Source of the DNA: an uncultured Eubacterium sp. | GTDB lineage: Bacteria > Bacillota > Clostridia > Oscillospirales > Acutalibacteraceae | Length of the DNA stretch: 50,419 bases | Direction: 5' to 3' | NCBI GenBank assembly: GCA_944385025.1 | Contig: CALWVQ010000005.1 | Coordinates: 1 to 50,419, forward strand | In this document: in pieces, positions 1-50,419 of the stretch | Layout: every line of letters begins with the position of its first letter | Numbering within the stretch: position 1 is the stretch's first letter | Notes under the pieces: generated by a model | What the model saw: only the letters and a program-made list of their open reading frames with translations | What the model was told of the DNA's origin: nothing | Databases searched by the model: none | Position numbers and translations under genes: made by a program

Positions 1-1
1 G

Positions 2-763
2 CAGATTATGGAAAGGCCTTATCTTTGGGCAACTCACGTGTGGAATATGTTTGACTTTGCCGCAGACGCCAGAAGCGAGGGCGGCGAAAACGGTATGAAT
101 CACAAAGGTCTTGTCACCTTTGACAGACAGTACAAGAAAGACTCTTTTTACGCTTACAAGGCTTGGCTGTCGGACGAACCTTTTGTCCACATCTGTTCAA
201 AGCGTTATGTTGACAGGGTTGAGGACGTAACAAAGGTTACGGTATACTCAAATCAGCCCGAGGTTGAGCTTTATGCCAACGGCGAAAAGATAGCATCTGC
301 AAAGAAAGACAAGTACCCCTTCTTCCACTTTGAAGTCAAAAACGCAGGCGAAACAACTCTTACCGCCAAAGCAGGTGACTGCACCGACGAAAGCGTAATA
401 CGCAAGGTGGACAAGTTCAATATGGACTATGTTATGAAAGAGCAGGGAGCTGTTATCAACTGGTTTGAAATTGACACACCGCCCGGATATTTTTCAGTAA
501 ACGACACTATCGGCGACGTAATATCTACTTTTAAAGGCAAAATTTTTGCTGTAAAGATGCTGTTGAAACTGAAAAAAGCATTAGGCGGCGAAGGCAAAGG
601 CGGCGGAATGAGCGCCGCAGGCTTTAAGCTTAACAAGACGATGCTTGATATGGCAAAAGGCTTTACAATAAAGCGAGTATTTATGATGCTGGGCGGAAAA
701 TTCACCAAAGAGCAAATCCTTGAAATAAACGCAATGCTCAATAAAATTAAGAAAAAGAAATAA
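2..763 (+). CDS. Glycoside hydrolase family 2 (beta-galactosidase-like), C-terminal part
   Basis: The gene is open at the left window edge, so only the last 253 codons are present and the true start lies outside. The first residues (WNMFDFA, then SEGG, HKGLVT-DR and FYAYKAW) match the end of the GH2 TIM barrel, where such enzymes carry an xKGLVxxDR...FYxYKAxW signature. An immunoglobulin-like domain follows at about residues 70-125, and the tail is rich in Lys and Gly. Family members hydrolyse beta-galactosides or related glycans. The acid/base and nucleophile residues are upstream of the window, so substrate cannot be assigned. A strong terminator follows directly. The adjacent sialic acid genes fit host-glycan or mucin use, which is inference. 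Confidence 0.8.
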   Translation, partial: QIMERPYLWATHVWNMFDFAADARSEGGENGMNHKGLVTFDRQYKKDSFYAYKAWLSDEPFVHICSKRYVDRVEDVTKVTVYSNQPEVELYANGEKIASAKKDKYPFFHFEVKNAGETTLTAKAGDCTDESVIRKVDKFNMDYVMKEQGAVINWFEIDTPPGYFSVNDTIGDVISTFKGKIFAVKMLLKLKKALGGEGKGGGMSAAGFKLNKTMLDMAKGFTIKRVFMMLGGKFTKEQILEINAMLNKIKKKK

Positions 764-766
764 ATC

Positions 767-800
767 AAAACCCCCTGTGGTTTTTCCACAGGGGGTTAAT
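767..800. terminator. Bidirectional terminator between GH2 gene and nanA
   Basis: A perfect 10-bp stem (771-780 with 786-795, loop TTTTT) is flanked by an A-rich side and a T-rich side. It sits between two convergent genes and can end transcription from both strands. Confidence 0.85.
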
Positions 801-815
801 TTATTATATTAGTAA

Positions 816-1712
816 TTATAACTCTTTAACGTATTTTTCAATCAAATCAGCAACAGGCTTTGCCTCTTCTGCCGTAACAGGTAAAAACGGACTTCTTGGC
901 TGACCGCAGTCAATACCGAAACGAATTGTCATAACCTGCTTTGCAGCGCCGTAAAGAGATTTGCAGGAAAGAAGAGCAAAAATACACTCGTTAATCTTAA
1001 ACTGCAAAGCCTTTGCCTTTTCGATTTCATTATTGTTTACAAGCTTGTCAAGCTCAACAAAAAGTTCGGGCATACAACCGTATGTACCGCCGATACCTGA
1101 ATCAGCGCCCATAAGTCTGCCGCCTACAAACTGCTCGTCAGAGCCGTTGAATATAACAAAATTATCGCCTGCTGCCTGTCTGTATCTTTCCATAAGATAT
1201 ACGGGTTCAGCAGAATTCTTAACGCCGACAATTTTTTCATTTTTTGAAAGCTCGCCCAAAAGCTCAGGAGTAAGATTAAAGCCTGTAAGCTGTGGAATGT
1301 TGTAAATAATGAAAGGAAGATCGGTTGCATCAACTATTGCATTCCAGTGCATTAACACACTTGCTTCAGGCAAATGATAATAAACGCAAGGCACAGCGCT
1401 TACTGCGTCTACTCCCACCTGCTCACAGTGTTTTGCAAGCTCGATACTCTCTTTAGTTGAAGCACATCCAACGTGAACGATAATTGTAAAATCGTCCCCT
1501 GCCGCTTCTTTTACAGCCTCAACAACCTTTTTTCTTTCGTCCATTGAAAGCAAAAAGCCTTCGCCTGTTGAACCGCACACGTAAACGCCCTTAACTCCAC
1601 GGTCTTTATAAACCTTAACGAGCTGTTTCATTTTTTCTGTGTCTACGTTGTCGTTTTCGTCATAAATCGCATTTAATGCACAAAATACGCCTCTGAGTTT
1701 ATTTAAATCCAT
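816..1712 (-). CDS. nanA: N-acetylneuraminate lyase (DHDPS/NAL superfamily)
   Basis: This 298-residue protein has the usual family length. It should cleave N-acetylneuraminate into pyruvate and N-acetylmannosamine in the cytoplasm. The GSTGEG motif near residue 47 binds the pyruvate carboxylate, the Tyr of YNIPQLTG near 136 is the catalytic tyrosine, and the Lys of GVKNSA near 163 is the Schiff-base lysine. The YNIPxLTG form is characteristic of sialic acid lyases rather than dihydrodipicolinate synthase. Pairing with the divergent nanE supports this. The start is ATG with an upstream AGAGGTG ribosome site. No nanK or sialic acid transporter is visible in the window. Confidence 0.92.
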   Translation of the reverse strand: MDLNKLRGVFCALNAIYDENDNVDTEKMKQLVKVYKDRGVKGVYVCGSTGEGFLLSMDERKKVVEAVKEAAGDDFTIIVHVGCASTKESIELAKHCEQVGVDAVSAVPCVYYHLPEASVLMHWNAIVDATDLPFIIYNIPQLTGFNLTPELLGELSKNEKIVGVKNSAEPVYLMERYRQAAGDNFVIFNGSDEQFVGGRLMGADSGIGGTYGCMPELFVELDKLVNNNEIEKAKALQFKINECIFALLSCKSLYGAAKQVMTIRFGIDCGQPRSPFLPVTAEEAKPVADLIEKYVKEL

Positions 1713-1729
1713 GAATTATCACCTCTGTG

Positions 1730-1758
1730 TTGATTTTAACACAAATAAATATTATAAT
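1730..1758 (+). promoter_or_regulatory. nanE promoter with nearby inverted repeat
   Basis: TTGATT (1730-1735) and TATAAT (1753-1758) are separated by 17 bases. An inverted repeat, GTGTT-N6-AACAC at 1727-1742, overlaps the -35 element and could be an operator; that role is inferred. Confidence 0.7.
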
Positions 1759-1761
1759 CAA
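1733..1761 (-). promoter_or_regulatory. nanA promoter
   Basis: On the minus strand, TTGATT (1756-1761) and TAAAAT (1733-1738) are separated by 17 bases. The element overlaps the nanE promoter almost completely. Confidence 0.65.
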
Positions 1762-1779
1762 TACTGCGAGGTGTTAATT

Positions 1780-2466
1780 ATGACAAATACAGAAATTTTA
1801 GAAAAAATCAAAGGCGGACTTATTGTTTCCTGTCAAGCGCTTCCTACCGAACCTCTTTACGACAGCTACATTATGTCAAAAATGGCTTGGGCGGCTTACC
1901 TTGGCGGCGCTGTGGGAATCAGAGCAAATACAGTTGTTGATATTAAGGCTATTAAGGAAAAAGTTGATTTGCCTGTAATAGCAATTATTAAAGAGGAATA
2001 CCCTGACAGCGAGGTTTACATTACTCCCACTATGAAAGAGGTTGACGCTCTTGTAGAGGTCGGATGCGAAATTATCGCTCTTGACGCTACAAAAAGAGTA
2101 CGACCAAACGGCGTAACTCTTGAAGAATTTTTCAAAGAGGTAAGAGCGAAATATCCAAATCAGCTCTTTATGGCTGACACAAGCTGTTTTGAAGAGGGCA
2201 AAAAGGCGGAAGAACTTGGCTTTGACCTTATCGGAACTACTATGGCAGGATATACTCCTTACACCAAGGGCACATCTCTCCCGGACTTTACCCTTATGGA
2301 AAGATACGTAAAAGAGCTTAACACCCCTGTTATTGCAGAGGGCGGTATTTGGGTGCCTGAAGATTTGAAGAAAGCTATCGACATCGGCGTACACGCCGCA
2401 GTTGTAGGCACGGCAATTACAAGACCTATGGATATTACAAAGAGATTTGTAAACGCAATCAAATAA
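1780..2466 (+). CDS. nanE: N-acetylmannosamine-6-phosphate 2-epimerase
   Basis: The product is 228 residues, a normal NanE length. It converts ManNAc-6-phosphate to GlcNAc-6-phosphate, the third step of sialic acid catabolism after NanA and a ManNAc kinase. Recognisable blocks are GGLIVSCQALP at the N-terminus, PVIAIIKE around 65, the ALDATKR block near 95, MADTS near 125 and AEGGIW near 178 (phosphate site). I chose ATG 1780 because GCGAGGTG lies just upstream; the longer frame from 1711 runs through the promoter and back into the start of nanA. The gene is divergent from nanA and ends at a terminator. Confidence 0.93.
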   Translation: MTNTEILEKIKGGLIVSCQALPTEPLYDSYIMSKMAWAAYLGGAVGIRANTVVDIKAIKEKVDLPVIAIIKEEYPDSEVYITPTMKEVDALVEVGCEIIALDATKRVRPNGVTLEEFFKEVRAKYPNQLFMADTSCFEEGKKAEELGFDLIGTTMAGYTPYTKGTSLPDFTLMERYVKELNTPVIAEGGIWVPEDLKKAIDIGVHAAVVGTAITRPMDITKRFVNAIK

Positions 2467-2475
2467 ATAAAAAAG

Positions 2476-2508
2476 AAAACCGACTGGAAAACAGTCGGTT
2501 TTTTTATT
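2476..2508. terminator. Terminator after nanE
   Basis: The stem ACCGACTG/CAGTCGGT has a short A-rich loop and is followed by a T-run. A-rich sequence on the other side means it may also serve the convergent gene at 2507. Confidence 0.85.
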
Positions 2509-3115
2509 ATGCAAATTTAGTTTGGATATAATGGGCTATAAGCTCCACCGTTTCGTCAATACCAAGCCTTGAAACGTCGATAGCAAGGTCATATGTACGG
2601 GCGTCGCCCCATCTTTCATCGGCATAAAAATCGTGAAAGCGAGCACGCTTTTTATCCATTGCCTTTACCTCTTTAAGAGAATTCTTTTCACTTATGCCGT
2701 ATTTTTCAACTGCTCTTTTTCTTCTGTACTCAATATCACCGTGAAGAAAAACTGTAAGCAAACCGGGATTGTCCCTTAAAATATAATCTGCACATCTGCC
2801 TACAATAATACAACTGCCCTCATCGGCAATTTTACGGATAGTATCAAACTGAAACTGAAAAATCTGGTCCTCAAGTGTGATGCCTGCGTTAGTAATGCCG
2901 CTGAAACCGTCAGCCGAAATATTATAAAGCAGACTTCTTGTAGGCTTTTCGTCATAAAAAGCAAAAAGGTTTTCGTCGTAACCGCTTTCCTTTGCAGAGC
3001 GCTTTATAATTTCTTTATCATAGTATGGCACGCCCAGCTTTTCCGCAAGTTTAGTAGAGATTTCAAAAGCTCCGCAGCCGTACTCTCTTCCTATTGATAC
3101 AATAAAGTTTTTCAT
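2507..3115 (-). CDS. Cytidylate kinase-like family protein
   Basis: The 202-residue protein resembles the cytidylate kinase-like (AAA_26-type) family common in Clostridia. The N-terminus, IVSIGREYGCGAFEIS, takes the place of a P-loop: the Gly-rich turn is present but GxxGxGK[ST] is degenerate. YYDKEII near residue 31, IIVGRCAD near 99 and the DIEYRRKR lid near 125 are typical of this group. Canonical CMP kinase is a different, closer-to-consensus protein, so the substrate is unknown. It is monocistronic, transcribed away from the sigma-factor region and convergent with nanE. Confidence 0.75.
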   Translation of the reverse strand: MKNFIVSIGREYGCGAFEISTKLAEKLGVPYYDKEIIKRSAKESGYDENLFAFYDEKPTRSLLYNISADGFSGITNAGITLEDQIFQFQFDTIRKIADEGSCIIVGRCADYILRDNPGLLTVFLHGDIEYRRKRAVEKYGISEKNSLKEVKAMDKKRARFHDFYADERWGDARTYDLAIDVSRLGIDETVELIAHYIQTKFA

Positions 3116-3365
3116 AAAACCACCCCTTCTTTAGATACATATTATCACATTTGGCATTTTGTTGCAATTACTTTTTTGTTAAAAGTATACAAATTTTTGT
3201 TTTCAAAGAAAAGATTTTTTTATAATTAAAATCAAGTGTAACACTTTGCATTAAAATTTGCACCATATATATGACAATGTAATTACACTGTTAATAAAAA
3301 AGTATTGCTAAGATTTGATTAAACTGCAATAATTATATCATAGTCATACAAGGAGGAGAAATAAA
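3116..3365 (+). promoter_or_regulatory. Leader region of the ECF sigma locus
   Basis: This is a 250-base AT-rich intergenic region. A small palindrome AGTGTaACACT lies near 3236 and a related TGTAATTACACTG near 3279; both could bind a regulator. A possible promoter is TTGCTA-N17-AATAAT near 3304-3332. A very strong ribosome site AAGGAGGAG (about 3350) precedes the ATG at 3366. No further gene is seen here. Confidence 0.35.
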
Positions 3366-3878
3366 ATGAACGAAGTTGACCTTGTTAAAAAAGCAAAACT
3401 TGGGGATGTTAAGTCTTTTTGCGCCCTTTATGACATATACAAAAAGAAGCTGTATAATTACGCTTTTTTTTTAACTGGGCAACCGTCAGGATGCAGAAGA
3501 CGTTGTTCAAGACTGTGTGCTTACTGCTTTTGAACAAATACATAAGCTGAAAAAACCTGAGTCTTTTTCACCCTGGTTTTTTAAAATTCTGTATTATGGG
3601 TGCTGTTCCGGCTTAAGCACAAAAATAGCTCAAAAAAATACTGATGATATTGATGATTACAAAAACACAATATCATATACAAATCTTTATGATTTAGAAA
3701 GTCTTGAACTTAGGGAGTTTTGGATATTTTAAAAGACGATGAAAAAAACATTGTTTTGCTTGCTGTAATAGCAGGGTTCAACAGCAAAGAAATAGCTAAA
3801 ATAACCGGTTATTCCGCAGGAAATGTCAGGCAAAAGTTAAGCCGAAGTCTTGCAAAAATGCGAAAATATTTATCGTGA
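3366..3878 (+). pseudogene. ECF-type RNA polymerase sigma factor, disrupted by two frameshifts
   Basis: The frame from ATG 3366 (MNEVDLVKKAKLGD) reads as sigma region 2 up to NYAFFLTG. Near the GGG at 3477-3479 one extra base shifts the frame; the continuation NRQDAEDVVQDCVLTAFEQ lies in the next frame. Near 3717 one base appears to be missing, after which DILKDDEKNIVLLAVIAGF and the sigma-4 helix-turn-helix (SKEIAKITGYSAGNVRQKLSR) return to the first frame and end at TGA 3876-3878. The repaired protein would be about 170 residues, a normal ECF sigma. The unrepaired first frame stops near 3522. This is either real decay or local sequencing errors. Confidence 0.8.
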
Positions 3879-3892
3879 CAGGAGGGTTAAAA

Positions 3893-5401
3893 ATGAGAAA
3901 TAATGATTTTGAATTTATAAAAGATAAATTTGAAAACGCTCAGCTTGATGTTCCTCGCAGTCTTGACGCTGACATTATGGAGAAAAAAATTATGGCTAAA
4001 ACAGAGCACAAAAAAATTAAATTCAGAAAAAAACATAAATTTGTTAAGAATTTAACTGCTGTTGCCGCTTGTTTTATTATAATAGCAGGGGCATTATTTG
4101 CATACAATGCAGGTTATTTTGACACAAACAGAGTAACAGGCTTTGATAATTATGATGAACTAAATGCTAAACTATCCGCACTTGAAAAAATAAACACACT
4201 CTCCGAAATGGGAGGCGGATATTTCAGCACAAAATTATATGTCACTGAAGACGGAGTAGAAAATCCGAAAACTGTAAAATATTATAACGGTTATCTTTTT
4301 TACGCTTACTACAACAGTAACGACAGTAACAACAGAAACAAGGTATATATATTTAATGCAAACGGCGAAAATTCAAATTTAATTGCACTGATAGATGATT
4401 TTAATTTAGACGATTTTGAAATACAGGATTTATTTGCGCAAAACAATCGTTTGATTATCAACTTAACTTCAGAACAAAGTGCAGTCACTAAAATTTATGA
4501 CGTTTCAAACTGTGCCGACCCTATACTTATTTCTGAATTCACACAGGGCGGAAAATATTCATCCTCCAATATAATCGGCAACAAACTATTTGTGTTTACA
4601 AGTCATATTGACAGCGACAATTTACCTTACATTGAGGATAACGGTGAAAGAAAAACAATTTCGTATAAAGACATCATTTGTTTCGAAAACGCAACAGTTG
4701 CTCAATATGCTGTAGTAAACAGCATTGACATTAAAAAAGGAACACAGGCTGATGATTTGAAAGCGTTTTTGGGTGGTTCTTCAAAAGCACGCTGCACAAA
4801 AGATTACATTTACATCAACGAATATATTGAAGGTGAAATCTTCGACGTGCCGGAAAGAGAAGTTACGACAGCAATGAAGATGAATGTTGAAAACGGTAAA
4901 GTAGCCTACGCAACAGAGGAAGAAATAAAACAATATTCTAATGTTTATATCGATGTTGACAGAGGAGAAGACGCTTACAGCTCCACAATTTATCCCATTG
5001 GAGATTATTTCATAAGCATAGGTGATAATTTTTCTGTTCCTGAAACTGAGATAATCCTTTTTGACAAGAATTTTAATGAGTTAGACCACCTAACCTTTGA
5101 GTTTTACGATTTTGACACATCTATTTTAACAATGTACGGAAGTCTTGCAGTGAATGAAAAAAGCAACACTTTTGCCGTTCCGGCTTACTTCCCCAATGAA
5201 ACAAACCGCATTTACGGCGTATTAACTTTCGCCATTGAAAACAACAAAATCGTTATCAAAGACAAATATATGAATGAAGACGATAACGCAATGTATGAAG
5301 GTTTGTGTATATTTGCAGATAAATATCTTTACAGCTTCAACATAAATGATTACGCCGAAGACGGCGAAAAAGTTAAAATCTTCTCATACAGTTATGAGTA
5401 A
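3893..5401 (+). CDS. Membrane-anchored beta-propeller protein, putative anti-sigma partner
   Basis: The 502-residue product has a short charged cytoplasmic segment (about 1-50), one membrane helix (about 51-72, VAACFIIIAGALFAYNAG) and a large extracytoplasmic region. That region resembles the C-terminal beta-propeller domain found in secreted Firmicutes proteins. Its position 15 bases after an ECF sigma gene, and its topology, fit an anti-sigma or sensor role. I see no zinc HxxxCxxC anti-sigma motif, so this is inference. ATG 3893 is preceded by GGAGGG; the frame is fully open although its sigma partner is broken. A terminator follows. Confidence 0.65.
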   Translation: MRNNDFEFIKDKFENAQLDVPRSLDADIMEKKIMAKTEHKKIKFRKKHKFVKNLTAVAACFIIIAGALFAYNAGYFDTNRVTGFDNYDELNAKLSALEKINTLSEMGGGYFSTKLYVTEDGVENPKTVKYYNGYLFYAYYNSNDSNNRNKVYIFNANGENSNLIALIDDFNLDDFEIQDLFAQNNRLIINLTSEQSAVTKIYDVSNCADPILISEFTQGGKYSSSNIIGNKLFVFTSHIDSDNLPYIEDNGERKTISYKDIICFENATVAQYAVVNSIDIKKGTQADDLKAFLGGSSKARCTKDYIYINEYIEGEIFDVPEREVTTAMKMNVENGKVAYATEEEIKQYSNVYIDVDRGEDAYSSTIYPIGDYFISIGDNFSVPETEIILFDKNFNELDHLTFEFYDFDTSILTMYGSLAVNEKSNTFAVPAYFPNETNRIYGVLTFAIENNKIVIKDKYMNEDDNAMYEGLCIFADKYLYSFNINDYAEDGEKVKIFSYSYE

Positions 5402-5402
5402 C

Positions 5403-5443
5403 AAAAAAAGCCGAAACGGTAATTACCGTTTCGGTCTTTTTTG
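5403..5443 (+). terminator. Terminator after the beta-propeller gene
   Basis: A 24-base perfect palindrome (5411-5434, CCGAAACGGTAA and its complement) is followed by TCTTTTTT. Confidence 0.88.
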
Positions 5444-5485
5444 TGATGGAGTTTTTCTTAATGGCTGTTTCGATTACATTATATT

Positions 5486-5512
5486 AAAAAGCACCCAAGA
5501 GGGTGCTTTTTT
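5486..5512 (-). terminator. Terminator of ssrA
   Basis: The stem GCACCC/GGGTGC (5491-5496 with 5501-5506) is flanked by A and T runs and lies one base beyond the tmRNA 3' end on the minus strand. Confidence 0.85.
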
Positions 5513-5513
5513 G

Positions 5514-5866
5514 TGGTGGAGTTGGTGGTAATCGAAACCACGTCCAAAATCATCTCGCCAAGGGCTCTACGAGTGTAGTTTGTCTTTTAGATTATCCCTT
5601 CAATTAACGGCGGCAAACAGCCTTTAATCTTCAGTATCCTCTATTACCTGATGAAAGCCGAGGAGCTCAATCATTCATGTTCGCCACTAAGTCGATGCCC
5701 TGTCTGCAACCGTGGCACTTTGCAGAAGGACACAAGCTGCTAATTAAGCAGCAAGAGCAACTGATGTTTTTTTGTCAGTTAATTTTAAGGTGTTACTTTT
5801 AAAGTGGTGCAACTCCACTACTCGCTGACCAAGGTTCAACGACCCTGTCGAAATCCTTTCAACCCC
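5514..5866 (-). ncRNA. ssrA: Transfer-messenger RNA (tmRNA)
   Basis: The minus strand starts GGGGTTG (5866-5860) and ends CAACTCC-ACCA at 5514, giving a 7-bp acceptor stem with one G-U pair and an encoded CCA. A T-arm (GTGGT-TTCGATT-ACCAC) precedes it. The 5' part has the conserved TTTCGACAGGG. The tag frame follows TAACT: resume codon GAC (5774-5776), reading DKKTSVALAA and stopping at TAA (5744-5746). With the charged alanine the predicted tag is ADKKTSVALAA, aligned by analogy with the B. subtilis tag that starts after the same TAACT. It rescues stalled ribosomes with SmpB, whose gene ends 12 bases upstream. Confidence 0.95.
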
Positions 5867-5878
5867 GTATTAACTTTA

Positions 5879-6346
5879 TTAATAGCGCTCTTTAAACTCA
5901 CGCTCGATAGTTCGGTTTGCCGCTTTTTTCGCCTCCACGGCACGCTTGTCATAAAGCTTTTTACCTTTGCAAAGTCCTATTTCAAGCTTTGCTCTGCCGT
6001 TAAGAATATAAAGGCTCAGAGGTACTATTGAAAGCCCCTGCTGCTGGGACTCGCCAAACAGTTTCATTATCTCTCTTTTATGGAGAAGTAATTTTTTCTT
6101 TCGCATAGGGTCACGGTTAAAACGGTTGCCCATTTCGTAAGGTGAAATGTGCATACCGATAACAAACATTTCGCCGTTATCCACACTGCAAAAGCTGTCT
6201 TTTAAATTAACCTTTCCTTTACGAATAGATTTAATCTCCGTGCCGAAAAGCTCAATTCCTGCCTCATATGTTTCAAGAACAAAATAGTCGTGATAGGCTT
6301 TTTTATTATTTGCAATTACCTGCTTTTCATTTGTCAAGTCTATCAC
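5879..6346 (-). CDS. smpB: SsrA-binding protein SmpB
   Basis: The 155-residue protein has the standard SmpB length. It binds the tRNA-like domain of tmRNA and delivers it to stalled ribosomes. Diagnostic blocks are [20 protein letters not shown] with FGTEIKSIR near 35, the [14 protein letters not shown] stretch near 63, [12 protein letters not shown] near 80 and the basic tail [12 protein letters not shown] that enters the decoding centre. It lies directly upstream of ssrA on the same strand, so RNA and protein partner are probably co-transcribed. recR is 8 bases upstream. Confidence 0.97.
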
Positions 6347-6354
6347 CTCGTTTA

Positions 6355-6954
6355 CTAAATTAAGCTTCTGCCCTCCAAGGCTCTGGAAAGAGTTACCTCG
6401 TCGGCATACTCCAAGTCTGCCCCCACGGGAACGCCGTAAGCAAGTCGGCTGACGGTAATGCCCATAGGCTTAAGCAGACGGCTTATGTACATTGCGGTGG
6501 CCTCTCCCTCCACGGTGGGATTAGTAGCCATAATAACCTCCTCCACCGTATCGTCGCCAAGACGTGCCACCAGTTCTTTAATGCGTATTTGGTCGGGACC
6601 TATATTATCCATAGGTGAAATAGCGCCGTGAAGAACGTGGTAAACTCCGTTATACTCGTGAGTTCTTTCAATCGCCGCCACATCTCTGGGGTCCTCAACA
6701 ACACAGATAACGCTTTTATCCCTTACGTTGCTTTTGCAGATAGGGCAAAGCTCGTCGTCTGCAAGATTACAGCATACTTTACACTGCTTTATTTTTGTAT
6801 GGGCGTCGGTTATGGCTTTGGCAAAATCCTGTGCCTCAGCGTCGCTTAAACCTAATACATAAAACGCCATTCGCTGTGCCGTTTTATGACCTACGCCCTG
6901 CATACGCTCAAAATGGTCTATTAAATTTTGAAGGGGCGCAAGATTATAACCCAT
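6355..6954 (-). CDS. recR: Recombination protein RecR
   Basis: The 199-residue protein matches RecR throughout. The helix-hairpin-helix [17 protein letters not shown] is near residue 19, the four-cysteine zinc finger C-x2-C...CPIC lies around 57-72, and the Toprim domain starts at [11 protein letters not shown] near 82 with the EG-A block ([14 protein letters not shown]) further on. It acts with RecO and RecF to load RecA at gaps. The order dnaX-ybaB-recR is conserved in many bacteria; here smpB and ssrA follow it. Confidence 0.97.
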
Positions 6955-6980
6955 AACAAACCTCTGATTATATAATTATA

Positions 6981-7325
6981 TTAAAGTCCCGGAATATTCA
7001 TTCCGCCTGTTACTTTTTCAAGCTCTCTTTCAGACTCCTCGTCTATCTGACGCATTGCCTCGTTAAAAGCGGCAACAAGCATATCCTCAAGCATTTCCAC
7101 GTCTTCAGGGTCAACTACCTCGGGATTAAGACCGATTGCCTTAACCTCGTGATTGCCCTTTACGGTGATTTCCACCATACCGCCGCCTGAAGTAACAACA
7201 TATTCCTTTTCCTCAAGCTCTGCTTTTTTTGCCTCAAGGTTTTCCTGCATTTTCTGAGCCTGACGAATCATATTTTGCATATTCTGCGGTCCGCCGCCCA
7301 TTCCCTTTGGAAGTCTTGCTTTCAT
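6981..7325 (-). CDS. ybaB: YbaB/EbfC family nucleoid-associated protein
   Basis: The 114-residue protein is a small dimeric DNA-binding factor encoded between dnaX and recR. The N-terminus MKARLPKGMGGG is followed by a long helix (QNMIRQAQKMQENLEAKKAELEEKE) and the conserved V-S-GGGMVEITVKGNHEVKAI core near 50-70. I place the start at ATG 7325 because AGGAG lies 7 bases upstream; a longer reading frame from 7349 overlaps the end of dnaX. DNA binding is known for the family; its cellular role here is not defined. Confidence 0.93.
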   Translation of the reverse strand: MKARLPKGMGGGPQNMQNMIRQAQKMQENLEAKKAELEEKEYVVTSGGGMVEITVKGNHEVKAIGLNPEVVDPEDVEMLEDMLVAAFNEAMRQIDEESERELEKVTGGMNIPGL

Positions 7326-7341
7326 ACTGTTTCTCCTAATA

Positions 7342-9051
7342 TCATTCAAATTTTATTGTTACATTATTTTGTGCCTGATTTATTAAATCCTCAAGCAAAT
7401 CTCTTTTTTGAGAGTTTTCCTTTTTCTGTTTGGTCACGCCCACCTTATAGCTCTGACCCGTCAAGTCGAAAACAGCCTGTTTTATTGCTTTAAGATGAGT
7501 GGGAATTTTAATAAACTCCTTAACGGTAGGGTTAGTACTGTCAATAACAAAATAGCCGTTTTGCAGGTGCGCTTCGGCACTTCTTAGTACACCGTAAAGT
7601 CCTATATCCGTTTTGTGTATAATATCGAGAAAATCCTCCCACTGCTCAAAAGGCTCAATCCCTGACGATACGTTTGCCTGCTGCTCAACGGCTGTTTCAT
7701 TTGTTGAAGCTGCAGGTGTTACAGGCTTTTCCTGTGAAACTTCAGGCTGTGCTGCCTGTGGAGTTTCGTTTTTCTGCTGTGGTTGCGTATTTGTTTCAGG
7801 AATAACAACAGCCTCTTCCTGTTTAGTTTCAGGCTTAATGTCAACAGCGGCAGTTACTTTTTCCTGCTGTTTCACCTCTATCTGAACAGGAGTCTGAACC
7901 TTAACGCCGTTTTTAACCGCTCTTTCCAAGGCGCCTATTCTGTCCAGCACAGCCTCCATAGACTGCTCTAATTTAGGCTGGCACAATTTGATAAAAGTCA
8001 TTTCCATTTCAATTCTTGAATTAGCGCCGCCCTTTATTTTTGTAAGGGTGGTTTGGAATAAATCAAGAGAGAAAATTATCTTTTCAAGAGTAAAATTCTT
8101 TGCTGATTCCACCAGCGACTCATACTCGTTATCTGTGCAGACAATCAATTCCCTGTTATTTTTAACTGTTTTGACTACAAGATAGTTTCTGAAATGATTT
8201 ATCATTTCAACGCAAAGGCGCTCCATATCGTAGCTGTTTTCATAAAGCTGTGCTATAAGCTCCACAGCTTTTGAGCTGTTTTGAGAACTGATGCAATCGG
8301 CAAGGCTGTAAAGCGCCTCTCTTCCTGCAAGCCCTGCTACCTGTGAAACAAGGTCAGAGTCAATATTACTGCTTCTGCTGCTGCACTGGTCAAGGATTGA
8401 CAAGCCGTCACGCAATGCGCCGTCTGCAATTCTGGCAATTAAAACAGCTGCGTCGTCAGTTATCGTAAGATTTTCAAGCCCAGCCACTTGTTTAAGTCTA
8501 ACTGCCATTGTTTCAGGCTGAATACGTTTAAAATCAAATCTCTGGCAACGTGAAAGAATAGTTGCAGGAATTTTATGCACCTCTGTGGTGGCAAGAATAA
8601 AAATAACGTGGGCGGGGGGCTCTTCAAGTATTTTCAAAAGGGCGTTAAATGCACCTATTGAAAGCATATGAACCTCGTCGATAATGTAAACTCTGTACTT
8701 ACCTCTTGATGGGGTATAGTTTGCCTCCTCACGAAGATCACGAATGTTGTCAACGCCGTTGTTTGAGGCGGCGTCAATCTCCACTATATCGTATATAGTG
8801 CCGTTATCCATACCCTTACAGATTTCGCACCGGTTACAAGGCTCTCCGTCCTGCATATTTTCGCAGTTTACAGCTTTTGCAAGAATTTTTGCACAGGTGG
8901 TTTTACCTGTTCCTCTGGAACCTGTAAACAGGTATGCGTGAGAAATCTTATTTTCGCTTAACTCATTTTTAAGGGTGGACACAACGTGGTCCTGACCGTA
9001 AACATCTGCAAAACATTTTGGTCTGTACTTACGGTAAAATGCCTGATACAT
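7342..9051 (-). CDS. dnaX: DNA polymerase III subunit gamma/tau
   Basis: The 569-residue clamp-loader ATPase starts MYQAFYRKYRPKCFADVYGQ. Walker A is GSRGTGKT near 45, a zinc module with four cysteines (C-x8-C-x2-C-x2-C) lies near 65-80, Walker B is VYIIDEVHM near 118 and the SRC motif (ILSRCQRF) near 168. Domain III and a Gln/Glu/Pro-rich linker (about 380-470) are followed by a C-terminal tau-type region. ATG 9051 was chosen over a longer frame that runs into the SRP RNA; a G-rich ribosome site precedes it. No slippery A-run suggesting a programmed gamma frameshift is present near the middle. Confidence 0.95.
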   Translation of the reverse strand: MYQAFYRKYRPKCFADVYGQDHVVSTLKNELSENKISHAYLFTGSRGTGKTTCAKILAKAVNCENMQDGEPCNRCEICKGMDNGTIYDIVEIDAASNNGVDNIRDLREEANYTPSRGKYRVYIIDEVHMLSIGAFNALLKILEEPPAHVIFILATTEVHKIPATILSRCQRFDFKRIQPETMAVRLKQVAGLENLTITDDAAVLIARIADGALRDGLSILDQCSSRSSNIDSDLVSQVAGLAGREALYSLADCISSQNSSKAVELIAQLYENSYDMERLCVEMINHFRNYLVVKTVKNNRELIVCTDNEYESLVESAKNFTLEKIIFSLDLFQTTLTKIKGGANSRIEMEMTFIKLCQPKLEQSMEAVLDRIGALERAVKNGVKVQTPVQIEVKQQEKVTAAVDIKPETKQEEAVVIPETNTQPQQKNETPQAAQPEVSQEKPVTPAASTNETAVEQQANVSSGIEPFEQWEDFLDIIHKTDIGLYGVLRSAEAHLQNGYFVIDSTNPTVKEFIKIPTHLKAIKQAVFDLTGQSYKVGVTKQKKENSQKRDLLEDLINQAQNNVTIKFE

Positions 9052-9100
9052 ACTTGTCCCCCCTGAAATCATCATATACAAATAAAAGGCAGAAGCCCTG

Positions 9101-9235
9101 CTTATTTCATAATGTAACGCACAGACTTGTCTGCGGCGCACAGAATAATCCACTTATTGCTGCTCGGTTCCCCGCCTGACAAGGTTCGTAGCACTCTGTC
9201 GCACAGGGCCCGCGCGCTACATTATGAAATAAGGA
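9101..9235 (-). ncRNA. ffs: Signal recognition particle RNA
   Basis: On the minus strand a roughly 19-bp terminal helix joins TTATTTCATAATGTAGCGC (9233-9215) to its complement at 9120-9102. At the apex is the SRP domain IV: GTCAGG, then CGG-GGAA-CCG closing a GGAA tetraloop (9168-9171), then AGCAGC. This is the Ffh-binding element. At about 135 bases it is intermediate between the short 4.5S type and the long Bacillus type, and I have not folded the remainder. Location just upstream of dnaX is as in Bacillus. Confidence 0.9.
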
Positions 9236-9287
9236 TAACACCCCTACCTTTTGCTTATCTGTCAGCTTTATGTATTATACTATATTA

Positions 9288-9794
9288 TTATTCTAAAATC
9301 AAGACCTTTTCAACTGCGCCGTAGTAAATGTAATGGTAGTCTTTCAGAGGATACCATTTCTCGTCAATGTCGCCGTCAATAAACTGCGCAGGCTTAAATT
9401 CGCCCTTTGCCGCTTTTTTACACACTACTACAAGCTCTGCTTCTTTAAAATAAGGCGCCTTTTCGTCGAAAACAGGAGTAAGTCCCGTTTCGGCAACTTT
9501 ATCCGTATCTCTTCCGCTTTTTGAACCGCACACACCGTGAACAGTTTTTTTCATACTTTCAGGATAAAAGCTTACGGTAAAATAGTCGTTTGAGTTCAAA
9601 AACTCCTCTGTATATCTTTGAGGTCTGATATACGCAGTTATCATATCGCTTCCCCAAAGCTCGCCCACTGCGCCCCAAGACACAGTCATCATATTGAATT
9701 TATCTTTATTGCCTGCTGTTACCAGTGCAAAACGATTTTTAAAAAGGTCAACAAAATTGTCCTTTACGTCTGTTATTTTAATTTCTCTGAACAT
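9288..9794 (-). CDS. Flavin reductase-like (FMN-binding split barrel) protein
   Basis: The 168-residue protein belongs to the flavin reductase-like split-barrel family. Visible features are ALVTAGNKDKFNMMTVSWG near residue 22, where FMN-binding proteins have a TAG...N.MTxSW block, and IRPQRYTEEFL followed by FTVSFYPESMKK near 70. Members are often small flavoproteins of unknown substrate in anaerobes. The start ATG 9794 has GAGGTGG upstream. It is transcribed toward the SRP RNA and dnaX, with a hairpin on its upstream side. Confidence 0.85.
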   Translation of the reverse strand: MFREIKITDVKDNFVDLFKNRFALVTAGNKDKFNMMTVSWGAVGELWGSDMITAYIRPQRYTEEFLNSNDYFTVSFYPESMKKTVHGVCGSKSGRDTDKVAETGLTPVFDEKAPYFKEAELVVVCKKAAKGEFKPAQFIDGDIDEKWYPLKDYHYIYYGAVEKVLILE

Positions 9795-9808
9795 AATCCA
9801 CCTCAAAA

Positions 9809-9840
9809 TTAAAGGATAGTGAAATCACTATCCTTTAAAT
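9809..9840 (-). terminator. Hairpin downstream of the SCP2 gene
   Basis: The stem AAAGGATAGTG/CACTATCCTTT (9811-9836) has a short loop and is followed on the minus strand by a weak T-tract. It probably ends the SCP2 transcript just ahead of the flavin reductase ribosome site. Confidence 0.6.
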
Positions 9841-9845
9841 ATGAC

Positions 9846-10172
9846 TTATTTTATAAATTTTACAAGCTCAAGAGCAGCGTTAATGTCGCCGTCAACTTTA
9901 AGTTTGCCTGTTGTAAATGCAATAACAGGGTCAAGCTTGCCGTTGATAAGCTTTATAAAGTTTGTTGCGTTCATTGTAAGAATAGCGTTTCTGTCATAAT
10001 ATTCATAAGGCTCGATATTAACTCTGCCGTCTTTAATCTCAATATAGAAAATACCTTCAACCTTGCCGATGAGATTAATCTGGAAAGCAAGTGTACCCTG
10101 AACCGATGAAACGTCTGTATCCAAAAATTTCTTTCTTGCTGCCTGAACAACTGATTCGTAAGTCATTGCCAT
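9846..10172 (-). CDS. SCP2 sterol-binding domain protein
   Basis: The 108-residue protein consists of one SCP2-type domain: AFQINLIGKVEGIFYIEIKDG near residue 29, then a charged strand and ATNFIKLINGKLDPVIAFTTGKLKVDGDINAALELVKFI. The G-K-L-K-v-x-GD pattern is the family hallmark. SCP2 domains bind hydrophobic ligands such as acyl chains; the natural ligand in anaerobic Firmicutes is unknown. The start ATG is preceded by GGAGGT. It is monocistronic, bounded by the hairpin at 9811. Confidence 0.85.
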   Translation of the reverse strand: MAMTYESVVQAARKKFLDTDVSSVQGTLAFQINLIGKVEGIFYIEIKDGRVNIEPYEYYDRNAILTMNATNFIKLINGKLDPVIAFTTGKLKVDGDINAALELVKFIK

Positions 10173-10269
10173 AATAGATATACCTCCATATAACTATAAT
10201 TCTTTACGTGTAAATTATAGCATAAACACAGCGATATATCAAGAAATTTTATTCGACAAAAAAATATAA

Positions 10270-10623
10270 CTATTTATCCTTAGGTCTGCAAACGAGAGCC
10301 ACGGCAAGAGCGCTTAATATAGCCACTGTCACACCTGCGGCACAGGCTTGAAGTCCCCCTGAAATAACGCCTAAAAAGCCGTCTTTCTGCACCGCCTCTT
10401 TTACACCGTTTGCCAAGGACGCGCCAAATCCCGTGAGAGGTACGGTGGCGCCCGCTCCTGCGAATTCAATAAGCGGCTGATAAACACCGATTGCTCCCAA
10501 AAGCACACCTATGCAGACAAAAGAAACAAGTATTCTGGCAGGTGTTAGCTTAGTAAAGTCAATTAAAAGCTGACCTATCACGCAGATAAGTCCTCCTACC
10601 ACAAACGCTTTTAAAAAAATCAT
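10270..10623 (-). CDS. spoVAE: Stage V sporulation protein AE (SpoVAEb type)
   Basis: The 117-residue protein is hydrophobic with three to four membrane segments. It contains GGLICVIGQLLIDFTKLTPARILV near the start, then the conserved GAGATVPLTGFGASLANGV block near 55-75 and GFLGVISGGLQACAAGV. It is part of the SpoVA channel that loads dipicolinic acid into the spore core and releases it in germination. Usually spoVAC and spoVAD are adjacent; here spoVAE stands alone. A hairpin covers its ribosome site. It is direct evidence that the lineage can, or could, form endospores. Confidence 0.93.
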   Translation of the reverse strand: MIFLKAFVVGGLICVIGQLLIDFTKLTPARILVSFVCIGVLLGAIGVYQPLIEFAGAGATVPLTGFGASLANGVKEAVQKDGFLGVISGGLQACAAGVTVAILSALAVALVCRPKDK

Positions 10624-10625
10624 AA

Positions 10626-10666
10626 AAAATCACCTGTTATCATTTTTTGCAATAACAGGCGATTTA
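10626..10666 (-). terminator. Hairpin ending at the spoVAE ribosome site
   Basis: The arms AAATCACCTGTTAT (10627-10640) and ATAACAGGCGATTT (10652-10665) pair. On the minus strand the stem is followed by TTTTTT and then the spoVAE ATG, so it looks like an intrinsic terminator after the M28 gene. The descending arm also contains AGGTGAT, the likely spoVAE ribosome site. Confidence 0.7.
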
Positions 10667-10684
10667 TACAAATATTTGATTTAT

Positions 10685-11944
10685 TTACTGTTTAACAGGA
10701 AGTCCCTCTTTATCAAACATACAAAGAGTTTCACACATAATCTCAATACCTGCCGAAATACATTCGGGGCGGAGATTTTCAACATTGTCAAGACGGGTGT
10801 GATAATAACGCGGAGGGTCGGGATTCATTGCTGCAAGGCAAGAAGCCTTAATGCCTCGTTGTGTAAATGCAGCGGCATCCGAACCGCCTATGTAAACAGA
10901 TTCAAATTTCAAATCATAGCCGCAGTTTGAAGCAGCGTTTTTAAGAAGATTTTTAACTCCCCAGTCGTGCTGAACAGTACCTGAAAGGTCGCGGTCATAG
11001 ATTGCCATATCCTCTAAATCTCTGAAAGTATCAAGAGCGATAACAGCCGTGGGGATTGATTTGAGTTCTTCCTCGTGAGCCTTGGCATAAGCTTTTGCGC
11101 CGCGAAGACCTGCCTCTTCAGAACCTGAACAAATCATTACAACCTCTGTGTTTTCAAACTGAATTCCTGCCTCTGCAAGAGCCTTTACGGTTGCCATTCC
11201 TGTGTAACATCCTGAAAGGTTGTCAGACGCACCGGGAACCGACTTGTTCCAGCTTTGGAAGAAAATAAATGAAATTTCAAAAGGAATGAAAACGCAGGAC
11301 ACAACGAAAAACAGAATGAAAAACCATCTTGCTTTCTCGATATCCATTGCGGCTCCGCCCTTTGCCACGATAGCGCAAACAACGGCAAAAACAGTTTGAA
11401 CAATAAGACCTACAACAGCGGGAATTTCACAGAAAAGTTTTGCCTGAAGTCCGCCCATAAGATAGTTGAGTTTCCACTCAAACTGACTGTCGCTGTGAGC
11501 AACCATAACTACTCTCTGCTTAACCTCGCCCTTAGGACTTCTTGTAGCAATCATATTGTGTGACGTTTGCTTTGGGAAAAGGAAATCGTCAAACTGCTTA
11601 TACATAAGAAATTCAAAAAGAAGAGGAATGAAGGCTAAAACACAAAGAACAACAGCCCAAATCGGTGACGCAAACCAGTTGACAAAAACCGACGCAACGC
11701 CGCAGGCTACCGTAAACGGAATAAAGCCCATAAATCCCTGTCTGTGAAGAGTAAACTCCTCAATCTCCGTTTTATTGCAATAGTTCTTCATATCCTTTTC
11801 CATCCACTGCTGAGCACGATGCTCCTCAGGTGAACCGGGCTTACGAGGACCTATCTTTTTAACAATTTTTGTAATTCCCTTAACTGCATATTGAGTATTT
11901 TTTTCAATATCAATATTGGGGGAATATTCCTTGGCAATTTTCAT
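10685..11944 (-). CDS. M28 family zinc peptidase, membrane-associated
   Basis: The 419-residue protein has an M28 aminopeptidase core interrupted by membrane segments. The first hydrophobic pair is near 75-130 and a second pair near 185-245. Metal-site blocks are VAHSDSQ near 160, GASDNLSGC near 257, SGSEEAGLRGA near 290 (catalytic Glu-Glu) and YIGGSDAAAF near 370, plus YYHTRLDN close to the end. It probably cleaves amino-terminal residues from peptides; the side of the membrane is uncertain. ATG 11944 has GGAGGGG upstream. It may be read with the DUF1015 operon 63 bases away. Confidence 0.85.
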   Translation of the reverse strand: MKIAKEYSPNIDIEKNTQYAVKGITKIVKKIGPRKPGSPEEHRAQQWMEKDMKNYCNKTEIEEFTLHRQGFMGFIPFTVACGVASVFVNWFASPIWAVVLCVLAFIPLLFEFLMYKQFDDFLFPKQTSHNMIATRSPKGEVKQRVVMVAHSDSQFEWKLNYLMGGLQAKLFCEIPAVVGLIVQTVFAVVCAIVAKGGAAMDIEKARWFFILFFVVSCVFIPFEISFIFFQSWNKSVPGASDNLSGCYTGMATVKALAEAGIQFENTEVVMICSGSEEAGLRGAKAYAKAHEEELKSIPTAVIALDTFRDLEDMAIYDRDLSGTVQHDWGVKNLLKNAASNCGYDLKFESVYIGGSDAAAFTQRGIKASCLAAMNPDPPRYYHTRLDNVENLRPECISAGIEIMCETLCMFDKEGLPVKQ

Positions 11945-12007
11945 TTTGTACCCCTCCAAAAACAATATAAGTTATTTTAACACATTAAAGCGTTTATTGC
12001 AACTGCT

Positions 12008-13246
12008 TTAAGTAAGATGATGAATAAACAGTCCTGACAAAAGTTTTGGCTCGAACCAGGTAGATTTAGGAGGCATAATAAGCCCCTCGTCTGCAATTCT
12101 CATAAGCTCTTCTACCGTAGTGGGATACATGGCAAAAGCAATCTTCATATCTGAATCTGCTCTTCTTTCCAGCTCCTCAAGCCCTCTGATACCGCCGATA
12201 AAGTCAATTCTGTCATCATTTTTCGGATTGGTAATATTTAGAACAGGTGCAAAAAGGTAATCTTGAATAATGGAAACGTCAAGACATTTTACGGTGTCAC
12301 AGTCATTAATAATATGATCCTTTGCTTTAAGCTCATACCAACAGCCCTGAGTATACATACCAAACGTATGCCTTTTTTCAGGCTTAAATCTTTCCTGTCG
12401 CTTTGTAACAACAAAATTCTTTTCAATTTGTTTAAGAAGTTCATCAAGAGTGTAACCGTTATAATCTCGGCAGACTCTGTTGTAGTCCATTATTTCCAGC
12501 TGATTATCGGGAAAAGCAATAGCAAGGAAAAAATTAAACTCTTCGTTTCCGTCATAAGACGGATATTTTTTTCTGTATTCCTGTCCTACTTTTACGGCAG
12601 ACGCACATCTGTGATGCCCGTCAGCAATATACATTGACTCCACAGATTTAAACATTTCTGACAAAGACTCTACAATCTTATGGTCATCAATTATCCAAAC
12701 AGTCTGTTTTACTCCGTCTGAAACAAAATCATAAACAGGAGAATGTTCCTGCGTCCACTTGTCAACAAGACGGTTTATTTCATCCCTGTTTCTGTAAGTG
12801 AGAAAAATAGGGCCTGTATTGGCATTGCAAGCCTCCACGTGTTTAATACGGTCTACCTCTTTTTTTGCAAGAGTATGCTCGTGTTTCTTTATTACGTTAT
12901 TTGTATAGTCGTCAATAGACGCGCATCCCGCAATTCCTGTTTGACTTCTGCCGTTCATAACCTGTCTGTAAACGTAAAAACAAGGCTCACTGTCCTGAAC
13001 AAGAGCCCCGCTTTTCTCAAGGTTAAGAAGATTTGACTTGGCTTTTTCATAAACGGCGTCATCATAAGAGTTAGTTCCCACAGGCAAATCAATCTCCGCC
13101 CTGTCAATATGGAGAAAGGAATAGGGATTACCCTTTACCATTTCCCTTGCCTCTGCGCTGCTCATAACATCATAAGGCAAGGCGGGAATAAGACCCTGTA
13201 ACTCACTGCAGGGACGATAAGCCCTAAAGCCTCTGAATACTGCCAT
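12008..13246 (-). CDS. DUF1015 family protein
   Basis: The 412-residue protein matches DUF1015 along its length: RGFRAYRP at the N-terminus, LPYDVMSSAEAREM near 24, NPYSFLHIDRAE near 40, H(E)HTLAKKEVDRIKH near 115 and the signature YIADGHHRCASA near 210. Function is unknown; the DGHHR motif recalls ParB/SerK-like folds but that is only a suggestion. It starts 2 bases after coaX stops, so it is co-transcribed with the pantothenate genes, although the family is more often seen near serine or D-3-phosphoglycerate dehydrogenase genes. Confidence 0.88.
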   Translation of the reverse strand: MAVFRGFRAYRPCSELQGLIPALPYDVMSSAEAREMVKGNPYSFLHIDRAEIDLPVGTNSYDDAVYEKAKSNLLNLEKSGALVQDSEPCFYVYRQVMNGRSQTGIAGCASIDDYTNNVIKKHEHTLAKKEVDRIKHVEACNANTGPIFLTYRNRDEINRLVDKWTQEHSPVYDFVSDGVKQTVWIIDDHKIVESLSEMFKSVESMYIADGHHRCASAVKVGQEYRKKYPSYDGNEEFNFFLAIAFPDNQLEIMDYNRVCRDYNGYTLDELLKQIEKNFVVTKRQERFKPEKRHTFGMYTQGCWYELKAKDHIINDCDTVKCLDVSIIQDYLFAPVLNITNPKNDDRIDFIGGIRGLEELERRADSDMKIAFAMYPTTVEELMRIADEGLIMPPKSTWFEPKLLSGLFIHHLT

Positions 13247-13248
13247 AA

Positions 13249-14019
13249 TTATCTCCTCAAATTTTTATTCTTTTCATAAATAATACGAAGTCCGTCAAGA
13301 AGAAGGTTTTCGTCGTAAATCGTTTCACACTTACACTCTTTTGATATTGTTTTTCCCAAACCGCCTGTTACTATAACAGTTGCCTTTGAACCTAACTCCT
13401 CTTCGATTCTGCTCACAAGGCCGTCTATCATTGCGGCATTACCAAACACTGCGCCGCTTTTCATACAGTCAATAGTGTTTGAACCAATAACCTTTTCCGG
13501 TGCAGAAATATCAATTTGAGGAAGCTGTGCCGTTCCCTGCGAAATAGCATTGATTGCGGTTTTTACTCCGCAAAGCACTGCCCCGCCGATATAAGACTTG
13601 TTCTTGTCAATCACAGAAACAGTTGTGGCTGTTCCCAAGTCACATATAATCTGCGGACAGGGATATTTTGCAATAGACGCAACGGCGCCCACTACCAAAT
13701 CCGCTCCCAGTTCGGCAGGATTGTCAATTTTAATATTAAGTCCCGTTTTAATTCCCGGACCTATCAGCATAGCCTCAATTCCCGTTACACGCTTAATCGC
13801 TTTTACAAGCGAACGATTAAGGGCAGGCACAACGCTGGAGATAATTGCGCCTTCAATATTTTCTATTTTGTTTATTTGCAAAAAGGAGTAAAGCCTCATT
13901 GCCATATCGTCGTCAGTTTCATAAATGTTTGTGGCGATACGTCCCGAATAAACAAGATCTTCACCGTTAATAACACCGAAAACGATGTTAGTATTGCCAA
14001 CGTCAACAACTAAAATCAT
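13249..14019 (-). CDS. coaX: Type III pantothenate kinase
   Basis: The 256-residue protein is a standard CoaX. It carries the ASKHA phosphate loop MILVVDVGNTNIVFGV, GRIATN near 27, ISSVVPAL near 60, the PGIKTGLNIKIDNPAELGAD block near 88-107 (pantothenate and catalytic Asp), ICDLGTATT near 123 and GGLGKT near 217. It phosphorylates pantothenate, the first step of CoA synthesis, in the cytoplasm. Its start overlaps the stop of the upstream S-component gene by four bases, indicating translational coupling. Confidence 0.97.
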   Translation of the reverse strand: MILVVDVGNTNIVFGVINGEDLVYSGRIATNIYETDDDMAMRLYSFLQINKIENIEGAIISSVVPALNRSLVKAIKRVTGIEAMLIGPGIKTGLNIKIDNPAELGADLVVGAVASIAKYPCPQIICDLGTATTVSVIDKNKSYIGGAVLCGVKTAINAISQGTAQLPQIDISAPEKVIGSNTIDCMKSGAVFGNAAMIDGLVSRIEEELGSKATVIVTGGLGKTISKECKCETIYDENLLLDGLRIIYEKNKNLRR

Positions 14020-14582
14020 TTATTTTCCTTTCTTACTATCTTAACAATCTTAACGATAGTAGGAGACAAAACAAGATTAACTGCAAGTTCTATAAGAAAA
14101 TTAAATCCTACAAAACTCATAATTACAAATTTAAACGTATTTTGACCTGCTGCGCTTTCCTTGATAAAATCAAAAAAGAAAAGATAACATCCCGCAACAA
14201 ATATGCCCGTATTTACAATAGGGGCAACGACACCTGATACGTAAGTGGCAACAGTATCGTTTTTCTTTTTCAGCAGTTCATAAACAAGACCTACTGCAAA
14301 GCCTGCAAGAATACCCTTTACCATAACTGTTATTACAGTTCCCACAGGGTTAATTGCAAGAAATAGATTTGCGTCTCCGGTAAGAAGAACGGTCAAGCCG
14401 AAAACTCCTCCCAGCCACGCTCCCGACCACTTGCCATACAGTGCAGCGCCTACTACCATTGGCACAAGTGAAAGGGTGATTGAAAAAGTTGCAGTTCTGA
14501 TATTCATACTTACAAACTGCAGGATTACTACGATTGCCGTCAAAAGTCCCATAGCAACCATTTTCTGTGTGTTTTGTTTCAT
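14016..14582 (-). CDS. ECF transporter S component, probably pantothenate-specific
   Basis: The 188-residue protein has about six membrane helices and the short S-component architecture. The N-terminus MVAMGLLTAIVVILQFVSM contains the helix-1 alanine/glycine motif that contacts EcfT. Conserved parts are LVPMVVGAALYGKWSGAWLGGVFGLTVLL and NPVGTVITVMVKGILAGFAVGL. Overlap with coaX suggests pantothenate or a close precursor as substrate, similar to the PanT group; this is inferred from context. The energising EcfA/A'/T genes are not in the window. Confidence 0.85.
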   Translation of the reverse strand: MKQNTQKMVAMGLLTAIVVILQFVSMNIRTATFSITLSLVPMVVGAALYGKWSGAWLGGVFGLTVLLTGDANLFLAINPVGTVITVMVKGILAGFAVGLVYELLKKKNDTVATYVSGVVAPIVNTGIFVAGCYLFFFDFIKESAAGQNTFKFVIMSFVGFNFLIELAVNLVLSPTIVKIVKIVRKENK

Positions 14583-14611
14583 ATTAAATTTTCCTTTCTG
14601 CTACTATTCCT

Positions 14612-14664
14612 AAACCTTGGCGAAAACACAAAACGCCAAGATTCGACAAAGTTATTTTTGTCAC
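14612..14664 (-). promoter_or_regulatory. Two leader hairpins upstream of the S-component gene
   Basis: Within the untranslated leader are CTTGGCG/CGCCAAG (14616-14622 with 14634-14640) and GACAAA/TTTGTC (14645-14650 with 14657-14662). I recognise no known riboswitch consensus. They may control pantothenate uptake or simply stabilise the RNA. Confidence 0.45.
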
Positions 14665-14681
14665 GGATACAGTGCGTAAAT

Positions 14682-14710
14682 ATTATATTATATTGATTGT
14701 TCAAAGTCAA
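14682..14710 (-). promoter_or_regulatory. Promoter of the S component-coaX operon
   Basis: TTGACT (14705-14710) and TATAAT (14682-14687) are 17 bases apart on the minus strand, giving a leader of about 90 bases. Confidence 0.75.
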
Positions 14711-14724
14711 AGATTTTTAATTAA

Positions 14725-14760
14725 AAAAGCTCCTCAGGATTTAACCTGAAGAGCTTTTTT
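14725..14760 (-). terminator. Terminator at the end of the phage-like operon
   Basis: The stem AAGCTCcTCAGG/CCTGAaGAGCTT (about 14728-14757) lies between A and T runs immediately after the last phage-like gene. Confidence 0.85.
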
Positions 14761-15242
14761 TATCTAAACATTACATAGTGATATGTAATTCCGCTTTCAT
14801 TGAAATTCATATATTCTTTTTCAATTACAGGCATAGACGTCTGGCGAACAGTAAGAGTTACCATATCGTCAGAAAACTCAATGCCCGACGTACATGCCAA
14901 CAGGCTGAAAAATCCAAAATAATTTGACTGCTGAGGTGTGGAAAATCTTGCTATTGACGGCGGTCTGTTATTTGCAAATATTATACCGAATCTTGCAGGG
15001 AAAGGACATTCAGTATCTATTTTTCGTTCAAGCTGACCGTCACCGAAATATGTCCCTTCGTGCATAACGTTATCCCATCTAAATCTTTCCTCGCTGTTTA
15101 CATGGGAAACAGCATCTTCCTTATGCTCGGTAATCACCTTATCGAGCACCTCATTGTCATAGTTAAAATCGGTGCGTTTAGGTTTATCCGATCCTATCCA
15201 GCTGTTGAGCTTTAAGTTTTCAGTTTTGTTTGTACTGCTCAT
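14760..15242 (-). CDS. Short phage tail-fibre-like protein
   Basis: This 160-residue protein is the last gene of the phage-like operon. The N-terminal segment LNSWIGSDKPKRTDFNYDNEVLDKV with a following H-x4-VSHV(N)SEER...W resembles the attachment segment at the front of clostridial phage tail-fibre or collar proteins. The rest, with GTYFGDGQLERKID and an aromatic beta-rich end, is a short domain; there is no long repeat shaft or recognisable receptor-binding tip. ATG has AAAGGAA upstream. The assignment rests on position and the N-terminal pattern. Confidence 0.6.
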   Translation of the reverse strand: MSSTNKTENLKLNSWIGSDKPKRTDFNYDNEVLDKVITEHKEDAVSHVNSEERFRWDNVMHEGTYFGDGQLERKIDTECPFPARFGIIFANNRPPSIARFSTPQQSNYFGFFSLLACTSGIEFSDDMVTLTVRQTSMPVIEKEYMNFNESGITYHYVMFR

Positions 15243-15256
15243 ATCTATTCCTTTCT

Positions 15257-15811
15257 TTATGTCATTTGCTCAAGCAAATCAAAAGGCAAATCTATATTGT
15301 CGTAGTCCTGAAAAAGAAACGCTGTTGCGTCCCATCTGTCAAAAGTTGCACCGTCTCCCAAAAAGCCCGTTGCAGTACAGGGCGGAATCATTTCATTTAT
15401 AACCTTTGAAAGCTTTTTTAAATCAAAGTCCGTGTCAAAACGGTTTAGATTAAAAGTCATTTCAAATCTGCCTGTTAATGCTGTAAGTTCAGGAGAAATG
15501 TCTGCAAGAGCATAATATATATCATTAAGCTTATAATCGCCGTATACCTGCGACAGCCTTTTGATTACCTGATTTCTTTTTTCCTCTTCCTCAAGAGTGC
15601 TGTCCACCCCTGTCATTTCGCAAAAAAGGGACAGTCCGATAGAGGAAGCCTCATAAACATTCATTTCTTTTACGGCTTGGGAAAAAGAATTTAAAACGCA
15701 CTCTATCCCTTTTTCGTATGCTGCAAGTTCAGCGCTGTCAACAGAGTTTTCGCTCAAATCAGCTCCAAGCATTTCAAAAAGAGAGGAAAGTCTGTTTTTA
15801 TAATCATTCAT
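15257..15811 (-). CDS. Phage tail protein I-like (YmfQ/XkdU, DUF2313)
   Basis: The 184-residue protein starts at an ATG that overlaps the end of the baseplate J gene. The layout MNDYKNRLSSLF...Y-x-KGIECVLN, an acidic helix with RNQVIKRLSQVYG, then LKKLSKVINEMIPPCT resembles the YmfQ/XkdU group, which sits immediately after baseplate J in PBSX-like myoviruses and contributes to baseplate wedge-fibre joining. The WDATAFLFQDYD tail is short. Position in the cluster is the strongest support. Confidence 0.7.
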   Translation of the reverse strand: MNDYKNRLSSLFEMLGADLSENSVDSAELAAYEKGIECVLNSFSQAVKEMNVYEASSIGLSLFCEMTGVDSTLEEEEKRNQVIKRLSQVYGDYKLNDIYYALADISPELTALTGRFEMTFNLNRFDTDFDLKKLSKVINEMIPPCTATGFLGDGATFDRWDATAFLFQDYDNIDLPFDLLEQMT

Positions 15812-16877
15812 CAAAACAGTTCACCACCAAATCACTTAAATGAAGGCAGTTTTCACCCGAACAATTCACAACCTCACCCAGCGCCTGATTGGAATACACG
15901 TTAAATATACTTATACCGTCAATTTTGATCAGCTGCTTTGAAATTGTGTTCAGTGAAAGAGGCTCACCGATTTTAAGTGCAGAACACACTTCGTTTACCG
16001 CCTGTGAAATTTGATTTTCTATTTCTGTTTTATCAAAGCCGTAACGAACATTTGCTTCAACTACAACAGTGAAGTCTTCTTCGCCGCATACAACTACCTC
16101 CACAGAGGCTCCCACAAGTTCTGCAAAACCCAAGGCGTCCTGAATTTCATATTTTTGTCTCGGTTCGAGTTCTCCTGTCTTTGTTTTGACAATAACAGTT
16201 ATTTTTCCTGATGTTTGGGATAAAAACACATTACAGTCAACTATATACTCAAGATTCATAATCACATTTTCCACCGACTGACAACTTACGCCGTTTGCCG
16301 GCATTGCATAGTGATTTAATATTCTTATTCGCAGAGAAGCATCGCTTTCCTCGTTGCAACCTCCTGTAAACTCTTGACTGTTTACCACACTGTATATACT
16401 CGTAGGTGCGTTTACCATAACCGTAACCTGATTTGCTTCTACATTGTATTCTTCTCCTTCTCCGAGTGCCGTCACCGCGGCAGTTACATTTAGACTTCCT
16501 GCCTCTAAAACCGTCTCGCTGTCCGTAGCAAATTGAAGATAAGGCTTTGCATATACGGAGCAAACAGTGCCTTTAGGTATGATAATATCTTCCTCAAGCG
16601 GTTCTATTACGGAAAAAGTCACCTCTCCTGCTGATGATGAAGCTGTTTTTCTTGTTACTCCTCTGAGTTGGGCGTGGTAGTCAAGATATTTCCCCGTTGC
16701 CGTTTGAACAAACGCTTGTTTAAAAATATAGTCGCCGTAACAAGACAATGAATAAAGCTCGCTGGCTACCGCCTCAAGTCTTTTGGCTGTTTCGCTGTCT
16801 TCCAAAAGAGTTTCACCCGTAACAGAAAAATAACTGTTTTTCATTTGAGTTACAAGGTCATTAAAAGTCAAATTCAT
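15804..16877 (-). CDS. Baseplate J/gp47-like protein
   Basis: The 357-residue protein matches the baseplate J family (XkdT, Mu gp47). It contains SAVASELYSL-like helices, YLDYHAQLRGVTRK near 65, EPLEEDIIIPKGT near 95, GEEYNV near 137 and FTGGCNEESDASLRIRILNH near 170-190, where the family has a GG-D-E-sD-e-LR-R pattern. It forms the wedge of contractile-tail baseplates. Start and stop overlap both neighbours (ATGA with the gp25 gene). Together with gp25 it shows the element derives from a contractile-tailed phage. Confidence 0.88.
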   Translation of the reverse strand: MNLTFNDLVTQMKNSYFSVTGETLLEDSETAKRLEAVASELYSLSCYGDYIFKQAFVQTATGKYLDYHAQLRGVTRKTASSSAGEVTFSVIEPLEEDIIIPKGTVCSVYAKPYLQFATDSETVLEAGSLNVTAAVTALGEGEEYNVEANQVTVMVNAPTSIYSVVNSQEFTGGCNEESDASLRIRILNHYAMPANGVSCQSVENVIMNLEYIVDCNVFLSQTSGKITVIVKTKTGELEPRQKYEIQDALGFAELVGASVEVVVCGEEDFTVVVEANVRYGFDKTEIENQISQAVNEVCSALKIGEPLSLNTISKQLIKIDGISIFNVYSNQALGEVVNCSGENCLHLSDLVVNCFDE

Positions 16878-17149
16878 AAAGTAATTTTCACCTGCCTTTG
16901 CTGGTCATTAATAAGTAAAGTAAAAATTGCTTGAGCGCCGTTTATCTGAACATTTTTGACGTATACTCCGTCAATGTCGTTTACCGCCTGTCTTGCGTAT
17001 GCCAAAAGCTCAGGCGCTGTGGAGTGACTGACGTTTTCAAGAATTTGAGAGCCAAAATTTTTATCGGGATAATATTTGCCTCTTGGGCATTTTATTGCCG
17101 CAACGCAGTTTTTAAGAATATTATCTGTACTGATACTTTTATCTGTCAC
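16874..17149 (-). CDS. gp25/gpW-like baseplate protein
   Basis: The small 91-residue protein has the gp25-like layout: a helix with VAAIKCPRGKYYPDKNFGSQI, where the family has a (Y/F)-x-P-D-x-x-(F/Y)GS signature, then ELLAYARQAVNDIDGVYVKNVQI and a beta-strand end. gp25 proteins sit in the baseplate wedge of contractile tails and seed sheath assembly. The start is GTG 17149, inside the end of the upstream gene. Presence of gp25 without a sheath gene is notable. Confidence 0.75.
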   Translation of the reverse strand: MTDKSISTDNILKNCVAAIKCPRGKYYPDKNFGSQILENVSHSTAPELLAYARQAVNDIDGVYVKNVQINGAQAIFTLLINDQQRQVKITL

Positions 17150-17501
17150 TTACTATCACCCCGTCCCTGTTAATCTCAAGCCCGTTAATAATAACGCTGC
17201 CGTCGTTTTTAAGATAAATATATCCTCCGGATTCAGATGTGATTTTTATCTCCCCTGTTTTCAGTCCCTTAGCCGCCATTGTAACGCCTATTGCCGTTTG
17301 CTGTGCGTCGCAGTGAGTAAGAATAAGACTTTCACCGGCAGGTAGAGAAAAGCAGTAGCCGTAAGGGGAGCACAGCTTTACGCCTCTCTCGCTGCCTGCA
17401 GAAACGCCGTTATCCTCACCTGTATTATTCAGTGTTACTTTTGCCGTTTGAATAGGGGGAGTTTCCTGTTTTTCCTGTGCAAGCTGTCTGCTAATCCACA
17501 T
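17139..17501 (-). CDS. Small baseplate spike-like protein (gpV/XkdR-like)
   Basis: The 120-residue protein lies between the hub and gp25 genes, the usual place of baseplate assembly protein V or XkdR. After a charged N-terminus the sequence SPYGYCFSLPAGESLILTHCD resembles the OB-like core of the spike. The end, GEIKITSESGGYIYLKNDGSVIINGLEI, is a short beta-prism-like repeat as in phage spikes. It is much shorter than T4 gp5 or P2 gpV. Identification is from position and pattern, not a confident family match. Confidence 0.55.
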   Translation of the reverse strand: MWISRQLAQEKQETPPIQTAKVTLNNTGEDNGVSAGSERGVKLCSPYGYCFSLPAGESLILTHCDAQQTAIGVTMAAKGLKTGEIKITSESGGYIYLKNDGSVIINGLEINRDGVIVSDR

Positions 17502-18438
17502 AAGTTATCTCCTTTATATCAATTTCTTTTTTCAGCGTAAGTCTTGTTACTTCGCCGTTTTTGTCAAGAGTATACTTTTTTTCCGTAAGAATATAATCGT
17601 CATACTGACCTCCTGCCGATTTATACGAAAAGCGCTGATAAAGGCTGTCGCTTACAAAACCGCTTACCTTTATTTCAAGAATTTTATAATCCTCAAAATA
17701 TGATTTAAGCTTGTTTACGGCGCCGTTTTCTCTTTGCCATTGGGGCAGAGACTGTAAATTAAGATACTGAACCCTGTCAATACCTATTTCATCGCTTACA
17801 AGAGCCTTCATATTAAGCTTGTAGTCCGTATCTGAACTTAACTTTTTTACACACAGCCTTGAAACAGGCTCGCTTCTGTTTACTGTTGCGGTGCAAGACA
17901 ATACTTTATAATCATTAAGGCTTTTTATGTCACTGCTTTTTTCAAAGCATTTAAGCTCATTTTCAGGAGTTACATACATAACTTTGCCCGTTTTCAGCTC
18001 AACAAACTGTCTTATTGCCGCAAAACAGGAGTTGCCTTTTGTAACCTCATATTTATCGGTACTGACAACTTGGGGAAGGCAGTTTTTAAAGCCCTTATCT
18101 TTTGCCAAAGAATACCAAAGCTGTGCCGCAGTAGGACAATTATATGTAAACGGCAAAGCCTCATTGTCCACAAGAACAGCAGCCGACGAGCGGGCATAAA
18201 TGTAATTTTCAAAGCCGTTTTGGGTTTCTATTCTTTTTTGGCAGTCACATATTCCGCTAAACACAAGGTTACCGCCGTCAAAGGCGGCAACCCTGTCAAT
18301 TTCTTCAATAAAAACATTGCTTTTGAAATAGAAACACAAACTGTCGCAAGCTACTTTTGCAGTTTGGGTAAAATTTATCTCACAAAGTTCAAGATTGCTG
18401 TATTCTTTGTTATCAATGGTAAAAATGCTTATTTTCAT
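17491..18438 (-). CDS. Phage baseplate hub protein (gpD/XkdQ-like)
   Basis: The 315-residue protein resembles the late-control D/XkdQ hub group by position after the LysM protein and by layout. It begins with a beta-rich first domain (residues about 1-90), then PTAAQLWYSLAKDKGF, NSCFAAIRQFVELKTGKVMYVTPENELKCF near 130-160, and a final ILTEKKYTLDKNGEVTRLTLK. That last pattern occurs where such hubs close the second barrel. It should form the trimeric platform under the spike. ATG overlaps the preceding stop (ATGA). Confidence 0.75.
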   Translation of the reverse strand: MKISIFTIDNKEYSNLELCEINFTQTAKVACDSLCFYFKSNVFIEEIDRVAAFDGGNLVFSGICDCQKRIETQNGFENYIYARSSAAVLVDNEALPFTYNCPTAAQLWYSLAKDKGFKNCLPQVVSTDKYEVTKGNSCFAAIRQFVELKTGKVMYVTPENELKCFEKSSDIKSLNDYKVLSCTATVNRSEPVSRLCVKKLSSDTDYKLNMKALVSDEIGIDRVQYLNLQSLPQWQRENGAVNKLKSYFEDYKILEIKVSGFVSDSLYQRFSYKSAGGQYDDYILTEKKYTLDKNGEVTRLTLKKEIDIKEITYVD

Positions 18439-18941
18439 CTTAATACCACCCTGTCGTTTTCTTCTATGTCAAAAGGCGTTATCAAATCATTTAACGTCAT
18501 TATATCGTCAACACTCACGCCGTTTTCAAAAGCAATATCAAAAGCATTCTGTCCTTCGGAAGCATACACAAACGAAAGATTCTCCGTTTCTGACTTTTGG
18601 GTACAGTCCTCCACAAATTTAAAGCCGTATGAATAAGACTTGCTTTTTGAGCTTTGCTGCCATTCAAAATCAGTAAGGAACGCTTTTATGGGAACAATAC
18701 AGGGTGCAAAAAGCCACCCCGACGTCTTTTCACGAAGCATTTTTTGCAATCTTGTGCAAGCTTCCAGTCCGTCGTCGCCGTAAAACTCCCCGCTTCCCTC
18801 CACAGTGGCAGGATTTATACTGACGTTTTCAACAACGCTGTTTTTTCCCGGCTGTGCTCCGGAATGGCAGTTAGACGTTATTCCGGCTTTGATAACTCCG
18901 GGGTTTGCAGGAAATTCAAAATTTTTAAATTTCATTTTCAC
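18435..18941 (-). CDS. LysM-containing baseplate protein (XkdP-like)
   Basis: The 168-residue protein has an N-terminal domain (KFKNFEFPANPGVIK, then VSINPATVEGSGEFYG) and a C-terminal LysM-like module. In that module SFVYASEGQNAFDIAFENG, DDIMTLND and ENDRVVLR carry the LysM spacing. In PBSX/skin elements XkdP sits just after the tape measure and before XkdQ; here the tape measure is absent and a 29-codon ORF precedes. The start is GTG 18941 directly after that ORF; ATG 18935 is an alternative. Confidence 0.75.
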   Translation of the reverse strand: MKMKFKNFEFPANPGVIKAGITSNCHSGAQPGKNSVVENVSINPATVEGSGEFYGDDGLEACTRLQKMLREKTSGWLFAPCIVPIKAFLTDFEWQQSSKSKSYSYGFKFVEDCTQKSETENLSFVYASEGQNAFDIAFENGVSVDDIMTLNDLITPFDIEENDRVVLR

Positions 18942-19031
18942 TTACATTACCCCCGACGTCTTATCATATCGTTTTTGTTCAAGTCTCAGCACCTCGCTGA
19001 TTTCCTCTGCACGATTAATTTCTTCGTTCAT
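18942..19031 (-). CDS. 29-residue ORF at the missing sheath/tube/tape-measure position
   Basis: ATG 19031 follows the stop of the upstream gene directly and has an excellent GGAGGTG ribosome site 6-7 bases upstream. The peptide is MNEEINRAEEISEVLRLEQK and nine more residues (RYDKTSGVM), mostly an amphipathic charged helix. It stops at TAA (18942-18944), and the next gene starts on the following base. No family is recognised. It could be a real small structural or assembly protein, or a remnant fused across a deletion of tail genes. Confidence 0.6.
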   Translation of the reverse strand: MNEEINRAEEISEVLRLEQKRYDKTSGVM

Positions 19032-19433
19032 TTAAGCACCTCCGAAATCCAACATATCCTTAAAGCACACACTTGTAGCCAAAAGATACGCCTGTGTTTG
19101 ACTTTCATAAGTCATCCTGCCAGCTGTGACAGACAAAACATTGTAACAAGACAAAATTTTGCAAATATTAATGAAAATTTCCTGTGCATTCATGGCATCG
19201 TTATCTACGGGAACAAATATATCAGCAAAAATTTTTATTTCTCCGCTTCTGCCGTTTTCATCAATACTGTCTGAGGAAAGCTCAACGCTGTCAATTCCTA
19301 AAGCAATAACCGGATTGGCAAGACGAACAGGCTTTATTTTATTTTCATACGCCATAATAATCTTGACGCCTTGAAAAAGACTGCTTTTTGAGATTTTCTC
19401 TTTTATTTCATCTAATATTTTATCAATAATCAA
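19032..19433 (-). CDS. Phage tail-terminator/minor tail protein (XkdJ-like position)
   Basis: The 133-residue protein begins IIDKILDEIKEKI and continues KIIMAYENKIKPVRLANPVIALGID. This helix plus beta-sheet arrangement is like small tail-terminator or tail-completion proteins of siphoviruses and myoviruses. The start appears to be TTG 19433 with AAGGGAGAG upstream, 11 bases inside the previous gene. Position (last head-tail joining gene before the tail genes) supports a terminator role. Sequence-level recognition is weak. Confidence 0.55.
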   Translation of the reverse strand: MIIDKILDEIKEKISKSSLFQGVKIIMAYENKIKPVRLANPVIALGIDSVELSSDSIDENGRSGEIKIFADIFVPVDNDAMNAQEIFINICKILSCYNVLSVTAGRMTYESQTQAYLLATSVCFKDMLDFGGA

Positions 19434-19779
19434 GACTGTTCTCTCCCTTCAGCTTTCTCAGAATTCCGGTATAATAAACAACTTTACCGCCAAAAACTAC
19501 TTTGTCCCTGCACTTAAAAACAAATACTTCACCATCCCACAAAAGAGTTGCACTGTCGGATAAATCGCAGATATTATGACTATACGGACCTATGTAAAGA
19601 TAATAATCTTTTGAAATTTCACCCAATTCAGTAAAATCCGGTTCAAAATCCGTACTTTTCTTACGCCAAAGATGAGATATACAGGCATTAAAAGCCATTG
19701 ATGTCCAATCCCCGTCGCACAAATATACCTGACTGCCTATTTTATCAAGCTGTGACTTTATCAATATTTCATTTTTCAT
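19423..19779 (-). CDS. Minor head-tail joining protein
   Basis: The 118-residue protein begins MKNEILIKSQLDKIG and contains YLYIGPYSHNICDLSDSATLLWDG then VFKCRDKVVFGGKVVYYTGILR. The pattern of a small beta-barrel with a YIGP-like turn occurs in head-completion or XkdI-like proteins of PBSX-type elements. ATG 19779 is preceded by AGGACGGTG and starts one base after the previous stop; longer frames overlap the upstream gene. Annotated mainly by position between the gp6-like connector and the terminator-like gene. Confidence 0.55.
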   Translation of the reverse strand: MKNEILIKSQLDKIGSQVYLCDGDWTSMAFNACISHLWRKKSTDFEPDFTELGEISKDYYLYIGPYSHNICDLSDSATLLWDGEVFVFKCRDKVVFGGKVVYYTGILRKLKGENSLDY

Positions 19780-19780
19780 A

Positions 19781-20137
19781 TCACACCGTCCTAAAAACAA
19801 AGACGTCTGTGTTGAGTACGGTTGCACAGTCGTTAAGCGCTGTTTTATAAAGTTCCTTTGCATTTGGCAATGCCGAAATGTCCCTTTCAAACGACACGTC
19901 ACCTGCTTTAAATGAGGTAACGCCGTCGTTTGAAGAATTTGTCATATTAATTTGATAATATGCCTTTGCAGCACAAAGGAAAACCACTCTGCCGTCGTTT
20001 TCATCCTCTGGTTTTTTCAGCAAAGGCTCAATACAGGATACAGCATTGCTGATATAGGTTTCATACTCTTCAACCTGACTGTCATCGCATTGTAAAAGAC
20101 TTTTAAGCTGTTCTTTAACTAAGCTGTAATCCGTCAT
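19781..20137 (-). CDS. Head-tail connector protein (gp6-like)
   Basis: The 118-residue protein is mostly helical: YSLVKEQLKSLLQCDDSQVEEYETYISNAVS, then FLCAAKAYYQINMTN and a FERDISALPNAKELYKTALNDC end. This fits the gp6/XkdH-type head-tail connector, which forms a ring below the portal. It follows the capsid gene with AAAGGAG as ribosome site, in the order usual for HK97-type head modules. Confidence 0.7.
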   Translation of the reverse strand: MTDYSLVKEQLKSLLQCDDSQVEEYETYISNAVSCIEPLLKKPEDENDGRVVFLCAAKAYYQINMTNSSNDGVTSFKAGDVSFERDISALPNAKELYKTALNDCATVLNTDVFVFRTV

Positions 20138-20149
20138 AACTAATCTCCT

Positions 20150-21145
20150 TTAGTTGCCGCCCATAATTACTGTCTTAATTGCATCTTCATACAAAACAGA
20201 GAAGCCAACAATCGTAGAAATTGTTGCTCTTTCAAGCTGACGGTCAATCAGCTTGTCAAATTCTGTGATTATTCCGCCTGCCTGTACTTTTTCGAGAGCG
20301 TAATTCTTGTCAATACCCACCATAACGTTATCCTCATCTCTGCCGTAACAGAAGAAATTGATACCAAGGGGGCTGATGAGATTTCCTGAAGAAATAAGCT
20401 CGTTACCTTTTAAGGAATCGCTTATTTCAGGGATACACAAAATATTTGTGAGCATAGTCTTACTTGCCACAACAGTATTAAGCTTGTATGGCAAAAAGCT
20501 TGCCCAGAACTGAATTAACTGATTATAGGTAATAGCGTCTCCCTGCATTTCAAAATTCTGAATTGGCAAATCGCTTTTTGAAATGGCTACAACTGCCTGC
20601 TCAAATTCGCTGGCGGCAATGCTGTCGCCTATTTTCTTAAGCATAGTTGTGAAAAGGTCAAGTTTCTGATACTTGATAGCCTCGTATGATGCAACAAGCA
20701 TTCTGCCGTGCTTTTTAAGCTCTGTAAGCTTATCGTTAAGAGAAATTGTAAGCTCGGGAAGTGTTGCACCCTCTTCCACCTCTTGAAGAGTGAAATCCAT
20801 ATCCTCACAGAAGATTGATCTGTAATCAAGGCTGTCAATCTGTGTGGTTGTGGCAACAATATCGTTAGCTGAATAGCCGTTTTCAATTCCCAGATGTACC
20901 GCACGTGAAACGTATTCCGGGAAAAGTGCGGCTGAATCGGTTGTAGCAAAGAATTTTGCAACCGGGTCTGAATTTACGCCTGAAACCTTAATGTCAAATC
21001 TTTTGAGCTGTCTTTCGTAAGCGTCAAGGCCCTCAAGAGAAGTGCCCACATAGTTTTCAGAAGGGTCAAGCTCTTCAAGAGCCTGTGTGAATGACTTGCC
21101 TGTTGTATAAAGTCCTTTTTCAAGTCTAATGTTATCAAATGCCAT
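20150..21145 (-). CDS. Major capsid protein (HK97-fold type)
   Basis: The 331-residue protein follows the protease gene, the standard place for the capsid. It has SAALFPEYVSRAVHLGIENGY near 70-90, a long E-loop-like region LTISLNDKLTELKKHGRMLVASYEAIKY near 140-170, then VVASKTMLTNILCIPEISDSL and LISPLGINFFCYGRDEDNVMVGIDKNYALEKVQAGGIITEFDKLI. The last block is the usual P-domain/A-domain ending, where capsids carry a G-P-V hinge, strand and final helix. It has an excellent ribosome site AGGAGG. Confidence 0.85.
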   Translation of the reverse strand: MAFDNIRLEKGLYTTGKSFTQALEELDPSENYVGTSLEGLDAYERQLKRFDIKVSGVNSDPVAKFFATTDSAALFPEYVSRAVHLGIENGYSANDIVATTTQIDSLDYRSIFCEDMDFTLQEVEEGATLPELTISLNDKLTELKKHGRMLVASYEAIKYQKLDLFTTMLKKIGDSIAASEFEQAVVAISKSDLPIQNFEMQGDAITYNQLIQFWASFLPYKLNTVVASKTMLTNILCIPEISDSLKGNELISSGNLISPLGINFFCYGRDEDNVMVGIDKNYALEKVQAGGIITEFDKLIDRQLERATISTIVGFSVLYEDAIKTVIMGGN

Positions 21146-21162
21146 AATTTAATTTCCTCCTA

Positions 21163-22128
21163 TTATAATTTAAACTGGTCATTTTTTGCTTTTTTAGCTG
21201 TCTGGGGTGTAAGCTGGGGAAGAAAAGATTCTTGGTCTTTTGACTTTAAAAACGCCGTTTTAAATCCCAAAAGCTCCTTGGTTGTCATAACCTGTGCCAC
21301 ACTGCCAAAAATATTAATATCCATCTGCGGCAATGCCTTTGAACAAAGTCCCACAACCTCGGCGATAAGACTCTTTTTGTAATCTCTGCCCAGCTTTGCC
21401 TCTTCCTCAAGAGCAGAAATATGGTCGGCAATTTCAGCCGCCTGCGCCTTTGAAAGAGTAATGCCGTCGCTGCAGCTTTTCAGCGTATCAATTACGTTTT
21501 TCATCATATTATCATCATCCTTTAATCCGTTAAAAGACTTTGTCACCCCTGCCTCACGCTGTGCAGGAACAGCAACAAAGCTGAATTCATAAGCATCGCT
21601 GACGTCGCTTAAAACAGAATACGCCAGCTTGCCGTCATAGCTTTTGCCGTTAATATGCTCACAGTAAGTGCTGCGCTTGTCATTAGAGCATATGGAACAA
21701 ATACTTTTTTTCATTGAGCAGGATACAGACACTTCTTTCTTTATTCCTGCTTCAATTTCTTTAATAAGGGGCATATTTTCGTCGGTTTTAACCATATAAG
21801 CTTTAGCCTTAAGCTGATAAAGGTCCTCGCCGTCCTGAGTTTTTCTGCCGTTAACCTTTTCAACCCACGTGTGAAAAATTCTTGCTTTTTGGTCGGCGGA
21901 TTTCATTGAGTGGTCGCATATACCCGTTTTGCCCAAAAATTTGTCGCAAAGCTGATAGAGCGACTCGACGGAAAACTTTTCGTAATCTCTGTCAATATTG
22001 TTATCACAGAGAATCACGCTGAAGGCATAAAGCTCGTCTGACTTAAATTCTGTTCTTGTAAATTGATTGATTTTTTCTAAATCCCCGTCTTCAAGAACAA
22101 AACTTTTTTCAATAAAGCCCTCCTGCAT
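21163..22128 (-). CDS. Phage prohead protease with C-terminal scaffold-like region
   Basis: The 321-residue protein has a herpesvirus/HK97-like serine protease fold: YAFSVILCDNNIDRDYE near 34-50, candidate catalytic H73 (GICDHSM) and Ser 135 or 138 (EVSVSCSM), then YEFSFVAVPAQREAGV. Between Ser and the last strand lies C144-x2-C147-x8-C156-x-H158, a likely zinc knuckle. The C-terminal about 110 residues (helices with ISALEEEAKLG) look like a scaffold that would be removed on maturation. It lies between portal and capsid, as expected. Confidence 0.8.
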   Translation of the reverse strand: MQEGFIEKSFVLEDGDLEKINQFTRTEFKSDELYAFSVILCDNNIDRDYEKFSVESLYQLCDKFLGKTGICDHSMKSADQKARIFHTWVEKVNGRKTQDGEDLYQLKAKAYMVKTDENMPLIKEIEAGIKKEVSVSCSMKKSICSICSNDKRSTYCEHINGKSYDGKLAYSVLSDVSDAYEFSFVAVPAQREAGVTKSFNGLKDDDNMMKNVIDTLKSCSDGITLSKAQAAEIADHISALEEEAKLGRDYKKSLIAEVVGLCSKALPQMDINIFGSVAQVMTTKELLGFKTAFLKSKDQESFLPQLTPQTAKKAKNDQFKL

Positions 22129-22129
22129 A

Positions 22130-23251
22130 TCAAATCTCCTTTTCTATTTTTTTAGCCTGAGCAAGATAAAGTCTTGCCTGTGCGCTGTCGCACTGATCCT
22201 GAAGAGTAATGTCATCCCACACTACCTTTACCCTGCTGTTAATACCGTTAAGAGACAAGTACAAATTGCCTATCTTTGAAATTACGGGAGTAAGCACTCT
22301 GCGGTAAGATTCCAGTTCGGTGGTAAGAATATCCGCCTGTTGAGTACTCATACGCTCGGTAGACGACCAGCTGAGTCCAAGCATAAACGGCGGTATTCCC
22401 AGTTTTGCAACAATCTGTTCCAAAAGCTGACGAACGGGAATTTCGCTGTCAAGGCACACATTATCTGCGCCTATTACCTGAACGCTCACGTCACCCACAG
22501 CAACAAAATCCTTAACCGAGCTGCTGTCCATTGCCTCTTTCCACGCCTGTGCAATATTTTCGGCACGCTGTTTTGCTGTCTGACTGTCAGCCATGTCGCC
22601 GTCAGTCTTGCAGGTAACGGCATACCTTACATTTCCTGCGTGTTCCCAGTTGCTGCCTATGGTATTATAAATTTTCATAAGAATATCACTTACAAAAGGC
22701 AGACCCTGCAAGATACTTGTGCCGCACAAATCGTTAGGCTTCGGATTTAATACGGAATACAAAATAAGCGACGGATTTGCAATAGGCTTGTTGGAGTTAT
22801 AAAAATCAACGTCAATACCGTTTGCCGCTCTTTTAAGCTCAATTTCAGATAAATCACTGTTATATAGAGCGTAAATACCGCTTTTACCCAAAACTATCTC
22901 TCCTATCGCTGTTCCGAAAGTAAGAAGCTGATTAAGGTAGTTTGATACGAAAGCCGAGAGTCCCTGCTGATTTCCGCCTACATTTATACTTTCAAAATAA
23001 TCGCTTATCTGTCTGTCCGTTTTTTCACTGCCTGTTTCAAAATGAAAGCCCTCTGTAAGCCGTACAATTTTATTCAAAGCAGCATCAATAATCGGAACTG
23101 CCTGTCTTAACTGCAGATAAACTCTCGTATCTAAATTCATAGGCATATAAGACGCAAGCTGATAATATGGGTGTTTACTGCCTGAGGAGGTTTGAACCGA
23201 TGTGGCAGTTAATTCACTGCCTTTTTTCTTTTTAAGATTTAGTAAGCCCAA
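22130..23251 (-). CDS. Phage portal protein
   Basis: The 373-residue protein is a portal of the HK97/PBSX type. It shows YLQLRQAVPIIDAALNKIVRLTEG near 46-69, an internal wing around IGEIVLGKSGIYALYNSDLSEI, IYNTIGSNWEHAGNVRYAVT near 195 and AKLGIPPFMLGLSWSSTERMSTQQAD near 285-310. That last block is the hallmark tunnel-loop region. Dodecameric portals pass DNA into and out of the head. The start is TTG 23251 with AAAGGA upstream, 4 bases after the terminase stop. Confidence 0.88.
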   Translation of the reverse strand: MGLLNLKKKKGSELTATSVQTSSGSKHPYYQLASYMPMNLDTRVYLQLRQAVPIIDAALNKIVRLTEGFHFETGSEKTDRQISDYFESINVGGNQQGLSAFVSNYLNQLLTFGTAIGEIVLGKSGIYALYNSDLSEIELKRAANGIDVDFYNSNKPIANPSLILYSVLNPKPNDLCGTSILQGLPFVSDILMKIYNTIGSNWEHAGNVRYAVTCKTDGDMADSQTAKQRAENIAQAWKEAMDSSSVKDFVAVGDVSVQVIGADNVCLDSEIPVRQLLEQIVAKLGIPPFMLGLSWSSTERMSTQQADILTTELESYRRVLTPVISKIGNLYLSLNGINSRVKVVWDDITLQDQCDSAQARLYLAQAKKIEKEI

Positions 23252-23255
23252 ATCC

Positions 23256-24515
23256 TCAATTCCTTTCTATTGCAACGGATGCAAAGCCTGCGCCGTCTTG
23301 TTTTTCCTGCATAACAGTTGAAACAAAATAGCGCATATCGTCCATTGCGTGATCGTTTTCTTTTTTTACAGCGTCCTTTTTTATACTGTTATCCCAGCGA
23401 TAAACAGAAAACTCTCTGATAATATCAGCACAGCAGGGATAAAAGTATATTTCATCGTTTTTCAGCGCCTGACAAACTCGGTTAATACCTGTCGAAACAT
23501 TATTGTCCGCCTTAACAACACGGTACTTTCCGTGACGGCGCACTGTTTGAATAAAGGACGCTGCGGAAGGGTCGATTATAACCGCCTCTATTTTTCTGCC
23601 CTGTGCCAGCTTAACAAGAGCCTGATAATATTCTTCGTCTGTAAGCTGAACGCCTTTGTCTCGGCTTGAGTGGTAGTACTCGTCAATTCTGTACCAACCG
23701 TCTGTGCCCTCTCCCCAAACGCCCAAAGAAAAGGGATTTACTGTGCCGTAGTCGCAGGACATATAAAAGCGTTTAAACGTGCCCTCATATTTTCTTATGT
23801 GTCGGTTGGCGTCGAACATAGGATAAACAAGTCCGTCTGCCGTCACCCACCTGCCCTCCACAAAGCGCTCATAAAAAGCACCTGAATAAAGGCTTTTGTA
23901 TCGGTTTTTCACTGTTTCTGAAAGGGAGGGGTTATCCTCCATTGAAAAATGCAGGTAAAGTACATTTTTCTCCTTATGCTTTTTTATCCACTCAACATAA
24001 AACCAGTGATAAGGATGCTCGGGATTGCAGTTAAAGAAATACTTGGCGTTTTCAAGGGAACATCGGGCAATCGCCTGTTCCACAAAAGAGCGTGGCATAA
24101 GAGCTACCTCGTCAAGCATAACGCCGCCTAATGTCATACCCTGAATAAGTGAGGCAGAAGATTCGTCTCTTCCTCCGAATAGAAAAAACTTATTCGTCTG
24201 TCCGCCTTTTGAAATTTCAAGATAGTTTCTGCTTATTTTAAAATCGCAGGAAAAACCCAAATCGTTTAAAACAGGCAAAAGGGGTGTAATCACATTTCGT
24301 CTTAATGAGGAAATCGTTTTTCCGCATAAAGCAAAAGATGTGTTGCTGAAAGCATAAAACGACCAGCATATAAAAGAGATGCTCATACAAAGTGTTTTTC
24401 CGCTTCTTACAGCGCCGTCGCAGATAATCCCGTTTTTATCACAATGAGCGCTGTTTTTGCACCACCAGTTCAAAACCTTAAGCTGTTTTTTTGAAAAGGG
24501 CACGAATTTAGTCAT
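23256..24515 (-). CDS. Terminase large subunit (PBSX type)
   Basis: The 419-residue protein is complete. It has Walker A DGAVRSGKTLCMS near residue 32-44, a coupling region GGRDESSASLIQGMTLGG, Walker B GVMLDEVALMP near 130, and the RNase H-like nuclease with CDYGTVNPFS near 245, VIIDPSAASF near 320 and NDHAMDDMRYF near 392. All catalytic acidic residues appear present, so DNA packaging and cleavage seem possible. ATG 24515 overlaps the end of the small-subunit gene and has GAGGATG upstream. A longer frame from 24749 is a shadow of the small subunit. Confidence 0.92.
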   Translation of the reverse strand: MTKFVPFSKKQLKVLNWWCKNSAHCDKNGIICDGAVRSGKTLCMSISFICWSFYAFSNTSFALCGKTISSLRRNVITPLLPVLNDLGFSCDFKISRNYLEISKGGQTNKFFLFGGRDESSASLIQGMTLGGVMLDEVALMPRSFVEQAIARCSLENAKYFFNCNPEHPYHWFYVEWIKKHKEKNVLYLHFSMEDNPSLSETVKNRYKSLYSGAFYERFVEGRWVTADGLVYPMFDANRHIRKYEGTFKRFYMSCDYGTVNPFSLGVWGEGTDGWYRIDEYYHSSRDKGVQLTDEEYYQALVKLAQGRKIEAVIIDPSAASFIQTVRRHGKYRVVKADNNVSTGINRVCQALKNDEIYFYPCCADIIREFSVYRWDNSIKKDAVKKENDHAMDDMRYFVSTVMQEKQDGAGFASVAIERN

Positions 24516-24843
24516 AAGCATCATCCTCACTGCTCTGACTTGAAGCAGACGCACTTTTCTCCAGCGCCTCGTAAAAGGAAACAGCAGTCTGTTTGCCGTT
24601 GTCAGCCACTGCGTTTCCCAGCTTTTCCAGAGCCTTGAGCCTGTCAAAAAATTTAATTTCCATTCCTCCGCCCTTAACTCTTTTAATTTCGCTGACATTA
24701 AAAAGATCAAGATTGGGCAGATTTTTAAGTATTTCGTCTTCAGTTTCAAAAAGAAGCGTTACTGCATCCTGTATTTCTCCAAAGGCAAGGCGCCTGAAAC
24801 CTTCCGTAACGTCTTTTTGAGTAATCTTTTTTCTTCTTGGCAA
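24508..24843 (-). CDS. Terminase small subunit-like protein
   Basis: The 111-residue protein is the first gene of the operon. It begins PRRKKITQKDVTEGFRRLAFGEIQDAVTLL with a helical DNA-binding-like N-terminus, then a KGGGMEIKFFDRLKALEKLGNAV segment like the Terminase_2/small-subunit helical region, and an acidic tail. The start appears to be TTG 24843 with GGAG 9 bases upstream; there is no suitable ATG. Overlap with the large subunit by 8 bases supports the assignment. Confidence 0.75.
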   Translation of the reverse strand: MPRRKKITQKDVTEGFRRLAFGEIQDAVTLLFETEDEILKNLPNLDLFNVSEIKRVKGGGMEIKFFDRLKALEKLGNAVADNGKQTAVSFYEALEKSASASSQSSEDDAYD

Positions 24844-24878
24844 TCCATCATCTCCAAACCGATATTTTTATGCAGAGC

Positions 24879-24917
24879 AAAAACGCCCTACACTAATGGT
24901 CAGTGCAGAGCGTTTTT
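24879..24917. terminator. Hairpin in front of the phage-like operon
   Basis: AAAAACGCCCTACACT (24879-24894) pairs with AGTGCAGAGCGTTTTT (24902-24917), with two wobble positions. It has T-runs on both strands, so it can terminate in either direction. TGCAGAGC occurs twice (24871-24878 and 24904-24911) flanking GCCCTACA, so an alternative hairpin is possible. Confidence 0.7.
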
Positions 24918-24986
24918 ATTCATATTCGGCGCATAAAACAGGCACAAAATGCAAAAATAAATATTTTAAATCCTAATTATTCAATA

Positions 24987-25015
24987 TTGACGAATAACCG
25001 CTGCTTTGATATTAT
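24987..25015 (+). promoter_or_regulatory. Promoter of the zinc-ribbon gene pair
   Basis: TTGACG (24987-24992) and TATTAT (25010-25015) are separated by 17 bases, 28 bases before ATG 25044. Confidence 0.75.
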
Positions 25016-25043
25016 AAATTTAGCAATAGAAAAGAGGGGTATT

Positions 25044-25478
25044 ATGTATTGCAAAAACTGCGGCGCTTTTGTTGATGACAGGTGTTATTACTGCGGTAAT
25101 TGCAAATCACCTACTGAAAAAGAAGTACATTGGAATGCATACGACAAACAAAATACCTACTGTTTTAATCCTAATTCAGTCAATACATTTGACGCTGAAA
25201 ATGACAGGCTGATTGAAAATGCCGAAAAATTTTCGTTTCTTTCAATCGTTTTAGGAATTATGATAAGCGGTATTGTAGGAATGGTTTTTTCTATTTTAAG
25301 CAGTAAAAAGCTTAGCAAAATCCCATATAAATATAAAATGAATAACTTAAAGGATGTTAAAACTATAAAATTTTTAAATGCCTGTGGATTTATCATATCC
25401 TTTTTACGATTTGCCTATTTTGCTTACGTTATAGCAGGATTTTTTGCAATCGTATTTTTAATGGATGGTATGTCATAG
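25044..25478 (+). CDS. Zinc-ribbon membrane protein, paralog 1
   Basis: The 144-residue protein begins MYCKNCGAFVDDRCYYCGNC, a zinc ribbon with two CxxC pairs. A polar linker follows and then three hydrophobic segments (about 69-88, 107-122 and 123-140) with basic KKLSKIPYKYKM between. The layout matches zinc-ribbon/DUF4190-like small membrane proteins in Firmicutes, whose function is unknown. AGAGGGG precedes the ATG. It is followed after 15 bases by a close paralog. Confidence 0.75.
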   Translation: MYCKNCGAFVDDRCYYCGNCKSPTEKEVHWNAYDKQNTYCFNPNSVNTFDAENDRLIENAEKFSFLSIVLGIMISGIVGMVFSILSSKKLSKIPYKYKMNNLKDVKTIKFLNACGFIISFLRFAYFAYVIAGFFAIVFLMDGMS

Positions 25479-25493
25479 AAAAGAGGGAGAAAT

Positions 25494-25952
25494 ATGTACT
25501 GTAAAAACTGTGGTAAATTAATTGACGACAACTGCTACTACTGTGACGGCTGCGGTGCGGCTGTTGAAAAAAATACAAATTGGAACGGATACAGCAATAA
25601 CGCTTATCAAAACCCGTATGCCAATCAGCCGAGTAATTTTGATGTTTGCAACAATTACCAATCTGCCGAAATTGACAAAAAAATAGAAGACGGCAGGACT
25701 TTAGGCATACTTGCAATAATTCTCGGTTTGCTTGTAAGCTCTATAGTAGGATTAATTTTAGGCATCGTTGGTATGGAAAAATTAAAAGACATTAACTTTA
25801 ATATGAATTATCTTCAGACCAGCAAGTATAATGAGGCTAAAAATCTTAACAAATGGGGAATTATAATACCTATTGTCAGATTTGTTTTGATGATATTGCT
25901 TTTTATATTATACTTTGTTTTTGTCATTGGAGTAGCCGCCACCGTTTCTTAA
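25494..25952 (+). CDS. Zinc-ribbon membrane protein, paralog 2
   Basis: The 152-residue protein begins MYCKNCGKLIDDNCYYCDGC, with the same ribbon as its neighbour. An Asn/Tyr-rich linker (about 27-55) and membrane segments near 71-90 and 122-148 follow. The ILAIILGLLVSSIVGLILGIVGMEKL segment is the DUF4190-like first pair. Tandem duplication with strong similarity at the ribbon and divergence in the linker is clear. A terminator follows. Function is not known. Confidence 0.75.
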   Translation: MYCKNCGKLIDDNCYYCDGCGAAVEKNTNWNGYSNNAYQNPYANQPSNFDVCNNYQSAEIDKKIEDGRTLGILAIILGLLVSSIVGLILGIVGMEKLKDINFNMNYLQTSKYNEAKNLNKWGIIIPIVRFVLMILLFILYFVFVIGVAATVS

Positions 25953-25953
25953 C

Positions 25954-25990
25954 AAAAAATAAGCGATGCAAAATGCACCGCTTATTTTTT
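25954..25990. terminator. Bidirectional terminator
   Basis: AAAAAATAAGCG and CGCTTATTTTTT pair with an inner TGCA/TGCA step, between the convergent zinc-ribbon and LytM genes. Confidence 0.85.
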
Positions 25991-26702
25991 ATTCTGTTTT
26001 GCCCATTGCGTCAAGGGGATTAACGCTTTTACCGTCTACCGTAACCTCAAAATGAAGGTGACTGTCGCTGTTTGACTCAAAGGGGACAACGCCTAATGTG
26101 CCTATTGCCTGTCCCATAGTAACATAATCTCCTGCTGAAACGTTTACCGTTTCAAGTCCGCAGTATTTTGCCACCATTTTGCCGCCGTGGTCAATTTCTA
26201 CTACCTTTCCCAAAAGATTATCATCTGTAACAGAAAGTACAAGTCCGTCGTTAACTGACTGTATCTTTGCGCCCTTATCGCACTTAAAATCTACTGCCGG
26301 GTGAGAACGGTAGTCACCCATTGTATCGTTTTTCACAAGTTCTTCTGTATAACCGTTTAAAACAGTTTCAGAACAAGGATACTTGTAAAAAGACTTATAC
26401 GGAGTGTTTGTGTCTCCCTGCTCCATAGTAGGTTTTTCAGTTGTTGTTTCCTTATCCGCCTTGGTAGTAGTTTCTTTTTTCTCGGTTTCGGTTTCTTTTA
26501 CCGTAACCTGCTTTTGAACCTCGGTAGTAAGTTCTTCAGTTGTTGACTGAGTTTCTTTAACCGTGGTTGCTTCATTTACCTGGGTATTATCTGCGCTTTG
26601 TGTTGAAAAATATACTATAAGACCCAGCGCAATAATGCACAGGCATATTACTGAAAACAATGCTCTTAAGTTTTTGTTATTCGGTTTATCTTTTGTTGCC
26701 AT
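25989..26702 (-). CDS. M23 (LytM) peptidase-domain membrane protein, SpoIIQ-like
   Basis: The 237-residue protein has a short cytoplasmic start, one membrane helix (about 12-35), a Thr/Glu/Lys-rich linker (about 40-100) and a C-terminal LytM domain. Metal ligands are visible: HPAVD near 140 and HLHFEV near 217. Size and topology resemble SpoIIQ, the forespore protein that pairs with SpoIIIAH during engulfment; clostridial SpoIIQ keeps its zinc ligands. No spoIID neighbour is present, so it may instead be another envelope hydrolase. ATG 26702 has GAGGTG upstream. Confidence 0.7.
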   Translation of the reverse strand: MATKDKPNNKNLRALFSVICLCIIALGLIVYFSTQSADNTQVNEATTVKETQSTTEELTTEVQKQVTVKETETEKKETTTKADKETTTEKPTMEQGDTNTPYKSFYKYPCSETVLNGYTEELVKNDTMGDYRSHPAVDFKCDKGAKIQSVNDGLVLSVTDDNLLGKVVEIDHGGKMVAKYCGLETVNVSAGDYVTMGQAIGTLGVVPFESNSDSHLHFEVTVDGKSVNPLDAMGKTE

Positions 26703-26756
26703 ATAAAACACCTCAAAAGCATTATTGACCGAATAATAAAAAATATACATTTTTGC

Positions 26757-26785
26757 TTGAAATTGCAATTAGATTATAGTAATAT
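26757..26785 (+). promoter_or_regulatory. Promoter of the MFS gene, probably leaderless
   Basis: TTGAAA (26757-26762) and TAATAT (26780-26785) are 17 bases apart. The ATG is at 26795, only 9 bases after the -10 element, and no ribosome site is present between. Confidence 0.7.
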
Positions 26786-26794
26786 ATTTTCGCT

Positions 26795-27994
26795 ATGAAA
26801 AAATTAAATTATAAACATACCATTATAGGTTGTTTCATTGCCTATATGGTTCAGGCGGTTGTATGTAACTTTGCTCCCCTTCTTTTTGTAGGCTGGAGAA
26901 ACGAATTTAATATTTCAATGCCACAGCTTACCACTATAGTCACGGTAACGTTTTTTACCCAGATTGTTGTTGATTTAATTTCGGCAAAATATGCTGAAAA
27001 AATCGGATACAAAAAGTGTCTTGTTCTGGCGCACCTGCTGTCAGGCACAGGATTTTTCCTTTTAGGCGTTTTGCCTTACGTTATGGAAAAAAGCTTTTTG
27101 GCAATTTTGATTCCCGTAATAATCTACTCTGCGGGAAGCGGACTGTTGGAAGTGCTGGTATCTCCTGTTGTGGAGTCCTGTCCTACTGAAAACAAGGCGG
27201 GAGCCATGAGCCTTCTCCACTCCTTTTACTGCTGGGGAACTGTGGGTGTAATAGGACTTTCTACTCTTTATTTTGCCGTATTTTCAAGAGAAAACTGGCG
27301 CTATCTCGCATTTGCATGGGCAGTTTTTGCGCTGCTCAACGGCGCATTCCTTGTCTTTGTACCTATAACAAAACTAAAGGGCGACCAAAACAAAGAGGAA
27401 AGGGTACACACAAAAGAGCTTTTCAAAAATAAAATTTTCATTGTCGCCGTTATTTTAATGATTTGTGCAGGCGCCAGCGAGCTTGCAATGAGTCAGTGGG
27501 CGTCCGCCTTTGCAGAAACGGGATTAAACGTTTCCAAAACAGTAGGCGATTTGGCAGGTCCTATGGCATTTGCCGTACTGATGGGAACGGGACGAATAAT
27601 TTTCTCTGCCATCAGCAAAAAGGTAAGAATCGAGGATTATCTTATAGTATCGGCAGTTGGGTGCATTGCATCATATATGCTTGCCTGTTTAATACAAAGT
27701 CCCGTTATTTCTCTTGCAGGGTGCGCTTTATGCGGTCTTGCAGTATCTGCAATGTGGCCTGCTACAATCAGTTTTACCACAAAGGTTATACCGAACGCCA
27801 CAATGGCAATGTTTGCATTTCTTGCCGTAGCGGGAGATATAGGCTGTACCTCGGGGCCGACGATTATCGGCTGGATAACTGACGCTTTTGGGGGAGATTT
27901 GAAAAAGGGACTGATTTTTTCAATTATCTTTCCTGTAATAATCATCTTTTCTTTGCTGTTCTTAAGAAGAAAAAACAATAAGAAAAGCGCATAA
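26795..27994 (+). CDS. Major facilitator superfamily transporter
   Basis: The 399-residue protein has 12 predicted membrane segments in two halves with a charged central loop (KLKGDQNKEERVHTKELFKNK near 195-210). A degenerate MFS motif is seen after helix 2 (SAKYAEKIGYKKC). The second half includes GASELAMSQWASAFAE and AVSAMWPATISF, similar to fucose/glucose-type sugar permeases. Substrate is unknown. The adjacent convergent hexuronate operon suggests sugar import only weakly. It seems to be translated from a leaderless transcript. A bidirectional terminator follows. Confidence 0.85.
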   Translation: MKKLNYKHTIIGCFIAYMVQAVVCNFAPLLFVGWRNEFNISMPQLTTIVTVTFFTQIVVDLISAKYAEKIGYKKCLVLAHLLSGTGFFLLGVLPYVMEKSFLAILIPVIIYSAGSGLLEVLVSPVVESCPTENKAGAMSLLHSFYCWGTVGVIGLSTLYFAVFSRENWRYLAFAWAVFALLNGAFLVFVPITKLKGDQNKEERVHTKELFKNKIFIVAVILMICAGASELAMSQWASAFAETGLNVSKTVGDLAGPMAFAVLMGTGRIIFSAISKKVRIEDYLIVSAVGCIASYMLACLIQSPVISLAGCALCGLAVSAMWPATISFTTKVIPNATMAMFAFLAVAGDIGCTSGPTIIGWITDAFGGDLKKGLIFSIIFPVIIIFSLLFLRRKNNKKSA

Positions 27995-28001
27995 ACGTAT
28001 A

Positions 28002-28037
28002 ACAAAAAAGAACCTGTCATAATGACAGGTTCTTTTA
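28002..28037. terminator. Bidirectional terminator after MFS gene and eda
   Basis: AAAAAAGAACCTGTCAT pairs with ATGACAGGTTCTTTT between convergent genes. Confidence 0.88.
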
Positions 28038-28051
28038 CTTTACAATTTTAT

Positions 28052-28708
28052 TTATTTTTTCATTTCCTCACGGGCTTCTTTAATTCTCTGAACAAAGAGT
28101 TTGCCTGTTTCTGTAATCTTATCATAATCGCCTGTTTTAGCGCCTGCGATAAGTGATGAGCCTGCGCCGCAAGCGATAGCACCTGCCTTAATCCAGTCCT
28201 TAACATTGTCAACGTCAACGCCGCCTGAAGGCATCATAACTGCGTTTGGAATAGGGCCGTGAATATCCTTAATAAATGCAGGGCCTGCTATATCACCCGG
28301 GAATACTTTAAGAACGTCTGCGCCGCACTCCATAGCGTGAACCGCCTCGGTAGGAGTGTAGATACCCGGCATTGAAGGAACGCCGTAACGGTTACAGGTT
28401 CTTACAGTTTCCTCGTCAAAATAAGGTGAAACGATATACTCTGCACCAGCAAGAATTGCAATACGTGCAGTGGCAGCGTCCATAACAGTACCTGCGCCGA
28501 TGATGATTTCACCGCTGTTGTACTTAGCTTTCATAGCCTCAATAAGCTTATCAGCGTGAGGAACGGTGAATGTAAGCTCAATAGCTGCAACGCCGCCTGC
28601 AATACAAGCGTCTGTAATTTTTTCAGCCTGTTCAATTGAGGTGGCACGAACTACTGCTACAATACCGACCTCCTGAATTTTTGCCAGTGTTTCAATTTTA
28701 TTAGCCAT
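28052..28708 (-). CDS. eda: KDPG/KHG aldolase
   Basis: The 218-residue protein cleaves 2-keto-3-deoxy-6-phosphogluconate to pyruvate and glyceraldehyde-3-phosphate. Visible are VVRATS near 19, AIELTFTVP near 44 (catalytic Glu), IIGAGTVMDAA near 70, SPYFDEE near 95 and LKVFPGDIAGPAF near 137, with the Schiff-base Lys. It is the last gene of the uxaC-kdgK-eda operon, completing hexuronate breakdown. Confidence 0.94.
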   Translation of the reverse strand: MANKIETLAKIQEVGIVAVVRATSIEQAEKITDACIAGGVAAIELTFTVPHADKLIEAMKAKYNSGEIIIGAGTVMDAATARIAILAGAEYIVSPYFDEETVRTCNRYGVPSMPGIYTPTEAVHAMECGADVLKVFPGDIAGPAFIKDIHGPIPNAVMMPSGGVDVDNVKDWIKAGAIACGAGSSLIAGAKTGDYDKITETGKLFVQRIKEAREEMKK

Positions 28709-28729
28709 AATTATTATCTCCTATTCTGA

Positions 28730-29827
28730 TTATCTCTGAACTCTTGCGCCTGCACCGTTTACCTTTGCCTCAACCTCTTTAAGTGAAGCCATAGAGGTAT
28801 CACCTGGGGTAGTCATAGCAAGAGCGCCGTGAACAACACCGTAATTTACTGCCTTTTGAGCATCCTGATAAGTCATAAGACCATAGATAAGACCTGATGC
28901 AAAGCTGTCGCCGCCGCCAACTCTATCCATAATCTCAAGAGCAGGAAATTCCATTGACTGATAAATCTTGCCGTCAGCCCAGCAAATTGCTTTCCACTCA
29001 TTAATAGTGGCAGTTTTAACGGTTCTTAATGTTGTAGCGATAACCTTGAAATTAGGATAAGCCTTTGTAACAGTTTCAATCATTTTGAAATAGCCGTCCA
29101 TATTAAGCTCTTTAAGGTCAGCGTCGTTACCCTCAACCTCAAAGCCCAGAGATGCGGTAAAGTCCTCTTCGTTACCGATCATAACGTCGATATACTTGGC
29201 AATTTCCTTGTTTACCTCCTGAGCCTTTGCCTGACCGCCGATGTCTTTCCAAAGGGACGGACGATAGTTAAGGTCATAAGAAACAATAGTGCCGTACTCC
29301 TTAGCCTTTTTAACAGCCTCGATAACTACGTCGGCAGATGTTTCTGAAAGAGCAGCGTAAATACCGCCTGTGTGAAGCCAGCGAACACCGAGAGTACCAA
29401 AAATATAGTCCCAGTCAATATCGCCCGGCTTAAGCTTTGACGCAGCAGTATGGCCACGGTCAGAAGCACCCACAGCGCCGCGGATACCGAATCCACGCTC
29501 TGTAAAGTTAATACCGTTTCTTACTGTTCTGCCGATACCGTCAAAAGGCATCCACTTAATGAGAGAGGTGTCAACACCGCCCTGAAGAATAAGGTCCTCA
29601 AGGAGATAACCGATTTCATTGTCGGCAAAAGCGGTAACAACACCTGTTTTCATACCAAAGCAGCGTCTTAAACCTCTTGCTACGTTATATTCTCCGCCGC
29701 CTTCCCAAGCTCTGAATGAACGTGCAGTTTTGATTCTTCCCTCACCCGGGTCAAGTCTTAACATAATTTCACCAAGTGAAATTTCGTCAAACATACATTC
29801 CTCTTTAGGTCTTAATTTTAAGTCCAT
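28730..29827 (-). CDS. kdgK: 2-Dehydro-3-deoxygluconokinase (PfkB family)
   Basis: The 365-residue protein is a PfkB-type sugar kinase. It contains SLGEIMLRLDPGEGRIK near 16-32, the GGGEYNVARGL sugar-binding block near 43, VSYDLNYRPSLW near 182, GNEEDF near 217 and the signature DRVGGGDSFASGLIYGL near 298, where the catalytic Asp lies. It should phosphorylate 2-keto-3-deoxygluconate; specificity is inferred from the neighbours uxaC and eda. The protein is somewhat longer than typical KdgK. GGAGGATA precedes the start. Confidence 0.9.
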   Translation of the reverse strand: MDLKLRPKEECMFDEISLGEIMLRLDPGEGRIKTARSFRAWEGGGEYNVARGLRRCFGMKTGVVTAFADNEIGYLLEDLILQGGVDTSLIKWMPFDGIGRTVRNGINFTERGFGIRGAVGASDRGHTAASKLKPGDIDWDYIFGTLGVRWLHTGGIYAALSETSADVVIEAVKKAKEYGTIVSYDLNYRPSLWKDIGGQAKAQEVNKEIAKYIDVMIGNEEDFTASLGFEVEGNDADLKELNMDGYFKMIETVTKAYPNFKVIATTLRTVKTATINEWKAICWADGKIYQSMEFPALEIMDRVGGGDSFASGLIYGLMTYQDAQKAVNYGVVHGALAMTTPGDTSMASLKEVEAKVNGAGARVQR

Positions 29828-29845
29828 TTCTATATCCTCCGTATA

Positions 29846-31246
29846 CTAAAATTCAAAATATTTTATAGCATTGTTGTAGCATATACCCTTAACAATTTCC
29901 TCAAGAATTTCCTCGTCATAGGCATACCAACCGTCCTCAACCCATTTGCCGATAAGAGCGCACATAATTCGTCTGAAATACTCGTGTCTGCCGTAAGATG
30001 TAAATGAACGGGAGTCTGTTTCCATTCCCACAAATTTACCCAAAACGCCAAGATTGCCCAGAGTTTTCATCTGATTTGTCATGCCATCCATCGTGTCAAG
30101 GAACCACCAAGCAGGACCAAACTGAATTTTACTGTCAGCGTCTGCGCTTTGGAAGTTGCCAAGCATTGTGCCTAATACTGTATTATCCTTATCGTTAAGA
30201 TTAAACAAAATAGTTTTCGGCAGTTTATTCTTAACATTAAGAGCGTCAAGAAAGCGTGAAAGAGGCAAGGCAATTTCAGCGTCGCCCACAGAGTCAAAGC
30301 CTGTATCTGCTCCCAACTTTTCAAACATGGCAGTATTATTGTTGCGCATTGCGCCGATATGAATTTCCATTGCCCAGCCAAGCTCGTTATACTTTTCGCC
30401 GAGAGTGAGAATAACGGGAGTTCTGTATTTGTCGCACTCCTGAAGGGTTATTCTTTCACCTCTCATTGCTTTTGCAAAAATCTCTTCAATTTCGCTGTCA
30501 TCAGCAACGCAATAAGGCGGATAATCAAACGCCTGGTCTGAAACTTTACAGCCTACGCTGTCAAAATAATCTGCTCTGATTAAAAGCGCTTTTATAACAT
30601 CCTTATAGCTGTTAATCTCAACACCTGCAGCTTTGCCAAGTTCCTTGATATAATCGGCAAAACCGTCAAGGTGAGCGTTCAGAGCCTTATCAGGTCTGAA
30701 GCTGGGTAAAACCTGACAGTCAAATCCCTCAACATTTTTAAGGAGTTTGTGGTATTCAAGACTGTCCACAGGGTCGTCGGTGGTACAAACCACCTTAACA
30801 TTACTCCTCATAATAAGGCTTTGAGGTCTGAAATCGCCGTCTTTAATAGCTTTGTTAGCACGCTCATAAATATCCCCTGCCGTTTTTGCATTAAGGGGAG
30901 TATCAATACCGAAATACCTTTGAAGCTCAATATGAGCCCAGTGGTAAAGGGGATTGCCGATACAGTACTGAAGAGCATATCCGAATTTTTCAAACTTCTC
31001 TTTATCTGTTGCATCGCCTGTGCAGTAACGCTCGTCAACTCCGCAGCTTCGCATTGCACGCCATTTGTAGTGATCGCCCGAAAGCCAAAGCTGTGAAATA
31101 TTTTCAGGGGCTTTGTTTTCATAAATTTCCTTTGGACTTAAGTGGCAGTGATAATCACAGATAGGCATATCCTCTGCCCAGTTGTGAAACAGTTTTTTCG
31201 CCGTTTCGGTATCCAGAAGAAAGTCTTTGTCCATAAAGTTTTTCAA
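29846..31246 (-). CDS. uxaC: Glucuronate isomerase
   Basis: The 466-residue protein is a standard UxaC and interconverts glucuronate with fructuronate or galacturonate with tagaturonate. The metal-binding CDYHCHLSP is near residue 31, with TTDDPVDSL near 155 and MEIHIGAMRNNN near 290; the end has GMETDSRSFTSYGRHEYFRR. TTG 31246 is the best start because AGGAG lies 8 bases upstream; the next ATG (31234) is too far from it. First gene of the operon with kdgK and eda. The reductase (uxaB/uxuB) and dehydratase (uxaA/uxuA) are not here. Confidence 0.94.
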   Translation of the reverse strand: MKNFMDKDFLLDTETAKKLFHNWAEDMPICDYHCHLSPKEIYENKAPENISQLWLSGDHYKWRAMRSCGVDERYCTGDATDKEKFEKFGYALQYCIGNPLYHWAHIELQRYFGIDTPLNAKTAGDIYERANKAIKDGDFRPQSLIMRSNVKVVCTTDDPVDSLEYHKLLKNVEGFDCQVLPSFRPDKALNAHLDGFADYIKELGKAAGVEINSYKDVIKALLIRADYFDSVGCKVSDQAFDYPPYCVADDSEIEEIFAKAMRGERITLQECDKYRTPVILTLGEKYNELGWAMEIHIGAMRNNNTAMFEKLGADTGFDSVGDAEIALPLSRFLDALNVKNKLPKTILFNLNDKDNTVLGTMLGNFQSADADSKIQFGPAWWFLDTMDGMTNQMKTLGNLGVLGKFVGMETDSRSFTSYGRHEYFRRIMCALIGKWVEDGWYAYDEEILEEIVKGICYNNAIKYFEF

Positions 31247-31288
31247 AGCTAAAATCTCCTATTGTCTTTTACCTAATTTATCACTGTA

Positions 31289-31317
31289 ATTATATACCCA
31301 TATCAATTTCAATGCAA
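31289..31317 (-). promoter_or_regulatory. Promoter of the uxaC operon
   Basis: TTGCAT (31312-31317) and TATAAT (31289-31294) are separated by 17 bases on the minus strand. Confidence 0.75.
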
Positions 31318-31335
31318 CAAAAAATAGACATTAAA

Positions 31336-31372
31336 ATAAAAAAATGCCGACTGAAAAATACAGTCGGCTTGA
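31336..31372 (-). terminator. Terminator after rpsR
   Basis: The stem GCCGACTG/CAGTCGGC (31346-31353 with 31361-31368) is followed on the minus strand by ATTTTTTT. Confidence 0.88.
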
Positions 31373-31380
31373 TTTTTTTA

Positions 31381-31620
31381 TTAGTCAGCAGTGTATGGGA
31401 GAAGAGCCAAATGTCTTGCTCTCTTGATTGCTGTTGTAAGCTCTCTCTGGTGCTTTGCACAAGTACCTGTTACTCTGCGAGGGAGAATCTTTGCTCTTTC
31501 AGAAACAAATCTCTTAAGCTTTGTAACGTCCTTGTAGTCGATTGTGTCAACCTTTTCTACACAGAAAGCGCATACCTTTTTGCGTCCCTTGCGAGGGCCG
31601 CCGGCTTTATTGTATGCCAT
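31381..31620 (-). CDS. rpsR: 30S ribosomal protein S18
   Basis: The 79-residue protein is last in the rpsF-ssb-rpsR operon. It carries KKVCAFC near residue 15 and [26 protein letters not shown] near 52, the universal S18 ending. The C-x2-C plus C-x2-H residues suggest the zinc-binding form found in many Firmicutes. S18 forms a heterodimer with S6 on the platform of the 30S subunit. Confidence 0.97.
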
Positions 31621-31634
31621 AATAGTTTCCTCCT

Positions 31635-32069
31635 TTAAAATGGTAGGTCGTCGTCTTCATCAACGATCTCTTCAAAATCCGAATTGTCGGCACTTGCGTA
31701 GCTTGGTGCCGGTTGTGAGAATGCAGGATTTGCAGTTGTACCGCTTTCTGCCTTTGAACCGCAGAAGGATACATTGTTTGCAACAACTGTTACAGACTTT
31801 CTGTTATTTCCGTCCTTATCAACAAAATTGTCCGTCTGGATTGAACCCTCAACGGCAATCATTGAACCCTTGTGGAAATAACGTGAAATAAACTCAGCTG
31901 TCTGACGCCAAGCGGTAATGTCGATAAAATCGGCTTTTCTCTCCTCGCCCTTAGCCTGATAATTTCTGTCACAGGCAATCTGGAAACGAATTACTGAAAG
32001 ACCGTTTGGCGTTGTTCTGAGTTCAGGCTCATAAGTTAATCTGCCCATTAATACAACGGAATTAATCAT
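31635..32069 (-). CDS. ssb: Single-stranded DNA-binding protein
   Basis: The 144-residue protein has the OB fold: [23 protein letters not shown] at the start, [10 protein letters not shown] near 28, a [33 protein letters not shown] block near 46-78 and a short disordered linker. It ends in [12 protein letters not shown], the acidic tip that recruits partner proteins. It lies between rpsF and rpsR, the common arrangement in Firmicutes. Confidence 0.97.
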
Positions 32070-32081
32070 AACCTACCTCCG

Positions 32082-32372
32082 TTACTCGCCTTTAGCCACG
32101 ATAAGTGAACGAAGAACGCCGTCAGTAATGTTGATTACACGGTCAAGCTCTGCTGGGAATGTTTCGTCGCAGGTAAAGTCAATAACCATGTAATAACCCT
32201 CGGTTTCGTAGTTAATAGGATAAGCGAGCTTACGCTTTCCCCATGTCTGTACTTCGCCAAGAGTGCCATTTTTGCTGATGAGGTCTGTAAACTTAACCTT
32301 GAGAGCCTCAACTGCATCCTCTCCGTTTGCAAGAGAGAAAACCATTACGATTTCATAGTTTTTTAATGCCAT
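32082..32372 (-). CDS. rpsF: 30S ribosomal protein S6
   Basis: The 96-residue protein begins MALKNYEIVMVFSLA and has the central WGKRKLAYPINYETEGYYMVIDFTC motif near 47-70 and RVINITDGVLRSLIVAK at the end. AGGAGG precedes the ATG. First gene of the rpsF-ssb-rpsR operon with a structured leader and consensus promoter. Confidence 0.97.
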   Translation of the reverse strand: MALKNYEIVMVFSLANGEDAVEALKVKFTDLISKNGTLGEVQTWGKRKLAYPINYETEGYYMVIDFTCDETFPAELDRVINITDGVLRSLIVAKGE

Positions 32373-32384
32373 TCTTTAGCACCT

Positions 32385-32446
32385 CCTTTTGGTCTTTTGG
32401 CCTATGCACTCAGCATAGACAAGGATTACCCCGAATTTACAGGGCT
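32385..32446 (-). promoter_or_regulatory. rpsF leader, possible S6:S18 binding element
   Basis: On the minus strand the leader starts CAAGCCC...GGGG...CTTG and continues with a TATGC-TGAGT-GCATA hairpin, then the ribosome site. Firmicutes rpsF leaders bind the S6-S18 dimer for feedback control. The location and paired structure fit, but I could not confirm the conserved CCG bulge. Confidence 0.45.
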
Positions 32447-32451
32447 TGAGT

Positions 32452-32480
32452 ATTATATCAAATTGACACGGTGTTGTCAA
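32452..32480 (-). promoter_or_regulatory. rpsF operon promoter, perfect consensus
   Basis: TTGACA (32475-32480) and TATAAT (32452-32457) are 17 bases apart on the minus strand. Confidence 0.9.
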
Positions 32481-32487
32481 CTTGTTT

Positions 32488-33492
32488 TTACAGAGGTTTG
32501 AATAAATTTGTATAGTAGTCGCAGCCGTTCATATCAAGACCTGTATAAACTGTAATAATTACGCACACAAAGTCTCCGCCTATTTTTCTTGCGGCAATTG
32601 TCTGAATCGTGCCGTAATCAGTATAATCAACGTCAACTGCCTTATATGTTTCCCCTGCAATAGTCAAATCGTATGTATCGCTGACGTTAGTGGTGGAATC
32701 TGCAAGTCCTGCCGTTGCGTTTGCAATATACATATCCTCTGATGTTATTACACCTGCAAAGTTGTCTGTTTCAGACAGCATTACCTGTATATTTGTTCCT
32801 GTAACGCCGTTTAAAATCATAGCGTCGTAATAAGCTTTTTCAGCCTCGGTTTCAATATAAACTCTGCCGTCGTCAGCTTTTTGAGGGTTACTGCCCTCCA
32901 GCATTTCATATATCTGGTCGTTAGTTGAAAACGTCCAGTCATCGTCAGGTACGGTAAAACTAAAACCTGCAAACTCGTTTGAATAAACACCGTTTTCAAA
33001 TGTGCCTGCAACGATTTCCTTTGACGGTTCAGCCTGTGTTTCCTCTTGCGTTTGAGCACCGCCATCGTCACTTTGACTGCTTGGAACAGTTTCCGTTAGA
33101 TATTCTGTTTCGTCAAGAGTAAGTCCGTATATGAAAAGCGCAACAAAAATCAGCACTATTACCCCAACAATTATGCCGATTATCTTGATCGCCTTGTTTT
33201 TCTTTTTAGGCGGCTGAGGAGGCATCGGCGGCTGCTGATAATAGCCTTGCATATTGGGCTGAGGCGGGAAATTCCCCTGTGGGTTAGGTGGATAGTATCC
33301 GCCCTGCATATTAGGCTGGGGATTTGACTGCTGTGGATATTGCTGTTGATAAGCGCCCTGCTGCACGTTTGGCTGATAGTAAACGCCGTTTGAATTTTCA
33401 GCGCCGTTTACATTATTAACGCCGCTGTTTTCAGGTGTGTTATTAACACCGTTGCCGTTTGGGGCGTAGTTATTGTTGTTTTGCTCTTCCAT
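32488..33492 (-). CDS. Membrane-anchored protein with Asn/Pro/Gln-rich N-terminus
   Basis: This 334-residue protein has a low-complexity cytoplasmic N-terminus of about 95 residues (Asn, then Gln-Tyr-Pro repeats such as NMQGGYYPPNPQ). Next come a KKKNKAIK basic stretch, one membrane helix (about 101-123) and an extracytoplasmic region of about 200 residues with an acidic linker. The outer domain (AGFSFTVPDDDWTFSTNDQIYEML...) resembles small lipoprotein-like beta folds, but I recognise no family. ATG 33492 has GGGAG upstream; function unknown. Confidence 0.6.
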   Translation of the reverse strand: MEEQNNNNYAPNGNGVNNTPENSGVNNVNGAENSNGVYYQPNVQQGAYQQQYPQQSNPQPNMQGGYYPPNPQGNFPPQPNMQGYYQQPPMPPQPPKKKNKAIKIIGIIVGVIVLIFVALFIYGLTLDETEYLTETVPSSQSDDGGAQTQEETQAEPSKEIVAGTFENGVYSNEFAGFSFTVPDDDWTFSTNDQIYEMLEGSNPQKADDGRVYIETEAEKAYYDAMILNGVTGTNIQVMLSETDNFAGVITSEDMYIANATAGLADSTTNVSDTYDLTIAGETYKAVDVDYTDYGTIQTIAARKIGGDFVCVIITVYTGLDMNGCDYYTNLFKPL

Positions 33493-33574
33493 TTTACTCT
33501 CCCTTTCAATGTTTTGTAATTTCATAATAACACATATTTTGCATTACTGCAACATAAAGGAGAACGAACGTAAC

Positions 33575-34237
33575 CTAAACGTATTTAAGCACGTCGATAA
33601 TATCGTCAATTATAGGAACATCGTCCCTTAAATCCCTGTCCTTAAACCAACCGAAATTCATTCTGATTGCTTTCATACCTGCTGCCAAAGCGCCCTGAAT
33701 ATCGTTTACAGGGTGGTCGCCCACGTAAACGCACTCGCTTGTCTTAAGTCCCAGCTTATCTGCCGTATAAACAAAAAGTGCAGGGTCAGGCTTATGTACG
33801 CCAACGTCGCCGCTGACAACAACAATATCGCAGTAAGGACGTAAGCCGCTGGTATCCATTTTATGATTTTGAAGATATGACGGGCCGTTTGTAATTACGC
33901 CCACTATGTATCCCCTGTTTTTAAGCTCTTTCAAAAGTTTAAAGGAGTTGGGAAAAATCACGTTGTGGTCGCCGAATTTTGTATCATAATGATTTGCAAG
34001 CTCTGTTTTTGAGGGAGCATTTTCCCAATGCCATATATCAATAAGCTGTTGATACCACTCTTCTCGGTTTACGTATCCGCCGTTTCCCGTAACGCGCATA
34101 TCTTCTTTTCGTTTTTCTAATTCAGTTTTATCTATATCAGGAAAAAAATCTGCCGCAAAAGTATCCATATACTTTTCAAATGCGGCAGTTCTGTCCTGCA
34201 AAGTTTCGTCAAAATCAAATAATACTGCTTTTATCAT
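33575..34237 (-). CDS. HAD-superfamily hydrolase
   Basis: The 220-residue protein is a HAD phosphatase. Motif I is LFDFDETLQDR near residue 6, motif II VITNGPS near 113, motif III around KPDPALF near 144 and motif IV GDHPVNDIQGA near 171. A helical cap lies between I and II. Substrate is unknown; the place after ribF hints at nucleotide or flavin phosphate chemistry but this is weak. ATG 34237 lies inside the end of ribF (23-base overlap), the last gene of the large nusA-infB operon. Confidence 0.88.
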   Translation of the reverse strand: MIKAVLFDFDETLQDRTAAFEKYMDTFAADFFPDIDKTELEKRKEDMRVTGNGGYVNREEWYQQLIDIWHWENAPSKTELANHYDTKFGDHNVIFPNSFKLLKELKNRGYIVGVITNGPSYLQNHKMDTSGLRPYCDIVVVSGDVGVHKPDPALFVYTADKLGLKTSECVYVGDHPVNDIQGALAAGMKAIRMNFGWFKDRDLRDDVPIIDDIIDVLKYV

Positions 34238-35030
34238 AATCAAGCTGCCTTTTAAGTTCATCAACCGATGAAAAAAGCCTCTCCTCTCTGATATAACGGA
34301 CAAGTTCTATTCTTATACATTTTCCGTAAAGGTCGCCGCTGAAATCAAATAAATGAGTTTCGCAAAGGGGCTTATCTACCTGCCACGTGGGGCGTATTCC
34401 TATATTGGTAAAGGATTTATACGCCTTGCCGTCCACAAAGCACCTGCTTTCATACACCCCGAATTTAGGCACAACAAGCCCCTGGGGAAGATGCTGATTT
34501 ATGGTAGGGAAGCCTATTGAGCGTCCTCTTTTATCCCCATCAACAACTTGGCTTTCAAAAGTGAAATTATACCCCAGCATTTCGTTGGCATATTCAATTT
34601 TACCTGTCTGAACAGCTTTTCTTATTCTTGTGGAGGAGATAGGCTCGCCGTCAAAATCAAGATGCTCAAGTATTCTTACCCAAATGTCCCGTCCCTCAAG
34701 ATACTTTCTCAAATCCAGAGCAGACCAAGAGGCGTTTTTACCGAAAGCAAAATTAAAACCGCAAAGAATAATACCTGCGCCGAATTTGCCTATTATAACC
34801 TTTTCCACAAATTCCTCGCCTGTCATGCCCTTGATTTGCTCAAAGTCGGCAAACACCGTATTGGGATAGCGCTTTTCAAAAATACTCTTTTGTAAAAGGG
34901 AAAATTTGTTATGAACGGAATAGATTATAACGTTGTCTGCACCTGTGACAACAGTTTTATGGGCACGGTGCATACCGTCAAAATCGCCTATCGCCAAAGC
35001 TATTCTTTTTTTCGTCTTTTCATTTTCCAT
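34215..35030 (-). CDS. ribF: Riboflavin kinase/FAD synthetase
   Basis: The bifunctional 271-residue protein makes FMN and FAD. The N-terminal nucleotidyltransferase has GDFDGMHRAH near 17 (usually GxFDGxHxGH), CGFNFAFGKNA near 92 and EPISSTRIR near 128. The kinase domain has GDKRGRSIGFPTIN near 165 and FGVYESRCFVDG with TNIGIRPTW near 205. It is shorter than usual because the N-terminal extension ahead of the first motif is brief. It lies between truB and the HAD gene. Confidence 0.93.
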   Translation of the reverse strand: MENEKTKKRIALAIGDFDGMHRAHKTVVTGADNVIIYSVHNKFSLLQKSIFEKRYPNTVFADFEQIKGMTGEEFVEKVIIGKFGAGIILCGFNFAFGKNASWSALDLRKYLEGRDIWVRILEHLDFDGEPISSTRIRKAVQTGKIEYANEMLGYNFTFESQVVDGDKRGRSIGFPTINQHLPQGLVVPKFGVYESRCFVDGKAYKSFTNIGIRPTWQVDKPLCETHLFDFSGDLYGKCIRIELVRYIREERLFSSVDELKRQLDYDKSSII

Positions 35031-35033
35031 ATT

Positions 35034-35936
35034 TTAATCTTTTCTTGTAAGCAGTCTTAATACTTTAAGTTCGTTACTGCTTTTTAAGTATTCGCCCAAA
35101 CCTAAAAACTCTTGATTGGGTGAATAAACTTTATAAATTTTTTCAGATAAATTTTTCTTAATCCTGTCTGCCGAAAGAACGCCGCCGTTTGAAAATCTTC
35201 TTGCCTGTGCCTGCGACACAAAAACGCTCTCACAACAGTCAAACATTTTTTCAATAGGAATAAGAACTTTTTTAAAGTCTGTGCCGCTGTCTTTCATTTT
35301 CTGCAAATCGCCGACAGTTACGCAGTCTTTAAGTGAAAATCCCATAGCGTATGTCCTTACAAGGGAGGTCATAACAGCGCCGCAGCCAAGTTTTCTTCCT
35401 ATGTCGTCAATAAGGGTTCTTATATATGTACCCTTTGAGCATAAAACGTCAATAGCATAGGTGTGTGTTAAGTCATCACTTTCAACAAGCTCAAGTTTTT
35501 TTATCTCCACATCTCTTGCCTGACGCTCAACTTCAACACCCTGTCGCGCCAGCTCGTAAAGCCTTTTGCCGTTTACTGAAACGGCAGAATACATAGGCGG
35601 AAGCTGACTTATTGTGCCTTTAAAAGAGTTAAGGGCTTCTTCTACCTGTTCAGCGCCTGCGTTCACCTGATACTCGCCTGTTACGTTTCCCGTAATATCC
35701 AAAGTGTCGGTGGTCTTGCCCAGCACAAATTCTGCGCGGTACCCCTTGTCGCTTTCGGGCAGATAATCAAGAAATCTTGTAGCGCCGCCTAAAAGCACAG
35801 GCAAAACTCCCGTTGCCATAGGGTCGAGAGTTCCCGTATGCCCCGCCTTTTTCTCTTTGGTTATTCCTCTAACCTTTGAAACAACGCCGAAAGAGGTTAT
35901 ATCTTTATCCTTGTTAATGCAAATAATTCCGGTCAT
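35034..35936 (-). CDS. truB: tRNA pseudouridine(55) synthase
   Basis: The 300-residue protein begins MTGIICINKDKDITSFGVVSKVR. The catalytic Asp is in the GHTGTLDPMATGVLPVLLG block near 32-50, and KGYRAEFVLG, PPMYSAVSVNGKRLYELAR near 108 and CSKGTYIRTLIDDIG near 163 follow. It modifies U55 in the T-loop of tRNA. ATG 35936 was chosen over a longer frame overlapping nrnA. Its place between nrnA and ribF is typical of Firmicutes. Confidence 0.96.
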   Translation of the reverse strand: MTGIICINKDKDITSFGVVSKVRGITKEKKAGHTGTLDPMATGVLPVLLGGATRFLDYLPESDKGYRAEFVLGKTTDTLDITGNVTGEYQVNAGAEQVEEALNSFKGTISQLPPMYSAVSVNGKRLYELARQGVEVERQARDVEIKKLELVESDDLTHTYAIDVLCSKGTYIRTLIDDIGRKLGCGAVMTSLVRTYAMGFSLKDCVTVGDLQKMKDSGTDFKKVLIPIEKMFDCCESVFVSQAQARRFSNGGVLSADRIKKNLSEKIYKVYSPNQEFLGLGEYLKSSNELKVLRLLTRKD

Positions 35937-35943
35937 AAAGGAA

Positions 35944-36891
35944 TTACTCTTCCTTTCCCAAAATCTCCTGGCACTTTTCCACAAGCATTTCCCTTGCCTC
36001 TTTTACGCCGCAGTCAAATTGGCACGCAGCAGCCTGCGGATGACCGCCGCCGCCGAATTCCTTGGCAAGCTGGGCAGCGTTAACGCTTTCAAAGGTGCGG
36101 ATTGACGCTTTGCAGGTGCCGTTTGCCTTTTCTCTGATGGTAATACCCACCTCGACGCCCTCAATCTGTCTTGTAAGAGGAGCAAGAGCCTCGGTTTCCT
36201 GTTCATTTGAACCCGTAAGCTTATACATTTCCTGCGTAACAGTGATAATTGCAACTTTCTCGTCTGCATAAAATCGCATAGAGTCAAGAGCAAGTCTTTC
36301 AAGCCTTGCGTAAGTTTTAGTCTTGGTTTCAAACATTACCCTGTTAATTGTGCCGTTGTCTGCCCCTGCGTCAATAAGACGTGCGGCAGCACGGTAAGTG
36401 TCAGCAGTAGTGGAAGCATAGCGAAAACAGCCTGTGTCTGTGGTAATTCCTGTATACAGGCAGTTTGCTATTCCCTTATCCACCTCTACTCCCAGAGCCT
36501 CTAAAACTTTAAGCATCGTTTCACTGGCGGCGGGAACATCCTCCAACAAGAGATTGTCTGCATACTCTGTATTAGTCGTGTGATGATCAATACACATGTC
36601 AATATGATACTTACCCTCAAAATCGCCTAACAGGGTTTCTGTTGCCACGTCAACTGCAACAACATATTTAGGCTTAAACTTAATAGGCACAATATCATTA
36701 TACATATAGCTGTATTTTTTCGGTATTTCGTCTGCATTTTCAACTGCGCAAATCTTTCCCAGCTTCATAAGCCCTCTGCAAAGAGCAAATCCGCAGCCAA
36801 GGGTGTCGCCGTCAGGGTGAGCGTGGGTCAGTATAAGAATATTGTCCTGCTCTTTAAGGAGATTTGCACACTCTTCTACACTAATTCTCAT
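35944..36891 (-). CDS. nrnA: Bifunctional oligoribonuclease/PAP phosphatase (DHH family)
   Basis: The 315-residue protein has the DHH motifs HAHPDGDTLG near 22, VAVDVATE near 80, the eponymous DHHTTN near 102, and ITTDTGCFRYAST near 150. The DHHA1 domain ends with FGGGGHPQAAAC near 290. NrnA degrades nano-RNAs and dephosphorylates 3'-phosphoadenosine 5'-phosphate. It overlaps rbfA by 11 bases, as a coupled operon member. Confidence 0.94.
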   Translation of the reverse strand: MRISVEECANLLKEQDNILILTHAHPDGDTLGCGFALCRGLMKLGKICAVENADEIPKKYSYMYNDIVPIKFKPKYVVAVDVATETLLGDFEGKYHIDMCIDHHTTNTEYADNLLLEDVPAASETMLKVLEALGVEVDKGIANCLYTGITTDTGCFRYASTTADTYRAAARLIDAGADNGTINRVMFETKTKTYARLERLALDSMRFYADEKVAIITVTQEMYKLTGSNEQETEALAPLTRQIEGVEVGITIREKANGTCKASIRTFESVNAAQLAKEFGGGGHPQAAACQFDCGVKEAREMLVEKCQEILGKEE

Positions 36892-37228
36892 CGCTTAATT
36901 CCTTAATTTTTTCAAAAATGTCCATTCCTTTTTCAATGGAATCGTCTGCTATGAATTTAAGTTCAGGGCTTTTGCGAAGATGAAGTCTTGTGCCGAGCTG
37001 TTTTCTAATATAGCCGGAGGCACTTTCAAGTCCCTTTACGGAACGCTTGGCGACTTCAATCCCCTCAATAGCGCTGATATAAACCTTTGCATAGCTTAAG
37101 TCCCCGCTTACGTCTACCTTGATAACCGTAAGCATATCGCTTATACGCGGGTCCTTAAGCTCTCTCATTATTGAAATAATTTCTCTTTTTATATCCTCGG
37201 ATATTCTGTCAATATGAAATCCTGCCAT
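36881..37228 (-). CDS. rbfA: Ribosome-binding factor A
   Basis: The 115-residue protein has the KH-like fold: HIDRISEDIKREIISIMRELKDPRI near the start, VDVSGDLSYAKVYIS near 42 and RKQLGTRLHLRKSPELKFIADDSIEKG near 77. It helps 30S maturation. It begins 2 bases after infB ends. Confidence 0.96.
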   Translation of the reverse strand: MAGFHIDRISEDIKREIISIMRELKDPRISDMLTVIKVDVSGDLSYAKVYISAIEGIEVAKRSVKGLESASGYIRKQLGTRLHLRKSPELKFIADDSIEKGMDIFEKIKELSDEN

Positions 37229-37230
37229 AA

Positions 37231-39579
37231 TTAATCCCTGTATTCCTCAACAATATAAGCCTGAAGTATATCGCCTGCCTGAATATCGTCCCAGCCCTCA
37301 AGACTGATTCCGCACTCATAGCCTGATGATACCTCTTTAACCTCATCTTTAAATCTCTTAAGGTTAGCGAGCTTAACGTCGGCAATTTCCTTGCCGTTTC
37401 TGATAACTCTTACCTTACCGTCACGCTTAATGTTGCCGGATGTCACAAGAGAGCCTGCAATAGTGCCTGCTGAAGAGATTTTATAAACCTCTCTGACCTC
37501 TGCCTCACCTGTATCAACATTACGGTATTTAGGCGCTCTCATGCCTCTCATAGCACGCTCAATATCCTCAATAGCGTCGTAAATAATATCATAAGTCTTA
37601 ATTTCAACGCCGTCTCGCTGTGCGTTATCAGCGGCAATCTGGTCAACGCCTGTGTTAAACGCAACGATAATTGCATTTGACGCATTGGCAAGCATAACGT
37701 CGCTTTCATTTACAGCGCCAACTGCACCGTGAACGATTTTTACGTTTACTTCATCATTTTCTATCTTAAGAAGTGACTGCTTAACTGCTTCAACAGAACC
37801 TTGAACATCTGCTTTGACAATGATGTTAAGCTCCTTCATCTCACCCTCCTGAATAGTATCAAACAGGGTGTCAAGAGTAACCTTCTGGAAGAGTTTGAAT
37901 TCTTCCTCTTTTGCCTTTGTCTTTCTCTGTTCTACAAGTGTTCTTGCCAGCTTTTCGTCAGATACAGCGTTAAACTCGTCGCCGCTCATAGGAGCGCTGT
38001 CAAGACCCATAATCTCAACAGGAACTGAAGGACCGGCACTTTGAATCGGCTTGCCGTGATAATCGGTCATTGCCCTAATCTTACCTACCGATGTGCCTGC
38101 AACAACAATATCGCCTGTATTAAGTGTACCGTTTTGAACAAGGAGAGTTGCAACAGGACCTCTGCCCTTATCAAGCTTTGCCTCAATAACAACGCCCTTT
38201 GCAGTACGGTCGGGATTAGCCTTAAGCTCTGCCACCTCTGCTACAAGGAGAATCGTTTCAAGGAGCTTGTCGATACCCATTTTTGTCTTTGCAGAAACAG
38301 GTACGCAGATAACGTCGCCGCCCCACTCTTCAGGAACAAGCTCGTGCTCTGTAAGCTGCTGCATAATTCTGTCAGGGTTTGCGCCCTCTTTATCCATTTT
38401 GTTAATAGCAACAATGATTTCAACATTAGCTGCTTTTGCGTGGTTGATAGCCTCAACAGTCTGGGGCATAATACCGTCGTCTGCGGCAACAACAAGCACT
38501 GCAATATCAGTTGCCATAGCGCCTCTTGCTCTCATAGCAGTAAATGCAGCGTGACCGGGAGTATCAAGGAAAGTGATTTTTTCACCGTTTACAACTACCT
38601 GATATGCACCGATAGCCTGTGTAATTCCGCCTGCCTCTGTTGATGTAACGTCAGTATCACGAATAGCGTCAAGTATTGATGTTTTACCGTGGTCAACGTG
38701 ACCCATTACGCAAACAACAGGAGGTCTTGTAACGGCGTTTTCATCGTCCTCAACCTCTTCCTCAATAATCTGCTCTTCAATGCTGACCTCAACTTTGTGC
38801 TTAACCTTTGCGCCAAGCTCTGTTGCAACAATTTCAGCGGTATCAAAGTCGATTACCTCGTTTACAGTTGCCATTACACCTAAAGCCATAAGCTTTTTGA
38901 TAACCTCTGTTGCCGTCATACGAAGAAGGCTTGCGAGATCGCCTACTGTAATTTCATCAGGCACCTCAATGGTAATCTGCTGTTTCTTTCTCTGTTCTGC
39001 AATACGTACAAGTCTCTGAGCCTCTGTCTCCTTCTTTGAGCGGGCGTGCATACCCTGGGGCTTTTTCTTTCTGTACTGCTTTGATTTCTGGTTAAGCTTC
39101 TGCTTTTTCTGATAATCGTTCATCTGTGAAGCAGGAGCAATATCCTCATATTTTTGATTGTATTTCTCCAAGTCAACAGTATTAACACGGGTATCAACTC
39201 TTCTTGCCTCACCCTTTGTTCTTGCCTGTGGAGTTTTGTTTGCTTTTCTCTTGGCTTTTTCTTCATCACGCTTTGCTGCCTGCTCTGCCATTTGAAGAAT
39301 TGCTGCCTGATTTTGAAGCTTTTTATTGTCTGTCTTTTTAGGAGCAGCCTTTTTTGCCTGCGGTTTTTCAGCCTTTTTAACGCTGCCGAAATACTCGTCA
39401 AAGCTTGCTACGCTGTTGTCCTGTGTAAGCTTATCAAACAAAATGTTAAGCTCGTTTTCCTCAAGCACTGTGTTAGCTGTTTTTTTACCTTCACAGTAGT
39501 TTGAAAGGATACCGATAATATCCTTGTTGTTTTTTCCAAAATCCTTTGCGACATCAGAAACCTTAACTTTAATTATCAT
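37231..39579 (-). CDS. infB: Translation initiation factor IF-2
   Basis: The 782-residue protein has an N-terminal helical IF2_N domain, a Lys/Arg/Gln-rich linker (about 75-190), a second IF2_N domain ([20 protein letters not shown] near 200) and the G domain. GTPase motifs are GHVDHGKTS near 290, [16 protein letters not shown] near 339 and NKMD near 395. Domains II-IV follow and end in [16 protein letters not shown] prefer ATG 39579 because the ribosome site AGGAGG is at optimal distance; ATG 39585 is the alternative. It overlaps the upstream ylxQ gene. Confidence 0.96.
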
Positions 39580-39895
39580 TAGCATTTTCCTCCTGTCTTA
39601 ATAGTTCAATAATTCGTACTGAAAAATTTTCGTCCTCAACTGCCATTACGGCAGCCTTATAGCCTATGGCGAAATGCACCTCATCCATAGTAATATGGCT
39701 CTGAATTAGCTCTACGCCTTTTCTGTCCCCTGTCAGACGGTTAAATTCGCCCGCAAGTCTGGGTGAAGCGTCCTCACATATAATTATAAGCTTTGCCTTG
39801 TTTTTTGTTACGGACTCCTTTGCCATATCGTGTCCCATTGCCAGTTTGCCTGCCCGTCTTGCAAGCCCCAGCATTGAAAGTGACTTACTGTGCAT
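39569..39895 (-). CDS. ylxQ: L7Ae-family RNA-binding protein YlxQ
   Basis: The 108-residue protein has the L7Ae/L30e/S12e/Gadd45 fold: [22 protein letters not shown] near 8-29, [12 protein letters not shown] near 35 and [17 protein letters not shown] near 77. Family members bind kink-turn RNA; YlxQ is nearly always found between ylxR and infB in Firmicutes. It overlaps both neighbours. Confidence 0.9.
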
Positions 39896-40154
39896 TTTCC
39901 ATTTCTTCTTCCATTAAATCATATACCTCTTGGCTGATAGGCATTGAAAAGGCTCTTTCAAATGCCTTTTTCTTTCTTGCCATTTTCAAGCACTGGGGAT
40001 TTTTACAAACATATGCCCCTCTGCCTGACTTTTTGCCTGTCAAATCAAGAGAAATTTCACCGTCGGGACTTTTGACAACTCTTACAAGAGTGCGCTTGTC
40101 AAACATTTCACCGCATCCGGTGCACATTCTTAAAGGTACTTTTTTGGTTTTCAT
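39885..40154 (-). CDS. ylxR: YlxR-family protein (RNase P modulator RnpM)
   Basis: The 89-residue protein starts KTKKVPLRMCTGCGEMFDKRTLVRVVKSPDGEI, the YlxR signature with two Cys, and continues SGRGAYVCKNPQCLKMARKKKAFERAF. YlxR of B. subtilis has been described as an RNase P modulator; here this is by homology. It starts on the last base of the nusA stop and overlaps ylxQ by 11 bases. Confidence 0.92.
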   Translation of the reverse strand: MKTKKVPLRMCTGCGEMFDKRTLVRVVKSPDGEISLDLTGKKSGRGAYVCKNPQCLKMARKKKAFERAFSMPISQEVYDLMEEEMENAQ

Positions 40155-41212
40155 TATTTTTCCTCGCCCTCAAAGAAACCGCTTTCAGGCTTAATATCAA
40201 TATTCCAATCGGTAAGTCTTACTGCAAGACGTACGTTTTGACCCTTGTTGCCGATAGCAAGGGAAAGCTGGTCGTCAGGTACTGTAACCTTACAGGTTTT
40301 TGCGTCAGCGTCGATAATTTCAACGCTGCAAACGTCTGACGGAGCAAGAGAAGCGGCAATAAACTCAGCAGGGTCGTCGCTGTACTTAACAATGTCGATT
40401 TTTTCACCGCCGAGAACTTCAACAATGTTTGAAACTCTCTGACCTCTCGGTCCGATACAAGCGCCTACCGGGTCAACGTCCTCGTCCTTTGTGAATACGG
40501 CAATCTTTGTTCTTGAACCTGCCTCACGGGATACTGACTTTATCTCAATAGTTCCGTCGTAAATTTCAGGAACCTCCTGCTCAAAAAGGCGGCGTACAAA
40601 TCCGGGATGAGTTCTTGAAATCAAAATCTTCGGTCCCTTTCCGCCTTCCTTAACGTCTACGATGAATACTTTAATAGTATCTCCCTCTGTAAGCTTTTCA
40701 CCTGGAACCTGTTCAGTTTTTGGAAGAACAGTCTGATTTTTACCTATTTCAAGAGTTGCATTGCCTGTAAGAGGATCAATTCTCTCAACCTTGGCAGAAA
40801 CAATCTCCTGATTTTTAGACTTAAACTCCTGAATCATTTGTCCTCTTTCAGCCTCACGGATACCCTGTCTGATAACGTGCTTTGCTGTCTGGGCAACAAT
40901 TCTTCCGAAGTCCTTTGTTTTAAGAGGAATATCAATAGTCTTGCCTACTTTTGCTGACTTTCTGATAGCCTGTGCCTGCTCGAGAGTCAAATCGGTATCA
41001 GGGTCCTCAATTTCCTCAACAACATTTTTTCTTACGTATACTTTAATCTTCTGCTTTTCCTCGTCTATGTCGCAGTGAACAATGTCCTTGCCGTTGTAGT
41101 CGTGCTTTGCGGCAACGATAATTGCAGCAGAAATCTTCTCAAAAAGATACTGCGCAGGTATTCCTTTCTCTGCTTCAAGCATTTTTACTGCTTCAAAAAA
41201 TTCCTTACTCAT
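40154..41212 (-). CDS. nusA: Transcription termination/antitermination protein NusA
   Basis: The 352-residue protein has the NusA N-terminal RNA-polymerase-binding domain (KMLEAEKGIPAQYLFEKISAAII), an S1 domain (about 140-205) and two KH domains. KH1 contains PVGACIGPRGQRVSNIVEVLGGEKIDIV, and KH2 contains LSLAIGNKGQNVRLAVRLT near 320. There is no C-terminal acidic repeat pair, as usual in Firmicutes. It follows rimP in the operon. Confidence 0.96.
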   Translation of the reverse strand: MSKEFFEAVKMLEAEKGIPAQYLFEKISAAIIVAAKHDYNGKDIVHCDIDEEKQKIKVYVRKNVVEEIEDPDTDLTLEQAQAIRKSAKVGKTIDIPLKTKDFGRIVAQTAKHVIRQGIREAERGQMIQEFKSKNQEIVSAKVERIDPLTGNATLEIGKNQTVLPKTEQVPGEKLTEGDTIKVFIVDVKEGGKGPKILISRTHPGFVRRLFEQEVPEIYDGTIEIKSVSREAGSRTKIAVFTKDEDVDPVGACIGPRGQRVSNIVEVLGGEKIDIVKYSDDPAEFIAASLAPSDVCSVEIIDADAKTCKVTVPDDQLSLAIGNKGQNVRLAVRLTDWNIDIKPESGFFEGEEK

Positions 41213-41238
41213 TTTCCTATCATCCTTTCCGATGTTTT

Positions 41239-41724
41239 TTACTCTTTAAACATATTTATATCAAAATCGTCAAGCTTAACAAAGGAGGTATCCTTTTTAT
41301 TAAACTCAAGGATATTTCCGTCCTGAAGTTCCACGGTAATTACGCCGTTTTCATAGCTTTTAAGCGTTCCGCCGAAATCCCTCACCTTATCAATAGGTCT
41401 TATAAGCCTCAACATTATTTTTGAGCCTATAAACTTTTCAAAGTGGGCGTCGGTAATCAGCTCCCTTTCAACGCCGGGTGAGCTTACCTCCAAAAGATAG
41501 CTTTGGCTTATGGGGTCTGCGTCGTCAAGAGGTTTGGTGATTGCGTGAGTCAAATCCACGCAGTCGTCGATAGAAACACCGCCCTCTTTGTCAATAAAAA
41601 TTCGCAGATACCAGTCTGTACCCTCTTTAACAAAGCGTATGTCCCATATTTCAAGACCAAGTTCCTTTGCATAAGGGGTTACGATTTCAGCTACTCTGCT
41701 TACTGTGTTGCCTTTTCCTGCCAA
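41239..41724 (-). CDS. rimP: Ribosome maturation factor RimP
   Basis: The 161-residue protein has LGLEIWDIRFVKEG near 19, YLRIFIDKEGGVSIDDCVDLTHAI near 32-58 and YLLEVSSPGVERELI near 73, the RimP signature. The C-terminal SH3-like domain follows. It acts in 30S subunit maturation. It is the first gene of the large translation operon. Confidence 0.95.
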   Translation of the reverse strand: MAGKGNTVSRVAEIVTPYAKELGLEIWDIRFVKEGTDWYLRIFIDKEGGVSIDDCVDLTHAITKPLDDADPISQSYLLEVSSPGVERELITDAHFEKFIGSKIMLRLIRPIDKVRDFGGTLKSYENGVITVELQDGNILEFNKKDTSFVKLDDFDINMFKE

Positions 41725-41744
41725 GAAAAAACCTCCTTACAATA

Positions 41745-41778
41745 ACAAGAGAGCGGGTTACAAAACCCACTCTCACCA
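41745..41778 (-). promoter_or_regulatory. Leader hairpin upstream of rimP
   Basis: GAGAGCGGGTT (41749-41759) and AACCCACTCTC (41764-41774) pair with one wobble, 25 bases before the start codon region. There is no T-run, so a leader stem rather than a terminator is likely; a known rimP/nusA element was not identified. Confidence 0.45.
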
Positions 41779-41837
41779 TGAGATATAAACTTACAATATG
41801 TATAATAGCACTTTTTTTTAAAAAGTCAAGTAAATAA

Positions 41838-41874
41838 ACAAAAAAAGAGGAATGACCGCAGTCACTCCTCTTGA
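41838..41874 (-). terminator. Terminator of the rplJ-rplL operon
   Basis: GAGGAATGAC/GTCACTCCTC (41847-41870) with a four-base loop is followed on the minus strand by TTTTTTTG. Confidence 0.9.
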
Positions 41875-41887
41875 CAGATTGATTAAC

Positions 41888-42265
41888 TTATTTAAGCTCA
41901 ACCTTTGCGCCAGCCTCTTCAAGCTTAGCCTTGAGAGCTTCAGCGTCAGCTGTTGGAACAGCCTCTTTAACTGTTGCAGGTGCGCCGTCAACAATCTCCT
42001 TAGCCTCTTTAAGACCAAGACCTGTTGCCTCACGAACAGCCTTGATAACCTGAATCTTGTTAGCTCCTACGTCTGCAAGAACTACGTCAAATTCTGTCTT
42101 CTCCTCAGCTGCTGCTGCGCCGCCCTCTGCTGGAGCTGCAACTGCTACTGCTGCTGCTGCGCTTACACCAAATTCTTCTTCTACTGCTGATACGAGCTCT
42201 GAAAGCTCAAGAACTGTGAGAGTTTTAAGCTCTTCAACAATTGCTGTAACTTTTTCTGATGCCAT
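41888..42265 (-). CDS. rplL: 50S ribosomal protein L7/L12
   Basis: The 125-residue stalk protein has the N-terminal dimer domain ([25 protein letters not shown]), an Ala-rich hinge (about 34-55) and the C-terminal domain with [25 protein letters not shown]. It recruits translation GTPases. Confidence 0.97.
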
Positions 42266-42316
42266 TTTATTTTCCTCCGATAAAATTTATTTTTTAAAAA
42301 AGTTGATTTCGTTTAA

Positions 42317-42913
42317 TTATTCAGCTGTTTCTTCAGCCGGTGCTTCCTCAGCCTTAGCTTCCTCTGCAGGAGCTTCTTCTGCTGCAGGAGCCTCTTCTGC
42401 TTTTTCCTCTGCCTGTGCGTCGTCGCCCTTGTCAACGATAGCCTGAACTGCACGAGCAAAAGCAGCGATAGGAGCATTGAATACGTTGCAAACTGTTGCA
42501 AGGAGAACTTCTCTTGATGGAAGCTTTGCAAGAGCAATAAGCTTTTCAAGTGAGATTACCTCGCCGTCAAGATAACCGCTCTTAAGTGAGAAGTTATTAT
42601 GAGTGTCAGCGTATTTCTGAAGAATACGAGCTGATGCAACATAATCATCTGCTGATGTGGCGATTGCTGTTGTGCCTTCAAGAACTGCGTCAAGACCTTC
42701 AAGTCCTGCATCCTGTGCTGCTCTGCCGAGAATTGAGTTTTTAACAACTGTGTACTCAACACCAGCTTCACGAAGCTCCTTACGAAGCTTTGTGTCGTCT
42801 TCTACGTTGATACCCTTGTAGTCAACAACAACACCTGCACAAGAATTCTTAATTCTTTCTGAAAGGTCAGCAACCATTTGCTTTTTTCTTTCAAGAACTG
42901 CTGTACTTGGCAT
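42317..42913 (-). CDS. rplJ: 50S ribosomal protein L10 with acidic tail
   Basis: The 198-residue protein has a normal L10 body: VADLSERIKNSCAGVVVDYKGI near 14, LRKELREAGVEYTVVKNSILGRA near 45 and the L12-binding C-terminal helix region. About 30 extra residues, made almost only of Glu, Ala and Pro (repeats of AEEAPAEE), are added to the end. Usual L10 is about 165-175 residues. Expression is probably governed by the L10 leader at 42965-43105. Confidence 0.95.
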   Translation of the reverse strand: MPSTAVLERKKQMVADLSERIKNSCAGVVVDYKGINVEDDTKLRKELREAGVEYTVVKNSILGRAAQDAGLEGLDAVLEGTTAIATSADDYVASARILQKYADTHNNFSLKSGYLDGEVISLEKLIALAKLPSREVLLATVCNVFNAPIAAFARAVQAIVDKGDDAQAEEKAEEAPAAEEAPAEEAKAEEAPAEETAE

Positions 42914-42964
42914 TTACTATACCTCCATAAAAATTTGCCACTAAAGTGGTCTTTATGGCTGTCA

Positions 42965-43105
42965 GCTATAAAAAAGTGCATTCCAAAGAATGGAATGCAC
43001 GTAACAATCAAATTAACAAATAAGCTATTTGAAAGTTCATTCCTCGGTAGGCGGTAAACTTACGCATAAAATGCACCTACTGTCTTTGGCTGAACAGCTA
43101 TTGTA
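42965..43105 (-). promoter_or_regulatory. L10 leader RNA with attenuator
   Basis: On the minus strand are AGACAGTAGGTGC, CCGCCTACCGAGGA and AATGAACTTTC in the order seen in L10(L12)4-binding leaders. They are followed by the attenuator GTGCATTCC/GGAATGCAC (42976-42984 with 42992-43000) and TTTTTT. Free L10-L12 would favour termination and reduce rplJL expression. Confidence 0.85.
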
Positions 43106-43133
43106 TTTTAACACAGGGAAAACTCCCTGTCAA
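43105..43133 (-). promoter_or_regulatory. rplJ-rplL promoter
   Basis: TTGACA (43128-43133) and TAAAAT (43105-43110) are 17 bases apart. A small inverted repeat (ACAGGGA/TCCCTGT, 43113-43130) lies in the spacer and may be a weak rplA terminator. Confidence 0.8.
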
Positions 43134-43141
43134 TACCTAAA

Positions 43142-43852
43142 TTACTCTGCTGATGAAGCAGCAGTACCAACCTTGTTAGGATTGATTTTAACGCCAGGGC
43201 CCATTGTTGATGCAACTGCAACAGACTTAATGTACTGTCCCTTTGCAGCGGCAGGCTTAGCCTTGATGATAGCGTCAATAAGAGCGTTGAAGTTCTCAAG
43301 AAGCTTTTCTGTGCCGAATGAAGCCTTGCCGATTGGGCAGTGGATGATGTTTGTCTTGTCAAGACGGTACTCAATCTTACCTGCTTTAGCTTCCTGAACA
43401 GCCTTAGCAACGTCAGTTGTAACAGTACCTGCCTTTGGTGAAGGCATAAGACCACGAGGGCCGAGAACCTTACCGAGACGGCCAACAAAGCCCATCATAT
43501 CAGGTGATGCAATAGCTACGTCGAAATCCATCCAGCCGCCTGAAATCTTCTGAACAAGGTCAGCGTCGCCTACTACGTCTGCGCCTGCCTCTTCAGCAGC
43601 TTTTGCAAGGTCGCCCTTTGCAAATACGGCAACTCTTACGTCCTTACCTGTACCGTTTGGAAGAACTACGGCGCCACGAACCTGCTGGTCAGCGTGACGT
43701 GAGTCAACACCAAGACGGATATGAGCCTCGATGGTTTCATCGAACTTTGCTGTTGCTGTTTTTACTGAAAGCTCAAGGGCTTCAGCACTGTCATATAAAT
43801 TTGAACGGTCAATTAATTTTGCACCGTCGATATATTTCTTTCCGTGTTTCAT
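43142..43852 (-). CDS. rplA: 50S ribosomal protein L1
   Basis: The 236-residue protein begins [15 protein letters not shown]. It has [14 protein letters not shown] near 38, the [21 protein letters not shown] signature near 121-141, [16 protein letters not shown] near 157 and [14 protein letters not shown] near the end. ATG 43852 has GGAGG at best distance; ATG 43858 is too close. L1 forms the mobile L1 stalk. Confidence 0.97.
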
Positions 43853-43900
43853 AATCATTTACCTCCAGTGGTTAATCGGATACTTCCTCCCACAAGGGAA

Positions 43901-44326
43901 TTAGTCTTCTACTACTACGCCCATGCTGCGTGCAGTGCCTGCTATCATTGACATAGCTGCCTCAAGTGAAGCTGCGTTAAGGTCAGGCATCTTTGTTTCA
44001 GCGATTTTCTGAACGTCTGCCTTTGAGATTGTAGCAACCTTGTTCTTGTTAGGTGTGCCTGATGCTGTCTCAATACCGCAAGCCTTTTTGATAAGAACTG
44101 CTGCAGGTGGTGTCTTTGTTACGAATGTAAATGAACGGTCCTCATATACTGTGATAACAACAGGGATAATAAGACCGGCGTCATTCTTTGTTCTCTCGTT
44201 GAACTCTTTTGTAAATGACATAATGTTTACGCCGTGCTGACCGAGTGCAGGACCAACTGGTGGTGCAGGAGTCGCTTTGCCAGCAGGGATCTGAAGTTTA
44301 ATTAAACCTACTACCTTTTGTGCCAT
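43901..44326 (-). CDS. rplK: 50S ribosomal protein L11
   Basis: The 141-residue protein shows [31 protein letters not shown] near 4-34, then [16 protein letters not shown] near 69 and [11 protein letters not shown] at the end. It forms the GTPase-associated centre. Ribosome site AGGAGG. Confidence 0.97.
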
Positions 44327-44344
44327 AATTATTTCCTCCTAATA

Positions 44345-44392
44345 TTGTGGTAAATGGCGAGACATTTCATCTCTCCCACCGCTAAAGTAAAA
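44345..44392 (-). promoter_or_regulatory. Possible L1/L11 autoregulatory leader
   Basis: Between nusG and rplK the minus strand has GGTGGGAGAGATGAAATGTCTCGCCATTTACCAC. It folds as a GAGA/TCTC stem with flanking G-rich bulges, as in L1-binding leaders. I could not verify the L1 motif. Confidence 0.3.
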
Positions 44393-44444
44393 CGGCAATT
44401 TTACCTTAACGATAATAAGCAGATATACTGCGAATTACTGAAAT

Positions 44445-44969
44445 TTAGTCACTGACCTTTTCAAGCTGGTCAAGCTCAAATTCAACTGTATTTTCTCTGC
44501 CGAACATAGATACAGTTACCTGAACGCTGTTATTGTTTACGTCAATCTCGTTAACAGTACCGGAGAAGCCCTCAAGAGGACCGTCGATAACGTTTACAAG
44601 GTCGCCTACCTCATACTTAACCTCTACGCTTACTCTTTCAAGGCTGTTATTCTTAACTTCCTCGTCAGTAAGAGGCTGAGGCTCGCCCTCAGGACCTACA
44701 AAGCCTGTGCAGCCGCGTGTGTTTCTTACAACGTACCAACTGTCGTCCGTCATAACCATCTTTACAAAAACGTAGCCGGGCATAAGCTTGCGCTGATATT
44801 CTTTTTTAGTACCGTCGTCCTTAACCTCAACTACTGTTTCGGTAGGGATCGCAACCTCTTGGATAAGGTCGTGGAGATTACGGTTTTCAACAACAGTCTG
44901 AATATTGCTTGCCACCTTGTTTTCATAACCTGAAAAGGTGTGAGCAACATACCATTTTGCCTCTTCCAT
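44445..44969 (-). CDS. nusG: Transcription termination/antitermination protein NusG
   Basis: The 174-residue protein has the NGN domain (AKWYVAHTFSGYENKVASNIQ, LMPGYVFVKMVM near 62, VRNTRGCTGFVG near 80) and the KOW domain (YEVGDLVNVIDGPLEGFSGTVNEID near 118). It follows secE as usual. Confidence 0.97.
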   Translation of the reverse strand: MEEAKWYVAHTFSGYENKVASNIQTVVENRNLHDLIQEVAIPTETVVEVKDDGTKKEYQRKLMPGYVFVKMVMTDDSWYVVRNTRGCTGFVGPEGEPQPLTDEEVKNNSLERVSVEVKYEVGDLVNVIDGPLEGFSGTVNEIDVNNNSVQVTVSMFGRENTVEFELDQLEKVSD

Positions 44970-45019
44970 AAATAAGCCTCCCGAATTTAAGTATTATCAA
45001 ACAAACCGTTAATAACTAA

Positions 45020-45391
45020 TTATTCGGCTGCTTCGGTTGTTTCTGCTGTATCTTCTTCAAGAACTACGTCAGAGGTTGACTCCTCAGTAACTGTTTCAGA
45101 CGCTGTTGTTTCTGTCTCGGCAAGGTTTTTAAGTCCTTTCATACCGAGAGAAAGACCTGTGTCTACCAAATAGATACAAACGCCTACGATTGCTACTACT
45201 ACAAGTACAATAACAGTATTTCTGAGTACCTCCATAGGCTTAGCCCAGACAACCTTTTTGCCTTCGGCTTTTACACTTTTAAAGAACGACGCAATGGATT
45301 TAAAAGGATTTTTCTTTGACTTCTTCTTTGCAGACTTTGAAGTTTTTTCTTCTTTTTCAGCCTTTTTTGAAGTCTTTTTTTCTTCAGCCAT
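45020..45391 (-). CDS. secE: Protein translocase subunit SecE
   Basis: The 123-residue protein has a Lys-rich N-terminus, a FKSIASFFKSVKAEGKKVVWAKPMEVLRNTVIVLVVVAIVGV region with the conserved W-P element and one membrane helix (about 58-80). An added acidic Thr/Glu-rich tail of about 35 residues follows. SecE is part of SecYEG. The basic head and the acidic tail make it longer than a typical one-helix SecE of 60-75 residues. Confidence 0.93.
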   Translation of the reverse strand: MAEEKKTSKKAEKEEKTSKSAKKKSKKNPFKSIASFFKSVKAEGKKVVWAKPMEVLRNTVIVLVVVAIVGVCIYLVDTGLSLGMKGLKNLAETETTASETVTEESTSDVVLEEDTAETTEAAE

Positions 45392-45404
45392 TTTCGTCCT
45401 CCTG

Positions 45405-45554
45405 TTACTTTGTTTCTCTGTGAAGAGTATGCTTCTTGCAGAAACGGCAGTACTTGTTCATCTCAAGTCTGTCAGGTGAGTTCTTCTTGTTTTTCATTGT
45501 GTTGTAATTGCGCTGTTTGCATTCAGTGCAAGCTAAGGTAATCTTAACTCTCAT
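45405..45554 (-). CDS. rpmG: 50S ribosomal protein L33
   Basis: The 49-residue protein starts [19 protein letters not shown] and ends [16 protein letters not shown], with two CxxC pairs. This is the zinc-binding (C+) form of L33, normal length. ATG 45554 has GGAGGTG upstream. It is first in the rpmG-secE-nusG-rplK-rplA operon. Confidence 0.96.
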
Positions 45555-45673
45555 AAATAGCACCTCCGTTAAATTTTCGATAAATAATCTCCCTCGTTGC
45601 CACGCAAAGCAAAGCAGACAAAAAAAATAAGGCCTGTCGGCTCAAATTAATCACTCTACTACGAGGTATAGAT

Positions 45674-45702
45674 AATATAGCACAGCAAATATCCATAGTC
45701 AA
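45674..45702 (-). promoter_or_regulatory. Promoter of the rpmG-secE-nusG operon
   Basis: TTGACT (45697-45702) and TATATT (45674-45679) are 17 bases apart on the minus strand. The leader to rpmG is about 110 bases with no recognised element. Confidence 0.75.
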
Positions 45703-45721
45703 GTTTTTTTGTCAAAAAAGT

Positions 45722-45750
45722 TTGCATTTATTTATGTTTTATATTATCAT
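45722..45750 (+). promoter_or_regulatory. Promoter of the FAD oxidoreductase-trmB genes
   Basis: TTGCAT (45722-45727) and TATCAT (45745-45750) are 17 bases apart. It is back to back with the rpmG promoter, whose -35 lies 20 bases away. Confidence 0.65.
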
Positions 45751-45788
45751 AAATAAACAACAACTATACATTGTGTAGGTGACAGGGT

Positions 45789-46886
45789 ATGACCACAATT
45801 ATTATAGGCGCAGGAGCATCGGGACTTGCCTGTGCAATAAGGTTAAAACAAAATATGCCGTCACAAAAGGTAGTGATTTTGGAAAGGCTCAGTCAGGCAG
45901 GTAAAAAAATTCTTGCCACGGGAAACGGCAGATGCAATCTGACAAATGAAAAAGCAGACAACTGCAAAGAAGTTATTTCCTTTTTCAATGACTTGGGTTT
46001 AATTACTCGAACAGACGATGAGGGACGTGTATATCCATACTCCAACACGGCTGTTACTGTTCTTGAAACTCTTTTGGACGGTTGTGATAAATCAGGAGTT
46101 GAAATCGTTACCGACTGTGCGGTTAAGGCAGTTACGCCGCAGCTTGAAGTAAAAACCTCAAAAGGCAGCTACAAGGCTGACAGCGTAGTAATTGCTGCGG
46201 GAGGAAAGGCGCAGAGCAGTTTAGGCTCTGACGGCAGCGGACTTGAAATTCTTAAATCATTAGGTCATACGATAACGCCCCTCTCCCCCTCTCTTGTTCA
46301 GCTTACGTCACCGAGCAAATACCCGCGAAAGCTAAAAGGTCACAGAGCAAAGTGCAAAATGGCTTTACTTTTAAACGACGAAATCGTTTCAGAAGAGTAC
46401 GGTGAGGTGCTGTTTACCGACTACGGACTGTCGGGGATAGTCACAATGAACCTGTCACGCCTTGCAGGAATTAATTTTGCAAAAAAAGAACCTGAAAAAT
46501 GCCACGCCGTTTTGGACCTTGTGCCTGAAATCAGCGAAAATGATTTGCTCAATCATATTGAAAAGCACGGCAGTCTTAAAGGTATTTTAGGAAGCAGGCT
46601 TAACGATATAATTGAGGCACAGGCAAAAAGCGATAAAGAAAAAACGGCTCACTACGCAAAAAACTGGAAATTGATAATAAACGGCACAAAAGGCTTTGAC
46701 TTTGCCCAAATTACCTGCGGCGGTGCTGATACAAATGAATTTGACGGCTATCGGTCAAAAATCGTACCAAATCTATATGCCTGCGGCGAGGTTTTAGACA
46801 GGCAATTTGACTGCGGCGGTTTTAACCTTGACTTTGCGTGGCACAGCGGTATTGCCGTAGCCGACCAAATTTCAGACAATATATAA
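45789..46886 (+). CDS. HI0933/BaiN-like FAD oxidoreductase
   Basis: The 365-residue protein has the N-terminal Rossmann motif GAGASGLACAIRL, the family mark GKKILATGNGRCNLTN near 38-53, DEGRVYPYSN near 78, AAGG near 138 and CGEVLDRQFDCGGFNLDFAWHSG near 330. Function is uncertain: the BaiN member reduces bile-acid intermediates, most are uncharacterised. At 365 residues it is shorter than usual, mainly between the NLTN motif and EGRVYP. First gene of a three-gene plus-strand operon. Confidence 0.85.
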   Translation: MTTIIIGAGASGLACAIRLKQNMPSQKVVILERLSQAGKKILATGNGRCNLTNEKADNCKEVISFFNDLGLITRTDDEGRVYPYSNTAVTVLETLLDGCDKSGVEIVTDCAVKAVTPQLEVKTSKGSYKADSVVIAAGGKAQSSLGSDGSGLEILKSLGHTITPLSPSLVQLTSPSKYPRKLKGHRAKCKMALLLNDEIVSEEYGEVLFTDYGLSGIVTMNLSRLAGINFAKKEPEKCHAVLDLVPEISENDLLNHIEKHGSLKGILGSRLNDIIEAQAKSDKEKTAHYAKNWKLIINGTKGFDFAQITCGGADTNEFDGYRSKIVPNLYACGEVLDRQFDCGGFNLDFAWHSGIAVADQISDNI

Positions 46887-46912
46887 TGCATAAAATATAA
46901 CAGGACAAAAGT

Positions 46913-48508
46913 ATGATAAGAATTAACGAAATAAAACTTTCTCTTGACGAGGAAGAGGAGCTTCTTGCCGAAAAAGCGGCAAAAGTTCTCAAGATAAATA
47001 AAAAATATATAAAGTCTTATACCATTTATAAAAAGAGTGTAGACGCAAGAAAAAAGGACGACGTTCACTTCACCTATTCTCTTGACGTAATTATTACTCT
47101 TGACGAAGAGCAGATTACAAGAAAGTGCAAATCAAACAAAGTAAACATTGTCAAGCCCTACGTTTACACCCTGCCCGAAAACAAAAGGGTAAGCAGTTTT
47201 CGCCCAGTGGTAGTAGGTTTCGGCCCTGCGGGAATGTTTGCAGGACTTATTCTTGCCCTGTCGGGACTTAAGCCCATTATCCTTGAGCGAGGTAAAGCGG
47301 TTGAGGAAAGAACAAAGGACGTTGACCTTTTCTGGCAGACGGGAAAGCTTAACGAGGAATCAAACGTGCAGTTCGGCGAGGGCGGAGCAGGCACTTTTTC
47401 AGATGGCAAGCTGACAACGGGAATAAAAAGTCCCTTTATCCGTAAAATTCTTGAAGAATTATACGAGGCTGGCGCCCCTGAAGAAATTTTGTATTCCTCA
47501 AAGCCACACATCGGCACGGACAGACTTGTAGAAGTTGTAAAAAACATACGCAAAAAGATAGAAAAATTAGGGGGCGAGGTACGCCTTGAATGCCGTCTTG
47601 AAAAGCTGATTGTGGCAAACGGCTTTGTTCACGGAGTAACATATACCCATAAAGGCGAAAAAATCGACTTGGAAACGGACAGCGTAATTATGGCGATAGG
47701 CCACAGCGCCCGTGACACTGTTGAAATGCTTTACAATATGGGCGTTGAAATTATGCAAAAGCCTTTTTCCGTAGGTGCAAGAATTGAGCATCCCCAGTCT
47801 CTTATAAACAAGGCGCAGTACGGCAAATTTGCAGGACACAAAAAATTAGGCGCAGCCGATTACAAGCTTGCCTGCCACGGACTGCACGAAAGAGGTGCGT
47901 ACACATTTTGTATGTGCCCCGGCGGAACAGTTGTAAACGCCGCCAGTGAAAAAGAGGGCGTTATCGTAAACGGTATGAGTTCTCTTGCCCGTGACGGCGA
48001 AAATGCCAACTCTGCTTTGCTTGTAGGAATTGAGCCAAAGGATTTTCCGTCAGACCATCCCCTTGCAGGTATTTATTATCAGCGTGAAATTGAAAACACC
48101 GCATTTAAGCTGGCGGGCAGTAACTACAAAGCCCCTGCACAGTTAGTTGGCGATTTTTTAAAAGGTATCGAAAGCAAGGAATTAGGCAATGTTCAGCCCA
48201 CCTGCCCCACAGGCGTAACAATGACAAATCTTGATTTATGTCTGCCTGAAAAGGTATCGGCAACTATGAAATCGGCAATAGTTGAAATGGACAAAAAGCT
48301 TAACGGCTTTAACCTTTACGACGCCGTTTTAACTGCTCCCGAAACACGTTCGTCAAGCTCTGTACGAATTCTGCGTGACGACCTTTTGCAGTGTAATATC
48401 AGAGGCGTTTATCCCTGCGGCGAGGGCGCAGGATATGCAGGGGGTATAATTTCAGCCGCAGTTGACGGCGTAAAATGCGCCCACGCAGTTCTTGACGATG
48501 AACATTAA
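46913..48508 (+). CDS. FAD-dependent dehydrogenase (COG2509-like)
   Basis: The 531-residue protein has an N-terminal alpha-beta domain with RINEIKLSLDEEEELLAEKAAKVL and KKSVDARKKDDVHFTYSLDV. An FAD-binding VGFGPAGMFAGLILAL near 100 and NVQFGEGGAGTFSDGKLTTG near 150 follow, and the second half has GLHERGAYTFCMCPGG and CGEGAGYAGGIISAAVDG at the end. This matches a widespread but uncharacterised Firmicutes flavoprotein family. Its position between another flavoprotein and trmB suggests redox or tRNA modification links, as inference only. Confidence 0.85.
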   Translation: MIRINEIKLSLDEEEELLAEKAAKVLKINKKYIKSYTIYKKSVDARKKDDVHFTYSLDVIITLDEEQITRKCKSNKVNIVKPYVYTLPENKRVSSFRPVVVGFGPAGMFAGLILALSGLKPIILERGKAVEERTKDVDLFWQTGKLNEESNVQFGEGGAGTFSDGKLTTGIKSPFIRKILEELYEAGAPEEILYSSKPHIGTDRLVEVVKNIRKKIEKLGGEVRLECRLEKLIVANGFVHGVTYTHKGEKIDLETDSVIMAIGHSARDTVEMLYNMGVEIMQKPFSVGARIEHPQSLINKAQYGKFAGHKKLGAADYKLACHGLHERGAYTFCMCPGGTVVNAASEKEGVIVNGMSSLARDGENANSALLVGIEPKDFPSDHPLAGIYYQREIENTAFKLAGSNYKAPAQLVGDFLKGIESKELGNVQPTCPTGVTMTNLDLCLPEKVSATMKSAIVEMDKKLNGFNLYDAVLTAPETRSSSSVRILRDDLLQCNIRGVYPCGEGAGYAGGIISAAVDGVKCAHAVLDDEH

Positions 48509-48519
48509 GAGGTATAACT

Positions 48520-49188
48520 ATGAGAATGAAAAGAAAGAAAAATCTTGATGAACGAATTGAGGCGTCGTCAGATTATCTTACTATAATGAAAAATGATTCC
48601 CTTAACTACAAGGACGCAGTTAATGAGAATCACCAAATTGATTTTGCACGCCTTTTCGGCAACAGCAAGCCTGTATATCTTGAAATAGGCAGCGGAAAAG
48701 GTCAGTTCGGCTGCACCTTTGCAAAAGAAAATCCCGACAAAAATATTCTTTGCGTTGAAAGAAACAGAAATGTACTTATCCTTGCCATTGAAAGCGCAAG
48801 GGAGATGGGACTTGGAAATATACGTTTTCTCTGCGGCACTGCAGAATATCTCCCTTCATATATAAATGAAAAGTCTGTGGAGGAGATTTATCTTAATTTT
48901 TCCTGCCCGTTTCCAAAGCACAAACACGTTGCTCACCGTTTGACAAACCCGCGGTTTTTAGAAATTTACAAAAAGATTCTTAAGCCTAACGGTGTTATCT
49001 GTCAGAAAACGGACAATATGCACTTTTTCGAGTATTCACTTGAAAGCTTTTCACAAAGCGGTTTTAAGCTCAGCAACATTTCCCTTGATTTGCACCACAG
49101 CGATTTTGAGGGCAATATCGTTACAGAATACGAAAGCAAATTTGCCTCACAGGGACTGCCTATTTACAGACTTGAGGCAAGGCTGTAA
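48520..49188 (+). CDS. trmB: tRNA (guanine-N7-)-methyltransferase
   Basis: The 222-residue protein has the SAM-binding loop VYLEIGSGKGQF near residue 53, ERNRNVLILAI near 84, FLCGTAEYLP near 108, and YLNFSCPFPKHKHVAHRLTNPRFL near 127-150. In TrmB the last block usually reads FxDPWPKxxHxKRRL; here the Asp is replaced by Cys. It methylates G46 of tRNA. GAGGTATAACT precedes the ATG. A terminator follows. Confidence 0.9.
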   Translation: MRMKRKKNLDERIEASSDYLTIMKNDSLNYKDAVNENHQIDFARLFGNSKPVYLEIGSGKGQFGCTFAKENPDKNILCVERNRNVLILAIESAREMGLGNIRFLCGTAEYLPSYINEKSVEEIYLNFSCPFPKHKHVAHRLTNPRFLEIYKKILKPNGVICQKTDNMHFFEYSLESFSQSGFKLSNISLDLHHSDFEGNIVTEYESKFASQGLPIYRLEARL

Positions 49189-49222
49189 AAATACTACTGA
49201 ACACAACACAAACGGTCAAAAC

Positions 49223-49262
49223 AAAAAAGCCCCGCAGATTACTCTGCGGGGTTGTTTTTTTA
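49223..49262. terminator. Bidirectional terminator between trmB and rpmA
   Basis: CCCCGCAGA/TCTGCGGGG (49230-49238 with 49243-49251) is flanked by A and T runs between convergent operons. Confidence 0.9.
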
Positions 49263-49265
49263 TAA

Positions 49266-49550
49266 TTACTGCTCAACAGGATATACAGAAACTTTCTTTC
49301 TGTCCTTACCCATTTTCTCAAACTTAACAGTACCGTCAATAAGAGCGAAAAGTGTGTCGTCCTTACCGATACCTACGTTGTTACCTGGGTGAATATGAGT
49401 TCCTCTCTGGCGATAGAGAATGTTGCCTGCAAGAACAAACTGTCCGTCAGCTCTCTTTGCGCCGAGACGCTTTGATTCGCTGTCACGGCCGTTCTTTGTA
49501 GAACCCATACCTTTCTTATGAGCGAAAAGCTGTAAATCTAACTTAAGCAT
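49266..49550 (-). CDS. rpmA: 50S ribosomal protein L27, long Firmicutes form
   Basis: The 94-residue protein begins [25 protein letters not shown]. The nine-residue extension ending in LQLF is the target of Prp, after which AHKKG becomes the N-terminus that enters the peptidyl transferase centre. The body has [29 protein letters not shown]. The neighbour at 49543 encodes Prp. Confidence 0.97.
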
Positions 49551-49866
49551 TATTACACCTCCGATAAATCACTTTAATGTTTTGAGGATAGTCCTTTTCA
49601 AGCTCTGTTAAGTGGAGCTTTAAACCGTTAAGGACGTCCTGCGCCTTGGACGGATTTTCCAAAATCATCAGTTTCAGATAACCGTCGTCACTCTGTGCGT
49701 CGGCATCAAGACCGATCACCTCTGTTACGGTGTTGGCAGTCAAAAGACAGGCGCTTGATACAAATGCACAAACTATATCCTCCCCTGCCTCGCCGTTTAA
49801 AGCGTGACCCTCTGCCTGAAATCCGCAGAGCCCGTTGATACCGTCGTAAAACTCTATTTTAATCAT
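49543..49866 (-). CDS. prp: Ribosomal-processing cysteine protease Prp
   Basis: The 107-residue protein (YsxB family) has H21 in AEGHA and C33 in [10 protein letters not shown], the catalytic pair, and ends with a helix ([18 protein letters not shown]). It removes the N-terminal extension of L27. It lies between rplU and rpmA and overlaps rpmA by 8 bases, so enzyme and substrate are co-expressed. Confidence 0.96.
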
Positions 49867-50174
49867 TATGCGTTAATCTTGGTAATCTCAACCTTTGTAT
49901 ATGGCTGACGATGACCCTTCTTGCGCTTCTCGTCCTTCTTTGGCTTGTAAGTAAATACAGTGATTTTCTTACCCTTGCCGTTTTTAAGAACTTTTGCGTC
50001 AACAGTAGCGTTTGCGCAGTCCTTGCCTGCCTTAAAGCCGTCTTCAGTTCCTACTGCAAGAACAGTATCGAAAGTAACCTTTGACTCTGCTTCAGCGTCA
50101 AGCTTTTCGATGTAAAGAACGTCGCCCTCAGCAACCTTGTACTGCTTACCGCCTGTTACAACAACAGCATACAT
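49866..50174 (-). CDS. rplU: 50S ribosomal protein L21
   Basis: The 102-residue protein begins [25 protein letters not shown], with [45 protein letters not shown], the full L21 signature. It is first in the rplU-prp-rpmA operon. Confidence 0.97.
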
Positions 50175-50179
50175 AGTAT

Positions 50180-50252
50180 TTAATCTCCTTATTCAAGTCT
50201 CGCTACACGGGGCGGAATACCCTGTATTCTCTTAAAGCCCATAGTATGCGGC
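50180..50252 (-). promoter_or_regulatory. rplU leader, possible L21 leader RNA
   Basis: The minus-strand leader between the promoter and rplU contains CGCCGCATACTATGGGCTTT, AGAATACAGGGTATTC (a short hairpin) and CGCCCCGTGTAGCGAGAC. The AT-rich Firmicutes L21 leader is expected here. The match is by position and general structure. Confidence 0.45.
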
Positions 50253-50258
50253 GAAAAG

Positions 50259-50287
50259 ATTATATAATAATAAAAATAAATTGTCAA
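50259..50287 (-). promoter_or_regulatory. rplU operon promoter, perfect consensus
   Basis: TTGACA (50282-50287) and TATAAT (50259-50264) are 17 bases apart on the minus strand, starting a few bases after the preceding gene's stop. Confidence 0.92.
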
Positions 50288-50290
50288 GAA

Positions 50291-50419
50291 TTATTTATTT
50301 ATTTTTTGATTGTTTGTACGACCTAAAATATAATCCGTTGAAACATTGTAAAAATCAGCAAGAGCGACAAGATGCCTTATGGGCATTTCGTTTGCACCTC
50401 TTTCATATCTTGCATACAT
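50291..50419 (-). CDS. XRE-family helix-turn-helix regulator, C-terminal part
   Basis: The last 42 codons of a gene that continues beyond the window. They read ARYERGANEMPIRHLVALADFYNVSTDYILGRTN, where Cro/C1-type regulators have a YE-G...P-L-LA-FY-VS-DYL-G pattern. It ends at TAA 50291-50293, just upstream of the rplU promoter. Confidence 0.85.
   Translation of the reverse strand: MYARYERGANEMPIRHLVALADFYNVSTDYILGRTNNQKINK

Follow-up and report, generated by a model that had tools for sequence, protein, structure and literature searches.

A minus-strand phage operon in the genome of an uncultured Eubacterium sp. is best explained as a domesticated, vertically inherited phage-particle operon, most likely a gene-transfer-agent (GTA)-like DNA packager, a reading to which we give a probability of roughly two in three. 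It lies at positions 14760–24843 of the window, the 50,419-nucleotide stretch of DNA analysed here, and consists of 15 genes plus one 29-codon ORF (Table 1). The packaging, head, neck and baseplate classes are all represented and intact. Judged from its sequence, the operon probably makes small particles carrying the bacterium's own DNA.

A first-pass annotation of this DNA had described a phage-like operon with packaging, capsid and baseplate genes but neither sheath nor tube, and both domain evidence and family-specific profiles bear this out. Its gene order and placement stand, while its count is corrected to 15 genes plus the 29-codon ORF. As it had also stated, the genes are open, many overlapping by a few bases, and a terminator, here located and bidirectional, ends the operon. 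Reading of the operon content together with domain profiles revealed no replication, integration or repressor genes, again in agreement, and no lysis gene was recognised within the operon. PF05105, the single holin family tried, occurs in seven of 40 genus genomes; the window's genome lacks it. The flanks of the operon are chromosomal genes. The leader hairpin has 10 pairs, five of which show compensatory changes among 10 sequences of the window's subclade.

Table 1 Features of the operon, listed by descending window position.
Feature	Position	Strand	Basis
Leader hairpin and T tract, candidate attenuator	24878..24918	(-)	directly upstream of TerS
TerS, small terminase without N-terminal HTH, start TTG	24508..24843	(-)	Pfam Terminase_2
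TerL, large terminase	23256..24515	(-)	Terminase_6N 3e-13; phrog_2 3e-51
Portal protein	22130..23251	(-)	phrog_30703 E 4e-126; Pfam match below cut-off
XkdF-like prohead protease/scaffold	21163..22128	(-)	function by position; phrog_16951 2e-87 (unknown function)
Major capsid protein	20150..21145	(-)	Phage_capsid_4 3e-10; phrog_3922 5e-74
Head-tail connector/adaptor	19781..20137	(-)	position; weak phrog_132 head-tail adaptor match, E 0.09
Joining gene 1 (neck, head closure by position)	19423..19776	(-)	position; conserved in genus
Joining gene 2 (tail terminator by position)	19032..19433	(-)	position
29-codon ORF, motif S[ED]...L[DE]..R[YF][DE]	18942..19031	(-)	conserved motif
LysM baseplate protein (XkdP-like)	18435..18941	(-)	LysM Pfam match below cut-off
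Baseplate hub, Mu gp44-like	17491..18438	(-)	3d37 (Mu-type 43 kDa/gp44 hubs), E 3e-8
Spike, Mu gp45-like	17139..17501	(-)	9ki1_V E 1e-4
gp25-like wedge protein	16874..17149	(-)	position only
Baseplate J	15804..16877	(-)	PF04865 1.6e-32
Tail protein I	15257..15814	(-)	placed between J and fibre genes; conserved
Short fibre-like protein, 160 aa	14760..15242	(-)	function by position
Operon-end terminator, bidirectional	14723..14760		limits read by eye

The translation of TerL shows GAVRSGKT, LDE and aspartates, which we take to be the ATPase motifs and nuclease residues, respectively; its start is probably at 24515, not at 24749, where the ORF opens. The match of TerS to Terminase_2 spans only profile positions 58–128 of 141, and the N-terminal helix-turn-helix (HTH) domain, whose absence the first-pass annotation overlooked, was not detected by an HTH profile in any of the 57 genus loci having TerS. 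A small terminase without a specific DNA-binding domain, as in RcGTA, would fit non-specific packaging. Loss of the HTH is not defining for the family, since many relatives retain it (20 of the 33 with TerS in the rest of family f1 and 13 of 14 in f26).

The names of the connector, the two joining genes, the gp25-like protein and tail protein I were assigned from position. PDB-sequence and hhalign searches gave no identity for the connector and joining genes; phrog_25177, a group of unknown function, was matched by 11 of 41 members of the joining gene 2 family, the window's own not among them. The gp25-like protein has one weak match (E 0.06), and the N-terminus of the fibre-like protein a stronger one (phrog_33092, 4e-7), both to phrogs of unknown function. 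The LysM protein aligns almost end to end with an XkdP-like phage LysM protein (E 1e-7).

The Pfam sheath model PF04984 does not score the operon family's own sheath, whose sole match was to PF17482 (two proteins tried, one below cut-off), and the sheath test was therefore redone with the family's own profile. Profiles built from the family's own sheath and tube, which recovered 8 of 8 and 6 of 6 held-out controls, respectively, gave no match in any of 60 genus genomes, nor in the genome of the window, which is 97.8% complete. PF04984 itself matches in only two of the 60 (G011 and G051), presumably in other prophages. The tube was assigned from its place, its conservation in the family and a weak match of 1 of 11 members to phrog_185; the family tube and sheath were not linked to one distant phage in searches of the hhalign and PDB-sequence type. 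The gap before LysM leaves no room for a tape measure. The first-pass annotation had suggested looking for orphan sheath and tube genes elsewhere; none of the operon's family was present in the 60 genus genomes, which leaves the option of a split gene-transfer agent unsupported.

The portal is present in 51 of 59 other genus species, in one place per genome with the single exception of a genome that has it in two pieces. Gene order is kept in 38 of 38 genus loci and all 15 genes are matched in 33, the remaining five stopping at a contig end; coaX/DUF1015 adjoin the operon in 22 of the 31 genus loci with enough downstream sequence. In 29 of the 33 complete loci, each gene spans 80% or more of its model as a single open frame, and in the other four some genes fall below this value, reflecting assembly error, divergence or decay. 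Where computable (10 pairs × 15 genes), dN/dS was mostly 0.03–0.3, with every value obtained below 1 and all but one at or below 0.40; TerL is under the tightest constraint (0.03–0.13). Operon and rpoB trees of 34 species have 19 of 31 splits in common, against a mean of 0.26 and a maximum of 3 in 500 shuffles, and the Mantel correlation (r 0.71) was reached in 0 of 2000 permutations. The operon is dispensable, because 8 of the 59 genus species, four of them at least 95% complete, show no portal; five of these eight genomes were placed on the rpoB tree, where four form one clade.

On these comparisons the operon is vertically inherited, under purifying selection, present in one copy per genome and mostly at one site, which supports the domesticated packaging particle among the options raised by the first-pass annotation. 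That annotation had asked whether the gene order without tail genes recurs in related genomes, as it does, and had counted dN/dS near 1 and a full prophage in close relatives as evidence to the contrary. The values are far below 1, and tail genes are absent from all 38 genus loci, although they are present in other genera and families.

Across the order, 82 of 396 genomes contain a match to the portal profile, in each case a single one. Some relatives from other genera and families have sheath and tube genes within this operon, so the tail-less form appears to be derived; the tail genes were lost long ago in the genus, and this is not a fresh deletion. The relatives form a reduction series of operons with sheath and tube, with tube only and with neither. 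In one set of genomes scanned for Baseplate_J, the 16 that carry the short operon have no match, and G213, which lacks the operon, has one. Pieces of such operons are present in virus collections, where they are listed as phage contigs.

The 29-codon ORF looks real, given the GGAGGTG directly upstream and the genus-wide ORF with the same motif, found in all 51 genus loci having LysM in reach (some species entered twice; 40 distinct stretches, from a genus set of 61 loci). It occupies the site where full phages carry tube, chaperone and tape measure. In sheath- and tube-bearing relatives, the ORF before LysM encodes 54–289 aa in 24 of 28 cases and ends in the motif, which makes up most of the 29-codon ORF. 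A profile from these relatives matches 34 of 34 genus ORFs tested, all preselected by the R[YF] motif, with a weakest E of 0.04. Outside the genus, a motif ORF before LysM could not be found in 15 of the 44 loci with tube only, in 4 of the 28 with sheath and in 6 of the 11 with neither; L110, L212 and L280 were spurious calls and were left out of these counts and of the length test. We read the ORF as a probable remnant of the protein in the tape-measure position. The odds that it is instead an independent small gene of the baseplate or neck, or what is left of the second chaperone ORF, are somewhat short of even: the motif profile found no match among 17 proteins, tape measures among them, taken from two full phages, and both phages carry a 44–56 aa ORF between chaperone and tape measure. 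However, the longer motif ORF of sheath-bearing relatives directly precedes LysM, which is the tape-measure place, and in the gaps of relatives read out no other ORF is left as a possible tape measure.

Our best reading is that the operon is akin in kind to the Faecalibacterium FpGTA, compared here by description. The FpGTA report concerns gut Clostridia (Ruminococcaceae/Oscillospiraceae), demonstrates particles with ~9 kb DNA and no visible tail, called podovirus-like, and describes a TerS without obvious DNA-binding domain (PMC12946183). Both systems have TerS, TerL, portal, scaffold and capsid in one operon with no replication genes; the baseplate, fibre, RBP, holin and endolysin genes of FpGTA lie in a second operon, whereas here baseplate and fibre belong to the main operon and no lysis genes were found. 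The Terrisporobacter phage TPELB_ph1 (PP197244) shows the same general arrangement of head, neck and baseplate genes, but is a full phage record with sheath, tube, chaperone, 594-aa tape measure, integrase, holin and endolysin. RcGTA has a tail and belongs to another, alphaproteobacterial lineage. It is likewise a domesticated particle of a bacterial lineage, whose TerS lacks its specific DNA-binding domain (PMC7947584). Three GTA hallmarks legible in sequence are present in the operon: phage-derived structural genes unaccompanied by replication, integration or repressor genes, vertical inheritance under purifying selection and a TerS without DNA-binding domain.

In a GTA-like system of this kind, the host would express the operon under its own control via the candidate leader terminator, and TerL would fill a small capsid with host DNA without a pac site. 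The neck would dock straight onto the LysM-hub-spike baseplate, so that the particle would be stubby and podovirus-like and would contact cells through a short fibre. Its release and its delivery into sister cells are proposed by analogy only, and a different function of the particle could be what maintains the operon.

PBSX of Bacillus subtilis shares the gene order (terminase-portal-XkdF-capsid-connector...LysM-hub-spike-gp25-J-I) and has in addition sheath, tube, a long tape measure and lysis genes. It packages host DNA, as proposed here, and is reported to take up 13 kb of random host DNA without transfer and to act in a bacteriocin-like manner (PMC7667829). By that precedent the operon might specify a domesticated DNA-filled particle not for gene transfer, either a PBSX-like device for killing or lysis or else a DNA-disposal or storage body, which we consider unlikely: a contractile killing device, PBSX-like particle or tailocin needs a sheath and tube, which the family profiles did not find in any of the 60 genus genomes, and is rejected, and TerL is the most constrained gene.

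Head and packaging genes without tail genes are also the plan of cf-PICIs, and a capsid-forming satellite of that type would use helper-phage tails. Yet the operon brings its own baseplate, and the Pfam sheath model matches in only two of the 60 genus genomes; with no integrase or regulator recognised in the operon, a single copy, no sign of mobility and a tree that follows rpoB, we rejected this as very improbable. The gene order equals that of a PBSX/Mu-type phage minus one segment, as a recent defective prophage with an internal deletion might show. Against this, the same short gap and small ORF recur in every genus locus with LysM in reach, and portal spread, tree, dN/dS and conserved order rule out a recent, decaying remnant for the genus. 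The chance of this explanation, which the first-pass annotation had listed as a prophage deletion derivative, is negligible.

For the history of the GTA-like operon we tentatively propose, at a little under evens, that a short contractile phage was domesticated a single time in an order-wide lineage of gut-type Clostridia, its tail then being shortened step by step to zero rings. Sheath and tube would have been lost, and the tape measure would have shrunk from ~170 residues to a 29-residue peptide keeping only its baseplate-binding end. The TerS recognition domain would have been lost in several branches independently. The resulting GTA build would set the neck straight onto a contractile-phage baseplate, an arrangement that, to our knowledge, is known from no phage.

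Host-DNA packaging consistent with GTAs is reported as prominent in human-gut Ruminococcaceae and Oscillospiraceae, and a search of four genomes in that study yielded a strong candidate GTA operon in a single one, a Faecalibacterium (PMC12946183). The operon family described here supplies many more genera with a candidate gene set, along with profiles for detecting it. Its fragments are filed as phage contigs and may therefore distort virome surveys. With sibling lineages at several stages, the family is a graded natural series in the removal of a contractile tail with head and baseplate kept, and could serve to test the tape-measure rule at its lower limit.

The 50.4-kb window belongs to a 1.65-Mb assembly of 81 contigs that is 97.8% complete. 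The intact 15-gene phage-like operon described in the first-pass annotation was borne out, with every frame open, frequent small overlaps and a bidirectional terminator closing the operon. Family searches backed the small (TerS) and large (TerL) terminase subunits, portal, capsid and Baseplate J, with weaker backing for the LysM protein. When profiles of the operon family's proteins were used, the hub proved related to gp44 hubs of the Mu type, the spike to gp45 of Mu and the LysM protein, in an almost full-length alignment, to a phage XkdP-like protein; the connector, joining genes 1 and 2, gp25-like protein and tail protein I take their names from position.

Coordinates of the operon and other features in the window
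Feature	Position	Strand	Remarks
Operon	24843 down to 14760	minus	15 phage genes and 29-codon ORF
Leader hairpin and T tract	24878-24918	minus	Terminator-like, immediately upstream of TerS
Zinc-ribbon membrane-protein-like paralogues	24903-25952	plus	Two, adjacent, divergent from operon
M23 peptidase	25989-26768	minus	
tmRNA	5514-5866		Ordinary chromosomal feature
Small SRP RNA	9116-9215		Ordinary chromosomal feature
L10 leader	42961-43107		Ordinary chromosomal feature

The intergenic region upstream of the operon is conserved. Five of the 10 pairs in the leader hairpin show compensatory changes among 10 sequences from the window's subclade; since our scan missed the hairpin in many other genus loci, we treat it only as a lead towards a possible attenuator of the operon. 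The zinc-ribbon pair is retained next to the operon in part of the genus, and the M23 peptidase, SpoIIQ-like by our reading, is the upstream neighbour in several genus species.

The operon reflects domestication, not decay: the portal is widespread in the genus, gene order and frames are kept, dN/dS is low, the operon tree follows that of rpoB and most of the portal-less genomes placed on an rpoB tree cluster in one clade. Among the other 59 species in the genus, 51 gave a portal match, always at a single place (in genome G058 as two adjoining pieces). Recurrence of the tail-less gene order in related genomes, a point raised by the first-pass annotation, holds within the genus: the order is identical in all 38 genus loci laid out, with all 15 genes matched in 33 and the remaining five stopping at a contig end. 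Either coaX or its DUF1015 neighbour lies within 4 kb of the operon in 22 of the 31 genus loci that have the fibre gene and at least 2.5 kb downstream. Model coverage in a single open frame reaches 80% or more for every gene in 29 of these 33 loci, the exceptions being L035 (three genes), L230 (TerL), L053 (J and I) and L054 (I). Rather than lying near 1, the outcome that the same annotation had named as refuting, dN/dS in ten species pairs was 0.03-0.13 for TerL and mostly 0.04-0.3 for the other genes, some pairs yielding no value; the highest, 0.74, came from a single diverged pair, for joining gene 2, and every other value was at most 0.40, with many dS values close to saturation. A tree of TerL, portal and capsid and one of rpoB, both covering the same 34 species, had 19 of 31 splits in common (mean 0.26, maximum 3 under 500 label shuffles); the former recovered 15 of 17 strong rpoB splits and conflicted strongly in 1 of 408 comparisons. 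Eight genus genomes gave no portal match; of the five placed on an rpoB tree, four fall together as one clade within the genus, in line with a single clean loss, and the operon gene models were silent in six coaX neighbourhoods from portal-less genomes.

The gap at the tail shaft also stood up, with no sheath or tube gene of this family found in the genus genomes searched. The family's own sheath profile was silent in all 60 genus genomes and matched 8/8 held-out controls; its tube profile was silent in the same genomes and matched 6/6 held-out relatives. The generic Pfam sheath model matches 2 of the 60.

The 29-codon ORF, preceded by GGAGGTG in the window, has a core motif that approximates S[ED]...L[DE]..R[YF][DE], and an ORF with this motif occurs in all 51 genus loci with LysM in reach (40 distinct stretches). 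Among loci of relatives in other genera, the ORF immediately preceding LysM carries a C-terminal motif of the same kind in 24 of the 28 that have a sheath, where its median length is 170 aa (range 54-289), and in 29 of the 44 that have a tube only, where the median is 46 aa (range 25-75); this length difference has a Mann-Whitney P of 1e-9 when kinship is ignored. A profile built only from sheath- and tube-bearing relatives matched every one of the 34 genus ORFs tested, with E values from 8e-9 to 0.04; the 17 proteins of two phages gave no match (best E 0.75). The place directly before LysM, taken by the motif protein in sheath-bearing relatives, is that of the tape measure in full phages such as TPELB_ph1, from Terrisporobacter (594 aa); we therefore read the 29-codon ORF as a putative tape-measure gene that shrank along with the tail.

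Across the order, the portal profile gave exactly one match per genome in 82 of 396 genomes, from the window's family f1 (43 of the 52 listed) and families f14 (22), f26 (15), f15 (1) and f7 (1). In a midpoint-rooted tree of 91 loci, those of f1, f26 and f15 group family by family, and those of f14 group with the lone f7 locus. Tail content is graded among 74 loci outside the genus, some of the gene-poor ones being cut by contig ends (e.g. L233 and L234). Sheath and J occur together in 16 of 22 f14 loci. In f1 outside the genus, 20 of 37 loci have tube and J without sheath, six J only, ten none of the three and one a sheath; in f26, 5 of 14 have sheath and J and nine lack all three. Some loci (L246-L248, L262, L276 and others) comprise only the part from TerS to the neck or hub; Baseplate J was found nowhere in 16 genomes of this short type, searched genome-wide, and such loci possibly encode particles without any tail. 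The capsid gene precedes the protease-like gene, the inverse of the usual order, in L276, L279, L162 and L164, and a capsid match precedes the portal in L253. An eight-gene relative (L282) is carried by MT835508.1, filed as 'Bacteriophage sp.', which by our reading of its frames is a piece of bacterial chromosome with ribosomal proteins and Rnf-type genes. Portal relatives also occur on 26 IMG/VR contigs.

TerS in the window covers just the C-terminal half of Terminase_2, and no HTH was detected in any of the 57 genus loci carrying TerS. Many relatives retain it, with counts of 20 of 33 for f1 loci from other genera, 4 of 22 for f14 and 13 of 14 for f26, so its loss looks recurrent.

Beyond PMC12946183, no description of the operon family was found in an open-licence library. 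By description, the closest characterised system is FpGTA, the gene transfer agent of Faecalibacterium. Its particles are ~40 nm in size, lack a visible tail and contain ~9 kb of DNA, and its TerS is without an obvious DNA-binding domain (PMC12946183). A search covering one holin family found no lysis genes with the operon. The sequence shows conserved genes for assembling and filling a head and for making a baseplate, no recognised tail-shaft genes, and a TerS that lacks a recognition domain. Expression would be under host control, host DNA would be packaged by the headful, and the neck would attach directly to the LysM-hub-spike baseplate, giving a stubby particle.
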